NCBI GenBank assembly: GCA_003574885.1
Contig: PJFC01000003.1
Coordinates: 62,001-126,000 of the forward strand
DNA: 64,000 bases
Origin: Geobacter sp.
GTDB lineage: Bacteria > Desulfobacterota > Desulfuromonadia > Geobacterales > Geobacteraceae
Direction of reading: 5' to 3'
The first letter of the stretch is position 1, and each line of letters starts with the position of its first letter. Below, one piece after another: positions 1-64,000 of this stretch. A model generated the notes under the pieces. The model saw only the letters and a program-made list of their open reading frames with translations, made no database searches and was not told the origin of the DNA. Both the position numbers and the translations under genes were made by a program.

Positions 1-1503
1 GTTTTCCGTATAGCCCTCAATCCTGATAACTTCCAGTCGATCCAGAAGCGGACGGGGAACAGTATGGAGGGAATTCGCCGTAGTGATAAACATGACGCGG
101 GACAAATCGTACTCAACTTCAAGAAAATGATCGGTGAACATGGCATTCTGTTCGGGGTCGAGCACTTCCAGCAACGCAGATGCCGGATCTCCACGAAAAT
201 CGGAGCTCATTTTATCAATCTCATCCAGGAGAAATACGGGATTGTTACTGCCCGTTTTCTTGAGATTCTGAATGATTTTGCCGGGCATTGCTCCAACATA
301 GGTGCGACGATGCCCTCTGATCTCGGCCTCATCCCGAACCCCACCAAGGGACATCTTGACGAAATCACGCCCGGTAGCCGCGGCAATCGAGCGAGCAAGG
401 GATGTTTTTCCGACACCCGGAGGTCCGACCAGACAGATAATCGGCCCCTTTATCTTCTTGACAAGGGAGGTCACCGACAGATATTCAAGGATGCGCTCCT
501 TGACTTTCTCCAGACCGCAATGGTCTGCGTCGAGGACCTTTTCAGCCAGCTCGATATCATTTTTTTCGTCAACACAGGTTCCCCATGGGAGCGATAACAG
601 CCAGTCCACATAGTTTCTCACGACTGCAGCCTCGGCAGACATAGGGGACATAAGCCTGAGTTTCTTCAGTTCCGCCTGCGCCTTCTTCCGTGCCTCGCTG
701 GAGAGATTCAGCTTCTCAATCTTCTTCTCCAGTTCGCTGATTTCCTGCTTGAACTCGTCCTTGGCCCCCAACTCTTTCTGAATGGCGCGCATCTGCTCAT
801 TCAGATAGTACTCGCGCTGGGATTTCTCCATCTGTTTCTTGACCCGTGTACGAATTTTTTTCTCGATCTGAAGGATCTCGATTTCCGATTCCATGAGCGC
901 AAGAAGCTTTTCCAACCGCCGTGCGACGTTTCGCATGGCGAGAAGTTCCTGCTTATCGACAATCTTGAGATTGAGATGGGCAACGAGACTATCCGCCAGC
1001 TGCCCCGGGTCGCTGTTGCCGATCAGGGTTCCCACAATCTCGGTCGGCAGCGACTTGGCAAGTTTGGCGTAGTTCTCGAAGGTTGTCGTCACACTTCGTA
1101 CGAGTGCCTCTACTTCCGATTTAGGGCTTCTTTTCTCCGCAACCTCTTCAACGTCAACGATAAAATAGTCTGCAGACGTCTCATAGGAAACAATGCTCCC
1201 CCGCCGCTTCCCCTCAACCAGAACCTTTACGGTTCCGTCAGGCAGTCTGAGCAACTGAAGTATCTGGCAGATGGTTCCGGACGTGTAGATGTCATCAGCA
1301 GTGGGCTCTTCCGTCCGGGCATTCTTCTGGGTTGCCAGGAAAATCAGCTTGCTGTCGTCCATGGCCGCCTGCAGGGCCTGGATAGATTTTTCCCTGCCAA
1401 CAAAGAGGGGAATCACCATTGAGGGAAAGACAACAATATCTCTTAATGGCAAGAGAGGGAATCTTGCGGGATTCCCTCTCTTGCTGATGCTCATCGATTT
1501 CAT
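1..1503 (-). CDS. lon: ATP-dependent protease Lon (amino-terminal part, cut by window edge)
   Basis: First 501 residues of Lon, the cytoplasmic ATP-dependent protease that degrades damaged and regulatory proteins. The gene runs off the left edge, so the end of the AAA module and the Ser-Lys protease domain lie outside. Visible are the LON substrate-binding domain beginning with [13 protein letters not shown], a long charged helical region, and the ATPase core with Walker [10 protein letters not shown] and Walker B LLDEIDK. I chose the ATG at 1503, which has AGGAC upstream; an ATG three codons later is possible. The start lies 14 bases after clpX, making lon the last gene of a tig-clpP-clpX-lon run. 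Codons 7-19 hold a perfect hairpin, listed separately. Confidence 0.97.
1449..1484 (-). repeat. Perfect 15-bp inverted repeat at the start of lon
   Basis: Two 15-base arms (1449-1463 and 1470-1484) are exact reverse complements around a 6-base loop. In the lon mRNA the hairpin begins about 18 bases after the start codon. It has no U-tract, so it is not a standard intrinsic terminator. It could slow early translation or protect the mRNA end; this is inference. Confidence 0.7.
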
Positions 1504-1517
1504 GTTAAGTCCTGTCA

Positions 1518-2771
1518 TCAGGCGGATTCCGCCACGTTTTCATAGACAATAATCGGCTTTTCCTTGTTGTAGATGACATCATCGTTGATGACAACCTCTT
1601 TCACCATGGTCTGGGAAGGGATGTCGTACATGATGTCAAGCATGGCATTTTCAAGGATGGAACGCAGTCCGCGCGCACCCGTCTTCCGCTTCAGGGCTTC
1701 CCGGGCAATGGCGACCAGTGATCCGTCAGTGAACTTGAGCTTTACGTGCTCCATCTCGAAAAGCTTCTGGTACTGTTTCACCAGGGCATTTTTCGGCTCC
1801 TTAAGAATCTGTACCATGGCGTCTTCACCCAACTCACTCAAGGTGGCAAGAACAGGCAGACGACCGATGAATTCCGGGATAAAACCATACCTGAGCAAAT
1901 CTTCCGGAGTCGCTTCCGCCAACAGTTCACCGGCCCGCTTCTCGATCTTTTTCTTCACATCAGCGCCAAAGCCAAGGGTCTTAACTCCGATCCGCTGTTG
2001 AATCACGTTGTCCAGACCGGCGAACGCCCCACCGCAAATGAAGAGTATATTGGTTGTGTCTACCTTGAGAAACTCCTGCTGGGGATGCTTGCGGCCGCCT
2101 TTGGGGGGCACACTCGCAACGGTCCCTTCGATGATTTTCAGGAGCGCCTGCTGGACCCCTTCACCGGATACATCGCGGGTTATGGAGGGAGAGTCGGACT
2201 TACGGGCTATCTTGTCGATCTCATCGATGTAGATGATCCCCTTCTGGGCACGTTCCACATCGTAATCCGCTGCCTGCAGAAGATTGAGGATGATATTTTC
2301 CACATCCTCACCGACGTAACCGGCCTCGGTGAGATTGGTGGCATCCGCCATGGCAAACGGGACCTTGAGGATCCTGGCCAGAGTCTGTGCAAGAAGGGTT
2401 TTCCCTGAACCAGTGGGGCCGAGCAGCAGGATGTTACTCTTGTGCATCTCCACATCGCCCGGCTTCCCCATAGCCTCGATGCGTTTGTAATGATTGTAGA
2501 CGGCTACGGCAAGGATCTTCTTGGCACGCTCCTGACCGATAACGTACTCGTCCAGGACCTCCTTGACCTCCTGGGGCTTGGGGAGCTTGCGTACGTCCGG
2601 CCCCATGGCCTCCTCGAGCTTGGTCTCTTCGGCAATAATGTCATTACAGAGCTCAATACATTCATCGCAGATATAGACCGTCGGGCCGGCGATCAATTTC
2701 TTGACTTCGTCCTGACTTTTACCGCAAAAAGAACAGATCAGATTATCGGATCTATCGTCTCTTCTGCTCAC
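1518..2771 (-). CDS. clpX: ATP-dependent Clp protease ATP-binding subunit ClpX
   Basis: Hexameric AAA+ unfoldase that selects tagged substrates and feeds them to ClpP. The 417-residue length is typical. The amino terminus carries the zinc-binding domain with two Cys pairs (CSFCGKS and CDECIELC). Walker A GPTGSGKT lies near residue 120, followed by Walker [12 protein letters not shown] and the [13 protein letters not shown] region, which contains the IGR-type sequence expected near the ClpP-contact loop. The start overlaps the clpP stop by four bases (ATGA), so translation is probably coupled. lon follows 14 bases after the stop. Nothing unusual is seen. Confidence 0.98.
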
Positions 2772-3367
2772 CGGGGGCCTCCCGTAAGGGTATTTCTCTC
2801 AATTATTGAGTCTATGATACCATAGTTACGGGCGTCTTCTCCAGACATAAAATAATCACGTTCCGTATCAGCTTCCACCTTCTCCAGCGACTGCCCGCAG
2901 TGAGAAGCGAGTATCTGGTTCAGCGACTTTTTCATACGGAGTATTTCCTGGGCATGGATGTGAATATCGGTCGCCTGTCCCTGGAACCCTCCCAGCGGCT
3001 GGTGTATCATGATGCGGGAATTGGTCAGGCTGAAACGTTTACCCTTCTCACCGCCGGAGAGTAGAAGAGCAGCCATGGAGGCGGCTTGACCAACGCAAAT
3101 CGTTGATACTGGCGCCTTGATGTACTGCATGGTATCGTAGATGGCCATCCCCGAGGTAACCACCCCTCCGGGGGAATTGATATAGAGATGAATGTCCTTG
3201 TCCGGGTCCTCCGCTTCGAGGAAAAGGAGTTGGGCAACGATAAGGTTCGACAGGTTATCGTCGATTTCACCGCCGAGAAAAACAATACGGTCTTTCAACA
3301 GGCGCGAATAGATATCGTAAGAGCGCTCGCCCCGGCCGGTCTGCTCAACTACAATGGGTACCAGCAT
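2768..3367 (-). CDS. clpP: ATP-dependent Clp protease proteolytic subunit ClpP
   Basis: Serine protease subunit that forms the two-ring chamber served by ClpX. At 199 residues it has the usual size. The nucleophile Ser lies in [11 protein letters not shown] and the catalytic His in MIHQPLGG; the Asp lies further on. The amino terminus [18 protein letters not shown] is the usual mature-like start, with little or no propeptide. It sits 14 bases after tig and overlaps clpX by four bases. Confidence 0.98.
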
Positions 3368-3381
3368 TTCGCCTCCGCGCG

Positions 3382-4680
3382 TTAAATTTCGCCCTTGTCT
3401 ACTTCAGTAACGTTCGCTTTTTCGAGCAGAAATTCTATTGTCAGGTCTTCCTTTATCTGTGCAACAAGATTATCCAACGCCTGCTGGTTCTGCTGATAAT
3501 AAGCATTGATCCGTTCGAAAGGCTGTCCGTTTTCCTCAGAGAGCTTTCTCAACCGGGCTTCTACATCGGCTTCACCGACGGTGATCTTCTCCTTGCCGGA
3601 CAGTGCATCCAGAAGCAGAGAGCCTTTTACCTGCTGCTCAGCGACGCTCTTGAACTGGACTTTGTAACTCTCGTCATCAAGTCCCATGATCGCCAGTGAC
3701 ATCTTCTGGCTGGCCAAGCGCCGCTTAGTGCTCTCCAGCATCATATCGAGCTGCCGCACAACCATTGACTCGGGCACCTCGACATCATTCTTTTCGATAA
3801 GCGCCTTTACCAGTCTGTCCCGCAGATCGGCATCAATCCTTTCCTTCTCACGCTGGTCATGAATTTCTGCAAGTTTTGCCTTTAAATCCGCCAGAGTCTC
3901 GAACTCACCGAACTGCTTGGCAAACTCATCGTCGAGAGGAGGGAGTTCCTTCTCCTTGATCTCCTTGATCTTGATCGCAAAGGTCACCTCTTTGCCAGCC
4001 AGTTCTGCACTTCCGTAATCCGCCGGGAAAGTAACAGCGATCTCCTTCTCCGTACCGGCTTCCAAGCCGACCAGTTGCTCCTCGAAACCGGGGATAAAAC
4101 GGCCTGAACCGAGTTCCAGCACGTGGTCAGTAGCTTCTCCGCCATCAAAGGGGACTCCGTCAAGGAACCCCTTGAAATCGATGGTCACGAAATCGCCCTG
4201 AGCAGCGGGCCTTCCCGTTACCGGCTCCAACTGAGCCATCCCTTCGCGCATTTCATCAAGGCGTTTTCCGATGATCGCCTCATCCCGAACGTATTTTTCC
4301 TTCTTCAACGAAAGACCGATATAGTCCTTCACGTCGATATCAGGAAAGACTTCTACCGTCGCGGAATACTTGAACGATTCCCCTTTTTTCAGCACATCGG
4401 TATCTATGGTTGGGTGGGACACCGGGTAAATCTTATGCTCTTTCAAGGTGCTGAAATAGGTGTCGTTGAACAGACTCTTAAGGACATCGTCTGCCATCTT
4501 GTCACTGTAATGCTTTTCCAGCATCGCCTGGGGGACTTTCCCTTTCCGGAACCCTTTTATGGCTGCATGCTTTCGGATTTCATCATAGGCCTTCTCAATT
4601 TCCGCGGCTACACGGTCAGCGGGAATTTCAAAACTGATTTTTTTCTTCACTTTGCTGAGAGCTTCCACGTTAATCTGCAT
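3382..4680 (-). CDS. tig: Trigger factor, ribosome-associated chaperone and prolyl isomerase
   Basis: Trigger factor binds the ribosome exit tunnel and shields nascent chains. Of its 432 residues, the amino-terminal domain carries the ribosome-docking signature GFRKGKVP. The middle FKBP-like isomerase domain shows [20 protein letters not shown] and [13 protein letters not shown], and the rest is the helical carboxy-terminal cradle. GAGG sits 7 bases before the ATG. It is the first protein gene of the tig-clpP-clpX-lon group and lies about 90 bases downstream of tRNA-Leu on the same strand. I found no convincing promoter in that gap, so transcription may come partly from the tRNA unit. Confidence 0.98.
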
Positions 4681-4773
4681 GTTCGAACCTCACTATAGTA
4701 TTCTGGATTAAATTTGGCCGGTTTGCGGTCGGGCACTCTGCCCATCGGGAACTGCCGGAGGGGAACGGACGGA

Positions 4774-4858
4774 TGGTGCGAGAGAGGGGATTTGAACCCC
4801 TACACCTTTCGGTGCTGGATCCTAAGTCCAGTGCGTCTGCCAGTTCCGCCACTCTCGC
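4774..4858 (-). tRNA. tRNA-Leu (TAG anticodon)
   Basis: An 85-base cloverleaf with CCA encoded. The acceptor arms are GCGAGAG and CTCTCGC, the anticodon loop CTTAGGA gives TAG, the variable arm is long as in class II tRNAs, and the T loop is TTCAAAT. It is the last tRNA of a Pro-Arg-His-Leu cluster and lies beyond a terminator-like hairpin that separates it from tRNA-His. Confidence 0.95.
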
Positions 4859-4880
4859 AAAACCTGCAACGGCATAATAC

Positions 4881-4903
4881 AATAAGCCCCGCTTGAGCGG
4901 GGC
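4881..4903 (-). terminator. Terminator between tRNA-His and tRNA-Leu
   Basis: A 7-bp GC stem (GCCCCGC and GCGGGGC, loop of four) is followed on the minus strand by TTATTGTATT. It probably ends or attenuates the Pro-Arg-His transcript, with partial read-through into tRNA-Leu. Confidence 0.6.
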
Positions 4904-4915
4904 CTGGTGTTTAAA

Positions 4916-4992
4916 TGGGGTGGCTAGTGGGATTCGAACCCACGTATGAACGAGTCACAGTCGTTTGTGTTAACCGCTTCACCATAGCCACC
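4916..4992 (-). tRNA. tRNA-His (GTG anticodon)
   Basis: Includes the extra G at position -1 opposite a discriminator C, the hallmark of tRNA-His, and an encoded CCA. The anticodon loop CTGTGAC gives GTG, and the T loop is TTCGAAT. Confidence 0.96.
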
Positions 4993-5003
4993 ATACTGGG
5001 ATC

Positions 5004-5080
5004 TGGCACGCCTGAGAGGATTCGAACCTCTGACCTACGGCTTAGAAGGCCGTTGCTCTATCCAACTGAGCTACAGGCGC
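5004..5080 (-). tRNA. tRNA-Arg (TCT anticodon)
   Basis: A 77-base cloverleaf with CCA encoded. The anticodon loop CTTCTAA gives TCT, the D loop is AGCTCAGTTGGATAGAGC and the T loop TTCGAAT. Confidence 0.96.
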
Positions 5081-5087
5081 AGAGTTT

Positions 5088-5165
<78 letters not shown>

Positions 5166-5176
5166 AGAAAAATGCA

Positions 5177-5205
5177 TTTATACCATAGGCCCAACAGCCA
5201 TGCAA
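5177..5205 (-). promoter_or_regulatory. Sigma-70 promoter of the tRNA cluster
   Basis: On the minus strand a -35 TTGCAT and a -10 TATAAA are separated by exactly 17 bases. The -10 box lies about 12 bases before tRNA-Pro. Confidence 0.75.
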
Positions 5206-5253
5206 GTGTTTTTATCGCTCAGCATATCTCAGAAAGGACCGGTCAGAGACAGG

Positions 5254-5853
5254 TCACGACCTGTCGTGTGCATGCAGGTAATTCCCCAACTCCTTGAGTG
5301 CCCGCCCCCGATGACTGATACGGTTTTTCAGCTCTAATGGCAATTCGGCGAGCGTTCGCCCGTACTCAGGGACAAGAAACAGGGGATCGTAGCCGAAGCC
5401 ACCGTCGCCCCGGGGAGCATCGAGGATGATCCCCGATAACGTACCGGTGAAGGTACGGCACTCGCCATCGGGTTGACAGAACGCGATCACGCAGTGAAAA
5501 GCGGCGCGGCGCGACTCTCCGGGCAAGCCGTCAAGTTCACGCAGCAACTTGTCGTTATTTGCCCCGTCATCGGCAGCATCACCGGCAAAACGGGCAGAGT
5601 ACACACCCGGGCGCCCGCCGAGTGCATCGACCACCAATCCCGAATCATCGGCAAGTGCCGGCTTACCGGTTGACCGTGCGGCATTTCGTGCCTTCTTTTC
5701 GGCGTTCTCCGCAAAACTGGCCCCATCCTCCTCAACCACCGGAACTCCGGGAAAATCAGCAAAGGAGTAGACCCGGGGCACGATATCATGGAGTAGAGCC
5801 TCGAACTCCCGTAACTTCCCACGGTTGCCCGTCGCCACAAGAAGCTCTTTCAT
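5254..5853 (-). CDS. rdgB: XTP/dITP diphosphatase (RdgB/HAM1 family)
   Basis: Hydrolyses deaminated purine nucleoside triphosphates (XTP, dITP) to monophosphates, keeping them out of nucleic acids. The 199 residues match the family. Recognisable parts are the amino-terminal [11 protein letters not shown], the core [31 protein letters not shown] and the carboxy-terminal [11 protein letters not shown]. Its start overlaps the rph stop by four bases (ATGA). The rph-rdgB pairing is common and supports the assignment. Confidence 0.96.
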
Positions 5854-6566
5854 CGGCCGAGAACCTCGTTCTGTAGTGCAAACAATTGCCTGATTCCCTG
5901 CTGGGCCAGATCACGCATGGCATCCATCTCGGCAATGGTGAAGGGTGTACCTTCCGCCGTCCCCTGCACCTCGACGAACCGGTCGGAGGAAGTCATGACG
6001 ATGTTCATGTCCACCTCGGCCGATGAATCCTCCAGGTAGTCCAGATCAAGGACGGGAACCCCCGAAACGATGCCGACACTCACCGCGGCCACCGCTTCCT
6101 TAAGGGGGAACCGGGACAGGACACCTTTACCCATCAGCCAGTTAACTGCATCCACGAGCGCCACATACGCTCCGGTTATGGAAGCAGTGCGGGTGCCACC
6201 ATCGGCCTGAATGACATCGCAGTCGATGAGAATGCTCCTCTCTCCGAGAAGCGTCAAATCTGTGACGGCGCGTAGGGAGCGGCCTATCAAACGCTGAATT
6301 TCATGGGTCCGCCCGCCTATTTTACCCTTTGCCGATTCCCGCGATGAACGGGTGTGAGTAGCACGAGGCAGCATGGAATACTCAGCCGTAACCCATCCCC
6401 CCCCCTTCCCTCGCAGGAACGGTGGGACGCTCTCTTCTACCGAAGCCGTGCAGATGACCCTTGTATCGCCGAATTCGACAAGAACAGCTCCCTCGGCATG
6501 TTTCAGAAACTGCCGTGTAATGCGTATCTCCCTGAGGCTTTCAGCCCCTCTTCCATCACGTCTCAT
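5850..6566 (-). CDS. rph: Ribonuclease PH
   Basis: Phosphorolytic 3'-5' exoribonuclease that trims tRNA precursors. The start MRRDGR at 6566 fits the family and is preceded by AGGGAG; the open frame extends 21 codons further upstream without a good ribosome site, so I trimmed it. The sequence shows the PDX fold with [22 protein letters not shown] and the phosphate-site region [19 protein letters not shown]. About 238 residues is normal. It is coupled to rdgB by a four-base overlap. Confidence 0.95.
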
Positions 6567-6621
6567 AATACTCCCTGTCATCGTAGTCTCTGCCATATAT
6601 ATCCGGAATCCCGACCGCTTG

Positions 6622-7671
6622 TCAACCACGACGCCCGATAAGTTGACGAATCGGCAGTTCGGTCACCCCCAGTCCCTCAAGAAATCTCTTCTTCAAGAGA
6701 TCTTCCATAGCCCTGATGGTAGCCGGTGTCAGGAAAGAGATCTTCACCTTGCCTCCGGCCATCATGCCGTGCCCCCCTGCAACACCATAACCCTCGACCA
6801 GGCACCTGAGAACCTCACCGGCATTTACATCGTTCCGGCTGCTGCGCATGGAGAGGATCAGATCATCATTGTACAGGCCCATGACAAGAACCATCTCAAT
6901 ATCTTCAAGCCTTAGCAGAAAATCTGCCATTTCAGCTACGAGTTCAGGGAAAACCACTGCTCCGAGACACGAAATGAGCACATTCCCGTAAATAGAAGTA
7001 TTGGACAGCGCAGCGCTGACCGTTATGAAATATTCAATTGGTTGTTTCGGATGGGTAATCGAGTTAAGAAGCCTCTTGTTGGTCAGGGGAAAAAGCCGAT
7101 GATACGCCTCACGGTCCGGATCATTGGCCTCTCTCCCAAGGTCCTGGGTTTCGGATTTTATGGCGTAAAAAAGCGCCGTTGCCAATTTCGCTCCCAGGGG
7201 CACGTCCTGAACCTGCAGATATTCATAGAGGATGGTGGCTGTCACACCGTACTCTTCGCGCACATCGACCCAACTGCAACTCCTCGTGGCATCCCTGAGA
7301 GGATGGTGATCAATGACAAGATCCACGCGGGTTCCCGGTGGAAGTGAGTTGTTACCCGTTTCTGGTTGGGTGTCAAGCATGCATACTACCGAAAATTCGG
7401 ACAGTTCCGTTATACCCAGGGGGGTTAGGGGAATGTGCAGTTCCTTTGCCATGGCCAGGTTTTCACTCCGGGCTATCATACCTGAGAAAGTTATGACTGC
7501 TTCCTTATCAAGTTTAGTCAGGAACAGATGGCGCAACGCCATGGCAGAAGCAAGACAATCAGGGTCCGGATTATCATGGACGACAATAGCAATTTTTTCT
7601 TTTCCCCTGACCCAGGCCAACAGTTCATCAGTAAACAGCCTGGTACCATTCCGATCGGCGATTGTTGCCAT
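6622..7671 (-). CDS. DHH-family phosphoesterase (NrnA/c-di-AMP phosphodiesterase-like)
   Basis: DHH/DHHA1 phosphoesterase of about 349 residues. Motifs include [13 protein letters not shown], a [11 protein letters not shown] Asp motif, the name-giving VIDHHPL and the carboxy-terminal GGHGMMAGG of DHHA1. The family includes nanoRNases (NrnA) and c-di-AMP or pApA phosphodiesterases; the sequence alone does not settle the substrate. A diadenylate cyclase (cdaA) is encoded about 10 kb away, so a role in c-di-AMP breakdown is plausible but inferred. I chose the ATG at 7671 because GGAGGGG precedes it; the longer open frame adds 44 residues of unlikely composition. Confidence 0.85.
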
Positions 7672-7762
7672 AATGCCCCTCCGTTCCACTGAACCACGAT
7701 AATTGTACCCCATCACCCACACACAACAAGTCCTGGTCATTTTCAATAAACCGCTGCCGCAC

Positions 7763-7797
7763 AAAAAAAGAGGGGGAAGCACCACTTCCCCCTCTTT
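7763..7797 (-). terminator. Intrinsic terminator after the zinc-ribbon gene
   Basis: A 13-bp perfect stem (7767-7779 with 7785-7797) and a 5-base loop are followed on the minus strand by seven T. It lies just downstream of the small gene at 7822-7977 and within 100 bases of the DHH gene start. Confidence 0.88.
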
Positions 7798-7821
7798 CGT
7801 CACTGCTATGTTCAGACCGGC

Positions 7822-7977
7822 CTACCCCAGATAAAGATTCTGGTTCCTGGCCCGGTTGGCAAGTATTGTTGGATCAAGCACCTCACCGCAGCACGTGCAC
7901 TTCCATGCATCGAAGGACCTGACAAAATCATAAAACTTCTCGGCAAACATACGACCTTTACATTTAGGACAATTCAT
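7822..7977 (-). CDS. Small zinc-ribbon protein, function unknown
   Basis: A 51-residue frame too short for many gene callers. It has two Cys pairs, CPKC near the start and CTCC in the middle, as in zinc ribbons, separated by about 23 residues containing aromatic positions. GGTGGGGG lies about 6 bases before the ATG, and a strong terminator follows the stop by 25 bases, so it looks like a real monocistronic gene. Small proteins of this kind often bind nucleic acid or partner proteins, but I do not recognise a specific function. Confidence 0.75.
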   Translation of the reverse strand: MNCPKCKGRMFAEKFYDFVRSFDAWKCTCCGEVLDPTILANRARNQNLYLG

Positions 7978-8127
7978 AACGGTCACCCCCACCTAGGAAA
8001 TATCTGCAATCACAAGTACCGGAGGGTAATTCATCATATGTGCCAAAGCGCATGCTGAAATAAAGATAGTGCCGTTTCGTTGCACTCATTGCCTGTTTAT
8101 TGTTTGATTACGTGCAGTTATACTTTC

Positions 8128-8685
8128 TTAGAAATAGCGCTTTAATGCCTCGACACGTTTTGGCCCGATACCGGGTACTCTTTCGAGGCACTCGACAGCA
8201 CCGAATTCGCCATTTTTATGACGCTCGTCAACAATGCTTTTTGCCAGTTCGGGCCCGACACCCGGCAGAGCATCCCAATCCTCGCAATCCATAAGGTCCG
8301 GGTTTAACGGAATCCCGAGCAGCATCCGCTCCCGCGCGTCCATACTTCCTACCGTTAATCCAGTATGTTCGTTTGCCCCCGGACGAAAGGTCACTATGTC
8401 ACCGGTCTCCATTTTACGAAAAAGCAAGGGATCTCCCCATGAACTGACAGCCGGCCTGGATAGTGTCATATTTATGACGTAGCCTAACGTAGCGCCCTTG
8501 GGAAACTGGTACACTCCCGGCTTCGGCACGTCACCCGCAATGCGCAGAGAAATTGAGGAACCGGGCCTATGCATAAAAGCCACGGAACCCCCTTGTAGGG
8601 GAGTACCGTGGCTTTTATGGAAACACATCACGCAGAAGCCGGCTGAAAGAAGCCAGAGTACAAAGCTTTCGCTTCGTCGGGTCAC
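8128..8685 (-). CDS. ComEA-like helix-hairpin-helix protein with SLBB domain
   Basis: A 185-residue protein with a short hydrophobic amino terminus (about residues 8-22) that may be a signal peptide or anchor. An SLBB-like beta domain follows ([17 protein letters not shown]), then two helix-hairpin-helix motifs ([17 protein letters not shown] and [17 protein letters not shown]). This is the layout of ComEA-type proteins, which bind double-stranded DNA outside the membrane during uptake. The start overlaps the cimA stop by four bases. A strong nested inverted repeat lies inside the coding region at 8572-8619, which is odd. No other competence genes are in the window, so a role in DNA uptake is inference. 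Confidence 0.8.
8572..8619 (-). repeat. Nested inverted repeat, terminator-like, inside the ComEA-like gene
   Basis: Fourteen-base arms (8572-8585 and 8606-8619) are perfectly complementary and enclose a second CCCC/GGGG stem. Read on the minus strand the outer stem ends in CCGTGGCTTTTATG, which looks like an intrinsic terminator with a short T-run. It would act on transcripts coming from cimA. Confidence 0.65.
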
Positions 8686-10268
8686 TTTTTACCCGCCTCC
8701 CCCTCCTCGCCCTTGTGCAGCTTATATTCGATGCTGTCGATAAGCGCCTGATAGGAGGCGTCGATAATATTGTCGGAAACGCCAACTGTCCCCCAGCGGC
8801 TCTCCTTGTCCCCCGACTCAATGAGTACCCTGGTAGACGATGCAGTACCTTGGCCGGAAGGGAGCACCCGAACCTTGTAGTCGAGGAGTTTTACCTCCTT
8901 GAGCCGTGGATAGAATTTCTCCAACGCCTTCCGGATGGCGTTATCCAGTGCGTTCACCGGACCGCTCCCTTCGGCGGCAGTGTGCTCCACTTTTCCCCCA
9001 ACCCTGACCATGATAGTGGCTTCGGACAACGGTTTCTGGTCTTCGTGCCGCTTCTCGTCGATAACCCGGAACCCGATGACCGAGAAGAACTTGCGGTGGG
9101 TTCCGAGGGCGCGTTTCATGAGCAGTTCAAAGGAGGCTTCCGCACCTTCGAACTGGTACCCGCGGTTTTCCATCTCCTTGATGTTGTCGAGAATATCGAG
9201 GGTGACGGGGTCCTTGCTGTCCAGGTTGATATTGAACTCCTCGGCCTTGGCAAGAATGTTCGAGCGCCCGGAAAGGTCTGAAATGAGCACCCGTGTGGTG
9301 TTCCCCACCAGCTCGGGGCGCATGTGCTCGTAGGTCTCAGGATGGCGCTGGATGGCGCTGACATGGACCCCTCCCTTGTGGGCAAAGGCGGAATTCCCCA
9401 CGTAAGGCTGATGCTTATCGGGGGAAAGATTTGCCAGTTCGTAGACATAGCGTGACAGTTCGCGAAGCTTGCGGAGTTGTTCGGCACTAACGCACTCTTT
9501 CTGCATCTTCTGCTTCAAGGCTGGAATGATCGAACACAGATTGGCATTACCACACCGCTCACCGAAACCGTTGATGGTCCCTTGCACATGAACGATCCCC
9601 AGATCCACGGCATGAAGGGAATTGGCGACGGCACACTCGGAATCGTTATGGGCATGGATGCCGAGGGGTGTCTGGATATGTTTTTTGACATCCTTGATGA
9701 TCTGGGCCAGTTCAAACGGCAACGTGCCGCCATTGGTGTCACAGAGGATGATACAGTCAACCTTGGCCTGCTCGGCCGCCTTGAGGGTCTTTATGGCATA
9801 CTCAGGATCGGCCTTGTACCCGTCAAAGAAATGCTCGGCATCGTAAAAGACTTCCGGAGCATGGGATTTCAAGTACTCCAGGGAGTCGAAGATCAGCTCA
9901 AGGTTTTCTTCAAGAGAAATGCGCAGCGCTTCCCGCACGTGGAAGTCCCAGGTCTTGCCGAAGATGGTAATGGCATCCGGTTCTGCCTGGATCAGGGTCC
10001 GGATGTTCTGATCCTTGTCTGGCGTAATCTTTGCGCGCCTTGTGGAACCGAAGGCGGCGATCTTGGCTTGTGAGAGCTTTTCCTTTTTGATGTCCTTGAA
10101 AAAAGCGACATCCTTCGGATTACTCCCGGGCCAGCCCCCCTCGATGTAGTTGATACCCATCTCATCCAGCTTGTGGGCGATGCGGATCTTGTCTTCCACC
10201 AGAAACGAGATGTCCTCTGCCTGCGTCCCGTCCCGCAATGTCGTATCGTATAATTTTACCAGGCTCAT
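8682..10268 (-). CDS. cimA: Citramalate synthase (CimA type)
   Basis: Condenses pyruvate and acetyl-CoA to (R)-citramalate, the entry to the threonine-independent isoleucine route used by Geobacter. The 528-residue enzyme has the DRE-TIM barrel start [18 protein letters not shown], metal-site [15 protein letters not shown] and the signature [19 protein letters not shown] carboxy-terminal LeuA-type allosteric domain follows, with region [16 protein letters not shown]. The length and DTTLRDGTQ start fit CimA better than LeuA. I chose the ATG at 10268 with AAGGTGA upstream; the longer frame adds 19 residues. It overlaps the ComEA-like gene by four bases. Confidence 0.93.
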
Positions 10269-10404
10269 ACATTCACCTTCGATCAGATGGATTTTAGTCC
10301 CAACAACAAGAGGCACAGAGCACAACGTCGGTTAGAATTTCCAACTCGAGTACCCCTGTGCCCCCTGCTTGAGACTAATGGATGAAACAACGGTTTAAAA
10401 GGGA

Positions 10405-11637
10405 CTATTCCCCTTTCGCATCTTTCCCCGACATGCCGAATGCGTCATGCAGCACCCGCACCGCAAGTTCGGTATACTTGGCATCGATCACCACCGAGAC
10501 CTTGATCTCTGATGTTGAGATCATCTGGATATTGATCCCCTCCTTGGCCAAGGTCTGGAACATCTTGGTGGCCACACCGGCGTGGCTCCGCATGCCGACA
10601 CCTACAATAGAAATCTTGGAAATGCTCTCATCGGTCACCACATCTTTGGCCGATATCTCCGTAGCGGTCTCTTTGGTAATAGCAAGCGCCTTCTTGAAAT
10701 CGGCTTTGGTTACGGTGAAGGTAAAATCGGTGTGGCCGGATTCACTCACGTTCTGAACAATCATGTCAACGGAGATGTTGGCATCGGAAAGAGGAGAAAG
10801 GATCTTGGCAGCGATCCCCGGCTTGTCGGGAACATTCATTACAGCGATCTTGGCTTCGTTCTTGTCATAGGCAATGCCTGATACGAGTACTGCTTCCATT
10901 TCCTTATCCTCCTTGGTAACCATGGTACCCTGATTATCATTGAAGCTTGAGCGGACATGCACGTCCACATTGTATTTTTTGGCGAATTCCACCGATCGGA
11001 TCTGGAGTACTTTCGCACCCAGGCTGGCCAGTTCCAGCATTTCCTCGTAGGAAACTTTTTCGATCTTTCGGGCATCAGTGCATATGTTGGGATCGGTAGT
11101 ATAGACACCGTCCACGTCAGTGAAAATCTCACAGACATCTGCCTTGAGGGCCGCAGCCAGAGCCACTGCCGATGTGTCGGACCCCCCGCGGCCAAGGGTG
11201 GTAACGTTCCCTTCCCGGTCGATACCCTGGAATCCGGCAACCACAACAATGGTTCCGTCCTTCAGGTCCGCGCGCATTTTGGTGTCGGGAATCTCTTCGA
11301 TACGCGCCTTGCTGAAGGCGTTGTCGGTGACGATCGGCACCTGCCAGCCGTGATAGGACTTGGCCTTGTACCCCATGGATTTCAGACAGATCGAGAGCAG
11401 TGCGATGGAAACCTGTTCACCGGAAGCCACCAGCACATCATATTCGCGATTATCGGGAAACTCGCAGATATCATTAGCCAGGGCAACCAGCTTGTTGGTT
11501 TCTCCAGACATGGCTGACACGACAATCACCATATCGTTGCCGGCGTCATAGGTTTTAGCGACCCGTTTTGCCACATTTCTGATCCGGTCGACCGACCCCA
11601 TTGACGTACCGCCGTATTTTTGTACCACCAGTGCCAT
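10405..11637 (-). CDS. lysC: Aspartate kinase
   Basis: Phosphorylates aspartate, the first step to lysine, threonine and methionine. The 410 residues show the kinase signature [11 protein letters not shown], the substrate region [16 protein letters not shown] and two carboxy-terminal ACT domains ([12 protein letters not shown] and [16 protein letters not shown]), which normally bind lysine or threonine as feedback inhibitors. I chose the ATG at 11637 because AAAGGAGG lies 9 bases upstream. It precedes cimA on the same strand, so the two amino-acid genes may be co-expressed. No lysine riboswitch was seen upstream. Confidence 0.97.
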
Positions 11638-11712
11638 CTGAGCTATCCTCCTTTGCTTAAAACCTTGTCTCACCCATTCAAGCAGGGGTAAACGGTTGGA
11701 ACGTTTCTATTA

Positions 11713-12213
11713 TCAGGAATCCTGCAACGGGTCAAAACATTTTTTCAGATCCGCGGGAAAAAGCTGCTTCAAGAGTTCCTCATAGCGCCTTCCGTGGGGT
11801 TCGAACAGCAGGCGGCGGCTATCGTCACCTTCATGGCTGAAGGTGATGGTCAGGCGCTCACGGGGCATCTCCCCGTGCAACTGCTCCGCCCACTCCACAA
11901 GACAGGCCCCGTCACCATAAAAATATTCTTCAAAACCGAGTTCCAAAATATCACCAGCACCGGCAAGCCGGTAAAGGTCAAAATGGTAGAGCGGTAATCG
12001 CCCCTGATATATGTTGAGGAGAGTAAACGTGGGACTGGTTATAGGAGTACTCCCATCCACCCCTATGCCTGCAGCCACACCACGGGAAAACCCGGTCTTA
12101 CCCGTACCGAGATCGCCTGTCAGGGCCACAAAATCTCCCGGCCCGAGCAGGACACCGAGTCGCCGTCCCAGGGAGGCGGTTTCCGCGGCACTGCGGGTAA
12201 TCACCTCGACCAC
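11713..12213 (-). CDS. tsaE: tRNA threonylcarbamoyladenosine biosynthesis ATPase TsaE
   Basis: Small P-loop ATPase that works with TsaB and TsaD to make t6A at position 37 of ANN-decoding tRNAs. The 166 residues include Walker A GDLGTGKTGFSRG, the switch TSPTFTLLNIYQG, YHFDLYRL and the carboxy-terminal LVEWAEQ, all typical of the family. It lies two bases after the CBS-domain gene and belongs to the nnr-CBS-tsaE run. Confidence 0.95.
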   Translation of the reverse strand: MVEVITRSAAETASLGRRLGVLLGPGDFVALTGDLGTGKTGFSRGVAAGIGVDGSTPITSPTFTLLNIYQGRLPLYHFDLYRLAGAGDILELGFEEYFYGDGACLVEWAEQLHGEMPRERLTITFSHEGDDSRRLLFEPHGRRYEELLKQLFPADLKKCFDPLQDS

Positions 12214-12215
12214 GG

Positions 12216-12671
12216 TTAGTCCTGGCCGGTCATGGTACGGATGAGGTCGATTCGGGCAACCATGCCGACTACCTTCTTGCCTTCAACCACCGGCAGGGCA
12301 TGAAGCTTCTGACTGCTCATAAGGTCAGCGACAGTGCTCAAGGGGGTGGCCGGCGTAACCGTTACCACATCCGTCAGCAAAATGTCGCCAACAGTCTGTC
12401 CGGTCATTTTCTGCAGTTCCCGTTCGAACTTTTTCTCGCTCTCAAGATAGATCACCCAGTCAAAGAGAGAAATAACTGTCGGGATATGGAGGTTCTTGTC
12501 CTGTTCGATCAGGTCACTTTCGGTGACGACTCCGATGAGGTCCCCGGCAGCATCGACAACCGGCGCGGTGCTGATACGGTGTCGGGTAAACAGTTCGGCC
12601 AGGGCCCGAATGGAAGTGTCCTTCGTGACGGTGATCACTTCTTTGGTCATTACATCGGCAACGGTCAGCAT
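12216..12671 (-). CDS. CBS-domain pair protein
   Basis: A 151-residue protein made of two CBS domains. The first starts VADVMTKEVITV and ends GVVTESDLIEQD; the second starts VGDILLTDVVTV and ends GMVARIDLIRTM. Such pairs bind adenine nucleotides and act as energy or ligand sensors, usually by regulating a partner. No catalytic domain is attached. The ATG at 12671 has GGAGAG six bases upstream and follows the nnr stop by 14 bases; an ATG six codons further upstream is less likely. The partner is unknown. Confidence 0.88.
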   Translation of the reverse strand: MLTVADVMTKEVITVTKDTSIRALAELFTRHRISTAPVVDAAGDLIGVVTESDLIEQDKNLHIPTVISLFDWVIYLESEKKFERELQKMTGQTVGDILLTDVVTVTPATPLSTVADLMSSQKLHALPVVEGKKVVGMVARIDLIRTMTGQD

Positions 12672-12685
12672 AATATTCTCTCCAT

Positions 12686-14230
12686 TCATGTCATCAATTG
12701 TTTAAACGCAAAGGGAAGCCGGTCCTGAACGTCCACGGCGGACATCCCGACCTCTCCCATCTCCGCCGCCACCATATCGGCCGCATGCCCATGGAGGAAC
12801 ACCCCGATCCGACAGGCAGTGAACGGCTCGTATCCCTGGGCGAGAAGTGCTACCAGGATGCCGGTGAGGACATCCCCCATCCCTCCCGATGCCATGCCGG
12901 GGTTACCACTTCCGTTAATGGCCATTCGTCCGTCGGGAGCGGCAATGATGGTGCGCGCCCCTTTGAGAACTACGTGGACTCCGTAGCGTTCGGCAAACTC
13001 CCGGGCGGAAGCTATCCGGTCACGCTCCACATCAGTTACCGAACAACCGGCCAGGCGGGCCATTTCACCAGGATGTGGGGTCAGAACCACGGTCTGAGAC
13101 TGTTTCCGGAGGAGCACCGCCGACTCCTCGGCCACAGCATTCAGCCCATCGGCATCAAGCACCAGTGGTTGGGTAATAGTCGAAACCAACCGCCGGACCA
13201 GCTGGGCTGTCTCGGGATGGAGTGCAAGACCGGGACCCACTGCCACCGCACTCTTCCCCTCCAGGGCATTGTCGATGAACGCCTGGTCAGCACCGCCCAG
13301 ATGGCCGAGATCACCGTCGGGGAGAGGGAGCGTCATGGCCTCGGTGGTTTTGACCTCAAGAATGTGGCCGAGACTGGCCGGCACCGCCAGGGTCACCAGA
13401 CCGGCACCGCTTCGAACTGCGCTATTGGCGGCCATGGCCGCAGCGCCCGTTTTGCCGGTGGAGCCGGCAACAATGAGACAATGGCCATAACTCCCCTTAT
13501 GGGCATTACGCTCGCGTTTGCGCAGCAGAGGGCGGACTGTTCCGGCATCGAGAAAGTCAAGACCCGATGCGGCATCAGTCACCCCGGCTGGAATCCCGAT
13601 GTCCACTACTTTCAGCTTCCCGGTGAACTCTACCCCCGGATACAGGACATGACCGCACTTGGCGAGGGCAAAGGTCACGGTGAGGTCTGCCCGTACCGCA
13701 CTCCCCAGCATTTTGCCGGTGGCTGCATCGACCCCTGAAGGAATATCTACCGCCACCAGCGGCCGACCGGCATCGTTCATCAGGGAGATGGCCTCGGCAT
13801 ACACTCCCGTCACGTCACTTTTGAGACCGGTCCCGAGCAGGGCATCGACGATGACGTCCGCCTCCCGCAACGACGTGACGTAATGACCGAACATGCCGGG
13901 CTCGGGACAGTAAGCGACCGCACCGTCTCGCAGGCGTTCAAGATTGGTGCGTGCATCGCCACCAATATCATCCTTGCGGGCGATGACGAATGTTGCAACG
14001 TGCCATCCCTGCTCATGGAGGAGCCGGGCGATGACAAAGCCATCGCCGCCATTATTCCCCTTCCCCGCCACCACAACGACACGCTTTCCGCCTTGGCAGC
14101 CATACATCTCCACAATAGCCGCGACACAGCCGGCACCTGCATTCTCCATCAGGACAAGCCCCGGCACTCCGAATTCATGGATAGCACGCCGGTCGATCTC
14201 CTGCATGGTTGCGCCGGTAACGACCTTCAT
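12686..14230 (-). CDS. nnr: Bifunctional NAD(P)H-hydrate repair enzyme Nnr
   Basis: Repairs hydrated NADH and NADPH. The amino-terminal YjeF_N epimerase domain (about residues 1-215) shows [20 protein letters not shown] and [14 protein letters not shown]. The carboxy-terminal ribokinase-like dehydratase domain (about 230-510) shows [25 protein letters not shown] and the [19 protein letters not shown] active site. At 514 residues it is the usual fused form. It overlaps acpS by four bases, and the pairing with acpS and tsaE is common in bacteria. Confidence 0.97.
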
Positions 14231-14607
14231 TCTCCCTCCAGGATCACGGATGCGGCAGCCACGTCGCCATCGTGGGACAGGGACAGAAAGTGGCGCTTCA
14301 GCCCGTGTCCGTCGAACAGTTCACGGGCACGGCCGGAAAGACGAAGTTCCGGCTTGCCGAGAGAGTCGTTGACGACCTCCACGTCATGCCAGCTTATACC
14401 GTCACGGAGCCCCGTGCCGAGAGCCTTGAGAAAGGCCTCCTTGGCGGCGAAACGGAGGGCATAATGCTGTGCGCTCCGCTTGCGGACTGCACAGTATTCG
14501 CGTTCGTGCGAGGTAAAAAGCCGCTCCAGGAGCGGAACGTTGTTCTCCACCACAAAACGCTCGAAGCGGCTGATAGCCACGATATCGATACCATTTCCGA
14601 AAATCAT
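14227..14607 (-). CDS. acpS: Holo-[acyl-carrier-protein] synthase
   Basis: Transfers 4'-phosphopantetheine from CoA to acyl carrier proteins. The 126-residue length and the motifs [14 protein letters not shown] (Mg-binding Asp) and [15 protein letters not shown] are those of AcpS. It lies between pdxJ (nine bases upstream) and nnr (four-base overlap). It could also activate the carrier protein of the glycan locus at the right edge. Confidence 0.97.
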
Positions 14608-14616
14608 ATCTCCCCG

Positions 14617-15342
14617 TCAGGCATATTTTACCAGGTCCATCATTTCCCGCACTGCACGGTCGAGTCCGACCAGCACTGCCCGGGAAATTATGGAGTGTCC
14701 GATATTGAATTCCTCGATCCCGCCAAGGGCCGCAACCATCTTGATATTGCTGTAGTTGAGGCCATGTCCCGCATTGACGCCAAGACCGAGTTTTGCAGCG
14801 AGTTTGATCGCATTCTCTATCTTTCGTAGCTCCGCATCCTGCTCACGATAGCCTCGCGCCTCGGCAAAGGAACCGGTGTGAATCTCAATATAATCGGCTC
14901 CTATCTTGCTGGCCGCCTTGACCTGGTCCGGATCGGGATCGACGAAAAGGCTGACGAGCATCCCCCCCTCCTGGAGTTTTTCAACCGCATCTGCCAGGCT
15001 CTCCTGGTGGATGCGGACATCCAGGCCTCCTTCCGTTGTGAGCTCCTGGCGCTTCTCCGGCACAAGGGTACACATCTCAGGTTTCTGAGTACAGGCAATG
15101 GCCACCATTTCAGCAGTGGCGGCCATCTCCAGATTGAGCCGTGTCTTGACGGTCTGGCGCAGGATTTTCAGATCCCGATCCTGAATATGGCGGCGGTCCT
15201 CTCGCAGATGGATCGTGATCCCGTCAGCGCCTGCCAGCTCGGCAATGACGGCGGCGGCAACCGGATCGGGCTCTTTGCCTCCCCGCGCCTGGCGGATGGT
15301 CGCGATGTGGTCTATATTGACTCCCAGCTTGGCCATGCTCAC
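14617..15342 (-). CDS. pdxJ: Pyridoxine 5'-phosphate synthase PdxJ
   Basis: Condenses 3-amino-1-phosphohydroxyacetone with deoxyxylulose 5-phosphate to pyridoxine 5'-phosphate, the last ring-forming step of the DXP-dependent vitamin B6 route. The 241 residues include [42 protein letters not shown] and [12 protein letters not shown], all characteristic. It overlaps glmM by four bases; the pdxJ-acpS order is widespread. Confidence 0.98.
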
Positions 15343-16694
15343 TTGCCTCCGATCTTGCTCTCCACCAGGTCCGCGATCTCCTTGGCCCAGGTGGTAATCT
15401 GGTACTTGTCCTGCCCCTCCAGCATGATCCGGAGCAGCGGTTCCGTGCCCGAATAGCGGATCAGTACCCGCCCCTCGTCCTTGACCTTCTCTTCAATCCC
15501 CCGGATTTTTTTTGCAACCTCGGGGATGGTCATAATATCGGTTCTTTCCCGAACCCTGACGTTAACCAGCACCTGCGGCAAGGGGATCATCACCTCCGCC
15601 AGCTCCGCCAGGGTCTTCCCGGTCCGGCGCATGATAGCCAGAACTTGCAGGGCGGAGAGAGCACCGTCGCCGGTGGTGTTATGGTCGAGGAATATCATGT
15701 GCCCCGACTGTTCTCCCCCCAGATTGTACCCCCCCTTTCGCATCTCTTCCACAACATAACGGTCACCGACGGCGGTTTTGATGATCTTTCCACCAGCCTT
15801 CTTGACGGCGATATCAAGCCCCATGTTGCTCATCACCGTGGCAACCAGCGTGTTTTTCCGCAGTTTCTTCTGCTTGATCAGATGGGTGGCACAGATGGCC
15901 ATGATATGATCACCATCCACCTCGTTACCGAACTCATCAACGAAGATTACCCGGTCGGCATCGCCGTCCAGGGCAATCCCCAGGTCGGCGCGATGTTCCT
16001 TGACCGCCTCGCTGATAACCTCAGGGTGGAGTGAACCGCAGCCGGCATTGATATTGACGCCATTCGGCTTCACGCCGATGGAGATCACCTCGGCCCCCAG
16101 CTCCTCGAATACCGCCGGAGCCACCTTGTATGCGGCGCCGTTGGCACAGTCGAGAACGATTTTCAGCCCGGTCAGATCCAGTTCCTTGGGGAAGGTGTTC
16201 TTGAGAAAGACCACATAGCGGCCCACTGCATCATCGATACGGTAGGCCTTGCCAACCTCGGTGGCGGTCGGGCGGAGGGAATCTATCTTTTTTGAGAAGA
16301 TGAGTTCTTCTATCTTCAGTTCCATTTCGTCCGGGAGTTTGAAGCCGTCGCGCGAAAAAAACTTGATGCCGTTGTCCTGGAATGCATTGTGGGAGGCAGA
16401 GATAACAACCCCTGCATCGGCACGCATGGAGGAGGTGATGTTGGCAATACCGGGGGTTGGGAGCGGTCCGACGATCAGTACATCCACTCCCATGGAACAG
16501 ATACCCGCAACCAGGGCATTCTCAAGCATATACCCGGAGAGGCGGGTGTCCTTGCCGATTACGATACGGTGCCGCTGGCGACCGTTCTTGAAAATATAGG
16601 CCGCAGCCCGACCAATCTGCATGGCCATTTCGCTCGTCATGGGATAAACGTTCGCCACGCCGCGCACGCCGTCGGTTCCGAAAAGTTTCTTCAT
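15339..16694 (-). CDS. glmM: Phosphoglucosamine mutase
   Basis: Interconverts glucosamine 6-phosphate and 1-phosphate for UDP-GlcNAc and hence peptidoglycan. The 451 residues carry the amino-terminal LFGTDGVRG, the phosphoserine loop [15 protein letters not shown], the metal loop [11 protein letters not shown] and the carboxy-terminal phosphate site [12 protein letters not shown]. It is downstream of cdaA and ybbR, the same module as cdaA-cdaR-glmM of Firmicutes, where c-di-AMP synthesis is tied to cell-wall supply. Confidence 0.98.
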
Positions 16695-16764
16695 ACTGCA
16701 CTCCTGTACCGGTCATACCGGTTTGATATCTGCATACTTGCATGGTTGCGATGCCGTTCTGCAC

Positions 16765-17184
16765 TCATTCCCCGCCATGGGCCGGAGTTGCCGTTCCTCC
16801 ATCGCCTCTGGCCAAGCCAATTTCGATTGTAGCGGGGTAGATACGGGTGATCCGCACACCAGCCGGCAACGGCAACCTCGTTTCCAGCGCGGCAAAGGAC
16901 ACACTCCCTTCCCGCGCCCCGTCAAGGTCGAGGGATATGGACAGGTTGTTGGCCGCCGCTATTTTTGCCAGCAGCAGACGGGGTCCTGCAAGGCGTACCT
17001 CCACCCGCTCTACTGGCCTACCCGTCATGACCAGCCCGGCAGGCAGATTCTTTGTCGCGACCCGGGCAGTAAAGCCACGCTCCGTCTCACCTCCACCGGT
17101 CACATAGGCCCAGAGGAAAAACGCCAGGACAAGAGACATGATCCTGAGCCCCGCATTTTCCTGTAGCCAGGAGGGGGTTTTCAT
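16765..17184 (-). CDS. ybbR: YbbR-domain protein, short (CdaR-like)
   Basis: A 139-residue protein with one amino-terminal membrane segment (LRIMSLVLAFFLWAYVTGG, about residues 12-30) and a single YbbR-like domain outside the membrane. In Firmicutes the multi-domain homologue CdaR regulates the diadenylate cyclase CdaA. Here the protein is short, but it directly follows cdaA with a four-base ATGA overlap, supporting the same partnership. I chose ATG 17184 over an upstream GTG because of that overlap. Confidence 0.85.
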   Translation of the reverse strand: MKTPSWLQENAGLRIMSLVLAFFLWAYVTGGGETERGFTARVATKNLPAGLVMTGRPVERVEVRLAGPRLLLAKIAAANNLSISLDLDGAREGSVSFAALETRLPLPAGVRITRIYPATIEIGLARGDGGTATPAHGGE

Positions 17185-17948
17185 GAGAGCCACCGTGCTT
17201 CCAGAAGCCGTTTCAGCACCTTGCGCAGGGTCGTGCTCTCAAGGTCGTGGGTGATCTTTCCGCCGACCGCAACCGAAATTTTCCCCGTCTCCTCTGAGAC
17301 AACAATCACCACCGCGTCGGCAACCTCAGTAAGCCCGATTGCAGCCCGGTGGCGGGTCCCCAGCGCCTTGTTTACCTCGGGATTCTGGGTCAGGGGAAGG
17401 AAGCATCCGGCCCGGGTCAGCTTTCCATGCTGGATGATAACGGCTCCGTCATGAATCGGCGAATAGGGGAGAAAGATGGAAGAGATTATTTCGCTCGTCA
17501 CCTTGGCATCGATTTCCGTTCCAACCGCCATGTAGGTATCGAGGGACATCGCCCTTTCGACAACCATGAGGGCCCCGATCTTTTTGCCGGCCAGGCCTTC
17601 TGATGCCATGACCAGTTCCTCGATCAGTTCGGGCGTCGTCTCGCTGTCCGGTTCCTTGCCGTATCGGCTGCGGCCAAGGGCGACAAGTGCCCGGCGGATG
17701 TCATGCTGGAAAATGATAACGAGAACAAGAACGATGGAACCGAGGAGATTATCGAGGAGCCAGGTGACCGTCCGGAAATCGGTCAACCGTAACAGGCTGT
17801 GGCAGACCAGAAGAACAATCAGGCCGAACATCACCCGTGCAGCCATCGCCCCTTTTACCAGGAGCATGAGGCGGTATATGACGTAGGCAAGCAGCAGAAT
17901 GTCCAGCAGGTCGACAAGCCATTGCCAGTTGTGGAGAGAATCGAGCAT
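17181..17948 (-). CDS. cdaA: Diadenylate cyclase CdaA
   Basis: Membrane-bound enzyme making c-di-AMP from two ATP. Three hydrophobic segments occupy about residues 10-90, followed by the DAC domain with active-site PIHDGAVIIQ (DGA) and TRHRAAIGLTE (RHR). The 255-residue length is typical. The ATG at 17948 has AGGTGG five bases upstream; an overlapping GTG lies inside that ribosome site. It forms a module with ybbR and glmM, linking c-di-AMP to cell-wall precursor synthesis. With the GEMM riboswitches and HD-GYP enzyme elsewhere in the window, several cyclic dinucleotide pathways are represented. Confidence 0.95.
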   Translation of the reverse strand: MLDSLHNWQWLVDLLDILLLAYVIYRLMLLVKGAMAARVMFGLIVLLVCHSLLRLTDFRTVTWLLDNLLGSIVLVLVIIFQHDIRRALVALGRSRYGKEPDSETTPELIEELVMASEGLAGKKIGALMVVERAMSLDTYMAVGTEIDAKVTSEIISSIFLPYSPIHDGAVIIQHGKLTRAGCFLPLTQNPEVNKALGTRHRAAIGLTEVADAVVIVVSEETGKISVAVGGKITHDLESTTLRKVLKRLLEARWLS

Positions 17949-18022
17949 CGCTGCCACCTGACCGGGTGAAGGTGCCTAACGGTGTAGGCGAATGATATGC
18001 ACGGGCTGACATGAACTCAATG

Positions 18023-18895
18023 TTACCTGATTCCCTGTACAATGGCACGGCTCATATAGGCAACATCACGCATCGCCCTGACATCATGGACCCGAAAGAC
18101 CGTGGCACCGTTAACCAGTGCCAGAGCAACCGTTGCGGCCGTTCCGAAAAGACGGTCGTCCACGCCCCGATCCAGCACCTTTCCTATGAACGCCTTGCGT
18201 GAGGTACCGACCAGAATCGGCCGACCCAGGGAGGAAAATTCGTCCAGACGGCGGAGTATCTCCAGGTTCCCCGCACAATCCTTGCCGAAGCCGATGCCGG
18301 GATCGACAACCATCTGCCCGTCAGTGATCCCGGCCTGCCTGGCCCTCCGGATTGCATCCTCCAGAAACCTCGTTACCTCACCGACAAGGTCGCCATAGGA
18401 GGTGTCGTGCTGCATCTCTACGGGAGTGCCCCTGGTATGCTGGAGCACTACGCCTGCGCCGGCAGCGGCTATAACCCCGGCCATCCGGGCATCGAAGGTC
18501 ATGGCACTGACGTCATTGATAATCTCGGCGCCGGCGGCCAGAGCAGCTTCAGCCACAACTGCCTTGGTGGTATCCACGGAAATGGGTATCCCCAGCCGAC
18601 CGGCCAGGCATTCCACGACCGGCACAACCCGGCGCAGCTCTTCTTCCGCAGATACCGGCGGAGCATTGGGGCGGGTGCTCTCGCCACCGATATCTATGAT
18701 GTCCGCACCGTCCGCTTCCATCGCCAGTGCACGTTCAACTGCCTTCTCCGGGAAGAAAAACCTGTTCCCATCGGAAAAGGAGTCAGGAGTGACATTGAGT
18801 ATCCCCATGATACAGGGGTGCGCCGCCAGGTCTATGGTGCGCCGGCCTATCGTCCAACGGAGCGGCTGCAGGGAATTGCTGCGACAACCGGTCAG
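18023..18895 (-). CDS. folP: Dihydropteroate synthase, probable non-AUG start
   Basis: Condenses p-aminobenzoate with a pterin pyrophosphate in folate synthesis. Core motifs are [45 protein letters not shown] and GTSRKAFIG. The first ATG (18808) lies right at the conserved MGILNVTP strand, lacks a ribosome site and would remove the normal first strand. Upstream in the same frame the sequence continues as [16 protein letters not shown], matching the usual DHPS amino terminus, yet no ATG, GTG or TTG precedes it before a stop. A strong GGGGAGG at 18906-18912 is followed by ATC (18898) and CTG (18895). I therefore place the start at CTG 18895, overlapping the ftsH stop; ATC is the alternative. 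Confidence 0.88.
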
Positions 18896-20712
18896 GATGG
18901 CGCGACCTCCCCGTGCTGACTGGCAGACGACCCCTTGATGATGGCGTCAACTTCATCCCCCGTGAGGTTTTCCTTCTCGATGAGTTCCTTGGAAATCAGA
19001 TGAAGTATGTCCACATTGGCACTGAGCAACCGGATGACGCGGCTGTAATTCTGCTCCACGATTCGGCGGATCTCGCCATCGATCTCAACCGCCGTCGCCT
19101 CGCTGAAGTTCTTCTGGGTAGCCATCTCCCGGCCGAGGAATATCTGCTCGTCTTTCTTGCCGAAGGTAACCGGCCCGAGCTTTTCGCTCATCCCCCACTC
19201 GCAGACCATCTTCCGCGCAATATCGGTAGCCCGCTCGATATCGTTGCCGGCGCCGGTTGTCATGCTGTTGAAGATGATCTCCTCGGCAGCCCGGCCACCC
19301 ATGAGTACGGCTATCCGGTCGAGGAGCGACTCCTTGGTGTAACTGTGCTTGTCCTCGATGGGAAGCTGCATGGTTACACCGAGGGCTCTTCCGCGGGGGA
19401 TGATGGAAACCTTGTGCACCGGGTCGGTTCCGGGAATCAGCTTTGCAACAAGCGTATGCCCCGCCTCGTGGTACGCGGTGTTTTTCTTCTCCTCATCGGA
19501 GATCACCATGCTGCGCCGTTCAACCCCCATGAGAACCTTGTCCTTTGCATCATCGAAGTCGATCATCTCCACTACGTTCTTGTTCTTCCTGGCGGCAAGG
19601 AGCGCCGCCTCGTTCACCACGTTGGAGAGATCGGCACCGGAGAAACCGGGAGTGCCGCGGGCGATGACCCCCAGATCAACCTCGGGGGAGAGAGGTACCT
19701 TCTTGGCATGCACCTTGAGAATCATCTCCCGTCCTTTCACATCGGGGCGGGGGACAACCACCTGGCGGTCGAAACGGCCGGGACGGAGCAATGCCGGGTC
19801 GAGGACGTCGGGACGGTTGGTAGCGGCGATCAGGATGACCCCCTCGTTGGACTCGAAACCGTCCATCTCCACGAGAAGCTGGTTCAGGGTCTGCTCACGC
19901 TCGTCGTGACCACCGCCAAGCCCTGCACCACGATGACGCCCGACGGCATCGATTTCGTCAATGAAGATGATGCACGGAGCACTCTTTTTCCCTTGGACAA
20001 AGAGATCACGGACCCGGCTTGCACCGACCCCGACGAACATCTCCACGAAATCCGAACCGGAGATGGAGAAGAACGGCACCCCTGCCTCACCGGCGATGGC
20101 ACGAGCAAGAAGGGTTTTACCGGTACCCGGAGGGCCCATGAGGAGCACCCCTTTGGGGATGCGCCCCCCCAGTTTGGTGAATTTCTTCGGGTCCTTGAGG
20201 AAGGATATGATCTCTTCAAGCTCTTCCTTCGCCTCTTCGATCCCGGCCACGTCCTCGAAAGTAATTTTACCCTGGGCTTCGGTCAGAAGCTTGGCCCTGC
20301 TCTTGCCGAATGACATGGCTTTGCCGCCACCGACCTGCATCTGGCGCATGAAAAAGATCCATATCCCCACAAGGAAGAGGAGCGGGAACCAGGAGATGAA
20401 GATGGAGAACCAGGAGAACTTTTCTTCCTCCGGCTTGGCGTTGATTGAAACCTTCTTCGCCAGGAGCGTCTCGGAGAGCATGGCGTCGGAGGGTTTGTAG
20501 GTGCGGAAATCCTTGCCGTCCGTGAACTTGCCGTAAACCTCATTACCCTGAATGGTAACCGCGTTGATCTTGCCCGAATCAACCGCCGTGATGAAATCGC
20601 TGAAGGCGAGCTTTTCCTGGGTCGGCTTCGGTTTGTTGAAGAGGTTGAAGAGAAGTATCATCATGAGACTGATGACGAGCCAGAGCGCGAGGTTTTTATA
20701 AAACTGGTTCAA
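18892..20712 (-). CDS. ftsH: ATP-dependent zinc metalloprotease FtsH
   Basis: Membrane-anchored AAA+ protease that degrades unassembled membrane proteins and some cytoplasmic regulators. The 606 residues show two membrane segments (about residues 8-25 and 105-122), Walker [12 protein letters not shown], Walker [12 protein letters not shown], the second region of homology [18 protein letters not shown] and the zinc motif [10 protein letters not shown]. It lies about 130 bases after tilS, the common tilS-ftsH order, and its stop overlaps the probable non-AUG start of folP. Confidence 0.98.
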
Positions 20713-20805
20713 GGTGCCTCCTCTTGAGTCGGGTAAGCTGCGGGGTCATGGCCGGCAGCATGGGGTGTGGTCTGTAATCGCTTTTATAACGCGTTTTAGC
20801 GAAGA

Positions 20806-20834
20806 AAAGTACCATAAGAGTCCCTTATTTACAA
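20806..20834 (-). promoter_or_regulatory. Possible ftsH promoter
   Basis: On the minus strand TTGTAA and TACTTT are 17 bases apart in the gap between tilS and ftsH. The fit is moderate; read-through from tilS is also possible. Confidence 0.4.
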
Positions 20835-20839
20835 GCCAT

Positions 20840-22225
20840 TTAAGGCATTACGCCGAGAATTTCAACTTTCAGCACATCCACAGTACCCGGTGTCAGACGT
20901 GCTCCCGCACAAGCTCTCACGCCAGCCACCCAGACCAGGTCCTTCATGCTGAATACCAACGGGATGCGCCATCTCCGGTCACGGGGGATCTTGTCGTCGA
21001 TAAAGAGCTCCTTTACCTTCTTCCTGCCTGTCATCCCCTGGGGGACAAACCGATCCCCCGGACGGAAGTTGCGCACCAGCCAGGGGAACGGTGCCCGTTG
21101 CCGGTCCAGGAAGGTAACTTTCGGCGATGCAGCCTGCGGAGCAGTATCACGTGTCGACGGCTCAATCACCAACACGCTGCCGCCGGGGAGACGATAGCTC
21201 CCGGGGCCGTCCACCATCACCTCCCAGTCAGCGGGAAGGATCTCATCATCTCCCAGAGTAAAAACGAGGTGATCGTAACTCTTTATCACCCGGCATCCTC
21301 CCGGCAGATTGAGGCTCGAACCTGAGGCGGCGCCACGTACGAGACGGTCGATGGACTGGAGGTGGGTGAAGCCGATCCGGGCCAGGTCACCCCGGACAAG
21401 GCGAAGGGCATGACGGTAAAGGCGAAGTCTCAACCCTCGGGATTCGGTGGTCAGACCCGTCATGAGCAGCCTGGCCTCCATCCGTTCAAAACTGCCATGG
21501 CGGGCGAATGCTGTGGCAACGGCCTGCTCAAGAAACTCCTCGTCGTTAGCCAACACTTCAGCCGTTGCTGCAAGACGCGACGCGATATTAGCATTATAGC
21601 CGGCAAGAAGGGGCAGCAACTCGTGACGCACCCGGTTGCGCAGAAAACCCGTATCGATGTTGCTGCTGTCCGTGCGGAAAGAGAGCTTGCGCGCGGCCAG
21701 GTATTCTTCGATTTCCCGGCGGGTCACTCTCAAGAACGGCCGCACATATCTGCCGTCTGCCGAGCGGGGAAGCATGGCGGACAGACCGCTCCCTGCCGCC
21801 CCACGCAGCAGGCGCAGCAGGACCGTTTCGGCCTGATCGTCGGCGTGGTGGGCAAGGGCGACGCAGTGGGCACCATGGCTTGCAGCAACCTCATCGAAAA
21901 AGGCATAGCGGGCCACCCTCCCCGCCTCTTCCAGAGAAAGCCTCTGCCGGCGCGCCAGTTCGCGCACATCCACCCGGCGGGTTTCCATGGGGAGTCCGTA
22001 TACACCGGCCAGGCGAACAACGAAGGCCTCATCACCGTCAGATTCCGAACCTCGAAGCAGGTGGTTGAGATGGGCAACCACGAGGGAAAGCCCAAACTCC
22101 GGCAGATTTGCCAGGAGGTCGAGAAGCGCAACGGAATCGGCTCCGCCGGACACTGCCACCACGACCCGTCCCCCTTTGGGGAAAAGTCCATATTCCCTTA
22201 TGGCGTCCATCACCTGCCGCTGCAC
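20840..22225 (-). CDS. tilS: tRNA(Ile)-lysidine synthase TilS
   Basis: Converts C34 of tRNA-Ile(CAT) to lysidine so that it reads AUA. The 461 residues include the PP-loop AVSGGADSVALL near residue 25, the family region VAHLNHLLRGSESDGDE, ALAHHADDQAETVLLRLLRG, and a carboxy-terminal substrate-binding domain (GMTGRKKVKELFIDDKIP). The start is a GTG at 22225 with GGAGG 7 bases upstream. A tRNA with a CAT anticodon lies about 90 bases upstream on the same strand, but its acceptor stem does not look like a TilS substrate. Confidence 0.96.
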   Translation of the reverse strand: MQRQVMDAIREYGLFPKGGRVVVAVSGGADSVALLDLLANLPEFGLSLVVAHLNHLLRGSESDGDEAFVVRLAGVYGLPMETRRVDVRELARRQRLSLEEAGRVARYAFFDEVAASHGAHCVALAHHADDQAETVLLRLLRGAAGSGLSAMLPRSADGRYVRPFLRVTRREIEEYLAARKLSFRTDSSNIDTGFLRNRVRHELLPLLAGYNANIASRLAATAEVLANDEEFLEQAVATAFARHGSFERMEARLLMTGLTTESRGLRLRLYRHALRLVRGDLARIGFTHLQSIDRLVRGAASGSSLNLPGGCRVIKSYDHLVFTLGDDEILPADWEVMVDGPGSYRLPGGSVLVIEPSTRDTAPQAASPKVTFLDRQRAPFPWLVRNFRPGDRFVPQGMTGRKKVKELFIDDKIPRDRRWRIPLVFSMKDLVWVAGVRACAGARLTPGTVDVLKVEILGVMP

Positions 22226-22280
22226 AATATTTCCTCCACCCGGTCATCCTGCTCATGCAATAGTAACAAATTGCGGGCAT

Positions 22281-22310
22281 AAAAAAACCCCTCTTCTATC
22301 AAGAGGGGTT
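22281..22310 (-). terminator. Intrinsic terminator after tRNA-Met
   Basis: A GC-rich stem of about 10 bp (AACCCCTCTT with AAGAGGGGTT) is followed by seven T on the minus strand. It lies a few bases after the tRNA and separates it from tilS. Confidence 0.9.
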
Positions 22311-22315
22311 GCATA

Positions 22316-22392
22316 TGGTGGCGGTGCAGGGACTTGAACCCCGGACACTACGGATATGAGCCGTATGCTCTAACCAGCTGAGCTACACCGCC
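22316..22392 (-). tRNA. tRNA-Met (CAT anticodon, elongator-like)
   Basis: A 77-base cloverleaf with CCA encoded. The acceptor arm is GGCGGTG with CACCGCC and the anticodon loop CTCATAT gives CAT. A matched first acceptor pair argues against initiator tRNA. The G-rich positions 4 and 5 of the acceptor argue against the TilS substrate tRNA-Ile2, which usually has C4-G69 and C5-G68. Elongator tRNA-Met is the best call. Confidence 0.9.
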
Positions 22393-22491
22393 AAGCTCGT
22401 GTATGAAAAACCTCCCTGGATTGGCCAAAGAGGTCGGTATGTATGGTGCGTTGGAAACGTCGCGACGTAACCTGAACCTCAGGAAACAAAG

Positions 22492-22520
22492 TTTATAAAA
22501 CAGAACCCTTCAGGTGTCAA
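22492..22520 (-). promoter_or_regulatory. Sigma-70 promoter for tRNA-Met
   Basis: TTGACA and TATAAA are separated by exactly 17 bases on the minus strand, about 100 bases before the tRNA. The 205-base gap between tRNA and glk holds nothing else I can identify. Confidence 0.8.
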
Positions 22521-22597
22521 GAAAAAAGGAAGTGTATCTCGTTTGGATTGCTTACCTGCCGTCAAGAGCCATAGTTTCCATGTTAGTTCGCCCTCCC

Positions 22598-23578
22598 TCA
22601 CCCCTCCAGGGCTGCACAGCGCGCTGCACCGAGGAGCGCGCTCCTCTCATTGAGGATTACCCGCACCGGGATAGTTTCCAACAGAGGGCTGAGACGACCC
22701 TTGGCGGTGAAGGCTATCATGAAGGCCGGCTCCCTGAGTTTGTCGATGATCTTGGGAGCTATTCCTCCACCCACATAAATCCCGCCGGTGGCAAGGTACC
22801 GCAGCGCCACATTACCCGCTTCGGCACCATAGAGAGAAGCAAAGAGGTCAAGGGAACGTACGCAAAGCTCACAACTTCCCTCCAGGGCAGCAGAGGATAT
22901 GACTCGGGAGGAGTCGTCCGCCAGCATTTCCACGGCTACCTTCGGGCTCTCCGGAATCTGTTTACGATCACGAAGAAAACGGTAGATATTACGGAGTCCC
23001 GGCCCCGATATCACCCGCTCGCAACTTACCCGCCCATGCTCGGTGCGCAGATAGAGAAGAAGTTCCGCTTCCAGCTCGTTCCGGGGGGCAAAATCGGCAT
23101 GCCCTCCCTCACTGGGGAGCGGTCGGTGAGCGGTGCCGTCCCAGTACGCAAAGGCGACTCCCAGGCCGGTACCCGCAGAAATAACGGCTATGGTCCCCCC
23201 TTCCGTGGCAACACCAGAATTAAGAACAGCAAGATCCTCGTCTTTCAGGAGGTCGATGCCGTAGGCATGTGCCTCAAGATCATTGATGATCCCAACCGCC
23301 GGAAGACCAAGTGCCCGCGCCAGTTCCGCCCCGTCAACGCTCCAGGGGAGGTTCGGCGTCTGCACCCTCCCCTCCCTCACTGGGCCGGCGACTCCGAAAC
23401 AGGCACGGTCCACCGTTACTCCGAACTCATGTACAAATTTCCGGACCACATCAATGGGGCTGCCGTGCTCGCGGCTCCTGTACCAGCGTTCAGCAAGGGT
23501 TTCGCATCCTTTCTCCTTCACGGCAACCCACGCCAGCCGCGCCGATGTCCCGCCTATATCACCCGCAAGCACCTGCAT
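22598..23578 (-). CDS. glk: Glucokinase
   Basis: Phosphorylates glucose with ATP. The 326-residue protein has the family start LAGDIGGTSARLAWV, the glucose-binding LPWSVDG and IINDLEAHAYG, the phosphate loop ISAGTGLGVA and SEGGHADFAPRN, as in bacterial Glk of the hexokinase-like fold rather than ROK repeats. GGIYVGGGIAPKI near residue 270 is also diagnostic. It lies alone between the tRNA-Met promoter and a large surface protein gene; a role in glycogen or storage-sugar use is inference. Confidence 0.95.
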   Translation of the reverse strand: MQVLAGDIGGTSARLAWVAVKEKGCETLAERWYRSREHGSPIDVVRKFVHEFGVTVDRACFGVAGPVREGRVQTPNLPWSVDGAELARALGLPAVGIINDLEAHAYGIDLLKDEDLAVLNSGVATEGGTIAVISAGTGLGVAFAYWDGTAHRPLPSEGGHADFAPRNELEAELLLYLRTEHGRVSCERVISGPGLRNIYRFLRDRKQIPESPKVAVEMLADDSSRVISSAALEGSCELCVRSLDLFASLYGAEAGNVALRYLATGGIYVGGGIAPKIIDKLREPAFMIAFTAKGRLSPLLETIPVRVILNERSALLGAARCAALEG

Positions 23579-23685
23579 CAGCCGTACACCTTTCCCGTAG
23601 CTCGCCCGGAGTCAGCCTGATTCGTTTCAAACACGGATCACACTGAGCACTGGAGTTAAGTCGATCAGAATCCACAAAGCCCGCC

Positions 23686-26001
23686 TTACCTGCCCCGACC
23701 CCCGCCACGCGGCACAGGGACATTTCCACCACCTTGGAAAGAGCCGCCGCCTGAAGGGCGGGAGTAACCACCACCGCGCGGAAAGCTGCTTCCTCCCGAG
23801 GGACGGGAATAACCGCCAGCCGGTCGCTGGTATCCCTGTGGCGGCCGGTAATCCTGGGAGCGTTGGTAACTCTGGGGGGGACGATAACTCTGCGCCCGCT
23901 CAATCCCTCTCCTGCGCCCTTCATAATCACGATCAAGTGCAGCACCCGCGCCGCGGTTCATTGCCGGTCGCACGTCTCCTGTTGCACCCGCTTTTCTACC
24001 GACCGGTTTCCACGTCCCCTGCTCCCGCCTCTGCCAGCTGCCGTCCCCGCTGCGGCGCATGACATTCCCTTCCCTGTCGGTGAAGACATTGTTCATCTTC
24101 CCCCTTGTTGAGAGTCGCGGGGCAACAGTCTGCCTGCCCACTCTGTTCCATGCAGTTCCACCAGCCAGCATCCTGGCGTTATCACCGCGACTGTAGAGGT
24201 TTGTAACATTTCGGAGAGGGCGACTACCACCGACAGACCGGGTACCGGTTCCCCTGACACCGACATTCGTGCCTACCGGACGGTAAATATTGACCGGCCG
24301 GTTGTAATAGTTGTAGTTAGGACGCCATGCGTACCCTCCCGGCCCCCACCAGCCGCCGTAATAACCGAACCCGAGGCTGAAATCCAGCCAGCCGGCGCTC
24401 CAGCTCATGCCATAGCTCCAGCCGGTCCAGGGATTGAAGTTCACATGGAACCCCCAGGTAAAGGGACGCGGGTAGTAGAAGATGGGACCGATGTAAGGGG
24501 GATAATAGTAGCCGGTGCCGTACACGACCGAACCATAATAGGGATAACACCCAAGATAGGAGGGGGTGTATCCCACATACACGACATCGGGAGTCGCGTC
24601 GTAGACCCGGACATACTTCACGTTGTAGGCCGGGCTCTCAGGCGGGATGGTCTGCACCTCGGGGGGGACGTAGTCGGCCACAGCCCACGGTCCTTCCGGC
24701 GAATCGGCCACGTACCAGACCGCCTGGTGACAACAGTAATAGCTGTCGCCAATCCTGAGCACCGTTTCCTGGGTGTTGACCGCCATGTCTATTGTCGTTT
24801 TGGGAATCGGCTCAAACCTCGGTTCGCCATCGTAGACGACATCTAGACTGCCCTCATTACGCTTGATGGCGGCGGTCTGGGGAATCTGGGCATCCATGGA
24901 CGCCTCCTGAGCCTGCCGGGTGCCGGAAACAAAAGGAAGCACCTTACCCTTTTCCGATGATTCGGGTATCCGGGCGAATGACTTCGGAAGGTGATCGGGG
25001 CGAACAAACTCCCAGGGCCCCTTGAGCGAACCACTCCGGTACCACCGACCGGCAAGAACCACATAGTACCGCTGGCTCGTCATCTCCAGGAAAACATCAT
25101 CTTCAGTATTGGTCACATAGAGGAGGTCACTGTCGATGAGGGGGGTAAACTTTGGTTCACCGTCGAAGACAATCAGTTCCGTCGGTTCGGTGGCAACGAC
25201 AATCTTGGGTACCCGCTTGTCCGCCGGATTTTCCGCCTTGGAAGTTTTCAGCTTTGCGGTGCCCAGTTGGGATGAGAATGCAGTTACGACCTCTCGGGGT
25301 GGGGTAGTATTCCGTTGCCACCGTCCCATGATGTCAGACGCGGCAAACCATGTGGTGCCGCCGTTCAACCAGTAGGTCCCTGTCGACGTATCAAGGACGA
25401 TGAAAAACGGGGTATTTATAATCCGCTTCAGCTCGGTGCCGGCCACTTCACGGAGTCGGGGTTCACCGTCGATGAGCACCAGTATCGCCGGGACCGTTTC
25501 AAAAATGATCTTCGGCGGTGCCGTATTCAATTCTTCTGCTTCTCTCCGCTCCTTCTGGGTAACACTGAGGCTGGCAAGAAGCTGGTCGTAGTTAATGGTG
25601 AGAGGAATTGCGTTGATTTGGTTTTCAAGGAAGCTGCTGAAATGCTCCTGCTCTTCTGAAGTGGCATCAGCGAAACGTACCCGCGGCACGTCGGTGCTTA
25701 TAATTTGCACGGTCCGACTGTCCCTGTCGATTGCAACTTTTGACTCAAGCCAGACCGCACCGAACACCGGCTCTTTCTTCCCCTTGGGAATCAAGGACAC
25801 GGCAGCCATCCCCTTCAATACGTTCCCCTCCAGGGACTCCGGTTGCGGCTGGTAAACGGTAACAATCGTTCCCCCATCATTGAAACTCCGTGGCCATCCC
25901 ACATCGCCGTTGTCGGCAGCGGCATGACCAGGCAGGAACGAAACGACACAGAGCAGCACCATCAGAAGGAGAATGGGGACTGGTTTGGAATAACTATTCA
26001 T
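23686..26001 (-). CDS. Large secreted protein with three internal DGEP repeats, function unknown
   Basis: A 771-residue protein with a signal peptide (hydrophobic about residues 8-28, ending HAAA). The middle carries three related units of about 100 residues, each with a DGEP motif followed by a Phe or Leu (near residues 178, 280 and 386), a TNT or VNT turn, a Tyr-rich strand and a GPW-type end; the first copy is the most diverged. After that comes a Tyr/Gly/Pro-rich stretch (about 480-590). The tail is rich in Gly, Arg, Ser and Gln with repeats such as GGGYSRPSGG and looks disordered. I chose ATG 26001 with AAGGAGG upstream; the longer frame adds 31 unlikely residues. An extracellular or cell-surface role is likely. 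I recognise no enzyme motif. Confidence 0.85.
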   Translation of the reverse strand: MNSYSKPVPILLLMVLLCVVSFLPGHAAADNGDVGWPRSFNDGGTIVTVYQPQPESLEGNVLKGMAAVSLIPKGKKEPVFGAVWLESKVAIDRDSRTVQIISTDVPRVRFADATSEEQEHFSSFLENQINAIPLTINYDQLLASLSVTQKERREAEELNTAPPKIIFETVPAILVLIDGEPRLREVAGTELKRIINTPFFIVLDTSTGTYWLNGGTTWFAASDIMGRWQRNTTPPREVVTAFSSQLGTAKLKTSKAENPADKRVPKIVVATEPTELIVFDGEPKFTPLIDSDLLYVTNTEDDVFLEMTSQRYYVVLAGRWYRSGSLKGPWEFVRPDHLPKSFARIPESSEKGKVLPFVSGTRQAQEASMDAQIPQTAAIKRNEGSLDVVYDGEPRFEPIPKTTIDMAVNTQETVLRIGDSYYCCHQAVWYVADSPEGPWAVADYVPPEVQTIPPESPAYNVKYVRVYDATPDVVYVGYTPSYLGCYPYYGSVVYGTGYYYPPYIGPIFYYPRPFTWGFHVNFNPWTGWSYGMSWSAGWLDFSLGFGYYGGWWGPGGYAWRPNYNYYNRPVNIYRPVGTNVGVRGTGTRSVGGSRPLRNVTNLYSRGDNARMLAGGTAWNRVGRQTVAPRLSTRGKMNNVFTDREGNVMRRSGDGSWQRREQGTWKPVGRKAGATGDVRPAMNRGAGAALDRDYEGRRRGIERAQSYRPPQSYQRSQDYRPPQGYQRPAGGYSRPSGGSSFPRGGGYSRPSGGGSFQGGGNVPVPRGGGRGR

Positions 26002-26051
26002 CGTTGCCTCCTTGGAAACGTCATACACTTGCCTGTTACGGTGAAAAACGA

Positions 26052-26088
26052 GAAAGTGCCCATCCGGAATACGTCGGTGGGCACTTTC
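26052..26088 (-). terminator. Terminator-like hairpin upstream of the DGEP protein
   Basis: Perfect 11-base arms (GAAAGTGCCCA and TGGGCACTTTC) are followed on the minus strand by CTCGTTTTT. It probably ends the acyltransferase transcript and lies 50 bases before the next gene. Confidence 0.6.
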
Positions 26089-26130
26089 AAGCATACCTCA
26101 ATTCGGATTATTCGCATCTCTGGCAACGCG

Positions 26131-27126
26131 TCATTCAACGTTTTTCCAGCGTTTGTACATCCACATCCATTCGTCAGGATGGGTTCGTATGTAGTTTTCG
26201 ATATGACCTGTCAACTCCTGTGTAATGGCTACGGAGTCCATATCTGACGTATCGTCGCCGGACAGATCTAGTATGGGGGAGATGGTGATTACGTGCCCAT
26301 CACCTTCCCGATGGATAAATATGGGGACAAGAGGAACTCCGGTCTTTGCTGCTATGATGGCCGGAAGGGTCGGTGTCCAGGCCAGTCTCCCCAGGAAGTC
26401 GACCATAGCCCCTTCCTCTGGTTTCACCACCTTGTCCAGCAGTATCCCCACAATGCTCTTCTGCCTCAATTCATAGAAAACCTTCCGGGCCGCACCATCA
26501 GTATAGATAACGCCATTGCGGAAGTTGCTGCGCAATTTGTCTATCGCCGAATCGAAAAACTGGTTACCCTGATGCTTCGCGACAACAGAAACAGGAGCAT
26601 AACGAGCACCGAATGTCAGGGCCATCAACTCCCAGTTACCGCAATGGCCCGTTACAAAGATGATCCCTTTGTTCCGTTCACTGGCTTTCCGGTAATGCTC
26701 CAGCCCCCGGATTTCCACACTGTCGATTATCTCCCGTCCAAATCCGTAGTAGAGTTTAAGGACTTCAACCACGGATTTGCCGAAATGGGCGAATGTTCGC
26801 CGGGCAATCTCGTAAGGCGACCCGTACGCAGGGTCCAATCCCCCGTTTCGTTCGAAATAGGAGAGAGAACCCTGAATGTTCTCGATGGACCTGAGCCTTT
26901 CGCGACGGAACAGTTGAAATACGAGAATGCCGACAAGCTCGCCGAGTTTTACGGCAACCCTCCGGGGGAGCAGAACCACGGGGAGGGAGAACATTATGAA
27001 GACCACCACCCCCACACGCCATTTCAATTGTTTGACAAAGCGGGAGCGACGTACTTTACCTACAGTCGAAGCTTTTCCCCTAACGATTTGAATTGGTTTT
27101 ATCCCTGCAACAGCTTGTTCTTTCAT
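26131..27126 (-). CDS. Lauroyl/myristoyl acyltransferase family protein (LpxL/HtrB-like)
   Basis: Inner-membrane acyltransferase of the lipid A late-acyltransferase family (331 residues). The catalytic H-x4-E motif appears in VTGHCGNWEL near residue 160, followed by VVAKHQGNQFFD. A hydrophobic segment lies near residues 38-55, and the end WMWMYKRWKN is typical. The family adds secondary acyl chains to lipid A or, in some members, acylates other glycolipids; which applies here cannot be told. It follows the OmpA-type gene on the same strand by about 115 bases. Confidence 0.88.
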   Translation of the reverse strand: MKEQAVAGIKPIQIVRGKASTVGKVRRSRFVKQLKWRVGVVVFIMFSLPVVLLPRRVAVKLGELVGILVFQLFRRERLRSIENIQGSLSYFERNGGLDPAYGSPYEIARRTFAHFGKSVVEVLKLYYGFGREIIDSVEIRGLEHYRKASERNKGIIFVTGHCGNWELMALTFGARYAPVSVVAKHQGNQFFDSAIDKLRSNFRNGVIYTDGAARKVFYELRQKSIVGILLDKVVKPEEGAMVDFLGRLAWTPTLPAIIAAKTGVPLVPIFIHREGDGHVITISPILDLSGDDTSDMDSVAITQELTGHIENYIRTHPDEWMWMYKRWKNVE

Positions 27127-27242
27127 GATTGATAAAGTCTCGCAAACTATCCGGTCAGATGAACCTATTTAGTACAAATTCTGACATCCCGGGAGGAAAT
27201 GTGTCAAGCAGTTTCATTAAGAAATGGAGGTCGGGCAAGCCC

Positions 27243-28196
27243 CTAGGGCGATTCCCCCTCCGGTTTTGCCACTTCATTCAGAATGATAACCTCCACCCGC
27301 CTGTTCAACTGGCGGCCTTCAGGCGTGTCGTTGCTTGCCACCGGGTCCCGCTTGCCGAACCCCCTCGTCGTGATCCGCCCGCCATCAATTCCCCGGGCTA
27401 CAAGCTCATTCTTGGCTGACTCAGCACGTTTCTCCGACAGGTCAAGATTGTATTTATCGCTCCCCACGCTGTCGGTATACCCCTCGATCACAACGTTGCG
27501 GTTCGGTTGCGACGTGAGAAAAGCTGCCAGCTTGTCAATGCTACGCTGGGCATTGCTCCTTATTTCGGCCTTGCCGGTAGCAAAGAGCACGTCACCGATG
27601 GTCAGCACGATACCTCGATCTGTCTGCCTGGCCTTGAGCTCGGAAAGCTCCTTGAGTAACTTTTCGGCAAGTTTCGCGGAGTTCTGTGCCTCGTTGGCGC
27701 GTGCCTCGGCTTCCCGTTTCAACCTGTCAAGTTCGCGCGTCTTTATTTCGGATTCAAGTCGTATTTTTTCCAGTTCCGCCGCCGTTGCATTGGCACGGCT
27801 CATTGCCATCTTCGTTTCCCGCTCCCGCTTCATCAGAAGTATTTCAGCACTCTCCTTGTCGAGAAGCCGGGTATCGTTTTCAGCAACTTTTCCCTCGGCA
27901 ATGGCAACGGCAATGAGCGATCGCTGTTTGGCAAGACACGACAGGTGTTCGATTTCGGCCGGGTCCTTAGCCTGCTCCGCCAGTGACATCGCTTTTTCCG
28001 CCTCAATCAACGGTACGGGCGCATACACCTGGACATTCTCATTGCTCTTTGCCGAGTCATATACCTCACGCGCCTGTTCAAGCCGGTCCTTGGCCATCAT
28101 GTCCGACTGCGACGGACCACATCCGGCCACCAGCAAACTCAGCAGAATGACGATACCCGTTCTTTTCCCCAACACTGCAGATACAAATCTGGTCAT
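27243..28196 (-). CDS. OmpA-family lipoprotein with DUF4398-like amino half
   Basis: A 317-residue envelope protein. The lipobox LVAGC near residue 26 marks it as a lipoprotein. Next comes a DUF4398-like helical region and a long coiled coil rich in Arg, Glu and Ala (about 60-200). The carboxy-terminal OmpA/MotB peptidoglycan-binding domain contains VIEGYTDSVGSDKYNLDLSE and the RRVEV end. It probably tethers the outer membrane to the wall. The gene just upstream encodes a short lipoprotein with the same amino-terminal domain type, so the two likely form an operon and may interact. Confidence 0.9.
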   Translation of the reverse strand: MTRFVSAVLGKRTGIVILLSLLVAGCGPSQSDMMAKDRLEQAREVYDSAKSNENVQVYAPVPLIEAEKAMSLAEQAKDPAEIEHLSCLAKQRSLIAVAIAEGKVAENDTRLLDKESAEILLMKRERETKMAMSRANATAAELEKIRLESEIKTRELDRLKREAEARANEAQNSAKLAEKLLKELSELKARQTDRGIVLTIGDVLFATGKAEIRSNAQRSIDKLAAFLTSQPNRNVVIEGYTDSVGSDKYNLDLSEKRAESAKNELVARGIDGGRITTRGFGKRDPVASNDTPEGRQLNRRVEVIILNEVAKPEGESP

Positions 28197-28250
28197 GGGC
28201 TACCCCCTATCCGTAAATTTGAAATAAAGCGCCCGTCACCGGGGCCCATA

Positions 28251-28631
28251 TTACTGCAATGGCATCGATTCGACTTCCTTTTTCAGGGCATTTACCCTGG
28301 CTCGCATCTCGTCGGCTGCTTTTCTCGCTTTGATCGCATCTGCCCGTGCCCGGGCGTAGTCGGCAGTAACCTGTGCCTCTTCGGCCAACCGGACACCTTT
28401 TTCATACTCCTTCGCAACCTCTGCCGCGCGGGCAGCAGCAAGCAGTTCCTCAGCGCTCTTCAGCTCTGCAGCTGCAGCGACCGAGGCCGAACTCTCTCGA
28501 GCAGAAGCGACCGCAGTCTCACCTACCTTGATCTTTTCGCTCAGCATGGTGCCATCACCAGCGCACCCGGCAAGCAGGCACCCCAAGGCTATGGCCGTTA
28601 GACACCCCGATTTTTTAAGCAGTACGTTCAT
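28251..28631 (-). CDS. Small DUF4398-type lipoprotein
   Basis: A 126-residue lipoprotein with signal peptide and lipobox LLAGC near residue 23. The mature part is one Ala/Glu/Lys-rich helix, probably a coiled coil. It resembles the amino half of the next gene and lies 54 bases upstream of it. Such pairs are common in Deltaproteobacteria and Geobacter; the role is probably structural in the envelope. Confidence 0.85.
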   Translation of the reverse strand: MNVLLKKSGCLTAIALGCLLAGCAGDGTMLSEKIKVGETAVASARESSASVAAAAELKSAEELLAAARAAEVAKEYEKGVRLAEEAQVTADYARARADAIKARKAADEMRARVNALKKEVESMPLQ

Positions 28632-28657
28632 ATTCCGCTCCTTTCAAGGGAAATGAA

Positions 28658-28680
28658 CCCGCACCCGTACGTGGTGCGGG
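28658..28680 (-). terminator. GC-rich hairpin after gspB
   Basis: A stem of CCCGCACC with GGTGCGGG and a short loop lies between gspB and the small lipoprotein gene. It has only a weak T-run, so it may be a terminator or a processing site. Confidence 0.4.
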
Positions 28681-28716
28681 AAACAAACACTATGGAATTG
28701 CAGTCCAGGACGTCCG

Positions 28717-29322
28717 TCACTGGAGGGGGAAGGCAGAAGAGTAAAGGACTTCAAATACCTGACCATCCCGCGAAAACCTGACGCAATTCTCCTTGATCTC
28801 AACAACACGGGCTCCCCCCACTACGGCACCTTCCCCAACCAGTGCTCCGTTTATCACGGCTCTCCGCAGCTCCCGTTCATCCTGCCACGCTATCCCCGAA
28901 ATGGTCACACCGGCATTACCTGGCGTTTTCACTTCATGAGGAAGAGGCGCTTCAACAGGGACCTTCCGAACCGGCAACGGAGGCGGCGACACAGGAGCCG
29001 GCACCGGTGATGGCTGAGGAATTGGCGCAGGAGGGGTAAGGGTTCTGATTGGGGGTTGGGCATCGGGAACCTCGACAGCCCGGGTTTCCTGGAGGGACAG
29101 ACGGGGCGACACATCGTTTCCCCCGCTTGTTGCCCAAATCCCCAGACAGATCCCGGCAGCAACGAGCACACATCCGGCGATGGGTGCAACGAAACGATTC
29201 CGGCGGTTATTCTGCCCGCTGCCCCGATAACTGAGTACCTCCGGGCGCAAGGCAGCCGCTCCCTGACGCCGGATCTTGCGATCCTGTTCCATCTTCCGCA
29301 ACGCATCGAGTATCATGCTCAT
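28717..29322 (-). CDS. gspB: GspB/ExeB-like general secretion pathway protein
   Basis: A 201-residue inner-membrane protein. The start MSMILDALRKMEQDRKI is the conserved cytoplasmic tail of GspB proteins. A single membrane segment (about residues 45-65) follows, then a Pro-rich periplasmic linker (about 95-125) and a small folded domain with ISGIAWQDERELRRAVING as in GspB. With GspA it helps place the type II secretin in the peptidoglycan and outer membrane. It overlaps gspA by four bases. No other type II secretion genes are in the window. Confidence 0.9.
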   Translation of the reverse strand: MSMILDALRKMEQDRKIRRQGAAALRPEVLSYRGSGQNNRRNRFVAPIAGCVLVAAGICLGIWATSGGNDVSPRLSLQETRAVEVPDAQPPIRTLTPPAPIPQPSPVPAPVSPPPLPVRKVPVEAPLPHEVKTPGNAGVTISGIAWQDERELRRAVINGALVGEGAVVGGARVVEIKENCVRFSRDGQVFEVLYSSAFPLQ

Positions 29323-30575
29323 CGCGACTGCCCCTCTCCCGCCTTCACGGGCAACTCCCTGCTCCCCGCGCTACGCCCTCCCCTCGCCTGGACCGATGGG
29401 GAATCGGGGGTGAGCTTTCCACCGGATCGCTGGTAGAGGCGCGCCAAGGTTTTCCCCCCCGGCTTTCCGTCAACTTGCAACCCCTCCGCACGCTGAAAGC
29501 TCCGGACAGCATTCTCCGTCACGCCGTCGAACACGCCGGTCGGCATGCCGTCGTAATGCCCCACCCTCTTGAGCATCTGCTGGAGCATCTTCACCCCACC
29601 GACAGCCTCTTCCTGTCCCGCAACAGGGCGTTCAACAGGGGTGGTGACCGGTTTTGCCGCCTGCTCGAGGCTTTTGACAAGAAATGCCATCCCAACCAAT
29701 GCCACCAGAATAACGGCGAGCACGGCAATGACTGCACGGCTGCCCCGCAACACCGGGCCCCGCTCTTCCCTGCAGATATCACGGATCGACCGTGTTGCCA
29801 TGGCAGGTGAAATCTCCCTGGTCCCCATCGTGTAGGCCAGAAGCAGTGCCCGATCACAGGCGGCGTTGATGAGCCGGGGGAGTCCCCTTGAAAAACGGAA
29901 TATTTTCATGACAGCACGGGGCGAAAAGGAGACCGGCTCCCCGCCTCCGGAGGCAACCTTTATCCGGTGACGGATATAGTCATGCACATCATCACGCTCC
30001 ATGGGTTTCAGGTGATAGCGGACCGTAATCCGCTGATCAAGCTGGCGTAGTTCCCGGCGGGCCAGAAGGGTCTGCAGCTCAGGCTGTCCCACGAGCACGA
30101 TCTGGATCAGTTTGGCATGCTCGGTTTCCAGGTTGGAAACGAGGCGCACCTGTTCGAGCACTGCAGGGGAAAGGTTCTGGGCCTCGTCAATGACAAGAAC
30201 TACCGTGCGATCTGCCCGATTCTGTTCCAGAAGAAATGCATTGAGGAACTGGTGGAGTTCATGAGCTTCACTGCTCGTACAGGGGAGGCCGAATTCACGG
30301 TTAATCTCCTGGTGGAGACCGAGGGGAGAAAGGGTCGGGTTGAAAATCAGCGCGGTCCGGTGGGTTTCCGGGTCAAGCTGATTCAGGAAGGTCCTGACGA
30401 TGGTTGTCTTGCCGGTCCCGACCTCCCCCGAGAGTTCGATAAACCCGGTACGGGTATCGATGGCGTACAGGAGATGGGCGAACGCCTCCTGATGATGGGG
30501 ACTCAGAAAGAGAAAGCCGGGGTTCGGCGTAAGGGCAAACGGCGGTTCGGTAAATCCAAAATGCTCCCAATACAT
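29319..30575 (-). CDS. gspA: GspA/ExeA-like AAA ATPase with peptidoglycan-binding domain
   Basis: A 418-residue ATPase. The start MYWEHFGFTEPPFALTPNP is the family hallmark. Walker A GEVGTGKTT lies near residue 52 and Walker B VLVIDEAQNL near 125. A membrane segment lies at about 282-300, and a periplasmic PG_binding_1 domain with VGHYDGMPTGVFDG ends the protein. It couples ATP use to cell-wall remodelling for secretin assembly together with GspB, whose gene overlaps by four bases. Similar ATPases also sit in PEP-CTERM/exosortase loci, but I see no exosortase here. Confidence 0.92.
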   Translation of the reverse strand: MYWEHFGFTEPPFALTPNPGFLFLSPHHQEAFAHLLYAIDTRTGFIELSGEVGTGKTTIVRTFLNQLDPETHRTALIFNPTLSPLGLHQEINREFGLPCTSSEAHELHQFLNAFLLEQNRADRTVVLVIDEAQNLSPAVLEQVRLVSNLETEHAKLIQIVLVGQPELQTLLARRELRQLDQRITVRYHLKPMERDDVHDYIRHRIKVASGGGEPVSFSPRAVMKIFRFSRGLPRLINAACDRALLLAYTMGTREISPAMATRSIRDICREERGPVLRGSRAVIAVLAVILVALVGMAFLVKSLEQAAKPVTTPVERPVAGQEEAVGGVKMLQQMLKRVGHYDGMPTGVFDGVTENAVRSFQRAEGLQVDGKPGGKTLARLYQRSGGKLTPDSPSVQARGGRSAGSRELPVKAGEGQSR

Positions 30576-30722
30576 TGGTTATTCCCTGACTATGGTTTTC
30601 CGTATGATGGGAATACTCTATTACCACATTTGCCTCCAGTCATAAAGCGTAAAGCTGTACACAAGCCCTGCACTGGAATATTCACCCGGAGAAGCCGGCT
30701 TAACTCTTTTGTGACTGAAAAC

Positions 30723-30763
30723 AAAAAGGGGCTAACCTTTGCAGGTCAACCCCTTTATTTTTT
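30723..30763 (-). terminator. Terminator after tRNA-Cys, possibly bidirectional
   Basis: AAAGGGG at 30725-30731 pairs with CCCCTTT at 30750-30756, with a partly paired inner stem. T-runs lie on both sides, so it can stop transcription from tRNA-Cys on the minus strand and might also work on the plus strand. Confidence 0.7.
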
Positions 30764-30764
30764 T

Positions 30765-30839
30765 TGGAGGCGGCGAGCGGATTTGAACCGCTGAATGGAG
30801 CTTTTGCAGAGCTCTGCCTTACCACTTGGCTACGCCGCC
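30765..30839 (-). tRNA. tRNA-Cys (GCA anticodon)
   Basis: A 75-base cloverleaf with acceptor GGCGGCG and CGCCGCC, discriminator T as in tRNA-Cys, and CCA encoded. The anticodon loop CTGCAAA gives GCA. Confidence 0.96.
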
Positions 30840-30884
30840 GATTTTTGTTCCACTCCCCCTGCATTCGAGGCAAATGGAATTAGC

Positions 30885-30913
30885 TTTATACACGTTTACC
30901 GCGATGCTGTCAA
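30885..30913 (-). promoter_or_regulatory. Sigma-70 promoter for tRNA-Cys
   Basis: A perfect TTGACA and a TATAAA are separated by 17 bases on the minus strand, about 45 bases before the tRNA. Confidence 0.82.
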
Positions 30914-30964
30914 CGCCTAAGATAAACTCTTACCCTTCCAAGTTGTCCCGGTCCAGAAAACATC

Positions 30965-31558
30965 TCATTTTGCAATAACACGCATGAACCTGACCAGATA
31001 ATCAACGCCCGACCAAATGGTTATGATCGTGGCTATCCAGAGGTAAAAGATTCCGACGTTGTGCATATTAACGTACAGCCAAGGATGATCGATGGAGAAG
31101 AACCAGTGATAGTCGTAATGCAAGAGAAGGGCAATAATGGCAACGAGTTGAAAAATAGTCTTGAACTTGCCCAGGTCGCTGGCGGAAATAACGATACCCT
31201 CCGTAGAGGCAATCCCACGCAATCCGGTAATGATGATCTCGCGACCGAGAATAACAAGCACCATCCAGGCTGGCACACGGTCGTAGGGAAGAATCATGAT
31301 GAGCGCCGCCATAACGATCAGTTTGTCGGCAATCGGATCGAGAAACTTGCCGAAGACCGTGACAATTCCCATGCGGCGGGCAAGGTATCCGTCAAGCCAG
31401 TCGGTAAGAGAGGCTACGGCAAAAAGCGCCGCTGCCCAGAAACCTGCTTCTTTTGAAGGAGAGAGAAGGAGAACGACCAAAAGCGGAATTGCTGCGATCC
31501 GGAGCAAGGTAAGAATATTTGGAATATTCAAGATTGGGCTACCGTTAGCCTGCGACAT
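30965..31558 (-). CDS. pgsA: CDP-diacylglycerol--glycerol-3-phosphate 3-phosphatidyltransferase
   Basis: Integral membrane enzyme making phosphatidylglycerol phosphate. The 197-residue protein starts with NIPNILTLLRIAAIPLL and has the CDP-alcohol phosphotransferase motif, visible as DWLDGYLARR, then GKFLDPIADK. About five hydrophobic segments are seen. It lies 12 bases after the lytic transglycosylase gene on the same strand and probably shares its promoter. Confidence 0.95.
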   Translation of the reverse strand: MSQANGSPILNIPNILTLLRIAAIPLLVVLLLSPSKEAGFWAAALFAVASLTDWLDGYLARRMGIVTVFGKFLDPIADKLIVMAALIMILPYDRVPAWMVLVILGREIIITGLRGIASTEGIVISASDLGKFKTIFQLVAIIALLLHYDYHWFFSIDHPWLYVNMHNVGIFYLWIATIITIWSGVDYLVRFMRVIAK

Positions 31559-31570
31559 AAACGTCCTTAT

Positions 31571-32185
31571 TCAGTGGCTGCTATAGGATTGTTTGTAGCT
31601 GAGGACCTTGCTGACGTAGTTTTGTGTCTCCGCGTAAGGAGGCACGCCACCATGTTGGGCAACTTTGGTCAGACCAGCATTGTATGCGGCAAGGGCGAGC
31701 CGCTCGTCACCCTTGAATGTGGTGAGGAGGAATTTCAGGTAACGGACGCCACCACGGATGTTTTGCTGGGGGTCGAAGCTGTTGTTGACCTTCAGATCCT
31801 GGGCAGTCTTTGGCATGAGCTGCATCAGGCCACTTGCCCCCTTGCGGGACAGTGCATTGGGGTTATACCCCGACTCAGCATGGATGACCGCCTTGACAAG
31901 AGATTTTTCGACGCCGAACTCGAGGGCGCATGCATTGATAATAGGATCAAATTCTTCGGGATTGCGGCAGGTTGTCATCTTGAAGTTGGTACGCAACCTC
32001 TTGTCCTTCTGAATGTCACGCATGAAAATCTTGAAGCGATGATCGGTGGGAGCGTCGGTGAAATGAACGATACCATCCGCGTCCTCATATTTATAGATAT
32101 CGGCTGCAAAAGTCACCACTTCCCCACCGAACAGCACACACACTGTGGCCATGACAAGAAGAAACAGGTATTTTTTCACCGGCAC
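31571..32185 (-). CDS. Lytic transglycosylase with DUF4124 domain
   Basis: A secreted 204-residue peptidoglycan-cleaving enzyme. A signal peptide occupies about residues 5-28, a DUF4124-like segment (DIYKYEDADGIVHFTDAP) follows, and the SLT domain starts near residue 75 with the catalytic Glu in KAVIHAESGYNPNALS, then GASGLMQLMPKTA and ALAAYNAG. It is divergent from nadB and upstream of pgsA. It may open the wall for growth or envelope machines such as the secretin. Confidence 0.93.
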   Translation of the reverse strand: MPVKKYLFLLVMATVCVLFGGEVVTFAADIYKYEDADGIVHFTDAPTDHRFKIFMRDIQKDKRLRTNFKMTTCRNPEEFDPIINACALEFGVEKSLVKAVIHAESGYNPNALSRKGASGLMQLMPKTAQDLKVNNSFDPQQNIRGGVRYLKFLLTTFKGDERLALAAYNAGLTKVAQHGGVPPYAETQNYVSKVLSYKQSYSSH

Positions 32186-32238
32186 ATCCCCTCTCCGTGA
32201 AACTTAAAAATCATCTAATTGCATATAATTTCATTCAA

Positions 32239-32267
32239 TTTATAGGCCAATACTCTTCAGTTGGCAA
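32239..32267 (-). promoter_or_regulatory. Promoter for the transglycosylase-pgsA unit
   Basis: TTGCCA and TATAAA with a 17-base spacer on the minus strand, about 50 bases before the gene start. Confidence 0.7.
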
Positions 32268-32308
32268 GACCAAACTTTCTCAAACACAAGATAACACCCT
32301 AAAATGCC

Positions 32309-32337
32309 TTGACATACCACCGTTGGAGGTAAATAAT
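32309..32337 (+). promoter_or_regulatory. Promoter for nadB
   Basis: TTGACA and AATAAT with a 17-base spacer, about 45 bases before the nadB start. Confidence 0.72.
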
Positions 32338-32385
32338 TCTCTGTCTTGACGACTACTTGATCTGCATCTGAAAAAGGAGGATTTC

Positions 32386-33981
32386 ATGAAGGAGAAAAGC
32401 GATTTTCTGGTCATAGGCAGCGGTATCGCCGGACTTTCATTTGCATTACGGGCGGCAGCCCATGGTAAAGTAGCGCTGGTTACTAAACGTGAAATAACTG
32501 AGTCGGCTACAAATTATGCCCAAGGGGGAATAGCTTCCGTATTTTCACAGGAAGACACTTTCGACGCCCACGTTGAGGACACACTGGTGGCTGGAGCCGG
32601 CATATGTCACGAGGATGTGGTTCGCATGGTGGTTGAAGAGGGTCCCAGGACCATCAACAACCTTATCGACTGGGGGGTGGAATTTACCACCAAGGGTGAA
32701 GATTATGACCTCACCCGAGAAGGGGGACACAGTCAGCGGCGCATACTCCACGCCGACGATGTCACTGGCCGGGAAATAGAACGGGCACTGGTAGTTGCAG
32801 CACGTGAAAATCCCAATATATCCATCTACGAACACCACATAGCCATCGACCTGATTACCGAATCCAAGGTGATCCAAAAGCGCCTCAAGCAGAATCGCTG
32901 CCTCGGTGCTCACGTTCTCGACATAGGAAGCGGCATAGTGAAAACCTTTGCGGCAAAGATAACCCTGTTGGCAAGCGGCGGCGCAGGAAAAGTCTATCTC
33001 TATACCTGCAACCCCGATGTGGCGACAGGAGATGGTGTCGCCATGGCATACCGGGCTGGCGCCACTATTGCCAACATGGAATTCATGCAATTCCACCCCA
33101 CTACACTCTTTCACCCCAATGCAAAATCCTTCCTGATATCCGAGGCAGTCCGCGGCGAAGGGGCAATCCTGCGCCGTCGTGATGGCACGGCATTCATGGA
33201 CAAATATCACCCCCTGAAGGATCTGGCCCCCCGCGATATCGTGGCACGGGCCATCGACCATGAAATGAAAACCCATGGCGATGACTGCGTCTACCTTGAT
33301 ATTACCCACAAGGACCCGGAGTACGTTCGCACCCGTTTCCCCAACATCTACCAGACCTGCCTTGAATATGGCCTTGACATGACAAAAGAAGGTCTGCCGG
33401 TCGTGCCGGCCGCCCACTATCTTTGCGGCGGTGTCGCCGTTGACCTGAACGCTGAAACAGATATCAAGCATCTTTACGCAATCGGCGAAGTCGCCTTTAC
33501 CGGGCTTCATGGTGCGAACAGGCTGGCCAGCAACTCGCTACTCGAAGCAGCAGTCTACGCCGGACGTGCCTACAAACATGCCGTCGAGCAGCTCACCGCC
33601 AACCATTTCGATTTTCCCGAAATACCCGTTTGGGATGCGGGGACTGCTACAAACAGCGACGAAATGGTGGTGGTTTCACAAAACTGGGATGAAATTCGCC
33701 GTTCCATGTCGAATTACGTTGGCATCGTCCGCTCGACAAAGCGCCTGGAACGGGCAATGAACCGGATAAAGATGATTCAGGAAGAAATAGATGACTATTA
33801 CTGGGACTTTATTATCACCTCTGACCTCATCGAGTTGCGCAATATCGCCACCGTCGCCGAACTTATCGTTCGCTGCGCACAGAACCGCAAGGAATCCCGC
33901 GGGCTCAACTACAACATCGATTATCCGGAACGGGACGATATTCACTACAAGAAAGATACGTTCATCAAGAAAAATTTTTGA
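32386..33981 (+). CDS. nadB: L-aspartate oxidase
   Basis: FAD enzyme that oxidises L-aspartate to iminoaspartate, the first step of de novo NAD synthesis. The 531 residues show the FAD-binding GSGIAGLSFALRAA, the substrate region TNYAQGGIASVFS, GGHSQRRILHADDVTGREIE, the active-site HFHPTT-like MQFHPTTLFHP and the GEVAFTGLHGANRLASNSLLE signature. AAAAGGAGG lies before the ATG. It leads a short plus-strand unit with a chorismate mutase and a DAHP-synthase-like domain, linking aspartate and aromatic metabolism by position only. Confidence 0.97.
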   Translation: MKEKSDFLVIGSGIAGLSFALRAAAHGKVALVTKREITESATNYAQGGIASVFSQEDTFDAHVEDTLVAGAGICHEDVVRMVVEEGPRTINNLIDWGVEFTTKGEDYDLTREGGHSQRRILHADDVTGREIERALVVAARENPNISIYEHHIAIDLITESKVIQKRLKQNRCLGAHVLDIGSGIVKTFAAKITLLASGGAGKVYLYTCNPDVATGDGVAMAYRAGATIANMEFMQFHPTTLFHPNAKSFLISEAVRGEGAILRRRDGTAFMDKYHPLKDLAPRDIVARAIDHEMKTHGDDCVYLDITHKDPEYVRTRFPNIYQTCLEYGLDMTKEGLPVVPAAHYLCGGVAVDLNAETDIKHLYAIGEVAFTGLHGANRLASNSLLEAAVYAGRAYKHAVEQLTANHFDFPEIPVWDAGTATNSDEMVVVSQNWDEIRRSMSNYVGIVRSTKRLERAMNRIKMIQEEIDDYYWDFIITSDLIELRNIATVAELIVRCAQNRKESRGLNYNIDYPERDDIHYKKDTFIKKNF

Positions 33982-33988
33982 GGCCCCC

Positions 33989-34267
33989 ATGACCATCGAT
34001 GAAATCAGACAGGAAATAGATCGACTGGACAGTGCGCTCCTCCGCATATTTAACGAGCGGGCCTCCCTGGCCCTCAAGATCGGCGAGATAAAGAAGGGCT
34101 TGCAGCTGCCCGTCTATGACCCCTCGCGGGAAAAGCGCATATTCGCTCGCATGAAGGATGAGAACCATGGGCCGTTGGATGATCAGGCCATCGTCAGGCT
34201 GTTCGAGCGGGTGATCGACGAATCGCGGCGATTGGAAAGAATTATGACGAGCCAGGAAGGGAAATAG
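33989..34267 (+). CDS. aroQ: Chorismate mutase, AroQ class
   Basis: Converts chorismate to prephenate for phenylalanine and tyrosine. The 92-residue helical protein starts MTIDEIRQEIDRLDSALL and carries the AroQ motif around ASLALKIGEIKKG and YDPSREKRIFAR, with catalytic Arg and Lys positions as in the family. The frame extends upstream inside nadB, but the ATG at 33989, eight bases after nadB, is the natural start. No catalytic prephenate or DAHP domain is attached. Confidence 0.93.
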   Translation: MTIDEIRQEIDRLDSALLRIFNERASLALKIGEIKKGLQLPVYDPSREKRIFARMKDENHGPLDDQAIVRLFERVIDESRRLERIMTSQEGK

Positions 34268-34305
34268 CCGAAGGGAAACTGTGCAAATCAGGGGAGGAAT
34301 CAGTC

Positions 34306-34515
34306 GTGCTGATAATAATGAAAAAAAGCGCCGACGAAACGGCGCTTGACCAGGTTAAAGAATATTTGATTACCAAGGATTTCGACATTCACCAATCGAC
34401 CGGTGCCAACCGGATCATTATTGGCGTGATCGGCGACACGGACACGCTCAATATCAACACCATCGAATCAATGCCCGGCGTTCTCCAGGTGATACGGATT
34501 ACAAAGGAGGAATGA
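34306..34515 (+). CDS. Stand-alone DAHP-synthase amino-terminal (FXD-like) domain protein
   Basis: A 69-residue protein starting with GTG, with GGGGAGG eight bases upstream. The sequence MLIIMKKSADETALDQVKEY followed by GANRIIIGVIGDTDTL resembles the ferredoxin-like regulatory domain found at the amino terminus of type I-beta DAHP synthases, where it binds Phe or Tyr. Here it stands alone with no aldolase barrel. Being directly after a chorismate mutase suggests a separate regulatory subunit for aromatic synthesis; this is inference. Confidence 0.75.
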   Translation: MLIIMKKSADETALDQVKEYLITKDFDIHQSTGANRIIIGVIGDTDTLNINTIESMPGVLQVIRITKEE

Positions 34516-34543
34516 CCGTGTTCTGTTACGGACCGTTCCCCTT

Positions 34544-35275
34544 TTACCTGAGCAGTCGATAAAGGTAGATAAACGTTCCACCGACCGAAAGAGCCGACAG
34601 CATGGCGGCGGCCTGGTTTATCATCATCGAAAAGGCGATGCGGCCGGAATAAAGGTCAAAGGTGTCTGCAATACTGTTGTTGGTGGCAAAGATGTGCCAG
34701 TCGCTGTCCCAGCAGAAGACCTGGAGATAAAGCTCCGATCCCTTCCAGAGAAAGATGAAAAAGAAGACAATTCCGAACGCCACAAATCCCTTGGAAATTA
34801 CCGAATCCCGTATCTGGATATAGATCTTGCGGATCAGGTCAATGTTTATGACGGCAAGGAACACCCAGGTGGCGTTCTCAATCATCTTTATATTGCGGAG
34901 CACGGTGTACGTCGGTTCGGGGTTGATGAAGATAAATGCGGATGACACGCAGATTACACCGAGTGTACCGAGGTAGACCGCCAGCTTGCTCCCCCCAATG
35001 TCCAGTGTCCGGCTAAAAACGTAATATTCCTGGAAGCCGTGGGTCATGACCATAATGGCGACCGTACCGATAATGTAGTCAACAGCCTGAAGTTGGGTAT
35101 AATCTGCCCACGACGGTTCGAGCAGGTAGAGTTGGCTCAGGAAAATCAGGAAAAAACCGACGGAGATACTCGTCCACACACGGGCATTGCCGATGCTGAA
35201 ATAAAAACTCACCCCACCGGCCAATAACCAGAAAACGACCTGAACAATCCCAACAATGGCACCAAATTCCGTCAT
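34544..35275 (-). CDS. Multi-pass membrane protein, function unknown
   Basis: A 243-residue protein with about seven predicted hydrophobic segments spread over its length (for example IVGIVQVVFWLLAGGVSFYF, VGFFLIFLSQLYL, AVYLGTLGVICVSSAFIFI, GFVAFGIVFFFIFLWKG). There are no enzyme or transporter motifs that I recognise. It sits tail-to-tail with the short DAHP-like gene and head-on behind a DUF4388-type gene on the same strand, within a group of signalling genes, so a sensory role is possible but unproven. Confidence 0.75.
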   Translation of the reverse strand: MTEFGAIVGIVQVVFWLLAGGVSFYFSIGNARVWTSISVGFFLIFLSQLYLLEPSWADYTQLQAVDYIIGTVAIMVMTHGFQEYYVFSRTLDIGGSKLAVYLGTLGVICVSSAFIFINPEPTYTVLRNIKMIENATWVFLAVINIDLIRKIYIQIRDSVISKGFVAFGIVFFFIFLWKGSELYLQVFCWDSDWHIFATNNSIADTFDLYSGRIAFSMMINQAAAMLSALSVGGTFIYLYRLLR

Positions 35276-35350
35276 GTTCCCCCTCCAGATTAATACAGCA
35301 ATGCAGACAAACTATATGGCATGCTCGACAGAAGTGTCTTCGATGTGAAT

Positions 35351-36307
35351 TCAGGGTTTAGTACGTCCCGCAATTTCGTCTTTCATGGTGGTAACCATTT
35401 CCTTGAGCTTTGAAAGACTGGTCAACAACTTGGCGCTTCTTTCCACACCAGCAAGAAACTTTGTGACGTCATTTTCATTCAGGAGAGATTCACGTCCGCC
35501 GACCGATCCCAGCTCCTTTTCAACGAGAGTGCGCCCCATCTTACCGAGATAAGCCGACACAACCTCTTTCAAGTCTTCCTCCAGCTCCCTCAGTCGCGAC
35601 TCGCGCTCCTTGACTTCACGCTCCTGTCCTTCCCGTTTCATCTGATTCATTTCCAACGCATAACGCGATTCGGTCGACCCCCAGAGCTTATCAACATTAA
35701 CCATTTCGAGCAGATCGTAATCCATCAGCTCATCAGCGCTCTTGGTCGAAAGAACATCTATTTTCGCCCCGGGCAGACCGGCGATTTTCTGGGATTCGGA
35801 TGCCGACGTATCGATATCCTGGGTACCGTCATGGAAAAAACCAAGCGGCGATCCATCCTTATAAAAGATAAGCGCGGATCGGTCCTCGGTGTAGATACGA
35901 AGACAACCGTTCAGCCGTTTGGCCTTAACTTTTTCAAGTAAGCCTTTTATATCTATGAGTTTGACTTCCTGCCCGCGATACAACATCTCACCGTGAAGCA
36001 GTGCATGGAGCCCCATCGTCAGGTCTTTCGACAATCGATAGACGTTGAGACTGCCACCGCCGGCCATGATATTGTTACAGACACCGGCCATGGCCTCGAA
36101 TCCGGTCTGCTGCGTGGTACCACGTTCCAGCAAAGCGCTGATGAGTTTTCCGCTCTCGAAGAAAATAATTGCGGCCGACGTGGGGAAATTAAAATTAAGA
36201 TACCCCGTAAAGTTGCCACTCTTGAGCTTCCCGAGCATTTCCGGCAACTTGATTTTCGCGGCCGGAATATTCTCGTACAGCGGATTTCCTTTGGGCAGAA
36301 GGAACAT
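35351..36307 (-). CDS. DUF4388/PATAN-like domain protein with coiled coil
   Basis: A 318-residue cytoplasmic protein. Two related segments, LPEMLGKLKSGNFTGYLNF and IKGLLEKVKAKRLNGCLRIY, each followed by an IIFFESGK or LIFYKDGS strand, resemble the DUF4388 (PATAN-type) domains often seen with bacterial signalling proteins. A charged coiled coil (about residues 220-260) and a helical tail follow. ATG 36307 is preceded by AAGGAGA. It lies downstream of an HD-GYP gene on the same strand, so it may act in the same second-messenger pathway. Confidence 0.8.
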   Translation of the reverse strand: MFLLPKGNPLYENIPAAKIKLPEMLGKLKSGNFTGYLNFNFPTSAAIIFFESGKLISALLERGTTQQTGFEAMAGVCNNIMAGGGSLNVYRLSKDLTMGLHALLHGEMLYRGQEVKLIDIKGLLEKVKAKRLNGCLRIYTEDRSALIFYKDGSPLGFFHDGTQDIDTSASESQKIAGLPGAKIDVLSTKSADELMDYDLLEMVNVDKLWGSTESRYALEMNQMKREGQEREVKERESRLRELEEDLKEVVSAYLGKMGRTLVEKELGSVGGRESLLNENDVTKFLAGVERSAKLLTSLSKLKEMVTTMKDEIAGRTKP

Positions 36308-36386
36308 CCTTGTCTCCTTAGTCAATTTTGTATTTTATAATTAATGGATTTTTTTTGTGGTGTCAAAAGTAAAATACGTCGGAACG

Positions 36387-37562
36387 TTAAAGATCTTCAC
36401 CTGTCAGGCTGTCATAGATACTTTCAAACATATGTTCCAGTCTGAAAAATATCGCCAGCAGGTTCGGATCAAAGTGATTACGGGGGTCGATCCGATGGTC
36501 CCCATCCCTGAATATGCCGACCGCCTCGGCATGCGTCAGAGGTGATTTGTAACTTCGCTTCGAACGGAGTGCATCATAGACATCTGCCAGCTTGACAATA
36601 CGTCCCGACAGAGGGATCTCGTCTCCCCGCAAGCCACGGGGGTAACCACTGCCGTCCCAGTTCTCGTGATGGGAAATGGCGATCTCGCGAGCAATCTGCA
36701 AACGGGGTGAATCACCCAGTATCTGTTCACCATAAGCCGGATGCATCCTGATTACAGCCAATTCCCGTTCGTTCAGAGGTCCGTCTTTGAGAAGAATTGA
36801 TGCAGGAACCTTGATCTTCCCCACATCATGCATCTGTGCTGAATAGGAAATCACGTCCACATAATCGGCTGACAGTCCAAAATTCGCCGCCAGAGCTCCG
36901 GCATAGCGGTTAACTCTCACAATGTGCCGGCCGGTATCCTCTTCTGCAGCCTCGCAAGCCCTGGCCAGAGACTCGATGGTATAAATGAAGGCCTTTTCCG
37001 TCTCCCTCATCTGGTCGGATATGGTGAACACCGAACTGATTACTACCGCTAAACCGCGAAGGACATCTGCATCATAATCGGTAGCCCGGCCAGGATAGTT
37101 GAAGGCAATGATGGCTCCCGTTGTCTCGCCGCTTATGCGGTAGGTAACGAAGTTACTAATCTCATCGCCGACACATTCCTTGACTGCGGGGGGAAAAAAC
37201 TCCTGGTCCATTTCTACCGTTTTATTGGAAATTACCACATCGGCACGGGTTTCGGCCTGAACCAGAATTCTTGCATAGTCTGCCAAGGTATCGATGGTTA
37301 TCTCACCCGAACGCTCCACAACTTCACCATCACGGAGACTATACACCCGGCCACATAGCAGCCCTTTATCTTTCCCGTTGAACGCAACGTATATACATGC
37401 AGGACCTCGTCTCCCCTTCCCTTTCAACACCATCTGGAGCGCCTTTACAGAAAGCTCCTCACCAGTAAAGCGCTTGCAGCAGATATCCTGCAGAGCCTCA
37501 TCGGTAAGCCTAAGCAACTCCTGGGTCTGTCGCAGGGACATTTCGCAGAGTTCCTGGGACAT
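36387..37562 (-). CDS. HD-GYP domain cyclic dinucleotide phosphodiesterase
   Basis: A 391-residue protein with a GAF-like amino-terminal half (about residues 20-185) and an HD-GYP domain. The metal and signature motifs are complete: GRHIVRVNRY, AQMHDVGKIKVP, HHENWDGSGYPRGLRG and KLADVYDALRSKRSYK. HD-GYP enzymes hydrolyse c-di-GMP, and some cleave 3',3'-cGAMP, the two ligands predicted for the riboswitches 1-3 kb away. ATG 37562 has GAGGAG upstream. It is divergent from the CRP-family gene and has its own good promoter. Confidence 0.92.
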   Translation of the reverse strand: MSQELCEMSLRQTQELLRLTDEALQDICCKRFTGEELSVKALQMVLKGKGRRGPACIYVAFNGKDKGLLCGRVYSLRDGEVVERSGEITIDTLADYARILVQAETRADVVISNKTVEMDQEFFPPAVKECVGDEISNFVTYRISGETTGAIIAFNYPGRATDYDADVLRGLAVVISSVFTISDQMRETEKAFIYTIESLARACEAAEEDTGRHIVRVNRYAGALAANFGLSADYVDVISYSAQMHDVGKIKVPASILLKDGPLNERELAVIRMHPAYGEQILGDSPRLQIAREIAISHHENWDGSGYPRGLRGDEIPLSGRIVKLADVYDALRSKRSYKSPLTHAEAVGIFRDGDHRIDPRNHFDPNLLAIFFRLEHMFESIYDSLTGEDL

Positions 37563-37604
37563 ATGCTCCTCTCTTCCTGTCGGCGCATGCAGCAAAGATG
37601 GCTA

Positions 37605-37633
37605 TTTATACTCCACAAATCGTTATCCTGCAA
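37605..37633 (-). promoter_or_regulatory. Promoter for the HD-GYP gene
   Basis: TTGCAG and TATAAA, 17 bases apart on the minus strand, about 40 bases before the start. Confidence 0.65.
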
Positions 37634-37656
37634 GGACTTATAGATGATTCTGCACC

Positions 37657-37684
37657 TTGACATCAGACCAAAACTAATTATAAT
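37657..37684 (+). promoter_or_regulatory. Promoter for the CRP-family gene
   Basis: Perfect hexamers TTGACA and TATAAT separated by 16 bases. The leader is only about 20 bases and includes the GGGAGGG ribosome site. Confidence 0.78.
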
Positions 37685-37712
37685 AATTTTATTCACAGGG
37701 AGGGAATCGAAT

Positions 37713-38435
37713 ATGTCCGCATACGTGCAACCCTTCAATGTCAGACGGAAGCGGCACTCCGCGGATGTGCTCAAAAATGTTCCGTTTTTTTCCTGTATGA
37801 ACAAGAATGAACTCGAGGAGATTGAAAAACTCCTGACCTCCAAGCATATCTGCAAAAATCAGGTAGTGCTGTTTGAAGAGGATACGCCAAACTACATGTA
37901 TGTCGTTTATTCCGGCAAAGTACGGGCCGTTCACGTGAGCGAGGACGGCAAGGAACGGATACTGGCCATACACAAACGGGGTGACTTTTTCGGCGAAATG
38001 GGTCTCCTGGACGGCAAGACCGCTCCGGCATCGGTTATTGCCATGGAAGACACCGAAATAGGCCTTCTCTCCAAACAAGATTTCGAAAAATTCATGTTAA
38101 AGAACAACAATGTGCTTTTGAATATTATCACTCTGCTCTGCGCGCGATTCAGGGAATCGCTCCTGATGCTCAAGGCCATGAGCTTTGCAAATGCAGAACA
38201 ACGCCTCAGGGAAGTCCTTAACAGCATGGCCAGGTTGTACGGGATCAAAGAACAGCGTGGTGTGATAATAGCCCTTAAACTAACCCACAAGCAAATTGCC
38301 GATTATGCCTCAGTTTCCCGCGAAACAGCTACCCGCCTGCTTGGAAAGCTCACCAGCGATGGGGAGATTGAAATTCTTGCCAACAAAAACATTCTTGTAA
38401 AGTCTAATTTCATGAACAAATTGCAGTGTTTATAA
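37713..38435 (+). CDS. CRP/FNR-family transcription regulator
   Basis: A 240-residue regulator. A cyclic-nucleotide-binding-type barrel occupies about residues 20-130 (GDFFGEMGLLDG), then a dimer helix, then a winged HTH. The recognition helix VSRETATRLL (about 201-210) keeps the Arg-Glu-x3-Arg pattern that lets E. coli CRP read TGTGA. In contrast, the Arg-Ser pair that holds the cAMP phosphate in CRP is replaced (TAPAS after GEMG), so cAMP is unlikely to be the ligand. No FNR-type Cys cluster is present. ATG 37713 has GGGAGGG 8 bases upstream. Two matching operators lie within 1.5 kb downstream. Confidence 0.93.
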   Translation: MSAYVQPFNVRRKRHSADVLKNVPFFSCMNKNELEEIEKLLTSKHICKNQVVLFEEDTPNYMYVVYSGKVRAVHVSEDGKERILAIHKRGDFFGEMGLLDGKTAPASVIAMEDTEIGLLSKQDFEKFMLKNNNVLLNIITLLCARFRESLLMLKAMSFANAEQRLREVLNSMARLYGIKEQRGVIIALKLTHKQIADYASVSRETATRLLGKLTSDGEIEILANKNILVKSNFMNKLQCL

Positions 38436-38454
38436 AATTGTTTAAAATATTTTA

Positions 38455-38483
38455 TTGACTTTCCTCTCTTCATCGTGTAGCTA
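38455..38483 (+). promoter_or_regulatory. Possible promoter upstream of riboswitch 1
   Basis: TTGACT and TAGCTA with a 17-base spacer, 25 bases before the first riboswitch. The -10 box is weak. Unlike the next two promoters it has no CRP-type operator. Confidence 0.45.
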
Positions 38484-38507
38484 TCTTCTCCGTAAATAAC
38501 AGCCGGA

Positions 38508-38620
38508 GATAGACGACAATACTAAACCATCCGCAAGGGTGGGACGGAAAGCCCAAGGGTCTCACCGAGACAGCCGGGTCGCCGAAATATCTGAAATGAT
38601 ATTCAGCCCCGGCTTTTTTG
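38508..38620 (+). promoter_or_regulatory. GEMM-I riboswitch 1, cGAMP-type, with terminator
   Basis: Matches the GEMM-I aptamer: ACTAAACC, a GCAA tetraloop hairpin, GGGACGGAAAGCC, a second hairpin and GCCGGGTCGCCGAA. The base equivalent to G20 of the Vc2 c-di-GMP riboswitch is A, as in 3',3'-cGAMP-selective Geobacter members. The aptamer's last segment AGCCGGG can instead pair with CCCCGGCT at 38606-38614 to form a terminator with six T (to 38620), so ligand binding should permit read-through (ON switch). No gene follows directly; the next element is riboswitch 2. Confidence 0.9.
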
Positions 38621-38698
38621 TATTCGAGTTCATAAATCTGCCTATAAATTGGCAGGACACAAGGATCTAAGACATTACTAACAAAATAATGCAAAACA

Positions 38699-38741
38699 TG
38701 TGACACAGGTCACAACTTTTTTTCAAAGATTACTGTATTGC
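38699..38741 (+). promoter_or_regulatory. CRP-consensus operator and extended -10 promoter for riboswitch 2
   Basis: TGTGACACAGGTCACA (38699-38714) is a perfect TGTGA-N6-TCACA palindrome. An extended -10 (TG then TATTGC, ending 38741) follows, placing the operator centre about 41 bases before the expected start, the class II CRP arrangement. There is no good -35, as expected for an activated promoter. The CRP-family gene just upstream is the likely regulator (inference). Confidence 0.75.
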
Positions 38742-38765
38742 TTTACGTAACAACTGCATAGAAGA

Positions 38766-38880
38766 GATACACGACAATACTAAACCATCCGCAAGGATGG
38801 GACGGAAAGCCCAAGGGTCTCATCGAGACAGCCGGGTCGCCGAAATATCCTTCATAGATATTTTGCCCCCGGCTTTTCTG
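38766..38880 (+). promoter_or_regulatory. GEMM-I riboswitch 2, cGAMP-type, with terminator
   Basis: Nearly identical to riboswitch 1: ACTAAACC with A at the ligand-selecting position, GCAA tetraloop, GGGACGGAAAGCC and GCCGGGTCGCCGAAATAT. The terminator pairs AGCCGGG and AAATATC with GATATTTT and CCCCGGCTTTT. It is the leader of the fibronectin-dockerin gene at 38931 and is expected to be an ON switch. Confidence 0.92.
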
Positions 38881-38930
38881 CGTTCAGGCCACCATGTTTC
38901 CGGGGCAATTATATGGAGGTAGTAACCGAC

Positions 38931-39812
38931 ATGCTTAGAGCCCTTGAAACATTTGCGTGTCATAGATGCCGTTTAAGCGCCATCACGATTCAAAGACTCT
39001 TTCTCTTTCTCATCATCTCTCTTTTTCTCCCTCTTTTTGCCGTAACCACTACCTTTGCAGCACAGACTACCCTCGCATGGGATCCGCCGGTTAATGCCGA
39101 CGGCACTCCGTTCACCGGTGTTGCAGGATACCACCTGTATTTCGGAACGTCATCCGGCACCTACTCCCAGAGCGTCAACGCCGGCAACGTAACAAGCTAT
39201 ACCATCAGTAATCTGGCCGAAGGGGCGACCTATTATTTCGCCGTTACCGATTACGACGCTGCAGGCAACGAAAGCGCCTATTCCAACGAGGTCAGCAAGA
39301 CATTTTCCGCTACCTACTCACTGACAGCAACTGCAGGCACTGGTGGCACGATATCGCCGGTTGGCAGCATAACGACAAGCACTGCAACTAACGGGACATA
39401 CATCATAAAGTCGGTCACGGCACCCCAAGGCACCAACGTCTCTTTCACGGTAACGGCAAATCAGGGTTACCAGTTATCAAACGTTACGGTTGATGGGATC
39501 TCGGCCGGTAAAATTTCTTCCTATACCTTCAACAACATAAACAGCAACCATTCAATAACGGCCACCTTCACTACAACGGCTGGCACTACCCCGCTCAAAG
39601 GGGATGTTGATAGTGACGGCGTCGTATCTCTCGACGATGCACTCACGGTCCTTCGATCTGTTACCAATAACGCTCAACTGACAACCGATCAAAAATCGCG
39701 GGCCGATGTCTGGCCGCTCGATGCATCAGGAAAACCGCTGGGTGATGGTAGTGTCAATCTGAATGACGCGCTCCTCATACTGCGGAGAGCTGTTGGACTG
39801 GTTACCTGGTAG
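38931..39812 (+). CDS. Secreted fibronectin type III protein with dockerin-like end
   Basis: A 293-residue exported protein. A long signal peptide (hydrophobic about residues 21-43, ending FAA) is followed by a fibronectin type III domain (QTTLAWDPPVNADG to about 130), one bacterial beta-repeat (about 130-210) and a dockerin-like end with two calcium-type loops (DVDSDGVVSLDD and GDGSVNLNDALLILRR). I moved the start from the upstream ATG at 38913 to 38931, because the 38913 ATG lies inside the GGAGG ribosome site and the paralogue at 40287 uses the matching position. It is controlled by a CRP-type operator and by riboswitch 2, perhaps also riboswitch 1. Role likely at the cell surface, in adhesion or matrix. 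Confidence 0.88.
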   Translation: MLRALETFACHRCRLSAITIQRLFLFLIISLFLPLFAVTTTFAAQTTLAWDPPVNADGTPFTGVAGYHLYFGTSSGTYSQSVNAGNVTSYTISNLAEGATYYFAVTDYDAAGNESAYSNEVSKTFSATYSLTATAGTGGTISPVGSITTSTATNGTYIIKSVTAPQGTNVSFTVTANQGYQLSNVTVDGISAGKISSYTFNNINSNHSITATFTTTAGTTPLKGDVDSDGVVSLDDALTVLRSVTNNAQLTTDQKSRADVWPLDASGKPLGDGSVNLNDALLILRRAVGLVTW

Positions 39813-39856
39813 AGCGCAACATGTTTAGATGTTTCTAACAAAATACATGCAAAACA

Positions 39857-39899
39857 TGTGATAAGGGTCACCGTTTTTTCTCGAAAATTCCTGTAATAG
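39857..39899 (+). promoter_or_regulatory. CRP-type operator and extended -10 promoter for riboswitch 3
   Basis: TGTGATAAGGGTCACC (39857-39872) fits TGTGA-N6-TCAC with one mismatch. The extended -10 box (TG then TAATAG, 39894-39899) starts exactly 35 bases after the operator start, the same distance as in the copy at 38699. Confidence 0.72.
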
Positions 39900-39922
39900 T
39901 TTATGTAACAATTGAATAGAAG

Positions 39923-40037
39923 TGATACACGATAATACTAAACCATCCGCAAGGATGGGACGGAAAGCCTAAGGGTCTCACCGAGACAGCCGGGTCGCCG
40001 AAATATCCTTCATAGGTATTTTGCCCCCGGCTTTTCT
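39923..40037 (+). promoter_or_regulatory. GEMM-I riboswitch 3, cGAMP-type, with terminator
   Basis: Third copy of the same aptamer (ACTAAACC, GCAA loop, GGGACGGAAAGCC, GCCGGGTCGCCGAAATAT), again with A at the selector position, followed by the overlapping terminator ending CCCCGGCTTTT. Read-through leads into riboswitch 4, which is of the c-di-GMP type. Confidence 0.92.
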
Positions 40038-40109
40038 GTGTCTTGTAAGATTTGAAATAACAGCCACCTACTGAATGATTTAACAATAAGAAGAGAGGTG
40101 AAACAAACA

Positions 40110-40216
40110 GGAAGCACGCACCAGCTTGAAAAGGGCAAACCGTCCGAAAGGGCGGGACGCAAAGCCGCTGGCCTAAGTCCCCGTACAAGGGATATGGCAG
40201 CAGGGATGCCAGGCGA
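40110..40216 (+). promoter_or_regulatory. GEMM-I riboswitch 4, c-di-GMP-type
   Basis: Canonical c-di-GMP-I form: GGGCAAACC, a GAAA tetraloop hairpin, GGGACGCAAAGCC, the GGCCTAAG receptor, then a second hairpin and CCAGGCGA. The selector position is G as in Vc2. GCTTG near 40124 and CAGGC near 40212 can close the outer stem. Its sequence is far from the three upstream copies, so it is not a recent duplicate. No terminator follows; control is probably at translation through the next hairpin. Confidence 0.88.
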
Positions 40217-40222
40217 ATATTC

Positions 40223-40281
40223 AGTACCTCATGTGAATGGGCTGATTTCGTTATGGCGAATAACCCAAACATGGAGGTACT
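40223..40281 (+). promoter_or_regulatory. Anti-Shine-Dalgarno hairpin before the repeat protein
   Basis: AGTACCTC (40223-40230) is perfectly complementary to GAGGTACT (40274-40281), which contains most of the GGAGG ribosome site of the GTG start at 40287. Neighbouring ATGT and ACAT extend the stem past a one-base bulge. The left arm begins just after riboswitch 4, so aptamer folding can be linked to exposure of the ribosome site. Confidence 0.72.
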
Positions 40282-40286
40282 AAATC

Positions 40287-42077
40287 GTGAAAACTCTCTG
40301 CCAGACACTACATAAGTTCGACCATTACTTCTACCGCTCGTTAGCCTTAATGACGCTAATAACTATTATGGTGATCCATCTCGCATCGACCTATGTCCAT
40401 GCCGCCCAGACGACACTGGCCTGGGATCCGCCGGTCAACTCCGACGGAACCCTCTATGCGGGCGTCAGTGGCTACAAGCTCTACTGGGGGACTACCTCTG
40501 GCAACTACACTCAAAATATTGACGTGGGAAATGTAACCTCGTATACCGTCAATAATCTCTCGGATGGGTCAACCTACTATTTTGCCGCTGTCGATTATGA
40601 CGCAGCAGGCAATACGAGTGGGTACTCCAACGAGACGAGCAAGAATCTTCCTTTCACCTACTCCCTGACGGGAACTGCCAATGCCGGCGGTACGATATCA
40701 CCGGTAGGCACCGCAACGACAAGCACCGCCACCAGCGGAACTTCAACCATCACCTCAGTGACAGTCACCCAGGGTGCGACCCAGACATTTTCCATAACAC
40801 CCAATTCCGGTTACGCTATCGCCAATGTTGCAGTTGATGGGATTTCGGTCGGCGCAGTTACCAGCTACACCTTCTCCAACGTCACCGCCAATCACACCCT
40901 GACCGCAACCTTTGCAAGCTTCACCGCATCCAGCACCTTTACCGTTACCGCCACTACGGGCACCGGCGGCAGCATCTCCCCGTCCGGAACATCAACTGTC
41001 AGCTCAGGCGGAAGCCAGGCATACACTATCACCCCTAACGTCGGTTATTATACTGTCAACGTGTCTGTTGACGGAACGATCGTAGCGTCAAATCTTGGTG
41101 GTTACAATTACACGTTCAGCAATGTAACGGCAAATCATACCATTTCGGCAACATTTGGCGTAGCGACCTACACGATAGCTGCATCGGCCGGCACCGGAGG
41201 CAGCATCTCGCCTGTCGGAACGACGCGCGTAAATTACGGAACGAGCCAGTCTTACACCATTACCCCTGCAACCGGGTACTCAATAGCCAGCGTGACCGTA
41301 GATGGAACCTCCGTTGGCGCGGTCTCTGCTTACACTTTCAGCAGTGTGAATGTCAACCATACGATCGCCGCAACCTTTGCACCGACCACCATTTCAAGTT
41401 ACTCCATCACAGCATCAGCCGGCACTAACGGCAGTATTTCTCCCAGCGGCACAGCAACCGTCAGTTCAGGTGGAAGCCAAGCGTACACCATCACCCCTAA
41501 CGTCGGTTACTACACTGTCAGCGTGACTATTGACGGGACGGTCGTCGCATCAAACCTTGGTGGTTACAATTACACTTTCAGCAATGTAACGGCCAACCAC
41601 AGCATCTCGGCAACATTCGGCATAGCCTCCTACACAATAACTGCATCGGCCGGTACCGGCGGCAGCATCTCGCCTGTCGGGACGACGCGTGCAAATTACG
41701 GAACAAGCCAGACTTACACCATTACCCCTGCAACCGGGTACTCAATAGCAAATGTCACCGTGGATGGAATCTCTGTTGGCGCGTTATCCAGCTATACATT
41801 CAACAATGTGAATGGAAACCATACGATCGCCACAACCTTCGCACCGACCACCATATCTAGTTACACCATCACGGCGTCGGCCGGCATAAACGGCAGTATT
41901 TCCCCCAGCGGCACGACGAGCGTTACTTCCGGTGGCAGCCAGACCTATACTATTACCCCTCTAAAAGGCCATAAAATCACCAGTGTGCTGGTTGATGGCA
42001 TCTCTGTCGGGGTTGTTAAATCCTATGTGTTCTCAAATGTAAAGGCAAACCATACCATCCAGGCAAATTTCAAGTGA
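40287..42077 (+). CDS. Secreted fibronectin type III protein with six beta-repeats
   Basis: A 596-residue exported protein paralogous to the one at 38931. The signal peptide (hydrophobic about residues 19-38) ends HAA and is followed by QTTLAWDPPVNSDG and a fibronectin type III domain (to about 120). Six repeats of about 75 residues fill the rest, each with a GG-x-ISP-x-GT turn, YTITP and a VDG-x-xVG strand. Repeats 2-3 and 4-5 are near duplicates, showing a two-repeat unit that has doubled. It has no dockerin. The start is GTG with GGAGG 9 bases upstream, held in a hairpin. Two riboswitches of different ligand type precede it. Likely an extracellular matrix or adhesin protein. Confidence 0.9.
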   Translation: MKTLCQTLHKFDHYFYRSLALMTLITIMVIHLASTYVHAAQTTLAWDPPVNSDGTLYAGVSGYKLYWGTTSGNYTQNIDVGNVTSYTVNNLSDGSTYYFAAVDYDAAGNTSGYSNETSKNLPFTYSLTGTANAGGTISPVGTATTSTATSGTSTITSVTVTQGATQTFSITPNSGYAIANVAVDGISVGAVTSYTFSNVTANHTLTATFASFTASSTFTVTATTGTGGSISPSGTSTVSSGGSQAYTITPNVGYYTVNVSVDGTIVASNLGGYNYTFSNVTANHTISATFGVATYTIAASAGTGGSISPVGTTRVNYGTSQSYTITPATGYSIASVTVDGTSVGAVSAYTFSSVNVNHTIAATFAPTTISSYSITASAGTNGSISPSGTATVSSGGSQAYTITPNVGYYTVSVTIDGTVVASNLGGYNYTFSNVTANHSISATFGIASYTITASAGTGGSISPVGTTRANYGTSQTYTITPATGYSIANVTVDGISVGALSSYTFNNVNGNHTIATTFAPTTISSYTITASAGINGSISPSGTTSVTSGGSQTYTITPLKGHKITSVLVDGISVGVVKSYVFSNVKANHTIQANFK

Positions 42078-42247
42078 GAGAATAACCAGATCAGGGCAAT
42101 TAGAACTGCAGTAAACAGCCTTCTTTCTTCGTAATGGGGACCTGACCACATGCTATGCAACTGTAAATTTATGATAGAATCTAGAAAGATCTGAGATAAG
42201 TTCTGATTGCACCACGGGAAAACCGGTGTTTCGAGAGGAGAAATAAA

Positions 42248-43870
42248 ATGAGAAAAAGCATACTGGCACATAAATCAAGGATCGTGATATTCATAACCCT
42301 TATTAGTGCCTGCCTGACATCCGCAGGTTGGGCAGCAAGTTACTATGTAGATTCAACTGGTGGAAACGATACCAGCTCGGGTGCGCTGACGGCACCTTGG
42401 AAAACGGTTGCAAAAGTTAATAGTGTTGCGCTCAGAGCCGGCGACTTCGTTTATTTCAAATCCGGTGGGATCTGGAATGAGGCGCTCTATCCAAAATCAG
42501 GCGTCAGTGGGGGTGTCGTAACTTATGGTGCTTACGGGACCGGAAGCAAACCAGTCATAAAGAATTTTTACGCAGACAACAAGTCCTATATCAGAGCCCA
42601 GGACATCGAATTCAGGAGCAAAGCAGGCGACATACCATTTTTGATTTACAATGGCTCAAATCACATAAGTGTCTATAACTGTAACATTATAGCCGATACT
42701 GCTTGTACATCATATGCAGCACTTTGGCTAACGACAAACGTCAGTTACAATGAAATTGTCAATTGTAATCTTCAGCATAACAACGCTGGCATTCAATGTG
42801 ATGTTATAAATTTACGTCGTAATGCAAATTACAACGTCATTGAAGGCAATACTATTTCCGGATCTACACATTACTGCCTTGCATCTGAAGGGTCTGATTC
42901 AACTTACCCAACGTATACATGCAATTACAATTTCATCAAGGGCAATACAATAAAAACTACTGGTGCTGCATTAACTCTGATATCTAACTCAAATCGGAAT
43001 CTTGTTGAAGACAACGTCATCATGGGAGGGAAAAGCTCAACTTTTAATGTAAATCTTCCCCGTTCTTTAAAATCTGTATCTCAGTACAATATCATTCGCC
43101 GGAATATAGTTCGCGACAACACCGATCCTAATTCCAGCGGTATATCAACAGAAGTGTATCGATACGGAACTGATCCTGCGAACGTTGCAACAGGCAATCA
43201 CATCTACAACAATCTTATAACAAACATTGCAACCTATCCGATAGTTTTTGCAACAGACGGAAGTGTTGGAGCAAGTGCTTACAACAACTATTACAAGAAC
43301 AACATTATCTACAATAACGGCTTTACCTATCAGCTCTGGATCATGAATTCTCCAGTCATCTACGATAATTATTTTAATAATAATGTTTTTTATAAATCAG
43401 GAATAACCAATATAATGAACATTCGGGGGCTTTACACCAGCGTAGCAGGCATACAGTCAAGCGATCCATCACATTTCTGGGGCAATATCCAACAGGACCC
43501 AATGCTTGACGCCAATTATAACCCTTTAGCAGGATCGCCTTGTATAGATGCCGGCGATTTCTTGACAAAAGTCACCTCCGCAACCGGTACAGGCACGACT
43601 TTTACTGTTGCTGACGCCAGCTATTTTTCATATGGCTTTGGCATCGCTTCTGGTGATCAGATTAAAGTTGGTAAAGCAACTGCCACTGTTGTGGCAATAG
43701 ATTATGTAAAGAATTCGATTACAGTGGCTACCGCAATCTCCTGGAATAGCGGCGACCCGGTAAGTCTTCCGTATAATGGCACTAAACCTGACGTTGGGCC
43801 ATTTGAATATGGAGCGACAACTCAGACAGCACCTACAACCCCTCAACCAATACCATTGAACTTACACTAA
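42248..43870 (+). CDS. Secreted parallel beta-helix protein
   Basis: A 540-residue exported protein with a signal peptide (about residues 12-30, ending GWAA) and the start SYYVDSTGGNDTSSGALTAP seen in right-handed beta-helix proteins. Many short repeats such as NYNVIEG-N-TISGS and NYNFIKGNTIK (about residues 150-380) fit the coils of a beta-helix as in pectate-lyase-like folds. No catalytic residues could be assigned. GAGAGGAG precedes the ATG. It follows the riboswitch-controlled gene by 170 bases and is followed by a palindromic terminator interrupted by an insertion element. It may bind or cut a polysaccharide, perhaps the product of the neighbouring glycan locus. Confidence 0.85.
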   Translation: MRKSILAHKSRIVIFITLISACLTSAGWAASYYVDSTGGNDTSSGALTAPWKTVAKVNSVALRAGDFVYFKSGGIWNEALYPKSGVSGGVVTYGAYGTGSKPVIKNFYADNKSYIRAQDIEFRSKAGDIPFLIYNGSNHISVYNCNIIADTACTSYAALWLTTNVSYNEIVNCNLQHNNAGIQCDVINLRRNANYNVIEGNTISGSTHYCLASEGSDSTYPTYTCNYNFIKGNTIKTTGAALTLISNSNRNLVEDNVIMGGKSSTFNVNLPRSLKSVSQYNIIRRNIVRDNTDPNSSGISTEVYRYGTDPANVATGNHIYNNLITNIATYPIVFATDGSVGASAYNNYYKNNIIYNNGFTYQLWIMNSPVIYDNYFNNNVFYKSGITNIMNIRGLYTSVAGIQSSDPSHFWGNIQQDPMLDANYNPLAGSPCIDAGDFLTKVTSATGTGTTFTVADASYFSYGFGIASGDQIKVGKATATVVAIDYVKNSITVATAISWNSGDPVSLPYNGTKPDVGPFEYGATTQTAPTTPQPIPLNLH

Positions 43871-43893
43871 ACAAAATCCTGACAATAATCAAA

Positions 43894-43918
43894 GGGCGGG
43901 ATATCTTATATCCCGCCC
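43894..43918. terminator. Palindromic bidirectional terminator, left copy
   Basis: An 11-bp perfect stem (GGGCGGGATAT with ATATCCCGCCC) lies just after the beta-helix gene. The same 22-base core recurs at 45072-45093, on the other side of the insertion element. With convergent genes on both sides, the original hairpin probably served both. Confidence 0.75.
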
Positions 43919-43930
43919 CAGATTGCTGAG

Positions 43931-43980
43931 AAAGTCCTCGCAAACGCCATTAACATCTGGTCTTTGCGGGGACTTTTTTT
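43931..43980 (+). terminator. Terminator inside the left end of the IS element
   Basis: AAAGTCCTCGCAAA at 43931 pairs with TTTGCGGGGACTTT at 43963 (one G-T pair), followed by a run of T. It would shield the transposase from outside transcription. Confidence 0.75.
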
Positions 43981-43990
43981 ATAATGTGTC

Positions 43991-44989
43991 ATGCTCAGAG
44001 AACAAGACAACAGTCAGACATCATTGGAGTTTGTAAGCATCGAGCAGTTGGTTCCAAAGGATCATTTGCTGCGCAAAATTGACAGGATCATTGACTTCGG
44101 TTTCATTCGAGAGAAGGTCAAAGATCTCTATTGCGCCGACAACGGTCGTCCGGCAATTGATCCGGTGGTGCTGTTCAAGATGCTCTTCATCGGCTATCTC
44201 TATGGCATCCGTAGCGAGCGGCAGTTAATCCGGGAGATTCAGGTCAATATGGCTTACCGCTGGTTTATCGGATACGGCCTCACTTCCAAGATCCCGGATG
44301 CCTCAACGCTTAGCCAGAATCGCCGTCGCCGCTTTACAGAGAGCACGATCTATCAGGACATTTTTGACGAAATCGTCCTACAGGCGATAAAGCGCAAGAT
44401 GGTTGAGGGAAAGATTCTCTACAGCGACTCAACCCACCTCAAAGCCAACGCCAACAAGAACAGATACGTGCTAAAAGATGTGCAGAAATCGACGCTGGAC
44501 TATCTGGAAGCTCTTGAAACAGATGTTGCCAAGGACCGGGAAGGCCAAACCCTCAGCTACCGTACTACCGACCGCTTAGGTTACCGCCATTACGCCTCCA
44601 ATCCTGAATTATGCTCAACATGTCCGATACGCAATAGCTGCACGAGATCGGCGAATTGCACCAAAGTCGTCACCCGGCATGTTTGGCAAGATAGTAAGGA
44701 CCGGATCAACAGCCATCGTCATACTGACGTTGGGAAACAGATCTATGCTCGACGCAAGGAGACTGTGGAACGTAGCTTTGCTGATTCGAAGGAGCTGCAT
44801 GGTCATAGGTATGCCAGACGAAGGGGCCTAAAGAAGGTCTTCGAGCAATGCCTGCTCTGCGCAGCAGTGCAAAACATGAAGAAGATAGCGCTGGTGGTCA
44901 GCAAGAAGGATTTATTGCTTTATTTGCGCTTGATCTGGCAGCTTGATTGGAGTTATGAAGCAGCTTTATTGCGAGCTTGTGCCGGATAG
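43991..44989 (+). CDS. IS1182-family transposase with internal in-frame deletion
   Basis: A 332-residue protein of the DDE transposase type. The amino part has the DUF772-like region (YCADNGRPAIDPVVLFKMLF, SKIPDASTLSQNRRRRF) and the first catalytic Asp in ILYSDSTHLKANANKN. The carboxy part has the zinc-type CSTCPIRNSCTRS and the catalytic Glu region ETVERSFADSKELHG. Family members are about 450-480 residues and have a block between these parts with the second Asp, typically LDAGY. Here the coiled segment ending DREGQ runs directly into TLSYRTTD, so roughly 120-140 residues including that Asp are missing while the frame stays open. The protein should be inactive alone. No clear ribosome site precedes the ATG. 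Confidence 0.88.
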   Translation: MLREQDNSQTSLEFVSIEQLVPKDHLLRKIDRIIDFGFIREKVKDLYCADNGRPAIDPVVLFKMLFIGYLYGIRSERQLIREIQVNMAYRWFIGYGLTSKIPDASTLSQNRRRRFTESTIYQDIFDEIVLQAIKRKMVEGKILYSDSTHLKANANKNRYVLKDVQKSTLDYLEALETDVAKDREGQTLSYRTTDRLGYRHYASNPELCSTCPIRNSCTRSANCTKVVTRHVWQDSKDRINSHRHTDVGKQIYARRKETVERSFADSKELHGHRYARRRGLKKVFEQCLLCAAVQNMKKIALVVSKKDLLLYLRLIWQLDWSYEAALLRACAG

Positions 44990-45028
44990 AAGTTTAACCA
45001 TCCCCCCGGCTCCTCACCCGCCAAAACA

Positions 45029-45056
45029 AAACCCCGCTTCCGAAAAAGCGGGGTTT
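45029..45056 (+). terminator. Terminator after the transposase
   Basis: AAACCCCGCTT pairs with AAGCGGGGTTT around a 6-base loop inside the right end of the element. Confidence 0.65.
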
Positions 45057-45071
45057 GTCATAAATCTGGGA

Positions 45072-45093
45072 CGGGATATCTTATATCCCGCCC
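45072..45093. terminator. Palindromic terminator, right copy
   Basis: The 22-base sequence is identical to 43897-43918, here followed by TTTCCTGTTT. It lies after the glycosyltransferase gene on the minus strand and completes the duplication around the insertion element. Confidence 0.75.
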
Positions 45094-45160
45094 TTTCCTG
45101 TTTATGATTGTTGAGTAAAATGGATTTGCAGCTGAATATATCCAAAATGTCGTAATGCGA

Positions 45161-46342
45161 TTATTTTAACATCTCAAATAACTGAATCAAATGTTGTCCG
45201 TTTGTCTGTGGATTAAAATATATATCGCATTTTTTTCTGCCATTCTCCCCGATTGCTATTGATTCGTCAGGATTGTCCAAGCAGTATTCGAGAGCTTTCT
45301 GGATTTGATCAATGTTATCTGGTTCTACAATAAATGCATCTCTAAAATTTTCGAGATAATAATTAACATCACTGACGTTAGAAACTATCACTGGATTGCC
45401 TGTCGCTAAATACTCACCTAATTTAAACGGAAAGCCAGCATTCGCAAAATCCGATCCGGATCTGGTTATACACATGACATCCGCTTCTTTCAGAAAAGGA
45501 TAAAATTCATTATCATCTAGATACCCAATGTAGTTTATCTTTGGATTTTCGGCAATACGTTCCTTGATTATGGGTAGCCTATAACCATTTCCAGCCAATA
45601 GTAGGACACAATTATTTTTTCGCTTTGAAATATTCTCGAATGCTGAAATCAATAATTCAACGCCATCTTTTTCAGCAAAAGTACCAGCATAGACAATCTT
45701 TACTGGATTTGAATACTTCAACTTCCTCTCGTCCTGATTGTTTATTGCAGCAGAGATTGGAATTAGCATGACAGGTATATTGCCACAAGACTTTTTTATA
45801 TATTTATCCCTCAGGTAGCCTGAGACTGCGACAATGCCATTTGCCAATTTAACTGTATACTTATCCAGTTCTCCAGAGACCGTATGCTTAACACTTGCCA
45901 AAAAGTGAGTCTTTTCGCGGAAATAGCTGCCATCCTCAACAATGTCAAAAACTATGTAGTACCCAAGCAATTTGGCAAATACGATAAACATAAAGCTTTC
46001 GATTGATAACCCTGCATAACAAAACACAATATTTTTTTTACTATTTTGCTTCCATGCCACTAGAGTTGCCAAACCTTTAACTAAATATATCGTAAGAGTT
46101 AATGGTATTAATATATTTACTTTTACATCATTGCCAATAGTTTTGAAATAAACTCCTTTATGGGTTCCTTCAAATTCAGCTTTTTTTAGACTGACACCGC
46201 CCTGCCGCAATATCAAGAGTTTTACATCGATAGATTCCTGTGTCAGATAGTCAATAAAGTGTTGAATTCGCTTAGTCCCTGCCATCCCCTGTGGATAATG
46301 GAAGTTGCCCATAAATACAACATTCATAAGTTTATCCGTCAT
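45161..46342 (-). CDS. Glycosyltransferase, GT4-type
   Basis: A GT-B glycosyltransferase of about 393 residues. The carboxy half has the nucleotide-sugar binding region KIVYAGTFAEKDGVELLISAF, then LLLAGNGYRLP and the ADVMCITRSGSDFANAGFP plus KLGEYLATGNPVIVSN segment with the E-x7-E-like pattern of family 4. The amino half resembles GT4 acceptor domains (GNFHYPQGMAGTKR). I chose the ATG at 46342 with GGTGG upstream; the frame extends nine codons further. It is the last gene of the glycan locus. The sugar it transfers is unknown. Confidence 0.85.
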   Translation of the reverse strand: MTDKLMNVVFMGNFHYPQGMAGTKRIQHFIDYLTQESIDVKLLILRQGGVSLKKAEFEGTHKGVYFKTIGNDVKVNILIPLTLTIYLVKGLATLVAWKQNSKKNIVFCYAGLSIESFMFIVFAKLLGYYIVFDIVEDGSYFREKTHFLASVKHTVSGELDKYTVKLANGIVAVSGYLRDKYIKKSCGNIPVMLIPISAAINNQDERKLKYSNPVKIVYAGTFAEKDGVELLISAFENISKRKNNCVLLLAGNGYRLPIIKERIAENPKINYIGYLDDNEFYPFLKEADVMCITRSGSDFANAGFPFKLGEYLATGNPVIVSNVSDVNYYLENFRDAFIVEPDNIDQIQKALEYCLDNPDESIAIGENGRKKCDIYFNPQTNGQHLIQLFEMLK

Positions 46343-46452
46343 AGTTACCACCAACGCATGTTTACCCACTAATATCCATACTGAATTTTAATTTACTGAT
46401 AGTACTTTCATAGCAACTAATGCTATTTTGACTATTTATTTAATGTGCCAAG

Positions 46453-47604
46453 CTACTTGAAGTTTTTTATTATATTGTCCGCAGCCTTACCATTACCATA
46501 AACATTAATATCTGTCTCAATAATAGTATATTGCATGTCATTGAATGCTGCTAAAATTGATTTTTTATCAGAGCCAGCAATAATGTTAACTTTGAGATCT
46601 ATCAACTCGCGCCACTCTGTCTCATCACGCAACGTCACACACGGCTTTGAAAAGAAAAAAGCTTCCTTCTGTAATCCCCCACTGTCAGTCAAAACTATCT
46701 TGGTATTTTTCAAAAGTTCAATCATATCAAAATACCCAACTGGTTTTATGATCATTAATTTATCGCCACAATTCGGTATTAGTAAGTCAATAGTCGATAA
46801 TATCTTTTGGGTCCTCGGATGAAGCGGGATAACAACTGGCATACATTCACTGATTTTCTGTAATGCTCCAAAAATGTTCCTCAAACGAATTGGGTCATCT
46901 GTATTTTCAGCCCTGTGAACAGTACAAAGGACAAAGTCTCTATCAACTAGTTTTAAATCTTTTACTATGGAGCTGTTTTGAGAAGAGAATGTGCTGTAAT
47001 AAAGCGCAGCATCTTGCATTACGTCTCCTGTTTTTACTATTAAAGGGTAATCATTGGTTAGCACATATCCTTCATTTTTAAGATTTTTGACTGCTGTATC
47101 AGTCGGGCAGCAAAGTATGTCACTTATCCGGTCCGTCAGTATTCTGTTAATCTCTTCAGGCATTCCCATATTGTAACTGCGTAACCCAGACTCAATGTGA
47201 ACTACTTTAATGTGAAGTTTTTTTGCTGCCAGTGCGCCGGCAAGAGTAGAATTGGTATCACCGTATACCATGACGTAGTCAGGCTTCTCCACCAGCAGAA
47301 CCTCTTCAATTTTTTCGAGCATCCTACCTGTCATCGCACCATGATTCATCGAGTTTATATTCAGATGGTAATCAGGAGTGGGGATTTGCATTTCTTTGAA
47401 AAATACCTCAGACATATTTGTGTCAAAATGCTGACCGGTATGAACAATGACTTCATTGATAGTTCGCTCTTCTTTCGCATATTTAGCAACCATGATGTTT
47501 CGGGCCTTGATAGCCCTGCTCACAGCAGCCGCCTTGATGAATTGTGGCCTTGCTCCAACTATAGTAACGACTTTTACTCGTCTCTCACTACCAACTTTTA
47601 ACAT
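46453..47604 (-). CDS. wbpI: UDP-N-acetylglucosamine 2-epimerase family enzyme (WbpI-like)
   Basis: A 383-residue nonhydrolysing 2-epimerase (VVTIVGARPQFIKAAAVSRA, VIVHTGQHFDTNMSEVFF, YGDTNSTLAGALAA, HIESGLRSYNMGMPEEINR, VLTDSGGLQKEA). Because WbpB- and WbpD-like genes lie directly upstream, the likely substrate is UDP-2,3-diacetamido-glucuronate, giving the manno isomer, rather than plain UDP-GlcNAc. ATG 47604 with AAGGGG upstream is preferred over a GTG seven codons earlier. Confidence 0.88.
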   Translation of the reverse strand: MLKVGSERRVKVVTIVGARPQFIKAAAVSRAIKARNIMVAKYAKEERTINEVIVHTGQHFDTNMSEVFFKEMQIPTPDYHLNINSMNHGAMTGRMLEKIEEVLLVEKPDYVMVYGDTNSTLAGALAAKKLHIKVVHIESGLRSYNMGMPEEINRILTDRISDILCCPTDTAVKNLKNEGYVLTNDYPLIVKTGDVMQDAALYYSTFSSQNSSIVKDLKLVDRDFVLCTVHRAENTDDPIRLRNIFGALQKISECMPVVIPLHPRTQKILSTIDLLIPNCGDKLMIIKPVGYFDMIELLKNTKIVLTDSGGLQKEAFFFSKPCVTLRDETEWRELIDLKVNIIAGSDKKSILAAFNDMQYTIIETDINVYGNGKAADNIIKNFK

Positions 47605-47707
47605 GGAGCCCCTTAAATTAACCACGAATCAAACAAGTAACATAATCATTGTCGACTGTGATCGTGCACTGACTGACGGTCAAAATTAATTTTATCCTAT
47701 CAGCCTA

Positions 47708-48358
47708 TCACTTCTTCTTTAGTTCATCATAAAAAGCTTCACCCACTGCCAATTTTTCTGGAAGAGAGTCATCTTCTGACAAATCAAGGCATTTGAGCAG
47801 GCCAGGTTCCACTTCTTTATATCGCATAGAGCTTTCAGGGCAGGTCATGATACCTTCTGCATCGGGATTATACAGTAGGTGCCCATGGCGGCTCATCCAA
47901 CCTTTCTGGCGTGCGGGTACGCCGACCATCAGGGCATAGTCAGGAACATCCTTTGCCACCACTGCACCTGCGGCAATGAAGGCATAACGACCAATGGTTA
48001 TACCGCATAAAACTGTGGCATTTGCACCAATGGAACACCCCCGCTGTAGAAGGGTCTTTTCGTAGAGAGTGCGACGAAGTATCTGAGAGCGAGGATTCGT
48101 TACATTGGTAAGCACACATGAAGGGCCAAGGAAAACATCATCCTCAATGGTGATTCCTTCATAGATGGAGACATTATTCTGCACCTTGACGTTGTTGCCT
48201 ATGATGGTACCACCTGCCACAGAGACATTCTGTCCAAAGCTGCACTTTTCACCGATTTTTGCACCGGAGAGGATATGGGAGAAGTGCCATATCTTGGTCC
48301 CCCTGCCTATCTCCGCGCCTTCATCAACATATGATGATTCATGTACGAAGTAATCCAT
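47708..48358 (-). CDS. wbpD: UDP-3-amino-glucuronate N-acetyltransferase (WbpD-like)
   Basis: A left-handed beta-helix acetyltransferase of 216 residues. Hexapeptide repeats run through most of the length ([45 protein letters not shown]), and the ending [20 protein letters not shown] is very close to what I recall of Pseudomonas WbpD. It acetylates the 3-amino group of UDP-2-acetamido-3-amino-glucuronate using acetyl-CoA. The carboxy-terminal 50 residues, with a CPES stretch, extend past the usual end. It is 16 bases after the WbpB-like gene. Confidence 0.92.
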
Positions 48359-48374
48359 GTGCCCTCCGGTGGGT

Positions 48375-49343
48375 CTACTTTTTTTTCAACATAGGATGGA
48401 TATGGGAAGCTTCTCCCATTGTCGCCGAGGAGTTCCTCAGGTCGTAAACCAGGTTAATCGATGGGCGGACATCCTCAATTCCAAAGCCACGGCCAGCGAG
48501 TATATCCCTGTACACAACGGTATGAAGGTCGGTAAAGCCATCTGAAAATTCGAACTCTTCTCCATCAACAGAAATAGAGCGATAGGTCGACTTGCCAGCA
48601 GACGTGGCAACCTCGGGAAGACATTCTTTTGCGACAGAGAGGAACCAGCGTACATTCGCTTTTTCAAGCTCAAAGAACCCTGCCATCATCCTGTCGGTGC
48701 TCAGGTGAACCTCCTTGCGTTGCACTTTACCGAATATCCACATAAGCATATCGAAAAAATGTACTCCAATATTCATGGCCACCCCGCCAGATTTCTGAAC
48801 GTCCCCTTTCCATGAGTTAAAATACCAGTTTCCTCTGGAAGTAATGTAGGTGAGGTCTATTGAGAATTTGTTATCTGCGGAAGTAGTATCTATTTTTTGT
48901 TTAAGGGCCATAATTGCAGGATGTACACGTAGCTGGAGAATATTATATACCTTTTTCCCGCTCTCCCGTTCCAACTCTCCAAGAGCGTCCAGATTCCAGG
49001 GGTTAATGACAAGGGGCTTTTCACAGATTGCGTGAGCGCCAACGCGCAAGGCAAAACGTATATGCGCATCATGCAAGTAATTCGGAGAGCAAATGCTTAC
49101 ATAATCAATTTTTTTACCTTCCCCTTGACGTCGCAGTTTATCAACATGCCGGTCAAACCTCTCGAATTCATTAAAAAATGATACATCATAAGAAAAGCTG
49201 TCGATAATACCGACGGAGTCAGACTTATCAACAGCAGCAAGTAAACGGTTACCCGTATCGCATATAGCTTTCATGTGACGGGGTGCTATGTAACCAGCTG
49301 CGCCGATAAGAGCAAAATTACTTACGCTGTCATAAGTATTCAT
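48375..49343 (-). CDS. wbpB: UDP-2-acetamido-2-deoxyglucuronate 3-dehydrogenase (WbpB-like)
   Basis: A Gfo/Idh/MocA oxidoreductase of 322 residues. [37 protein letters not shown] and [15 protein letters not shown] closely match recalled WbpB. It oxidises the 3-position of UDP-GlcNAcA so that a WbpE aminotransferase can add nitrogen. The start overlaps the upstream gene by four bases (ATGA). Neither WbpA (6-dehydrogenase) nor WbpE is in the window, so these must be encoded elsewhere or beyond the right edge. Confidence 0.92.
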
Positions 49344-50530
49344 ATTCCATCCTTTATTCCAGATGACTTGTAATATTCTGACTGTGCATATAACATTGGC
49401 ATTACTGCCCAGCGGAGATAACTCATTTTGTTCAGTTTACCCAATATATCTATCTGATAACCATAAGATTCCTTGGAAGGGACATAGAAGTGTTCATGTA
49501 TTGCCTTATATAGTTTTTCCGCTTCAGAGCGTTGTCCGGTCAATAACAACAAATTGAGAAGTTCGGCTTGGTCGTAAATATCAAATTTAGCCAATGTCGG
49601 GTTTGCCTTAACAGTAAATTTGCGAGCCAAACCGTATTTTTGATCGTAGAAGTTTGTCAATATGTATTCTATACCGCGGTTTATTGTAGTTGTGGTATCT
49701 TTGCCCGTGTTTTCACTATATTTTATTATATTTTTAAGTATATAACATGAATGATAACAATCAATAAAGTTGCCATTGGCCTTATCTGCATAATAAGGCC
49801 AACTACCGTCGTCATTTTGGTTTGATTCTATGAAATTACAGATGCGGTGAGCCTTATCCTGAAGTATATTATTTAACCCTGCAATTCTGTTTGCCAACAG
49901 AGAATACAACATCATGGCATAGGCATTACCATTTATAACAATGCGCTTATCACGTGAGGGGCCATAGCTCACAGCCAACATCTGAGCATTATCAACAAGT
50001 TTGTGAAGATCATTATCAAGAAAATGCAGCGACGAGAGGGCTATTTCGAGATATTTTTCATTTTTTGTAACATCTGAGAACTTCACTAAAGCTTCAACAC
50101 AATATGGCGTTGTTGTGATAAAAGGAGTCAACGGGGGGAAGCAGCCGGTTTTTGTCATCCAAGGCATGTCAAACCCCCAACATGCCCCGCTATATCCCTT
50201 TGACTGGTTTGCCACAAGCCAATCAACTGATTCTGTTGCCAGGTCAACGAACTTCTTTTGAGATGTCAGTTGAAAGTAATTCAAGGCAATCAACACAGCA
50301 AAAGCTCTTACTGCTGGATATTCCTGAGGTTTAATAAATAACCTGATAAGCCGTGGAGCATACATATCAAGCAGATAAAACGGGCCGACGATCGGGATGG
50401 TAATCTTACCTTTGCCGTAATAGAGTTTCTTGAGCCATAACCCAAACCCGGTTCTCCATAGATCATACGGGTCATGAGTTCTCAAATCAGATCCCAATAA
50501 GCGCTCGATATGGGAAAATTCAACATTCAT
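49340..50530 (-). CDS. Alpha/alpha-toroid protein of the polysaccharide locus
   Basis: A 396-residue protein that I predict to be an alpha/alpha barrel: repeated helical pairs with small motifs such as NQNDDGSWPYYAD, GACWGFDMPW and YDQAELLNLLLLTG, resembling terpenoid-cyclase, heparinase or C5-epimerase folds. No signal peptide is seen. Related proteins occur in capsule and exopolysaccharide loci, some likely being epimerases or lyases, but the function is not established. ATG 50530 overlaps the upstream glycosyltransferase by four bases and has GGGAGG 7 bases upstream. Confidence 0.75.
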   Translation of the reverse strand: MNVEFSHIERLLGSDLRTHDPYDLWRTGFGLWLKKLYYGKGKITIPIVGPFYLLDMYAPRLIRLFIKPQEYPAVRAFAVLIALNYFQLTSQKKFVDLATESVDWLVANQSKGYSGACWGFDMPWMTKTGCFPPLTPFITTTPYCVEALVKFSDVTKNEKYLEIALSSLHFLDNDLHKLVDNAQMLAVSYGPSRDKRIVINGNAYAMMLYSLLANRIAGLNNILQDKAHRICNFIESNQNDDGSWPYYADKANGNFIDCYHSCYILKNIIKYSENTGKDTTTTINRGIEYILTNFYDQKYGLARKFTVKANPTLAKFDIYDQAELLNLLLLTGQRSEAEKLYKAIHEHFYVPSKESYGYQIDILGKLNKMSYLRWAVMPMLYAQSEYYKSSGIKDGI

Positions 50531-51594
50531 TGAGCTACCTCCCAATACATTTCCTCGAGCCTCTTAACTACGTTCCTTATTTCATAATTTTCTCTTGCTT
50601 TCAGTATGTTATTAAGAGAAATAAACTGCCAAAGGGCTTTATTCTCGATCAAATACTTAACTTTAGCTGCAAAATCAATCGGTTCTCTGGATTCTACTAA
50701 AAAACCATTATCACCATCTATCAATACATCCGGAATACCGGCAACCGGTCTTGTGACTATGGGAAGCCCCATTCCCATACCTTCGATTACACATATCGGC
50801 ATACCCTCACCATAAGAAGTTGGGAACAGCATAATACCGCACTGCTGCAAGAGAGTATATTTGGCATTCCCCTCAATCCAGCCCGTGAATTCAACATTAT
50901 CACTCAGATTATGTGCAACCACATATCCCTGCATATCTTCAAGCAATTCACCATCTCCGGCCATGTACAGTTTAACCTGTGGAAAATCCCTGGCAACTAT
51001 TTCGACAGCTTTAATAGCCTCAAGGCAACCCTTGCCTCGAGCGAATCGTGACAAGAAAATTATCTTGAAGGGGTCTTTAGTGCCATCGACCTCATGATGT
51101 TCGAAAATTGTAGTATTCAGAGATATACGTCCAGGATCATACCCCCATCTTTCAAGAGTTACTTTAAATTGGCTCGCAAGTACCAATCCCTTGTCAAAAC
51201 AAAAGATTGATCTGAACAGACATTTTGCATATTTCTCGATCTTTCCTTCTAACCCATGATTCCACCCATGAAAGAACACGATGGTTTTTTTATCGAATAT
51301 CGTCTTTGCAATTAAATGGTATACTCCGTCGCGTAGTATTGCTCTCATATCAAGTGAAGGGTTAAAAACTATAAGGTCCTTACCACGAAACACCTTAAAT
51401 AGATTAGATAGGTCTTTAGCAGATTTATATACTCTATTTAAGAATGTAGTATTTGTATCGTATTTACCTGTGTAATAGAATTGGAGCGCCATTCTATCGG
51501 AATTGAAATATTTTTCAACCATCTCATAATAATCGGCAACACCACCTTTAGCGTTAGGAGAAGGGCATAATATAAGTATTGATTTGTATTTCAT
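50527..51594 (-). CDS. Glycosyltransferase, GT4 family
   Basis: A GT-B enzyme of about 355 residues. Visible are the acceptor-side CPSPNAKGGVADYYE loop, FKIIFLSRFARGKGCLEAI, YMAGDGELLEDM and the E-x7-E motif region YGEGMPICVIEGMGMGLPI followed by VAGIPDVL. It transfers an unknown sugar in the repeat-unit pathway. The open frame starts at 51648; I prefer ATG 51594 (MKYKSILILCPSP) by family alignment, but no start has a strong ribosome site. Confidence 0.85.
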   Translation of the reverse strand: MKYKSILILCPSPNAKGGVADYYEMVEKYFNSDRMALQFYYTGKYDTNTTFLNRVYKSAKDLSNLFKVFRGKDLIVFNPSLDMRAILRDGVYHLIAKTIFDKKTIVFFHGWNHGLEGKIEKYAKCLFRSIFCFDKGLVLASQFKVTLERWGYDPGRISLNTTIFEHHEVDGTKDPFKIIFLSRFARGKGCLEAIKAVEIVARDFPQVKLYMAGDGELLEDMQGYVVAHNLSDNVEFTGWIEGNAKYTLLQQCGIMLFPTSYGEGMPICVIEGMGMGLPIVTRPVAGIPDVLIDGDNGFLVESREPIDFAAKVKYLIENKALWQFISLNNILKARENYEIRNVVKRLEEMYWEVAQ

Positions 51595-51669
51595 AAAGTA
51601 GTGTCTCATGTTAGTTTTTATACTCGTATCTATAATAATGCTATACATTTAATTCTCAAATATTTAGCA

Positions 51670-52995
51670 TTATGCCCTTTGCACGCTTCGTCCATTCCTC
51701 CTCAACTTATCAAAACGTACAGATCTATCAATAAGAACTTTATTTCTTGATTCTGACAAACAACCAATGCATCTTCCTGCCAATAAACAAATCAAATAAG
51801 AATGCGGAGTAAGAGAAGGGTTGAGATACGTGCTGAAACCGGTACAGGCCAGTCCCCACAATACGACAAGAATTGCAGCAGCAGCATCATCACCGGTAAC
51901 TCTACTAAAAAACAATTTTATTCCCGGGAAAACAATCAGGACAAAATATGAGATCATCATTGGGAATCCGCCAATAAAAGCCATCCAGAGATATGCATTG
52001 TCAAAATAATGGTACTCTTCACGTCCCTCGCCAGTACTAAATTCCCACGACGCATCCGGCCCACTTCCAAGAATCAAGTCTGTAGCTTGCACTTGGGAGA
52101 AAAATTGCACATATTGACCAATACGGCTTTCTTCAAAGCTTCGACTACTGAATGTATCAAATGCGCCAGCCAATGGCCCATGCAAAAACAGAATTGCAAT
52201 CAATATCATCACAATCGACAATCCAATGCTGGCAGAATATCTTTTAATGAATGTCTTTTGGGTCTTATATTTTATTGCACTAACATAATTGAATGCAATA
52301 AATAGAAATATAGACATCAAGAACCACGATCGTGTTTGTGTGAATATAGTTGTAATAATAAATACAATGTATGGCAAAAATCTTACATACAATTTTGTAC
52401 CGCGACTGTTCCAGGAAGTTAACAGTGTCCAACCAGAAAACCACATCAGTATAACCATATACTGGACAGGTGCAGACAGCCATCTTTCTTCCATAACTAT
52501 TAGATGATAGCCGTAGATAGAATACAACGCTAAAGCAGCTGTTATATAAGAAAGATAACGTACCAACGGGTCAAGTACCTTCCAGACACTTTTGTCCATG
52601 CCCGCAAAAACAAGTATACACGAGAGCCAAACAAAGGGGCCGGTAGCACCTAAAGCCTTCCATGACAAGTAATCCTGAAACGTGTAGGAAAGCAACGCCC
52701 AGATAATACTGGTTATTTGAAGAAGCCAAAAAGCCAGCCGAGTACCACCACCTGCTTTCCGGTACCAACCATTTAACATAGCAACTGAACTTCCCGCTAT
52801 CATTGATATTATTCCAGTGCCGTGTAACAGGTAGTAGATAAATGGCTTACTTTTAGGATCAGCGAGAACATCGTATCCCATTGGATCGGTAGTTATAGCC
52901 ACAATCATACTTGCACACCAAGATGCAATCATTCCCAAAACGATCAGAGTTCTTGGTATTCTGTGAATGAAGTTGGCATGTCTGGTAGAATTCAT
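51670..52995 (-). CDS. O-antigen polymerase/ligase-like membrane protein (Wzy type)
   Basis: A multi-pass membrane protein of about 440 residues with 10-12 hydrophobic segments and a larger polar loop near residues 275-340 (LILGSGPDASWEFSTGEGRE, YHYFDNAYLWM), the layout of Wzy/WaaL proteins. In a Wzx/Wzy pathway it would polymerise repeat units at the periplasmic face. The frame opens at a TTG at 53034 overlapping wzx; I placed the start at the ATG at 52995 with low certainty. Confidence 0.82.
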   Translation of the reverse strand: MNSTRHANFIHRIPRTLIVLGMIASWCASMIVAITTDPMGYDVLADPKSKPFIYYLLHGTGIISMIAGSSVAMLNGWYRKAGGGTRLAFWLLQITSIIWALLSYTFQDYLSWKALGATGPFVWLSCILVFAGMDKSVWKVLDPLVRYLSYITAALALYSIYGYHLIVMEERWLSAPVQYMVILMWFSGWTLLTSWNSRGTKLYVRFLPYIVFIITTIFTQTRSWFLMSIFLFIAFNYVSAIKYKTQKTFIKRYSASIGLSIVMILIAILFLHGPLAGAFDTFSSRSFEESRIGQYVQFFSQVQATDLILGSGPDASWEFSTGEGREEYHYFDNAYLWMAFIGGFPMMISYFVLIVFPGIKLFFSRVTGDDAAAAILVVLWGLACTGFSTYLNPSLTPHSYLICLLAGRCIGCLSESRNKVLIDRSVRFDKLRRNGRSVQRA

Positions 52996-53026
52996 CACTA
53001 TGTCATAGTCCCGTGTTAATGTACTG

Positions 53027-54376
53027 TTAAACAATGGTTGAAGCGGCTATTGTTTTACTGACCCATGGTTCCTTTATGAGTTTAAAAAGCGCATAAAACA
53101 GCGGGATTATGGCAAAAGAGTAGCTATAAAGATACGCCAATGCTAAATCATGCGCATTAATTGCAAACCCTGTCAAACACAGCCCTAACAATAAAGAACC
53201 TCTTATCATATCAAGGGAGAACATCTGATTCGATTTCTCGGCTGCCCACAGCCCCGCAGTAGACACTGTCCAGATAGCACTTATAATGGCTCCAAATGCA
53301 ATGATTCTGAGGATTCCTGCCCCCACAACAAATTCAGCTCCATAAAGCTGCATAAGGTCCTCTGCAAAGAAAACCAGCACTAAGCATCCTGTTGACGTTA
53401 TAACGATGGTGAACAGTCCTGCACCCATAAGAGCTTTTGTGAAACCTAGACGATTACCTTCTGATTGCAGATTTGCCAGAACAGGTACAGTCACATCGTA
53501 AATTTTCTTAGGGATGAAGAGAAGTATACTTTGGAAGCGACTAGCAGCATTGAACATTCCAAATTCAACCAGACCATTTGGTTGTTTTGCCAACAAAATA
53601 CCAACAAACCAATTCGTTGCATACATGGCAATTCCACAAACGCCCACCATAGCTGACATCTTCAAAATACCCCGCTCTTGCCATACATTATGATAGGTTA
53701 TTGATATGTTGAACTGTTTACATTGTTTTCTGAGAAGAACCTGCCCAACAATACAACTGATGATACTCACGAGCGAAAACGCAATAATTGTTCCTGTCAA
53801 CCCACCATAATATGCGCCCCAAATTGCAAGTGGCAATTGAAGGACAGCCTGACTCAGATTATATGCTGCTGTATTACTGAATGCTTCAAAACCATTCAAA
53901 ACTCTAATTTGCAAATAATTTATCATTTCGAAAATTATCCAAAGGCTGGCAAATCTGATTTCGGTTGAGATATCTTGCTCAGGCAACACTGCTTTGGATA
54001 TAACTGTTGCAAAAAAATATAAGCTTGACCCCATTAATGTCGCACAAACTAACGTAAATATGAGTGAGAAGCCGATTATTCGACCAGTTCTCTCCGAGTC
54101 TATAGATCTCATGCTTGCAACGTATTTTGTTGCTGAGAATCCAACGCCAGCTTGTCCAAGTTCAGCAAGCATATAAATCGTGCTTTGAATAACTGCAAGT
54201 TTTCCGAAATCTTTTATCCCAATCATCCTCGCTACATATATACCAATAATGAAATTAACACTCTGCCTGCAGAGAGAACCCGCAGTAACCCACATCATCC
54301 CCCCTACAAATCGCTTGCGTAAGGAATTTGCAGGGAAATGATGATTTAGTAATTGTTGTAATTTGTTAAAATTCAT
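53027..54376 (-). CDS. wzx: Polysaccharide flippase, Wzx type
   Basis: A 449-residue protein with about 12-14 hydrophobic segments. The start FVGGMMWVTAGSLCRQSVNF and the region MIGIKDFGKLAVIQSTIYML are typical of the MOP/Wzx exporter superfamily. It would flip lipid-linked repeat units across the inner membrane for the adjacent Wzy-like protein. It has no strong ribosome site and slightly overlaps the wzy frame. Confidence 0.88.
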   Translation of the reverse strand: MNFNKLQQLLNHHFPANSLRKRFVGGMMWVTAGSLCRQSVNFIIGIYVARMIGIKDFGKLAVIQSTIYMLAELGQAGVGFSATKYVASMRSIDSERTGRIIGFSLIFTLVCATLMGSSLYFFATVISKAVLPEQDISTEIRFASLWIIFEMINYLQIRVLNGFEAFSNTAAYNLSQAVLQLPLAIWGAYYGGLTGTIIAFSLVSIISCIVGQVLLRKQCKQFNISITYHNVWQERGILKMSAMVGVCGIAMYATNWFVGILLAKQPNGLVEFGMFNAASRFQSILLFIPKKIYDVTVPVLANLQSEGNRLGFTKALMGAGLFTIVITSTGCLVLVFFAEDLMQLYGAEFVVGAGILRIIAFGAIISAIWTVSTAGLWAAEKSNQMFSLDMIRGSLLLGLCLTGFAINAHDLALAYLYSYSFAIIPLFYALFKLIKEPWVSKTIAASTIV

Positions 54377-54420
54377 TTAAGTTGGATGTCCGGCAATTAT
54401 TAATAATAATTAGTAGTCAA

Positions 54421-55572
54421 TTACCTTTCTATTATATCCAGGTATCGTTCTGCCATAACATCCCAGTTATATTCCTTGAAGTGTACATAGGCCGATTCTG
54501 CCATCATATTTATTATTTCTCTATTCAAATATGCATATTCTATTTTTTGGGCTAAGTCGTCGGTATTTGCTGCTTCGTAAAATAAGATATGTTCATTGGT
54601 GAAATAGAACTTAACACTATCCAGATCGCTGACAATTGTCGGTATTTTCATGTAGACATATTCAGCTAACTTATTTGAGAATGAAAGGTTCAAAAACACA
54701 TCTTTTCTCATTGATAGAATACCAAGGTCCATCTCTCCAAGCGATTTTAAAACTTCCTTATGCGTCATTGCACCATGAAAAATCACGGAGTTTTCGAGAT
54801 TCAATTTTTTTGTCAGCTTTTTAAGTTGAAAAAGGCACTGTCCGTCTCCATAAATGTGAAACAATATATCCGGGAACTTAAATTTGACTTTTGAGAACCC
54901 TTCGATTGCAGTGTCCAGCCCATATATGTCGGTAAGTGTACCGTGATATACGCAATTGAATCCCACGTGAGACCTTTTAATATCGCTGTCGACCACAGAG
55001 GTACTCACAGTATTCATTACAACTGTGATAGGTTTATGCGGTATTGACCTTTGATGAAAAATGCTTTTTATAGGTTCGTTTACCGTAATAACCTCATCTG
55101 CAAATTTTAAACATATTTTTTCGAGGATACGTAACAGGAATACAATCGGATGATGAAAACCAACTCCAAATTTCGACATAAAAAATTCTGGCATGATTTC
55201 ATGCATATCAAGAATGATTTTTTTGCCTTTAAGTTTTTGTATCAACCCGGCGAACACCAAAAAGTCAGGCAATGTATTGATGTGAACGATATCATACCGG
55301 TATCTGAAATCCAGGATGTTGAGCCTGATAAATGAAAGAAAAAAGAAGGTAAAATACTCAAGAACATATCTAATTTTACCTGATCTCTTCTTTTGCAAGC
55401 CGATCCTATAGATTTTTACATTATCAATTACTTCATGTCTGGCTTCTCCCGAGTTGCGCAAAGCAATTATAGAAACAGTATGGCCGTGAGACAATAGCGC
55501 CATAGCTTCTTTCCTAACACGGACATCACCAGGATATCCACTTTGAACTATAAGACATATATTTTTTGTCAT
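54421..55572 (-). CDS. Glycosyltransferase, GT4 family
   Basis: A 383-residue GT-B glycosyltransferase. The amino part NICLIVQSGYPGDVRVRKEA and HEVIDNVKIYRIG are common in GT4 enzymes; IVHINTLPDFLVFAGLIQKL precedes the linker. The carboxy half shows CVYHGTLTDIYGLDTAIEGF, IYGDGQCLFQL and LSFSNKLAEYVYMKIPTIVS. GGGAAG lies before the ATG. Substrate unknown. Confidence 0.87.
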   Translation of the reverse strand: MTKNICLIVQSGYPGDVRVRKEAMALLSHGHTVSIIALRNSGEARHEVIDNVKIYRIGLQKKRSGKIRYVLEYFTFFFLSFIRLNILDFRYRYDIVHINTLPDFLVFAGLIQKLKGKKIILDMHEIMPEFFMSKFGVGFHHPIVFLLRILEKICLKFADEVITVNEPIKSIFHQRSIPHKPITVVMNTVSTSVVDSDIKRSHVGFNCVYHGTLTDIYGLDTAIEGFSKVKFKFPDILFHIYGDGQCLFQLKKLTKKLNLENSVIFHGAMTHKEVLKSLGEMDLGILSMRKDVFLNLSFSNKLAEYVYMKIPTIVSDLDSVKFYFTNEHILFYEAANTDDLAQKIEYAYLNREIINMMAESAYVHFKEYNWDVMAERYLDIIER

Positions 55573-55657
55573 AATCTTCCCTGTTTTAAAATTTAACCAA
55601 ATTGACAGTTTTTTTTATTTGCCAACTAGTTCGTTTGCCAGTCCGGTTTCGCAAAAT

Positions 55658-57268
55658 TTACGTTGAAGTATCTGAATATTGGGCTTTATACATTTCCTCC
55701 AAAAATTTTCTATCTATCTTTCCAGTTGACGTTCTTGGTAAATCATCGAGGATTTCAACTGATTCAGGCACCATATATTTCGGAAGGAACTGGCTGCAGT
55801 GAATCAGGAGTTGATCGACATCAATACTGCCCTTCTCTGATTTTGCAACATAAGCAATAATCCTATTCCCAATCAATTCATCTGGCACAGCAATAACGAC
55901 AGCCTGCCCGATTAAAGGATAACCGGACAGAAGAAGTTCTATCTCATTCAACTCAACTCGATACCCCCTGCTTTTTATCATATGGTCTTTTCTGCCTACA
56001 AACTGATAGTTACCATCTTTATCAGTACGAACAATATCACCTGTTTTATACACTATAGATCGGAATACAGAATTACCTGTTTCCTGAACAAATTTATCCC
56101 TGGTCTTATCTTCATCGCCCCAGTAACCGAGTGCCACCGTTGAACTCTTAACAACGAGTTCCCCCTCTTCACCAGGATGAGCAACAAGTTCGTTACAATC
56201 ATTCAGGAGAAAGACGTCAAAATTGGGAAAAGGCTTCCCTATTGGTATCTTCCATGCGTTGTCCCCGGGAATCTCACCAATAGGGTAGAACATTGATGAG
56301 TTTGCCTCTGTCTGTCCATAAATATTGAATATTGCTGTCTTTTTAAAATGCTTCCTGAGCACTCGCAGATATTTTGCAGGCATAAGATCACCAGAAAAAT
56401 GTATGAGCCGCAATGAGTCGAAGGCAAACCGTTCAAGTCTACCTTTATCCGCAAGCATGGTGAGAACTGATGCAACAGAATTCCATATTGATATTCCCTC
56501 GTTATTTATGAATTCTGCCAACTTGACAGGGAATGTGGAAAGGAATTCAGGCACAGGAAGTATGGTTGCACCTTTTTTCACTGCCCCGAAAATATCAAAA
56601 ACCGACAGGTCAAAATGGAGTGGAGCATGACTGGCGATCCGGTCATCCACTCTTATTTCAAAAAAATCGGTTGCCATGTCCACAAAACTCAAAGCATTGC
56701 GATGGGAAATCACAACGCCCTTCGGTGTTCCGGTTGACCCCGAAGTATGAAGAATGTATGCGGGGTCAACGTCGGTCACACATACTGTGTTCAGATCAAA
56801 CGACACACCATGCCAGATCTCTTCCCATGTGATACACTCGAAATCAGATAGTAGACAATTTGAGTAATTAATACTTGATCCGACAATAATGACTTTTCTG
56901 AGGGGCAAATCTGCATACCCCTCGGCAAGTATATCCGATATACCCTTGAGCGAAGTTATAAGGCATTCAATAGCGCAGTTTGTTATTATGTATTTTGATC
57001 TGACAGGCGGAGCAAGTGGATCGATCGGGACATAGATAGCCCCGGCCTTCATGATTCCAAATAGAGAAACAATTGATTCAATCGATTTATTTAGCAGGAT
57101 ACCAACACGATCGCCATGTTTAACTCCCCAGCGAATAAGTACCGAAGCCAGTTCGTTGCTTTGACTTTCCAGATCGGAATAGCTTATAGAGGTATTCTTA
57201 AAGATAACAGCATCTTTATCAGGGTATTTTATAGAGCTAGCTGTCAAAAGATGATTTAAAAGATACAT
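55658..57268 (-). CDS. Stand-alone amino-acid adenylating enzyme (DltA/PltF-like)
   Basis: A 536-residue member of the adenylate-forming superfamily. Core motifs are YILHTSGSTGTPKGVVISH, HFDLSVFDIFGAV (whose Asp matches the residue that binds the amino group in NRPS adenylation domains), NIYGQTEANS, YKTGDIVRTDKDG and the carboxy-terminal Lys in TSTGKIDRK. The free-standing form and the FDLSVFDIFG stretch resemble proline-activating enzymes such as PltF and RedM, and DltA. It probably loads an amino acid on the carrier protein encoded at the right edge. Its place in a polysaccharide locus suggests aminoacyl-type decoration of a sugar. Confidence 0.85.
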   Translation of the reverse strand: MYLLNHLLTASSIKYPDKDAVIFKNTSISYSDLESQSNELASVLIRWGVKHGDRVGILLNKSIESIVSLFGIMKAGAIYVPIDPLAPPVRSKYIITNCAIECLITSLKGISDILAEGYADLPLRKVIIVGSSINYSNCLLSDFECITWEEIWHGVSFDLNTVCVTDVDPAYILHTSGSTGTPKGVVISHRNALSFVDMATDFFEIRVDDRIASHAPLHFDLSVFDIFGAVKKGATILPVPEFLSTFPVKLAEFINNEGISIWNSVASVLTMLADKGRLERFAFDSLRLIHFSGDLMPAKYLRVLRKHFKKTAIFNIYGQTEANSSMFYPIGEIPGDNAWKIPIGKPFPNFDVFLLNDCNELVAHPGEEGELVVKSSTVALGYWGDEDKTRDKFVQETGNSVFRSIVYKTGDIVRTDKDGNYQFVGRKDHMIKSRGYRVELNEIELLLSGYPLIGQAVVIAVPDELIGNRIIAYVAKSEKGSIDVDQLLIHCSQFLPKYMVPESVEILDDLPRTSTGKIDRKFLEEMYKAQYSDTST

Positions 57269-57352
57269 GATTTACTTGTCCATTATTAGTGTTAAAGAGC
57301 CATAGAACCGTGAGAAACATGGCTACAATCATATTTTCGTAACAAGAATGCA

Positions 57353-58414
57353 TTACCCTGCTTTCTGATAATCAAAGTAGTTCTTCAGAGCATCGACAAA
57401 GCATACCTTAGGTTCCCAACACAACAGATTTTTTAACTTCTCATTGCTGTAAATATTCCCTTTCCAGGCAGCCGAGCATTTCTTGCGGTTAAACGGAAGT
57501 GGCAATTTATTATTTGATAATTTTGAAATATTCTCACATAAATAACTAAATATGTAGAACATCCTGTAAGGAATATTTATGGATAAAAAATCTCGTACAT
57601 TTTGTTTATAGAGTCTCAAAAAACATTGGCTCGTCGGAAGGTCATCATCAACGACATTGAATATCTCTCCATCAACGCCTTTCTTGACCCCGGCAAGGGC
57701 AATTGCCTCTGTGCAGTTGTCAACATAAGATAACGGCAGCACATTCTGACCCCCCAAGTGGATAAAAACAGACCATGGTCCTATTTCTTTCATACGACCA
57801 ACCATACGATGTAGTCCCTTGTTCCCTGGCCCATACACTATGCCCGGCCTCAGAGTTACGCAAGACAGATTATTGCTATTACAGACTTCTGTGACCAGTT
57901 CCTCCTGCATAACTTTTGCAGTACAGTAAGCATCACTCCTACCGTCAAGATCTGCTTCGATATCGCATGATTCGTCCAATAAAGCTCCACGTTCAAGATT
58001 GATATTTGAGTAAACTCTCAGGGAACTCATGTTCACAAATCGCCGCAGTGATTTGTATTTTATGACAGCATTGAGAATATTTCTGGTAGTCTCAACGTTA
58101 TTTATATAAGAACTCTCAAAAGATGTATCTCTCATTGCTGCCGCCAGATGGTATATTACCCGTACACCTTCCACCAACCTGTCGCAGTCCTGTTGAGACA
58201 ACAAATCTCCTGTGCACATTTGAACGTTTTTTGATGAATGGCAGCTTATAACACTCCTAAGCGCGGTTAAGTCGCTCGTTGATCTCACACTACATTTCAA
58301 ATTATAATAACCGTAATCAAGCAGGGTTTTCACCAAACGAGGACCGATAAATCCATTTGAACCAGTGATAAGAATCTTATCAGAAAAATCAATTATCCTA
58401 TCATTAACACTCAT
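57353..58414 (-). CDS. NAD-dependent epimerase/dehydratase
   Basis: An extended short-chain dehydrogenase of about 353 residues. The Rossmann motif ILITGSNGFIGPRLV opens the protein, followed by VIYHLAAAMRD, the catalytic region with Ser-Ser-Leu (NMSSLRVYSNIN) and the Tyr-x3-Lys motif in DAYCTAKVMQEE. It then has VTLRPGIVYGPGNKG. It probably modifies a nucleotide sugar (epimerisation, dehydration or 4-reduction). The frame opens at 58465; ATG 58414 fits the family better. Confidence 0.85.
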   Translation of the reverse strand: MSVNDRIIDFSDKILITGSNGFIGPRLVKTLLDYGYYNLKCSVRSTSDLTALRSVISCHSSKNVQMCTGDLLSQQDCDRLVEGVRVIYHLAAAMRDTSFESSYINNVETTRNILNAVIKYKSLRRFVNMSSLRVYSNINLERGALLDESCDIEADLDGRSDAYCTAKVMQEELVTEVCNSNNLSCVTLRPGIVYGPGNKGLHRMVGRMKEIGPWSVFIHLGGQNVLPLSYVDNCTEAIALAGVKKGVDGEIFNVVDDDLPTSQCFLRLYKQNVRDFLSINIPYRMFYIFSYLCENISKLSNNKLPLPFNRKKCSAAWKGNIYSNEKLKNLLCWEPKVCFVDALKNYFDYQKAG

Positions 58415-58616
58415 GGCCGATGCTTTCACCCTGCATGACATAAAAAATAATTTGTACGCTATCAACTACAATATCTTAAAACTAATGTTGTATACCTATT
58501 ACAACAATGGCCGGTCAACATCCCGCCTCTTTGTTGGCATAGCTACTATTTCGGCAGCTTACGTATCCAACAAAGAGGCTTGATACTGATCTAATTAGTC
58601 ATTTGACCACAAAAAG

Positions 58617-59927
58617 CTAAGGTAAAGTAATTGTTTTTGTGCTATCTCCTAACATGCCAGTGTAATTAACATTCAGACCAAATGTAAGCGTTCCGTTACA
58701 ACTCGACGTTGACTTATATGTAAATGTGTAATTATTGCTTATTACCTTAAATATCTGATTTATAACTGTAGTTAAATCAGTAATCTGCGAATTATAATAT
58801 TTTCCGCCAGTTTCATCCGCCAACCTTTGTAGCAGTTGAGGATTCCCCCAAGTACCACCTTTAAAAGTCGGATCGACATAATATACTGTAAACACCGGAA
58901 TCCCTTTAGACTTAGCATGATTAATCACTTCATCTATCGTTTTAATCGTACTAGGAATGCTTCCCGGAGCCTCTACTCCGTCAGACAAAACGATCACCAC
59001 ACGTTTACCTTTACTTCCCATAGCAGCTCTATCGATAGACTGAAAAACCGAATCGTACAATTTTGTTCCTGGATCTATTGCCATAAGTTTGTCAATAAAT
59101 GCTTTTAATTCAACTTTTCCTAGATCATCTCCGACTACAAATGAAGGTGTTATTGGATTGATTTCTATTTGGTTGTTATATCTCCATATTGCAGCTTCGT
59201 CTGCCTGATCCAACTGGTCGACAAAATATTTTCCAGCATTAGCAATGGTAGTTGTGATTTGCGTTACACTTTCGCTCCAATCCATGGCCAATACAACAGA
59301 TACAGGTGTTTGTTGTAGGTTTGACAAGCTGATTCTTGATGAATCTACAACTGTACCATTCTCAGTCAACATAAAGTTTGATAATGCCAAAGAGGTCAGG
59401 TCTGTTCCATTTGGATCATCAACTGCAGCATTTACGCTAATATCTGGGCCTGGGCAGGCACCTGTACTGACTTTGTCGATCCAAGTGCTGAGGCTATTTC
59501 CATGTCCCTTTACACTAATGTTTATTGAGCTCAAATCAGGATCATTTGAAGGAATAGAGAATAAACTCTCATACACACCTTGCACTGTTGGTTTGAAATA
59601 AAGATATATATAACATGATTCAGTTGGGTTTAATGTTGTATTTGAACATGTCTCGCTTGTAATGCTAAATGGTGAAGCAGGATGCGTAACATTACCTATT
59701 ACCAAGTCAGCATTTCCTTTATTTTGAACAACTATAGTATTATCAGCACTGTTTTTCAGGACAATACCGCCAAAATCAACGGTTGATTTTGATGCGGTAA
59801 TATCCGGGGTTCCACTTACTCCACTTCCAGTATTATTTGATGTAGTAGTGCTTCCACCACTACATGCTGTCATGAACAACAGAGATACTAATACCATCAT
59901 TACCATCTTTATATTATTCTTCGCCAT
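58617..59927 (-). CDS. VWA-domain lipoprotein within the polysaccharide locus
   Basis: A 436-residue lipoprotein with lipobox MTACS near residue 22. An immunoglobulin-like choice-of-anchor domain (about 40-140, TVDFGGIVLKNSADNTIVVQ) is followed by a von Willebrand A domain (about 205-400) with MIDAS Asp-x-Ser-x-Ser in VLAMDWSESVTQ and IVLSDGVEAPG. It would bind a metal and a protein or glycan partner at the cell surface. Finding such a gene among glycosyltransferases is unusual; it may help attach the polymer or act independently. GAGGTAAAAG lies before the ATG. Confidence 0.87.
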   Translation of the reverse strand: MAKNNIKMVMMVLVSLLFMTACSGGSTTTSNNTGSGVSGTPDITASKSTVDFGGIVLKNSADNTIVVQNKGNADLVIGNVTHPASPFSITSETCSNTTLNPTESCYIYLYFKPTVQGVYESLFSIPSNDPDLSSINISVKGHGNSLSTWIDKVSTGACPGPDISVNAAVDDPNGTDLTSLALSNFMLTENGTVVDSSRISLSNLQQTPVSVVLAMDWSESVTQITTTIANAGKYFVDQLDQADEAAIWRYNNQIEINPITPSFVVGDDLGKVELKAFIDKLMAIDPGTKLYDSVFQSIDRAAMGSKGKRVVIVLSDGVEAPGSIPSTIKTIDEVINHAKSKGIPVFTVYYVDPTFKGGTWGNPQLLQRLADETGGKYYNSQITDLTTVINQIFKVISNNYTFTYKSTSSCNGTLTFGLNVNYTGMLGDSTKTITLP

Positions 59928-59947
59928 GCGCTTTTACCTCCTGTGAT

Positions 59948-60853
59948 TTAAGCTCTTTCGCTAGCAATGATCAGCCGAACAGTAGGACGATGAAACACAA
60001 GACATACTTTTCTTACTAATGCAGCAATAACCATAGGCCACCCCTTTAGCAGAATTTTGAACGCGACCCCCCACAGTTGCGCTCGGCAGGCTTTCCCTAC
60101 CCATTCATTTACAATGCCGCCTAAATATGCATATCTGTCAAACAGCCTGTCTTTACCTTGCCGAACCATGTCTATCAAGTACAAGACTCCCTGACACATT
60201 TTAGCGATATTCTTGCTGCTCTGGGTTTCATGGTATCGGTAGGCAAGCGTAATCGGCCGTGTCGCAATCACACATGGTCCGTATATCCCGGCCCGTAATA
60301 TCAACCGATAGTCATTCATATTTCTGGCCAGAGGGGCTCCCGTCCCCTGCTGTGCCTGTTCGAACAGTGTCTTTTTCATAACTATTCGGCTTTGGGCAAG
60401 GCCGATAGCTATATCTTTGGACAGGTAATCACGATATTTATAAACCACGATATCCTCGTCAATACCTCCTGAAGCAATGACAACTTCCTCATCACTGCTA
60501 AAACGCTGCATCGCGCCGATAATTATCGGAGGAGAGTCAAGCGCTCTTATGATCCTGTCATACGTAGCCAATGCATTCGGCAGGAAGTAATCATCACTGT
60601 CTAAAAATGCCATATACTCGCCAGTAGCATGGGATACACCTGTTTTGTATGCCATTTCAGAACCCTGGTTTTCCTGCCATATATATCTGACTTTCTCGCC
60701 ATAGGAGATGATAATTTCCTGAGTCCTGTCCGTTGAACCATCATCTACCACTATAAGTTCGTAGTCGCTGAACGTTTGTGACAAAACAGAATTTATTGCC
60801 TGACGTATATAATTTTCTCTATTGTATGCTGTAATAATTACACTGAAAATCAT
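59948..60853 (-). CDS. Glycosyltransferase family 2
   Basis: A 301-residue GT-A enzyme. The start FSVIITAYNRENYIRQAINS, SDYELIVVDDGSTDRT and the metal motif MAFLDSDDYFLPNAL are standard for family 2. The carboxy third is less conserved and has amphipathic helices, which may bind the membrane. It is 20 bases upstream of the VWA gene on the same strand. It may transfer the first or a branch sugar. Confidence 0.9.
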   Translation of the reverse strand: MIFSVIITAYNRENYIRQAINSVLSQTFSDYELIVVDDGSTDRTQEIIISYGEKVRYIWQENQGSEMAYKTGVSHATGEYMAFLDSDDYFLPNALATYDRIIRALDSPPIIIGAMQRFSSDEEVVIASGGIDEDIVVYKYRDYLSKDIAIGLAQSRIVMKKTLFEQAQQGTGAPLARNMNDYRLILRAGIYGPCVIATRPITLAYRYHETQSSKNIAKMCQGVLYLIDMVRQGKDRLFDRYAYLGGIVNEWVGKACRAQLWGVAFKILLKGWPMVIAALVRKVCLVFHRPTVRLIIASERA

Positions 60854-60942
60854 CTCTTTAAACCTCTCTAGCTTCGAGATAATTGTGATTCTGCTTTTTA
60901 TAGATTCAGTATTTATATACCTTTACATAAATCACTTAGCAT

Positions 60943-62088
60943 TCATATCCCAAGGAACTGCGCAATTATATTTCTTTGAATTTCTGAAGTACCTGAATAT
61001 ATTCTGCCCGCGACAGAATCACGAAGATGCCTTTCAAAATCCAGTTCTGTAGAGTAGCCATATCCCCCATGTATCTGGATCGCGTCGAGGCAATTCTGCA
61101 CATAGCTTTCACTGATATAGAGTTTTGCCATTGCAGATTCAATCGGTGCCCTCTTGCCCTGTGCTTTCATCCAGGCCGCCTTATAGAGAATAAGTCGTGA
61201 CAGTTCCACGCGCACTTTCATATCTGCAATCTTATGAGAAATGGACTGGTTACTGCCAATAGGCTTTCCGAACTGTTCACGGTTTTTTGCGTAATCGATA
61301 CATTCTTCGAGTATTTTTTCCATTGCACCTACATGAGTTGCAAACAGGCAGCTGCGCTCATATTCCATCTCCGAATTGAATATGGCCGCGCCGGCTCCCT
61401 CATTACCCAATCTGTTTTCTTCAGGCACTTCGCACTCCTGCAGCAGGACTTCTCCTATGGGACAGGTTCTCAACCCCATCAATTCCTCGCACGTGCCGAT
61501 TGAAAAACCCGGAAACGATTTTTCCACCAGAAATACTGATAACCCTGAAAACTTGTTGGATGTATCGGTAACGGCAAAAACAAGAAGTATATCGGCAAGT
61601 GGTGCATTTGTTATGAAGGTCTTTGTCCCATTAAGGACATACGAATTACCCTTTTTAACGGCCTTGCACTTTATGCCGAAGGCATCGGAACCGAAATTCG
61701 GTTCCGTCATGGCATGCCCACCTTTTAACGATCCGTTTGCGAGGCCCGTAAGGTATTTGTCCTTCTGAACGTCTGTTCCGAATTTAAGAATCGGCATTTC
61801 ACAGGTCCAGATATGAGAATTCAGTGAGAAAAGAAGTCCACTGTCGCTGCAGGCATACCCCATTCCCTCCATCGCCGCGATGCTGGTAAGCACATCCATT
61901 TCTAACCCGCCATAGCGTTGTGGCAATGTCAGCCCCTGTATTCCAAATCGAGCGCATTTATCCCAACCCGCCTGATTAAACTCACGGTCCCTTTCGCGCT
62001 GTTTTGCACCTTCATTGAGTTCGCGTCCGGCAAATTCTATTGCTGCATTTTTGAAAGCTACCTGGTCTTCGTTCAATGAAAAGTCCAT
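60943..62088 (-). CDS. Acyl-CoA dehydrogenase family protein (PltE/RedW-like)
   Basis: A 381-residue flavoprotein with the full three-domain fold: FGIQGLTLPQRYGGLEMDVL, HAMTEPNFGSDAFGIKCKAV, GTKTFITNAPLADILLVFAV, KNREQFGKPIG, IQIHGGYGYSTE and RIYSGTSEIQRNIIA. At the site where medium-chain enzymes have the catalytic Glu (YEGTSE) it has Ser, while a Glu in EMEYERSCLFA matches the alternative site used by isovaleryl-CoA dehydrogenase. The stretch LRTCPIGEVLLQECEVPEEN and its surroundings resemble PltE/RedW, which oxidise prolyl-carrier protein to the pyrrole. ATG 62088 has AAAGGG upstream. Confidence 0.88.
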   Translation of the reverse strand: MDFSLNEDQVAFKNAAIEFAGRELNEGAKQRERDREFNQAGWDKCARFGIQGLTLPQRYGGLEMDVLTSIAAMEGMGYACSDSGLLFSLNSHIWTCEMPILKFGTDVQKDKYLTGLANGSLKGGHAMTEPNFGSDAFGIKCKAVKKGNSYVLNGTKTFITNAPLADILLVFAVTDTSNKFSGLSVFLVEKSFPGFSIGTCEELMGLRTCPIGEVLLQECEVPEENRLGNEGAGAAIFNSEMEYERSCLFATHVGAMEKILEECIDYAKNREQFGKPIGSNQSISHKIADMKVRVELSRLILYKAAWMKAQGKRAPIESAMAKLYISESYVQNCLDAIQIHGGYGYSTELDFERHLRDSVAGRIYSGTSEIQRNIIAQFLGI

Positions 62089-62135
62089 AAATGCATCCCT
62101 TTGTATCAATTGCTACATGAGCATACCGACCTGAT

Positions 62136-63158
62136 TTACTTAACCTGCGATTTGCCATCGGGAAAAACCTGTTTCCCTCTTTTTTTTGATGCCAGTCCCG
62201 CCAGCACGTGGATCAGCCCCCATGAAGCAAGATGAGAAGAAAATGACATCGGATCCTGCTTGGGATATATCTCCACATAGTCAAGACCGGCTATTCCCTC
62301 TTCGCCAAGCCGATACAACGCTGAAAAAAGCTCATACGGGAAAAGACCGTTGAAATCGGCGGGGCCACCGGGGTTGAAGGCAGCATCGATGCAATCACTG
62401 CAAATCGAGACAAAGAGGTGTTGTGTATCTTTGCGGGCAATGGAAATTGCCTGCTCAATAATGCTGTCAATTCCTTGTTGCCTGATGTCCCTGATAGTAA
62501 AGATCGAAGCACCTATTTTTTTAGCGTAGTCAAACTGCGATGGGGAGTTTCTCGGCCCCCTGATCCCTACATGAACTATGCTTTCGTTTCGGACTTTATC
62601 TATCAACGAGGTTCTGTGAATGGGACCGCACCGCGGGAATTCATCGTTCCCGAAACTCCTCGAATTGTCAAAATGGGCATCAAGATGTATGACGCCGATG
62701 CTTCCTTCGAAATTTGTACTGTGCGCTTTGATTATCTCTTGGGTAAACGAGTGATCTCCTCCCAACACGATGGGGATGCTGTTATTTTTGTATATTGCGT
62801 CCATTGCTTCATATACATTTTTCATCGTTTCTGCGGGATCTGACGTGGCGACTTTTGTGTCACCGATATCGCCAATTTTGAGATAATCGAAGACATCTAT
62901 TTCATATTCGGGGAGGAAGCCACCATAACGGGCAGAGGCATGTCTGATAGTACGTGGCGCATGCTCGCAACCGGAAAAAGACCCCCAGGTTACGGTCCCT
63001 TCCCACGGCACCCCGACAACAATAACGTCATATCCTTCCTTAAGTGAACGGGGATCAAGAACATCAACGCCAAGAAAAGACGGAGTATCTCCAAACACTA
63101 CCGGCATTGAAGCTTTTCTATTCGGGACCATCGGAATGTCTTTCCTGTTGTTACGCAT
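62136..63158 (-). CDS. Arginase/agmatinase-family protein with altered metal site
   Basis: A 340-residue ureohydrolase-fold protein. Metal motifs one and two are intact (VLGGDHSF and VIHLDAHFDNS). The third, normally S-x-D-x-D-x2-D-P, reads SICSDCIDAAFNPGG: the first Asp is Cys, and the Pro after the third Asp is Ala. It may still bind metal through Cys, work on a different amidine or guanidine substrate, or be inactive. GGGGGCACC precedes the ATG. The context with an adenylating enzyme, carrier protein and GNAT suggests that it makes or trims the amino-acid precursor of a glycan substituent (inference). Confidence 0.85.
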   Translation of the reverse strand: MRNNRKDIPMVPNRKASMPVVFGDTPSFLGVDVLDPRSLKEGYDVIVVGVPWEGTVTWGSFSGCEHAPRTIRHASARYGGFLPEYEIDVFDYLKIGDIGDTKVATSDPAETMKNVYEAMDAIYKNNSIPIVLGGDHSFTQEIIKAHSTNFEGSIGVIHLDAHFDNSRSFGNDEFPRCGPIHRTSLIDKVRNESIVHVGIRGPRNSPSQFDYAKKIGASIFTIRDIRQQGIDSIIEQAISIARKDTQHLFVSICSDCIDAAFNPGGPADFNGLFPYELFSALYRLGEEGIAGLDYVEIYPKQDPMSFSSHLASWGLIHVLAGLASKKRGKQVFPDGKSQVK

Positions 63159-63213
63159 AGGTGCCCCCTTCTTGTGGAAGACAGGTCATGAGAATCGGCC
63201 TGACAAAAGCTCA

Positions 63214-63843
63214 TCAGGCAACAGCTTGCTTGAAAAACAAAAATCTGTTTACTTTCAACCGTTTGACCTCGCTCCATTTCCCCATTCTGTGTACCCAGAG
63301 CGCCGGTACGTTATCGCTCCAGTAATACCCGTACGCCTTGGTGAATCCCTTTTGGCGGAGTACCTTCAAAGCACTGGTTTGCAATAATGACGCAAAATTG
63401 TTACCACGTTCATCGGGGCTCAAAAACATATCAAACGTGTATACCTGGTCTTCTGCACAACTTATTTGCAGCCATTTGCAGTCGGGGTGATAATAATTCT
63501 CAGCACTCGTATTTGGCGTCGTAAACCAGATATCCCCTACTATCTTTTCATCTTTTATGATTGCACAGCCTCCATATCCTTTTTTTAAATACTGAGTAGC
63601 CTTCAGATATCTGTTTTTCACGGTATAGTTACATTTGTTTTCTGCCAGAAATTCTGGCCGCAGTTCTATCACGTTAATTGGACAATTTTCAGGCTGTTCT
63701 TTATCAGCATCAAATTCAATCAGGCTTTTTTCAACAACAATTGCAGTTCTATTACGATAATTAACTTCATGTAAAAATGATGATAATCCATTATGCTTTA
63801 TGAATTCATATACTTGTATCACTCTCATAACAAACTGTTTCAT
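63214..63843 (-). CDS. GNAT-family acyltransferase
   Basis: A 209-residue protein whose second half is a GNAT domain. The region GCAIIKDEKIVGDIWFTTP, FDMFLSPDERGNNFASLL (acyl-CoA or pantetheine binding, R-G-x2-F form) and GFTKAYGYYWSDNVPALW are typical. It probably transfers an acyl group, perhaps from the carrier protein encoded just upstream, to an amino sugar. The amino-terminal 60 residues are not recognised. It lies 42 bases after the carrier-protein stop. Confidence 0.82.
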   Translation of the reverse strand: MKQFVMRVIQVYEFIKHNGLSSFLHEVNYRNRTAIVVEKSLIEFDADKEQPENCPINVIELRPEFLAENKCNYTVKNRYLKATQYLKKGYGGCAIIKDEKIVGDIWFTTPNTSAENYYHPDCKWLQISCAEDQVYTFDMFLSPDERGNNFASLLQTSALKVLRQKGFTKAYGYYWSDNVPALWVHRMGKWSEVKRLKVNRFLFFKQAVA

Positions 63844-63885
63844 AAAGGCTATCTCTCTTAATTATTGAACTCAGTTGTTGAATAA

Positions 63886-64000
63886 TTACTGTTCGCCTCT
63901 GGTGACAAAAGCCCATATAGCATCTATGGTTTCGAAATTATCAGGGATCAAATCTTCATCAGCTATAGAAACCGAAAAGTTTTTTTCCAGAAACGAGATA
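63886..64000 (-). CDS. Acyl carrier protein (carboxy-terminal end, cut by window edge)
   Basis: The last 38 residues of a small acidic protein, reading FLEKNFSVSIADEDLIPDNF followed by ETIDAIWAFV and a short tail. This is the third and fourth helix region of acyl or peptidyl carrier proteins (usual pattern: E-x3-F-x-V-x-I-x-D-E-D-L...N-F-x-T). The phosphopantetheine Ser lies beyond the right edge. It would carry the amino acid activated by the adenylating enzyme at 55658-57268 and be oxidised by the dehydrogenase at 60943-62088. Confidence 0.8.
   Translation of the reverse strand, partial: ISFLEKNFSVSIADEDLIPDNFETIDAIWAFVTRGEQ

Follow-up and report, generated by a model that had tools for sequence, protein, structure and literature searches.

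Can a single mRNA leader read two different cyclic dinucleotides and act on them at two levels of gene expression? The question is raised by the leader of a repeat-protein gene of a Geobacter sp., which starts at position 40287 of the window, i.e. the whole stretch of 64,000 nucleotides that we analysed (G000:C10:62001-126000, part of a 3.47-Mb genome). The first-pass annotation described in this leader a GEMM-I aptamer with A at the ligand-selecting position and an overlapping terminator, then a canonical GEMM-I aptamer with G at that position (given as 40110-40216), and finally a hairpin hiding the ribosome site. Its coordinates are correct to within a few bases (Table 1). We propose, with a probability of about 0.7, that the leader is a dual-ligand, two-level riboswitch whose likeliest logic is ON for both ligands, an AND gate. 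First, cGAMP bound to the GEMM-Ib aptamer would block the overlapping terminator and let transcription continue. Then c-di-GMP on the GEMM-I aptamer would set whether the Shine–Dalgarno (SD) sequence is accessible or sequestered by the hairpin that follows.

Table 1. Features of the gene 40287 leader and of the related upstream gene (window positions)
Feature	Position	Strand	Description
First A-type aptamer of gene 38913	38511-38586	+	cmscan 46.1 bits
Second A-type aptamer of gene 38913	38769-38844	+	cmscan 48.3 bits
Related gene 38913, next upstream FN3 gene	38913-39812	+	299 aa; two A-type aptamers in leader
CRP/FNR-like palindrome	39857-39872	+	TGTGATAAGGGTCACC; 65 nt upstream of first aptamer; 9/10 consensus bases
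First aptamer including P1	39919-40011	+	GEMM-Ib (cGAMP) type; RF01051 core 39927-40002
Intrinsic terminator	39988-40037	+	Uses 3' P3 strand of first aptamer
P0, candidate competitor strand for anti-SD	40095-40100	+	GAGGTG; 6-bp complement to 40225-40230
Second aptamer	40124-40214	+	Canonical c-di-GMP-I type; RF01051 match 40124-40213
SD-sequestering hairpin	40223-40281	+	Anti-SD AGTACCTC (40223-40230) pairs with GAGGTACT (40274-40281)
Regulated gene 40287	40287-42077	+	596 aa; N-terminal stretch, FN3-like domain, Divergent InlB B-repeats (adhesin-like)

Two aptamer subtypes in the leader of gene 40287

At the Rfam gathering cut-off for RF01051 (35 bits), cmscan places four aptamers in the window, all on the + strand, at 38511, 38769, 39927 and 40124. 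Position 11 of RF01051 is A in the first three and G in the last, and this position is A in c-AMP-GMP aptamers and G in c-di-GMP aptamers (PMC9481103). Both aptamers of gene 40287 exceed the cut-off in the covariance search that had been suggested for them, the first with 49.6 bits (E = 1.1e-6) and the second with 81.4 bits (E = 1.8e-14). Their selecting bases are A39937 and G40134, respectively, and A39937/C39938 correspond to A14/C15 in 4YAZ, a cGAMP riboswitch structure (PMC6274999). P1 of the first aptamer, as read from the sequence, pairs 39919-39927 with 40004-40011, and P1 of the second pairs 40124-40128 with 40210-40214. The alignment also bears out that the two aptamers diverge strongly beyond the conserved core. 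The whole genome holds 23 RF01051 matches, 15 with A and eight with G by alignment column 16.

The terminator of the first aptamer is formed by AGCCGGG (39988-39994), which is complementary to CCCGGCT (40026-40032), and a T-rich tail, TTTTCT, follows. Since the 39988-39994 strand is common to the aptamer P3 and the terminator, the two structures are mutually exclusive, so the overlap described earlier is upheld. The terminator hairpin is present in the MFE fold and is conserved in two orthologues (L024 and L025). In G. metallireducens, the terminator of the pilM cGAMP switch, which is a transcriptional ON switch, likewise excludes the aptamer (PMC9262584). By homology with such Geobacter switches, from which both its ligand and its sign would follow, we infer a cGAMP transcription-ON switch.

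Gene 40287 begins with a GTG codon. Its product matches Flg_new_2 in four stretches (E = 1.4e-17) and fn3 with 23.0 bits (E = 9.6e-5), slightly below the 25-bit cut-off; judging from these domains it is a secreted FN3/B-repeat protein, probably with a surface or adhesion role. In gene 38913, fn3 exceeds the cut-off (28.7 bits), and the dockerin and B-repeat matches are weak, slightly below their cut-offs. A CRP-family regulator with cNMP-binding and HTH_Crp domains (37644-38435, +) and a protein that has an HD_5 domain together with HD and GYP-like motifs (36387-37595, −), possibly a cyclic-dinucleotide phosphodiesterase, adjoin the riboswitch genes, and ORFs resembling both adjoin the two orthologous loci. 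Downstream of the repeat-protein genes lies a transposase gene (DUF772, DDE_Tnp_1_6; 43991-44989, +). A small ORF, 40098-40283, spans the second aptamer and has a possible SD that overlaps its own GTG.

The ribosome-site hairpin and the second switch

The SD of gene 40287, GGAGGT (40273-40278), lies 8 nt upstream of the GTG and is covered by the helix of AGTACCTC with GAGGTACT. AGTACCTC starts eight nucleotides past P1 of the G aptamer, and the aptamer core and the hairpin, which folds at -23.8 kcal/mol, do not overlap. For comparison among genomes we built a covariance model of the G aptamer and the SD hairpin together (R2) from nine leaders. In a set of 31 high-scoring, non-duplicate leaders, which was aligned by R2 itself and is hence biased toward the model, 91.4% of the SD-helix cells are paired and seven of the eight pairs show changes on both sides. 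None of 500 shuffles reaches any of five whole-structure measures in this set, and partners slid along the SD helix are only 36-47% paired. P1, P2 and P3 of the second aptamer covary as well, and the selecting base is G in every leader but L206, which has A (30 of 31). In a MAFFT alignment of the nine leaders, pairing of the SD helix reaches 87.5%, one pair is changed on both sides, and four of the five measures outdo 498 or more of the 500 shuffles; the fifth, pair types, is not above chance, since 96 of 500 shuffles reach it. The hairpin over the ribosome site, as first claimed from one sequence, is thus shown by covariation. The second switch likely acts on translation, presumably in response to its ligand.

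We compared partition functions with and without an imposed aptamer, for full and nascent RNA of ten leaders, and found no ligand-dependent release of the SD. In the full leaders the SD hairpin dominates in nine of the ten (0.74-1.0) and L152 is split. The transcription/translation two-input gate of the first-pass annotation accordingly survives in part: both platforms are present and the subtypes differ, whereas in folding the imposed aptamer leaves the SD paired.

A candidate for opening the hairpin is the P0 strand, which as GAGGUG can pair with UACCUC (40225-40230) around the second aptamer. P0 is invariant across three orthologues, and GGAGGU strands resembling it precede the aptamer by 22-34 nt in further leaders from this order; L153 and L040 have a weak version or none. 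P0 does no more than modestly better than shuffles: in the window leader p = 0.0375; individual leaders range from 0.03 to 0.61, with combined values of 0.006 for nine related leaders and 0.03 for one leader per genus. A broader test of flank pairing, run against a long 3' target (p = 0.08-0.94), lends P0 no support. As a general mechanism P0 was rejected, since the leaders from outside the window's order show no GGAGGU-like strand. In nascent RNA without the SD, the P0 helix is likely in five of the ten leaders (0.55-1.0 unconstrained). Imposing the aptamer does not consistently strengthen it there, and in the window leader its probability falls from 0.80 to 0.23. Because the SD hairpin dominates once the SD is present and the P0 helix is not consistently strengthened by the aptamer, ON would have to be a kinetic effect, as yet unproven: with the second aptamer closed, pairing of GAGGUG with the anti-SD would be favoured during mRNA synthesis. 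The weakest step of the proposal is the sign of this second switch. We lean slightly toward ON, regard OFF as a distinctly less probable sign, and consider a lack of any ligand effect the least probable of the three.

With the opposite sign, the gate would compute cGAMP AND NOT c-di-GMP. The second switch would then be a translational OFF switch in which the bound aptamer lets the anti-SD close the SD hairpin, and protein would be made only at high cGAMP and low c-di-GMP. The adjacency and compatibility of aptamer and hairpin suit this logic, as does the stability of the SD hairpin in nine of ten leaders, and the competitor strand that the ON model requires is not general. Physiology points the same way: the cGAMP synthase GacA is inhibited by c-di-GMP (PMC6456294), and the levels of c-di-GMP and cGAMP vary inversely in G. 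metallireducens (PMC12285248), so that an AND-NOT gate would sharpen the cGAMP state. However, OFF requires a partner that holds the SD open without ligand, and no conserved one was found; the GAGGUG strand around the aptamer, invariant in the three orthologues, is a better fit to ON. On balance we regard the AND-NOT logic as rather unlikely.

We give considerably less credence to a second aptamer that does not switch at all, in which case the SD hairpin would be a fixed attenuator and cGAMP the sole regulator. The lack of ligand dependence in folding is what such an attenuator predicts, and one locus before the same kind of gene, L156, carries a degenerate last aptamer. The retained selecting G and the covariation of P1, P2 and P3 described above speak against it, and so do the G-only leaders of the FN3 gene family, in which the second aptamer is retained without the first switch.

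Conservation of the mixed pair and wiring of the FN3 gene family

Among the R2 matches listed for 141 genomes of the order, 12 exceed 110 bits and the next scores 75.6. Ten of the 12 are preceded by an A-type aptamer in the same orientation, in seven genera of two families (genomes G000, G001 and G002 of genus g1, G006 of g3, G009 of g5, G036 contig 26 of g10, G041 and G045 of g13, G118 of g24 and G122 of g26); in three of these leaders (L027, L031 and L032) two A-type aptamers precede the G aptamer. The other two matches are in G048, with G only in the region read, and on G036 contig 70, where the contig extends only 496 nt upstream of the match. All 12 precede genes with aligning FN3-like segments that are 50-84% identical to that of the window. 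G003, the fourth member of the window's genus (93% complete), has nine RF01051 matches and no strong R2 match among those listed.

The order of the pair was compared in a sample of 100 loci (L024-L123), comprising the two orthologous loci and 98 of 100 regions around the best listed RF01051 matches of the family, which are biased to the G type. Its 147 aligned aptamers include 108 with G, 38 with A and one unreadable. Neighbours within 400 nt are G-G in 18 cases, A-G in ten, A-A in five and G-A in none. Mixed neighbours are thus A-then-G in ten of ten, although several of these pairs are orthologous and hence not independent. Separate from the FN3 leaders, L046 (1466-1822) and L076 (1530-1843, −) hold A-G pairs in front of another secreted-protein gene, with terminators after both, and the Ib core is missing from the A-type aptamers of these two loci; L065 (1195-1562, +) has a similar tandem before the same kind of gene, with G in its first aptamer. 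In L162, an A-G pair precedes an unrelated gene and TCTCCCTT/AAGGGAGA cover its SD.

An ordinary same-signal, two-level tandem, in which both aptamers answer one ligand in the cell, has the lowest probability of the alternatives: they share one Rfam family, and it has been suggested that GEMM-I switches with predicted cGAMP specificity may respond to c-di-GMP too (PMC12285248), but the letters at the selecting position are opposite, the pgcA GEMM-Ib switch is ~1200-fold selective for cGAMP (PMC6456294) and the mixed pair is conserved in the seven genera.

For the FN3 gene family we examined 80 loci with an FN3-like match. R2 exceeds 85 bits in 26 of them, seven from Geobacter relatives and 19 from others such as Nitrospirae, Nitrospira, Desulfobacterales, Syntrophaceae and Spirochaetota; L196 matches in the aptamer part only, and the match in L242 lies ~1 kb from the FN3 match. 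A second model, R1, which is without P3 because its alignment misplaced that helix and which was used only for aptamer detection and classing, has hits in 42 of the 80. When aptamers no more than 700 nt ahead of the FN3 match are counted, these 42 loci carry G only (20), A only (12), A-G (four: L174, L190, L208 and L215), G-G (three: L196, L198 and L234), A-A (L176, with an A-G pair further on), A-A and then a degenerate aptamer (L211, three A-type altogether) or none (L242). The A-only class is clear in six Geomonas loci and L177, weak (26-41 bits) in L188, L195, L214 and L241, and completed by L206. The window itself has A-A before gene 38913 and A-G before gene 40287, and the MAG of an uncultured Geobacter (A14_bin-2059) has G only before one FN3 gene (L175) and A only before another (L177). 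In L206 (2234-2387, from a Nitrospira sp. MAG), the FN3 leader has both aptamer and SD hairpin with A at the selecting position, possibly a natural ligand switch in a ribosome-site riboswitch. The locus seen as L156 (1501-1581) and L211 (2197-2277), with three A-type aptamers, a degenerate last aptamer and the SD hairpin kept before an FN3 gene, is a decayed mixed array.

Upstream of the first aptamer lies the CRP/FNR-like palindrome, whose first base is also where the first-pass annotation set its start. In both orthologues (L024 and L025) the site has 10/10 consensus bases, all at -65. By itself the search pattern, TGTGA-N6-TCACA with at least 9/10 bases, is not rare: it occurs four times in the window at one mismatch against 1.92 expected, and 12 of 100 shuffles reach four. 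One further site (38699-38714) precedes the second A-type aptamer of gene 38913 by 65 nt; since it falls between the two aptamers of that gene, the first may belong to a longer transcript. Across distinct upstream regions, a CRP-like site accompanies Ib-type aptamers in 15 of 34 (14 at 60-71 nt and one at 101) and is absent in 19, and it occurs in six of 24 regions of other A-type aptamers (at 53-77 nt) and in six of 144 of G-type aptamers (at 64-125 nt). In this genome it is found at two of the 15 A-type aptamers (L009 and L012), both in FN3 leaders, and the mixed FN3 leaders L031 and L032 are without it. The fixed spacing suggests that the site may be a third input to gene 40287; a class II activator site at this place would imply a transcription start near 39906. 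A promoter between the aptamers was considered and rejected: the weak sigma-70-like match at 40052-40079 is not conserved in the two orthologues, and 2.8 such matches are expected by chance in a 2-kb region.

Supply of the ligands, known systems and meaning

The genome has 18 GGDEF matches in 17 genes, of which 13 have the canonical Asp and two are degenerate. One gene is of the Thr type (GHFAGT and GGDEF) and one of the Ser type (GHLVGS and GGDEY), the latter with a receiver-like N-terminus and a hisS-like neighbouring frame, both identified by eye. Hypr enzymes are reported to be recognisable by Ser or Thr together with GGDE[F/Y] (PMC6456294), which makes a GacA-like cGAMP synthase a candidate product of this genome. 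With this candidate and the 13 Asp-type genes, both cGAMP and c-di-GMP are probably made in the cell. Two sensors of the cGAMP and c-di-GMP types in series mean that one gene probably responds to both messengers, and a two-input gate on gene 40287 is a well-founded deduction, with ligand binding as its predicted part.

Each ingredient has precedents: GEMM elements occur in tandem, and both two-ligand gates and two-level tandems have been described. Geobacter GEMM-Ib tandems, for example before GSU2885 omcAHG, share the aptamer type, the terminator and two GEMM elements per gene (PMC6456294); unlike in gene 40287, both aptamers of that tandem are GEMM-Ib, and the part of the source consulted mentions neither a c-di-GMP partner nor a ribosome-site platform. 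The AdoCbl/c-di-GMP-I and AdoCbl/c-AMP-GMP gates of Desulfobacca acetoxidans, with ligand preference backed by in-line probing, similarly place a G- or A-type GEMM aptamer in a two-ligand series, but their partner is cobalamin and no leader described there pairs two cyclic dinucleotides (PMC9481103, in the portion available). In the same source, the SAM-II/SAM-V bi-mechanism tandem also puts transcription first and ribosome access second, with one ligand for both in contrast to the two subtypes here, and the 347 doublets and 12 triplets of c-di-GMP-I place RF01051 aptamers in series as a single class, treated as same-ligand with no A/G split in the text at hand. GEMM-regulated FN3 genes are described in G. 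bemidjiensis (PMC2996986) and G. sulfurreducens (KN400_1971; PMC13194489), the latter source also describing a GEMM mutation before an FN3 gene that arose in long-term electrode cultures; in the sections of these papers that we used, mixed aptamers and a ribosome-site platform, as in gene 40287, go unmentioned. A cGAMP/c-di-GMP pair is absent from the gate table of PMC9481103 and was not found elsewhere in the literature surveyed, as far as those partial texts extend, and an earlier mention in Kellenberger 2015 or Nelson 2015 is possible.

A fuller reading of the dual-ligand AND gate, which we offer tentatively and think somewhat doubtful as a whole, is a conserved RNA coincidence detector for two mutually opposing cyclic dinucleotides. 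An older c-di-GMP translational switch would have controlled FN3 surface-protein genes from Nitrospirae to Desulfobacterales. In Geobacter relatives, transcriptional control by cGAMP would have been placed ahead of it, in many cases together with a CRP-like promoter site, so that a single mRNA carries three stacked inputs; other FN3 genes, including some from the same genomes, would keep cGAMP-only or c-di-GMP-only control.

If the ligands are confirmed, some of the doublets of PMC9481103, to the extent that the source details them, would be two-signal gates and not same-signal steepeners. The locus makes it testable how Geobacter-type cells distinguish cGAMP from c-di-GMP while c-di-GMP inhibits the cGAMP synthase, and the FN3 gene family, with cGAMP-type sensors, c-di-GMP-type sensors or both, provides a ready comparison set.
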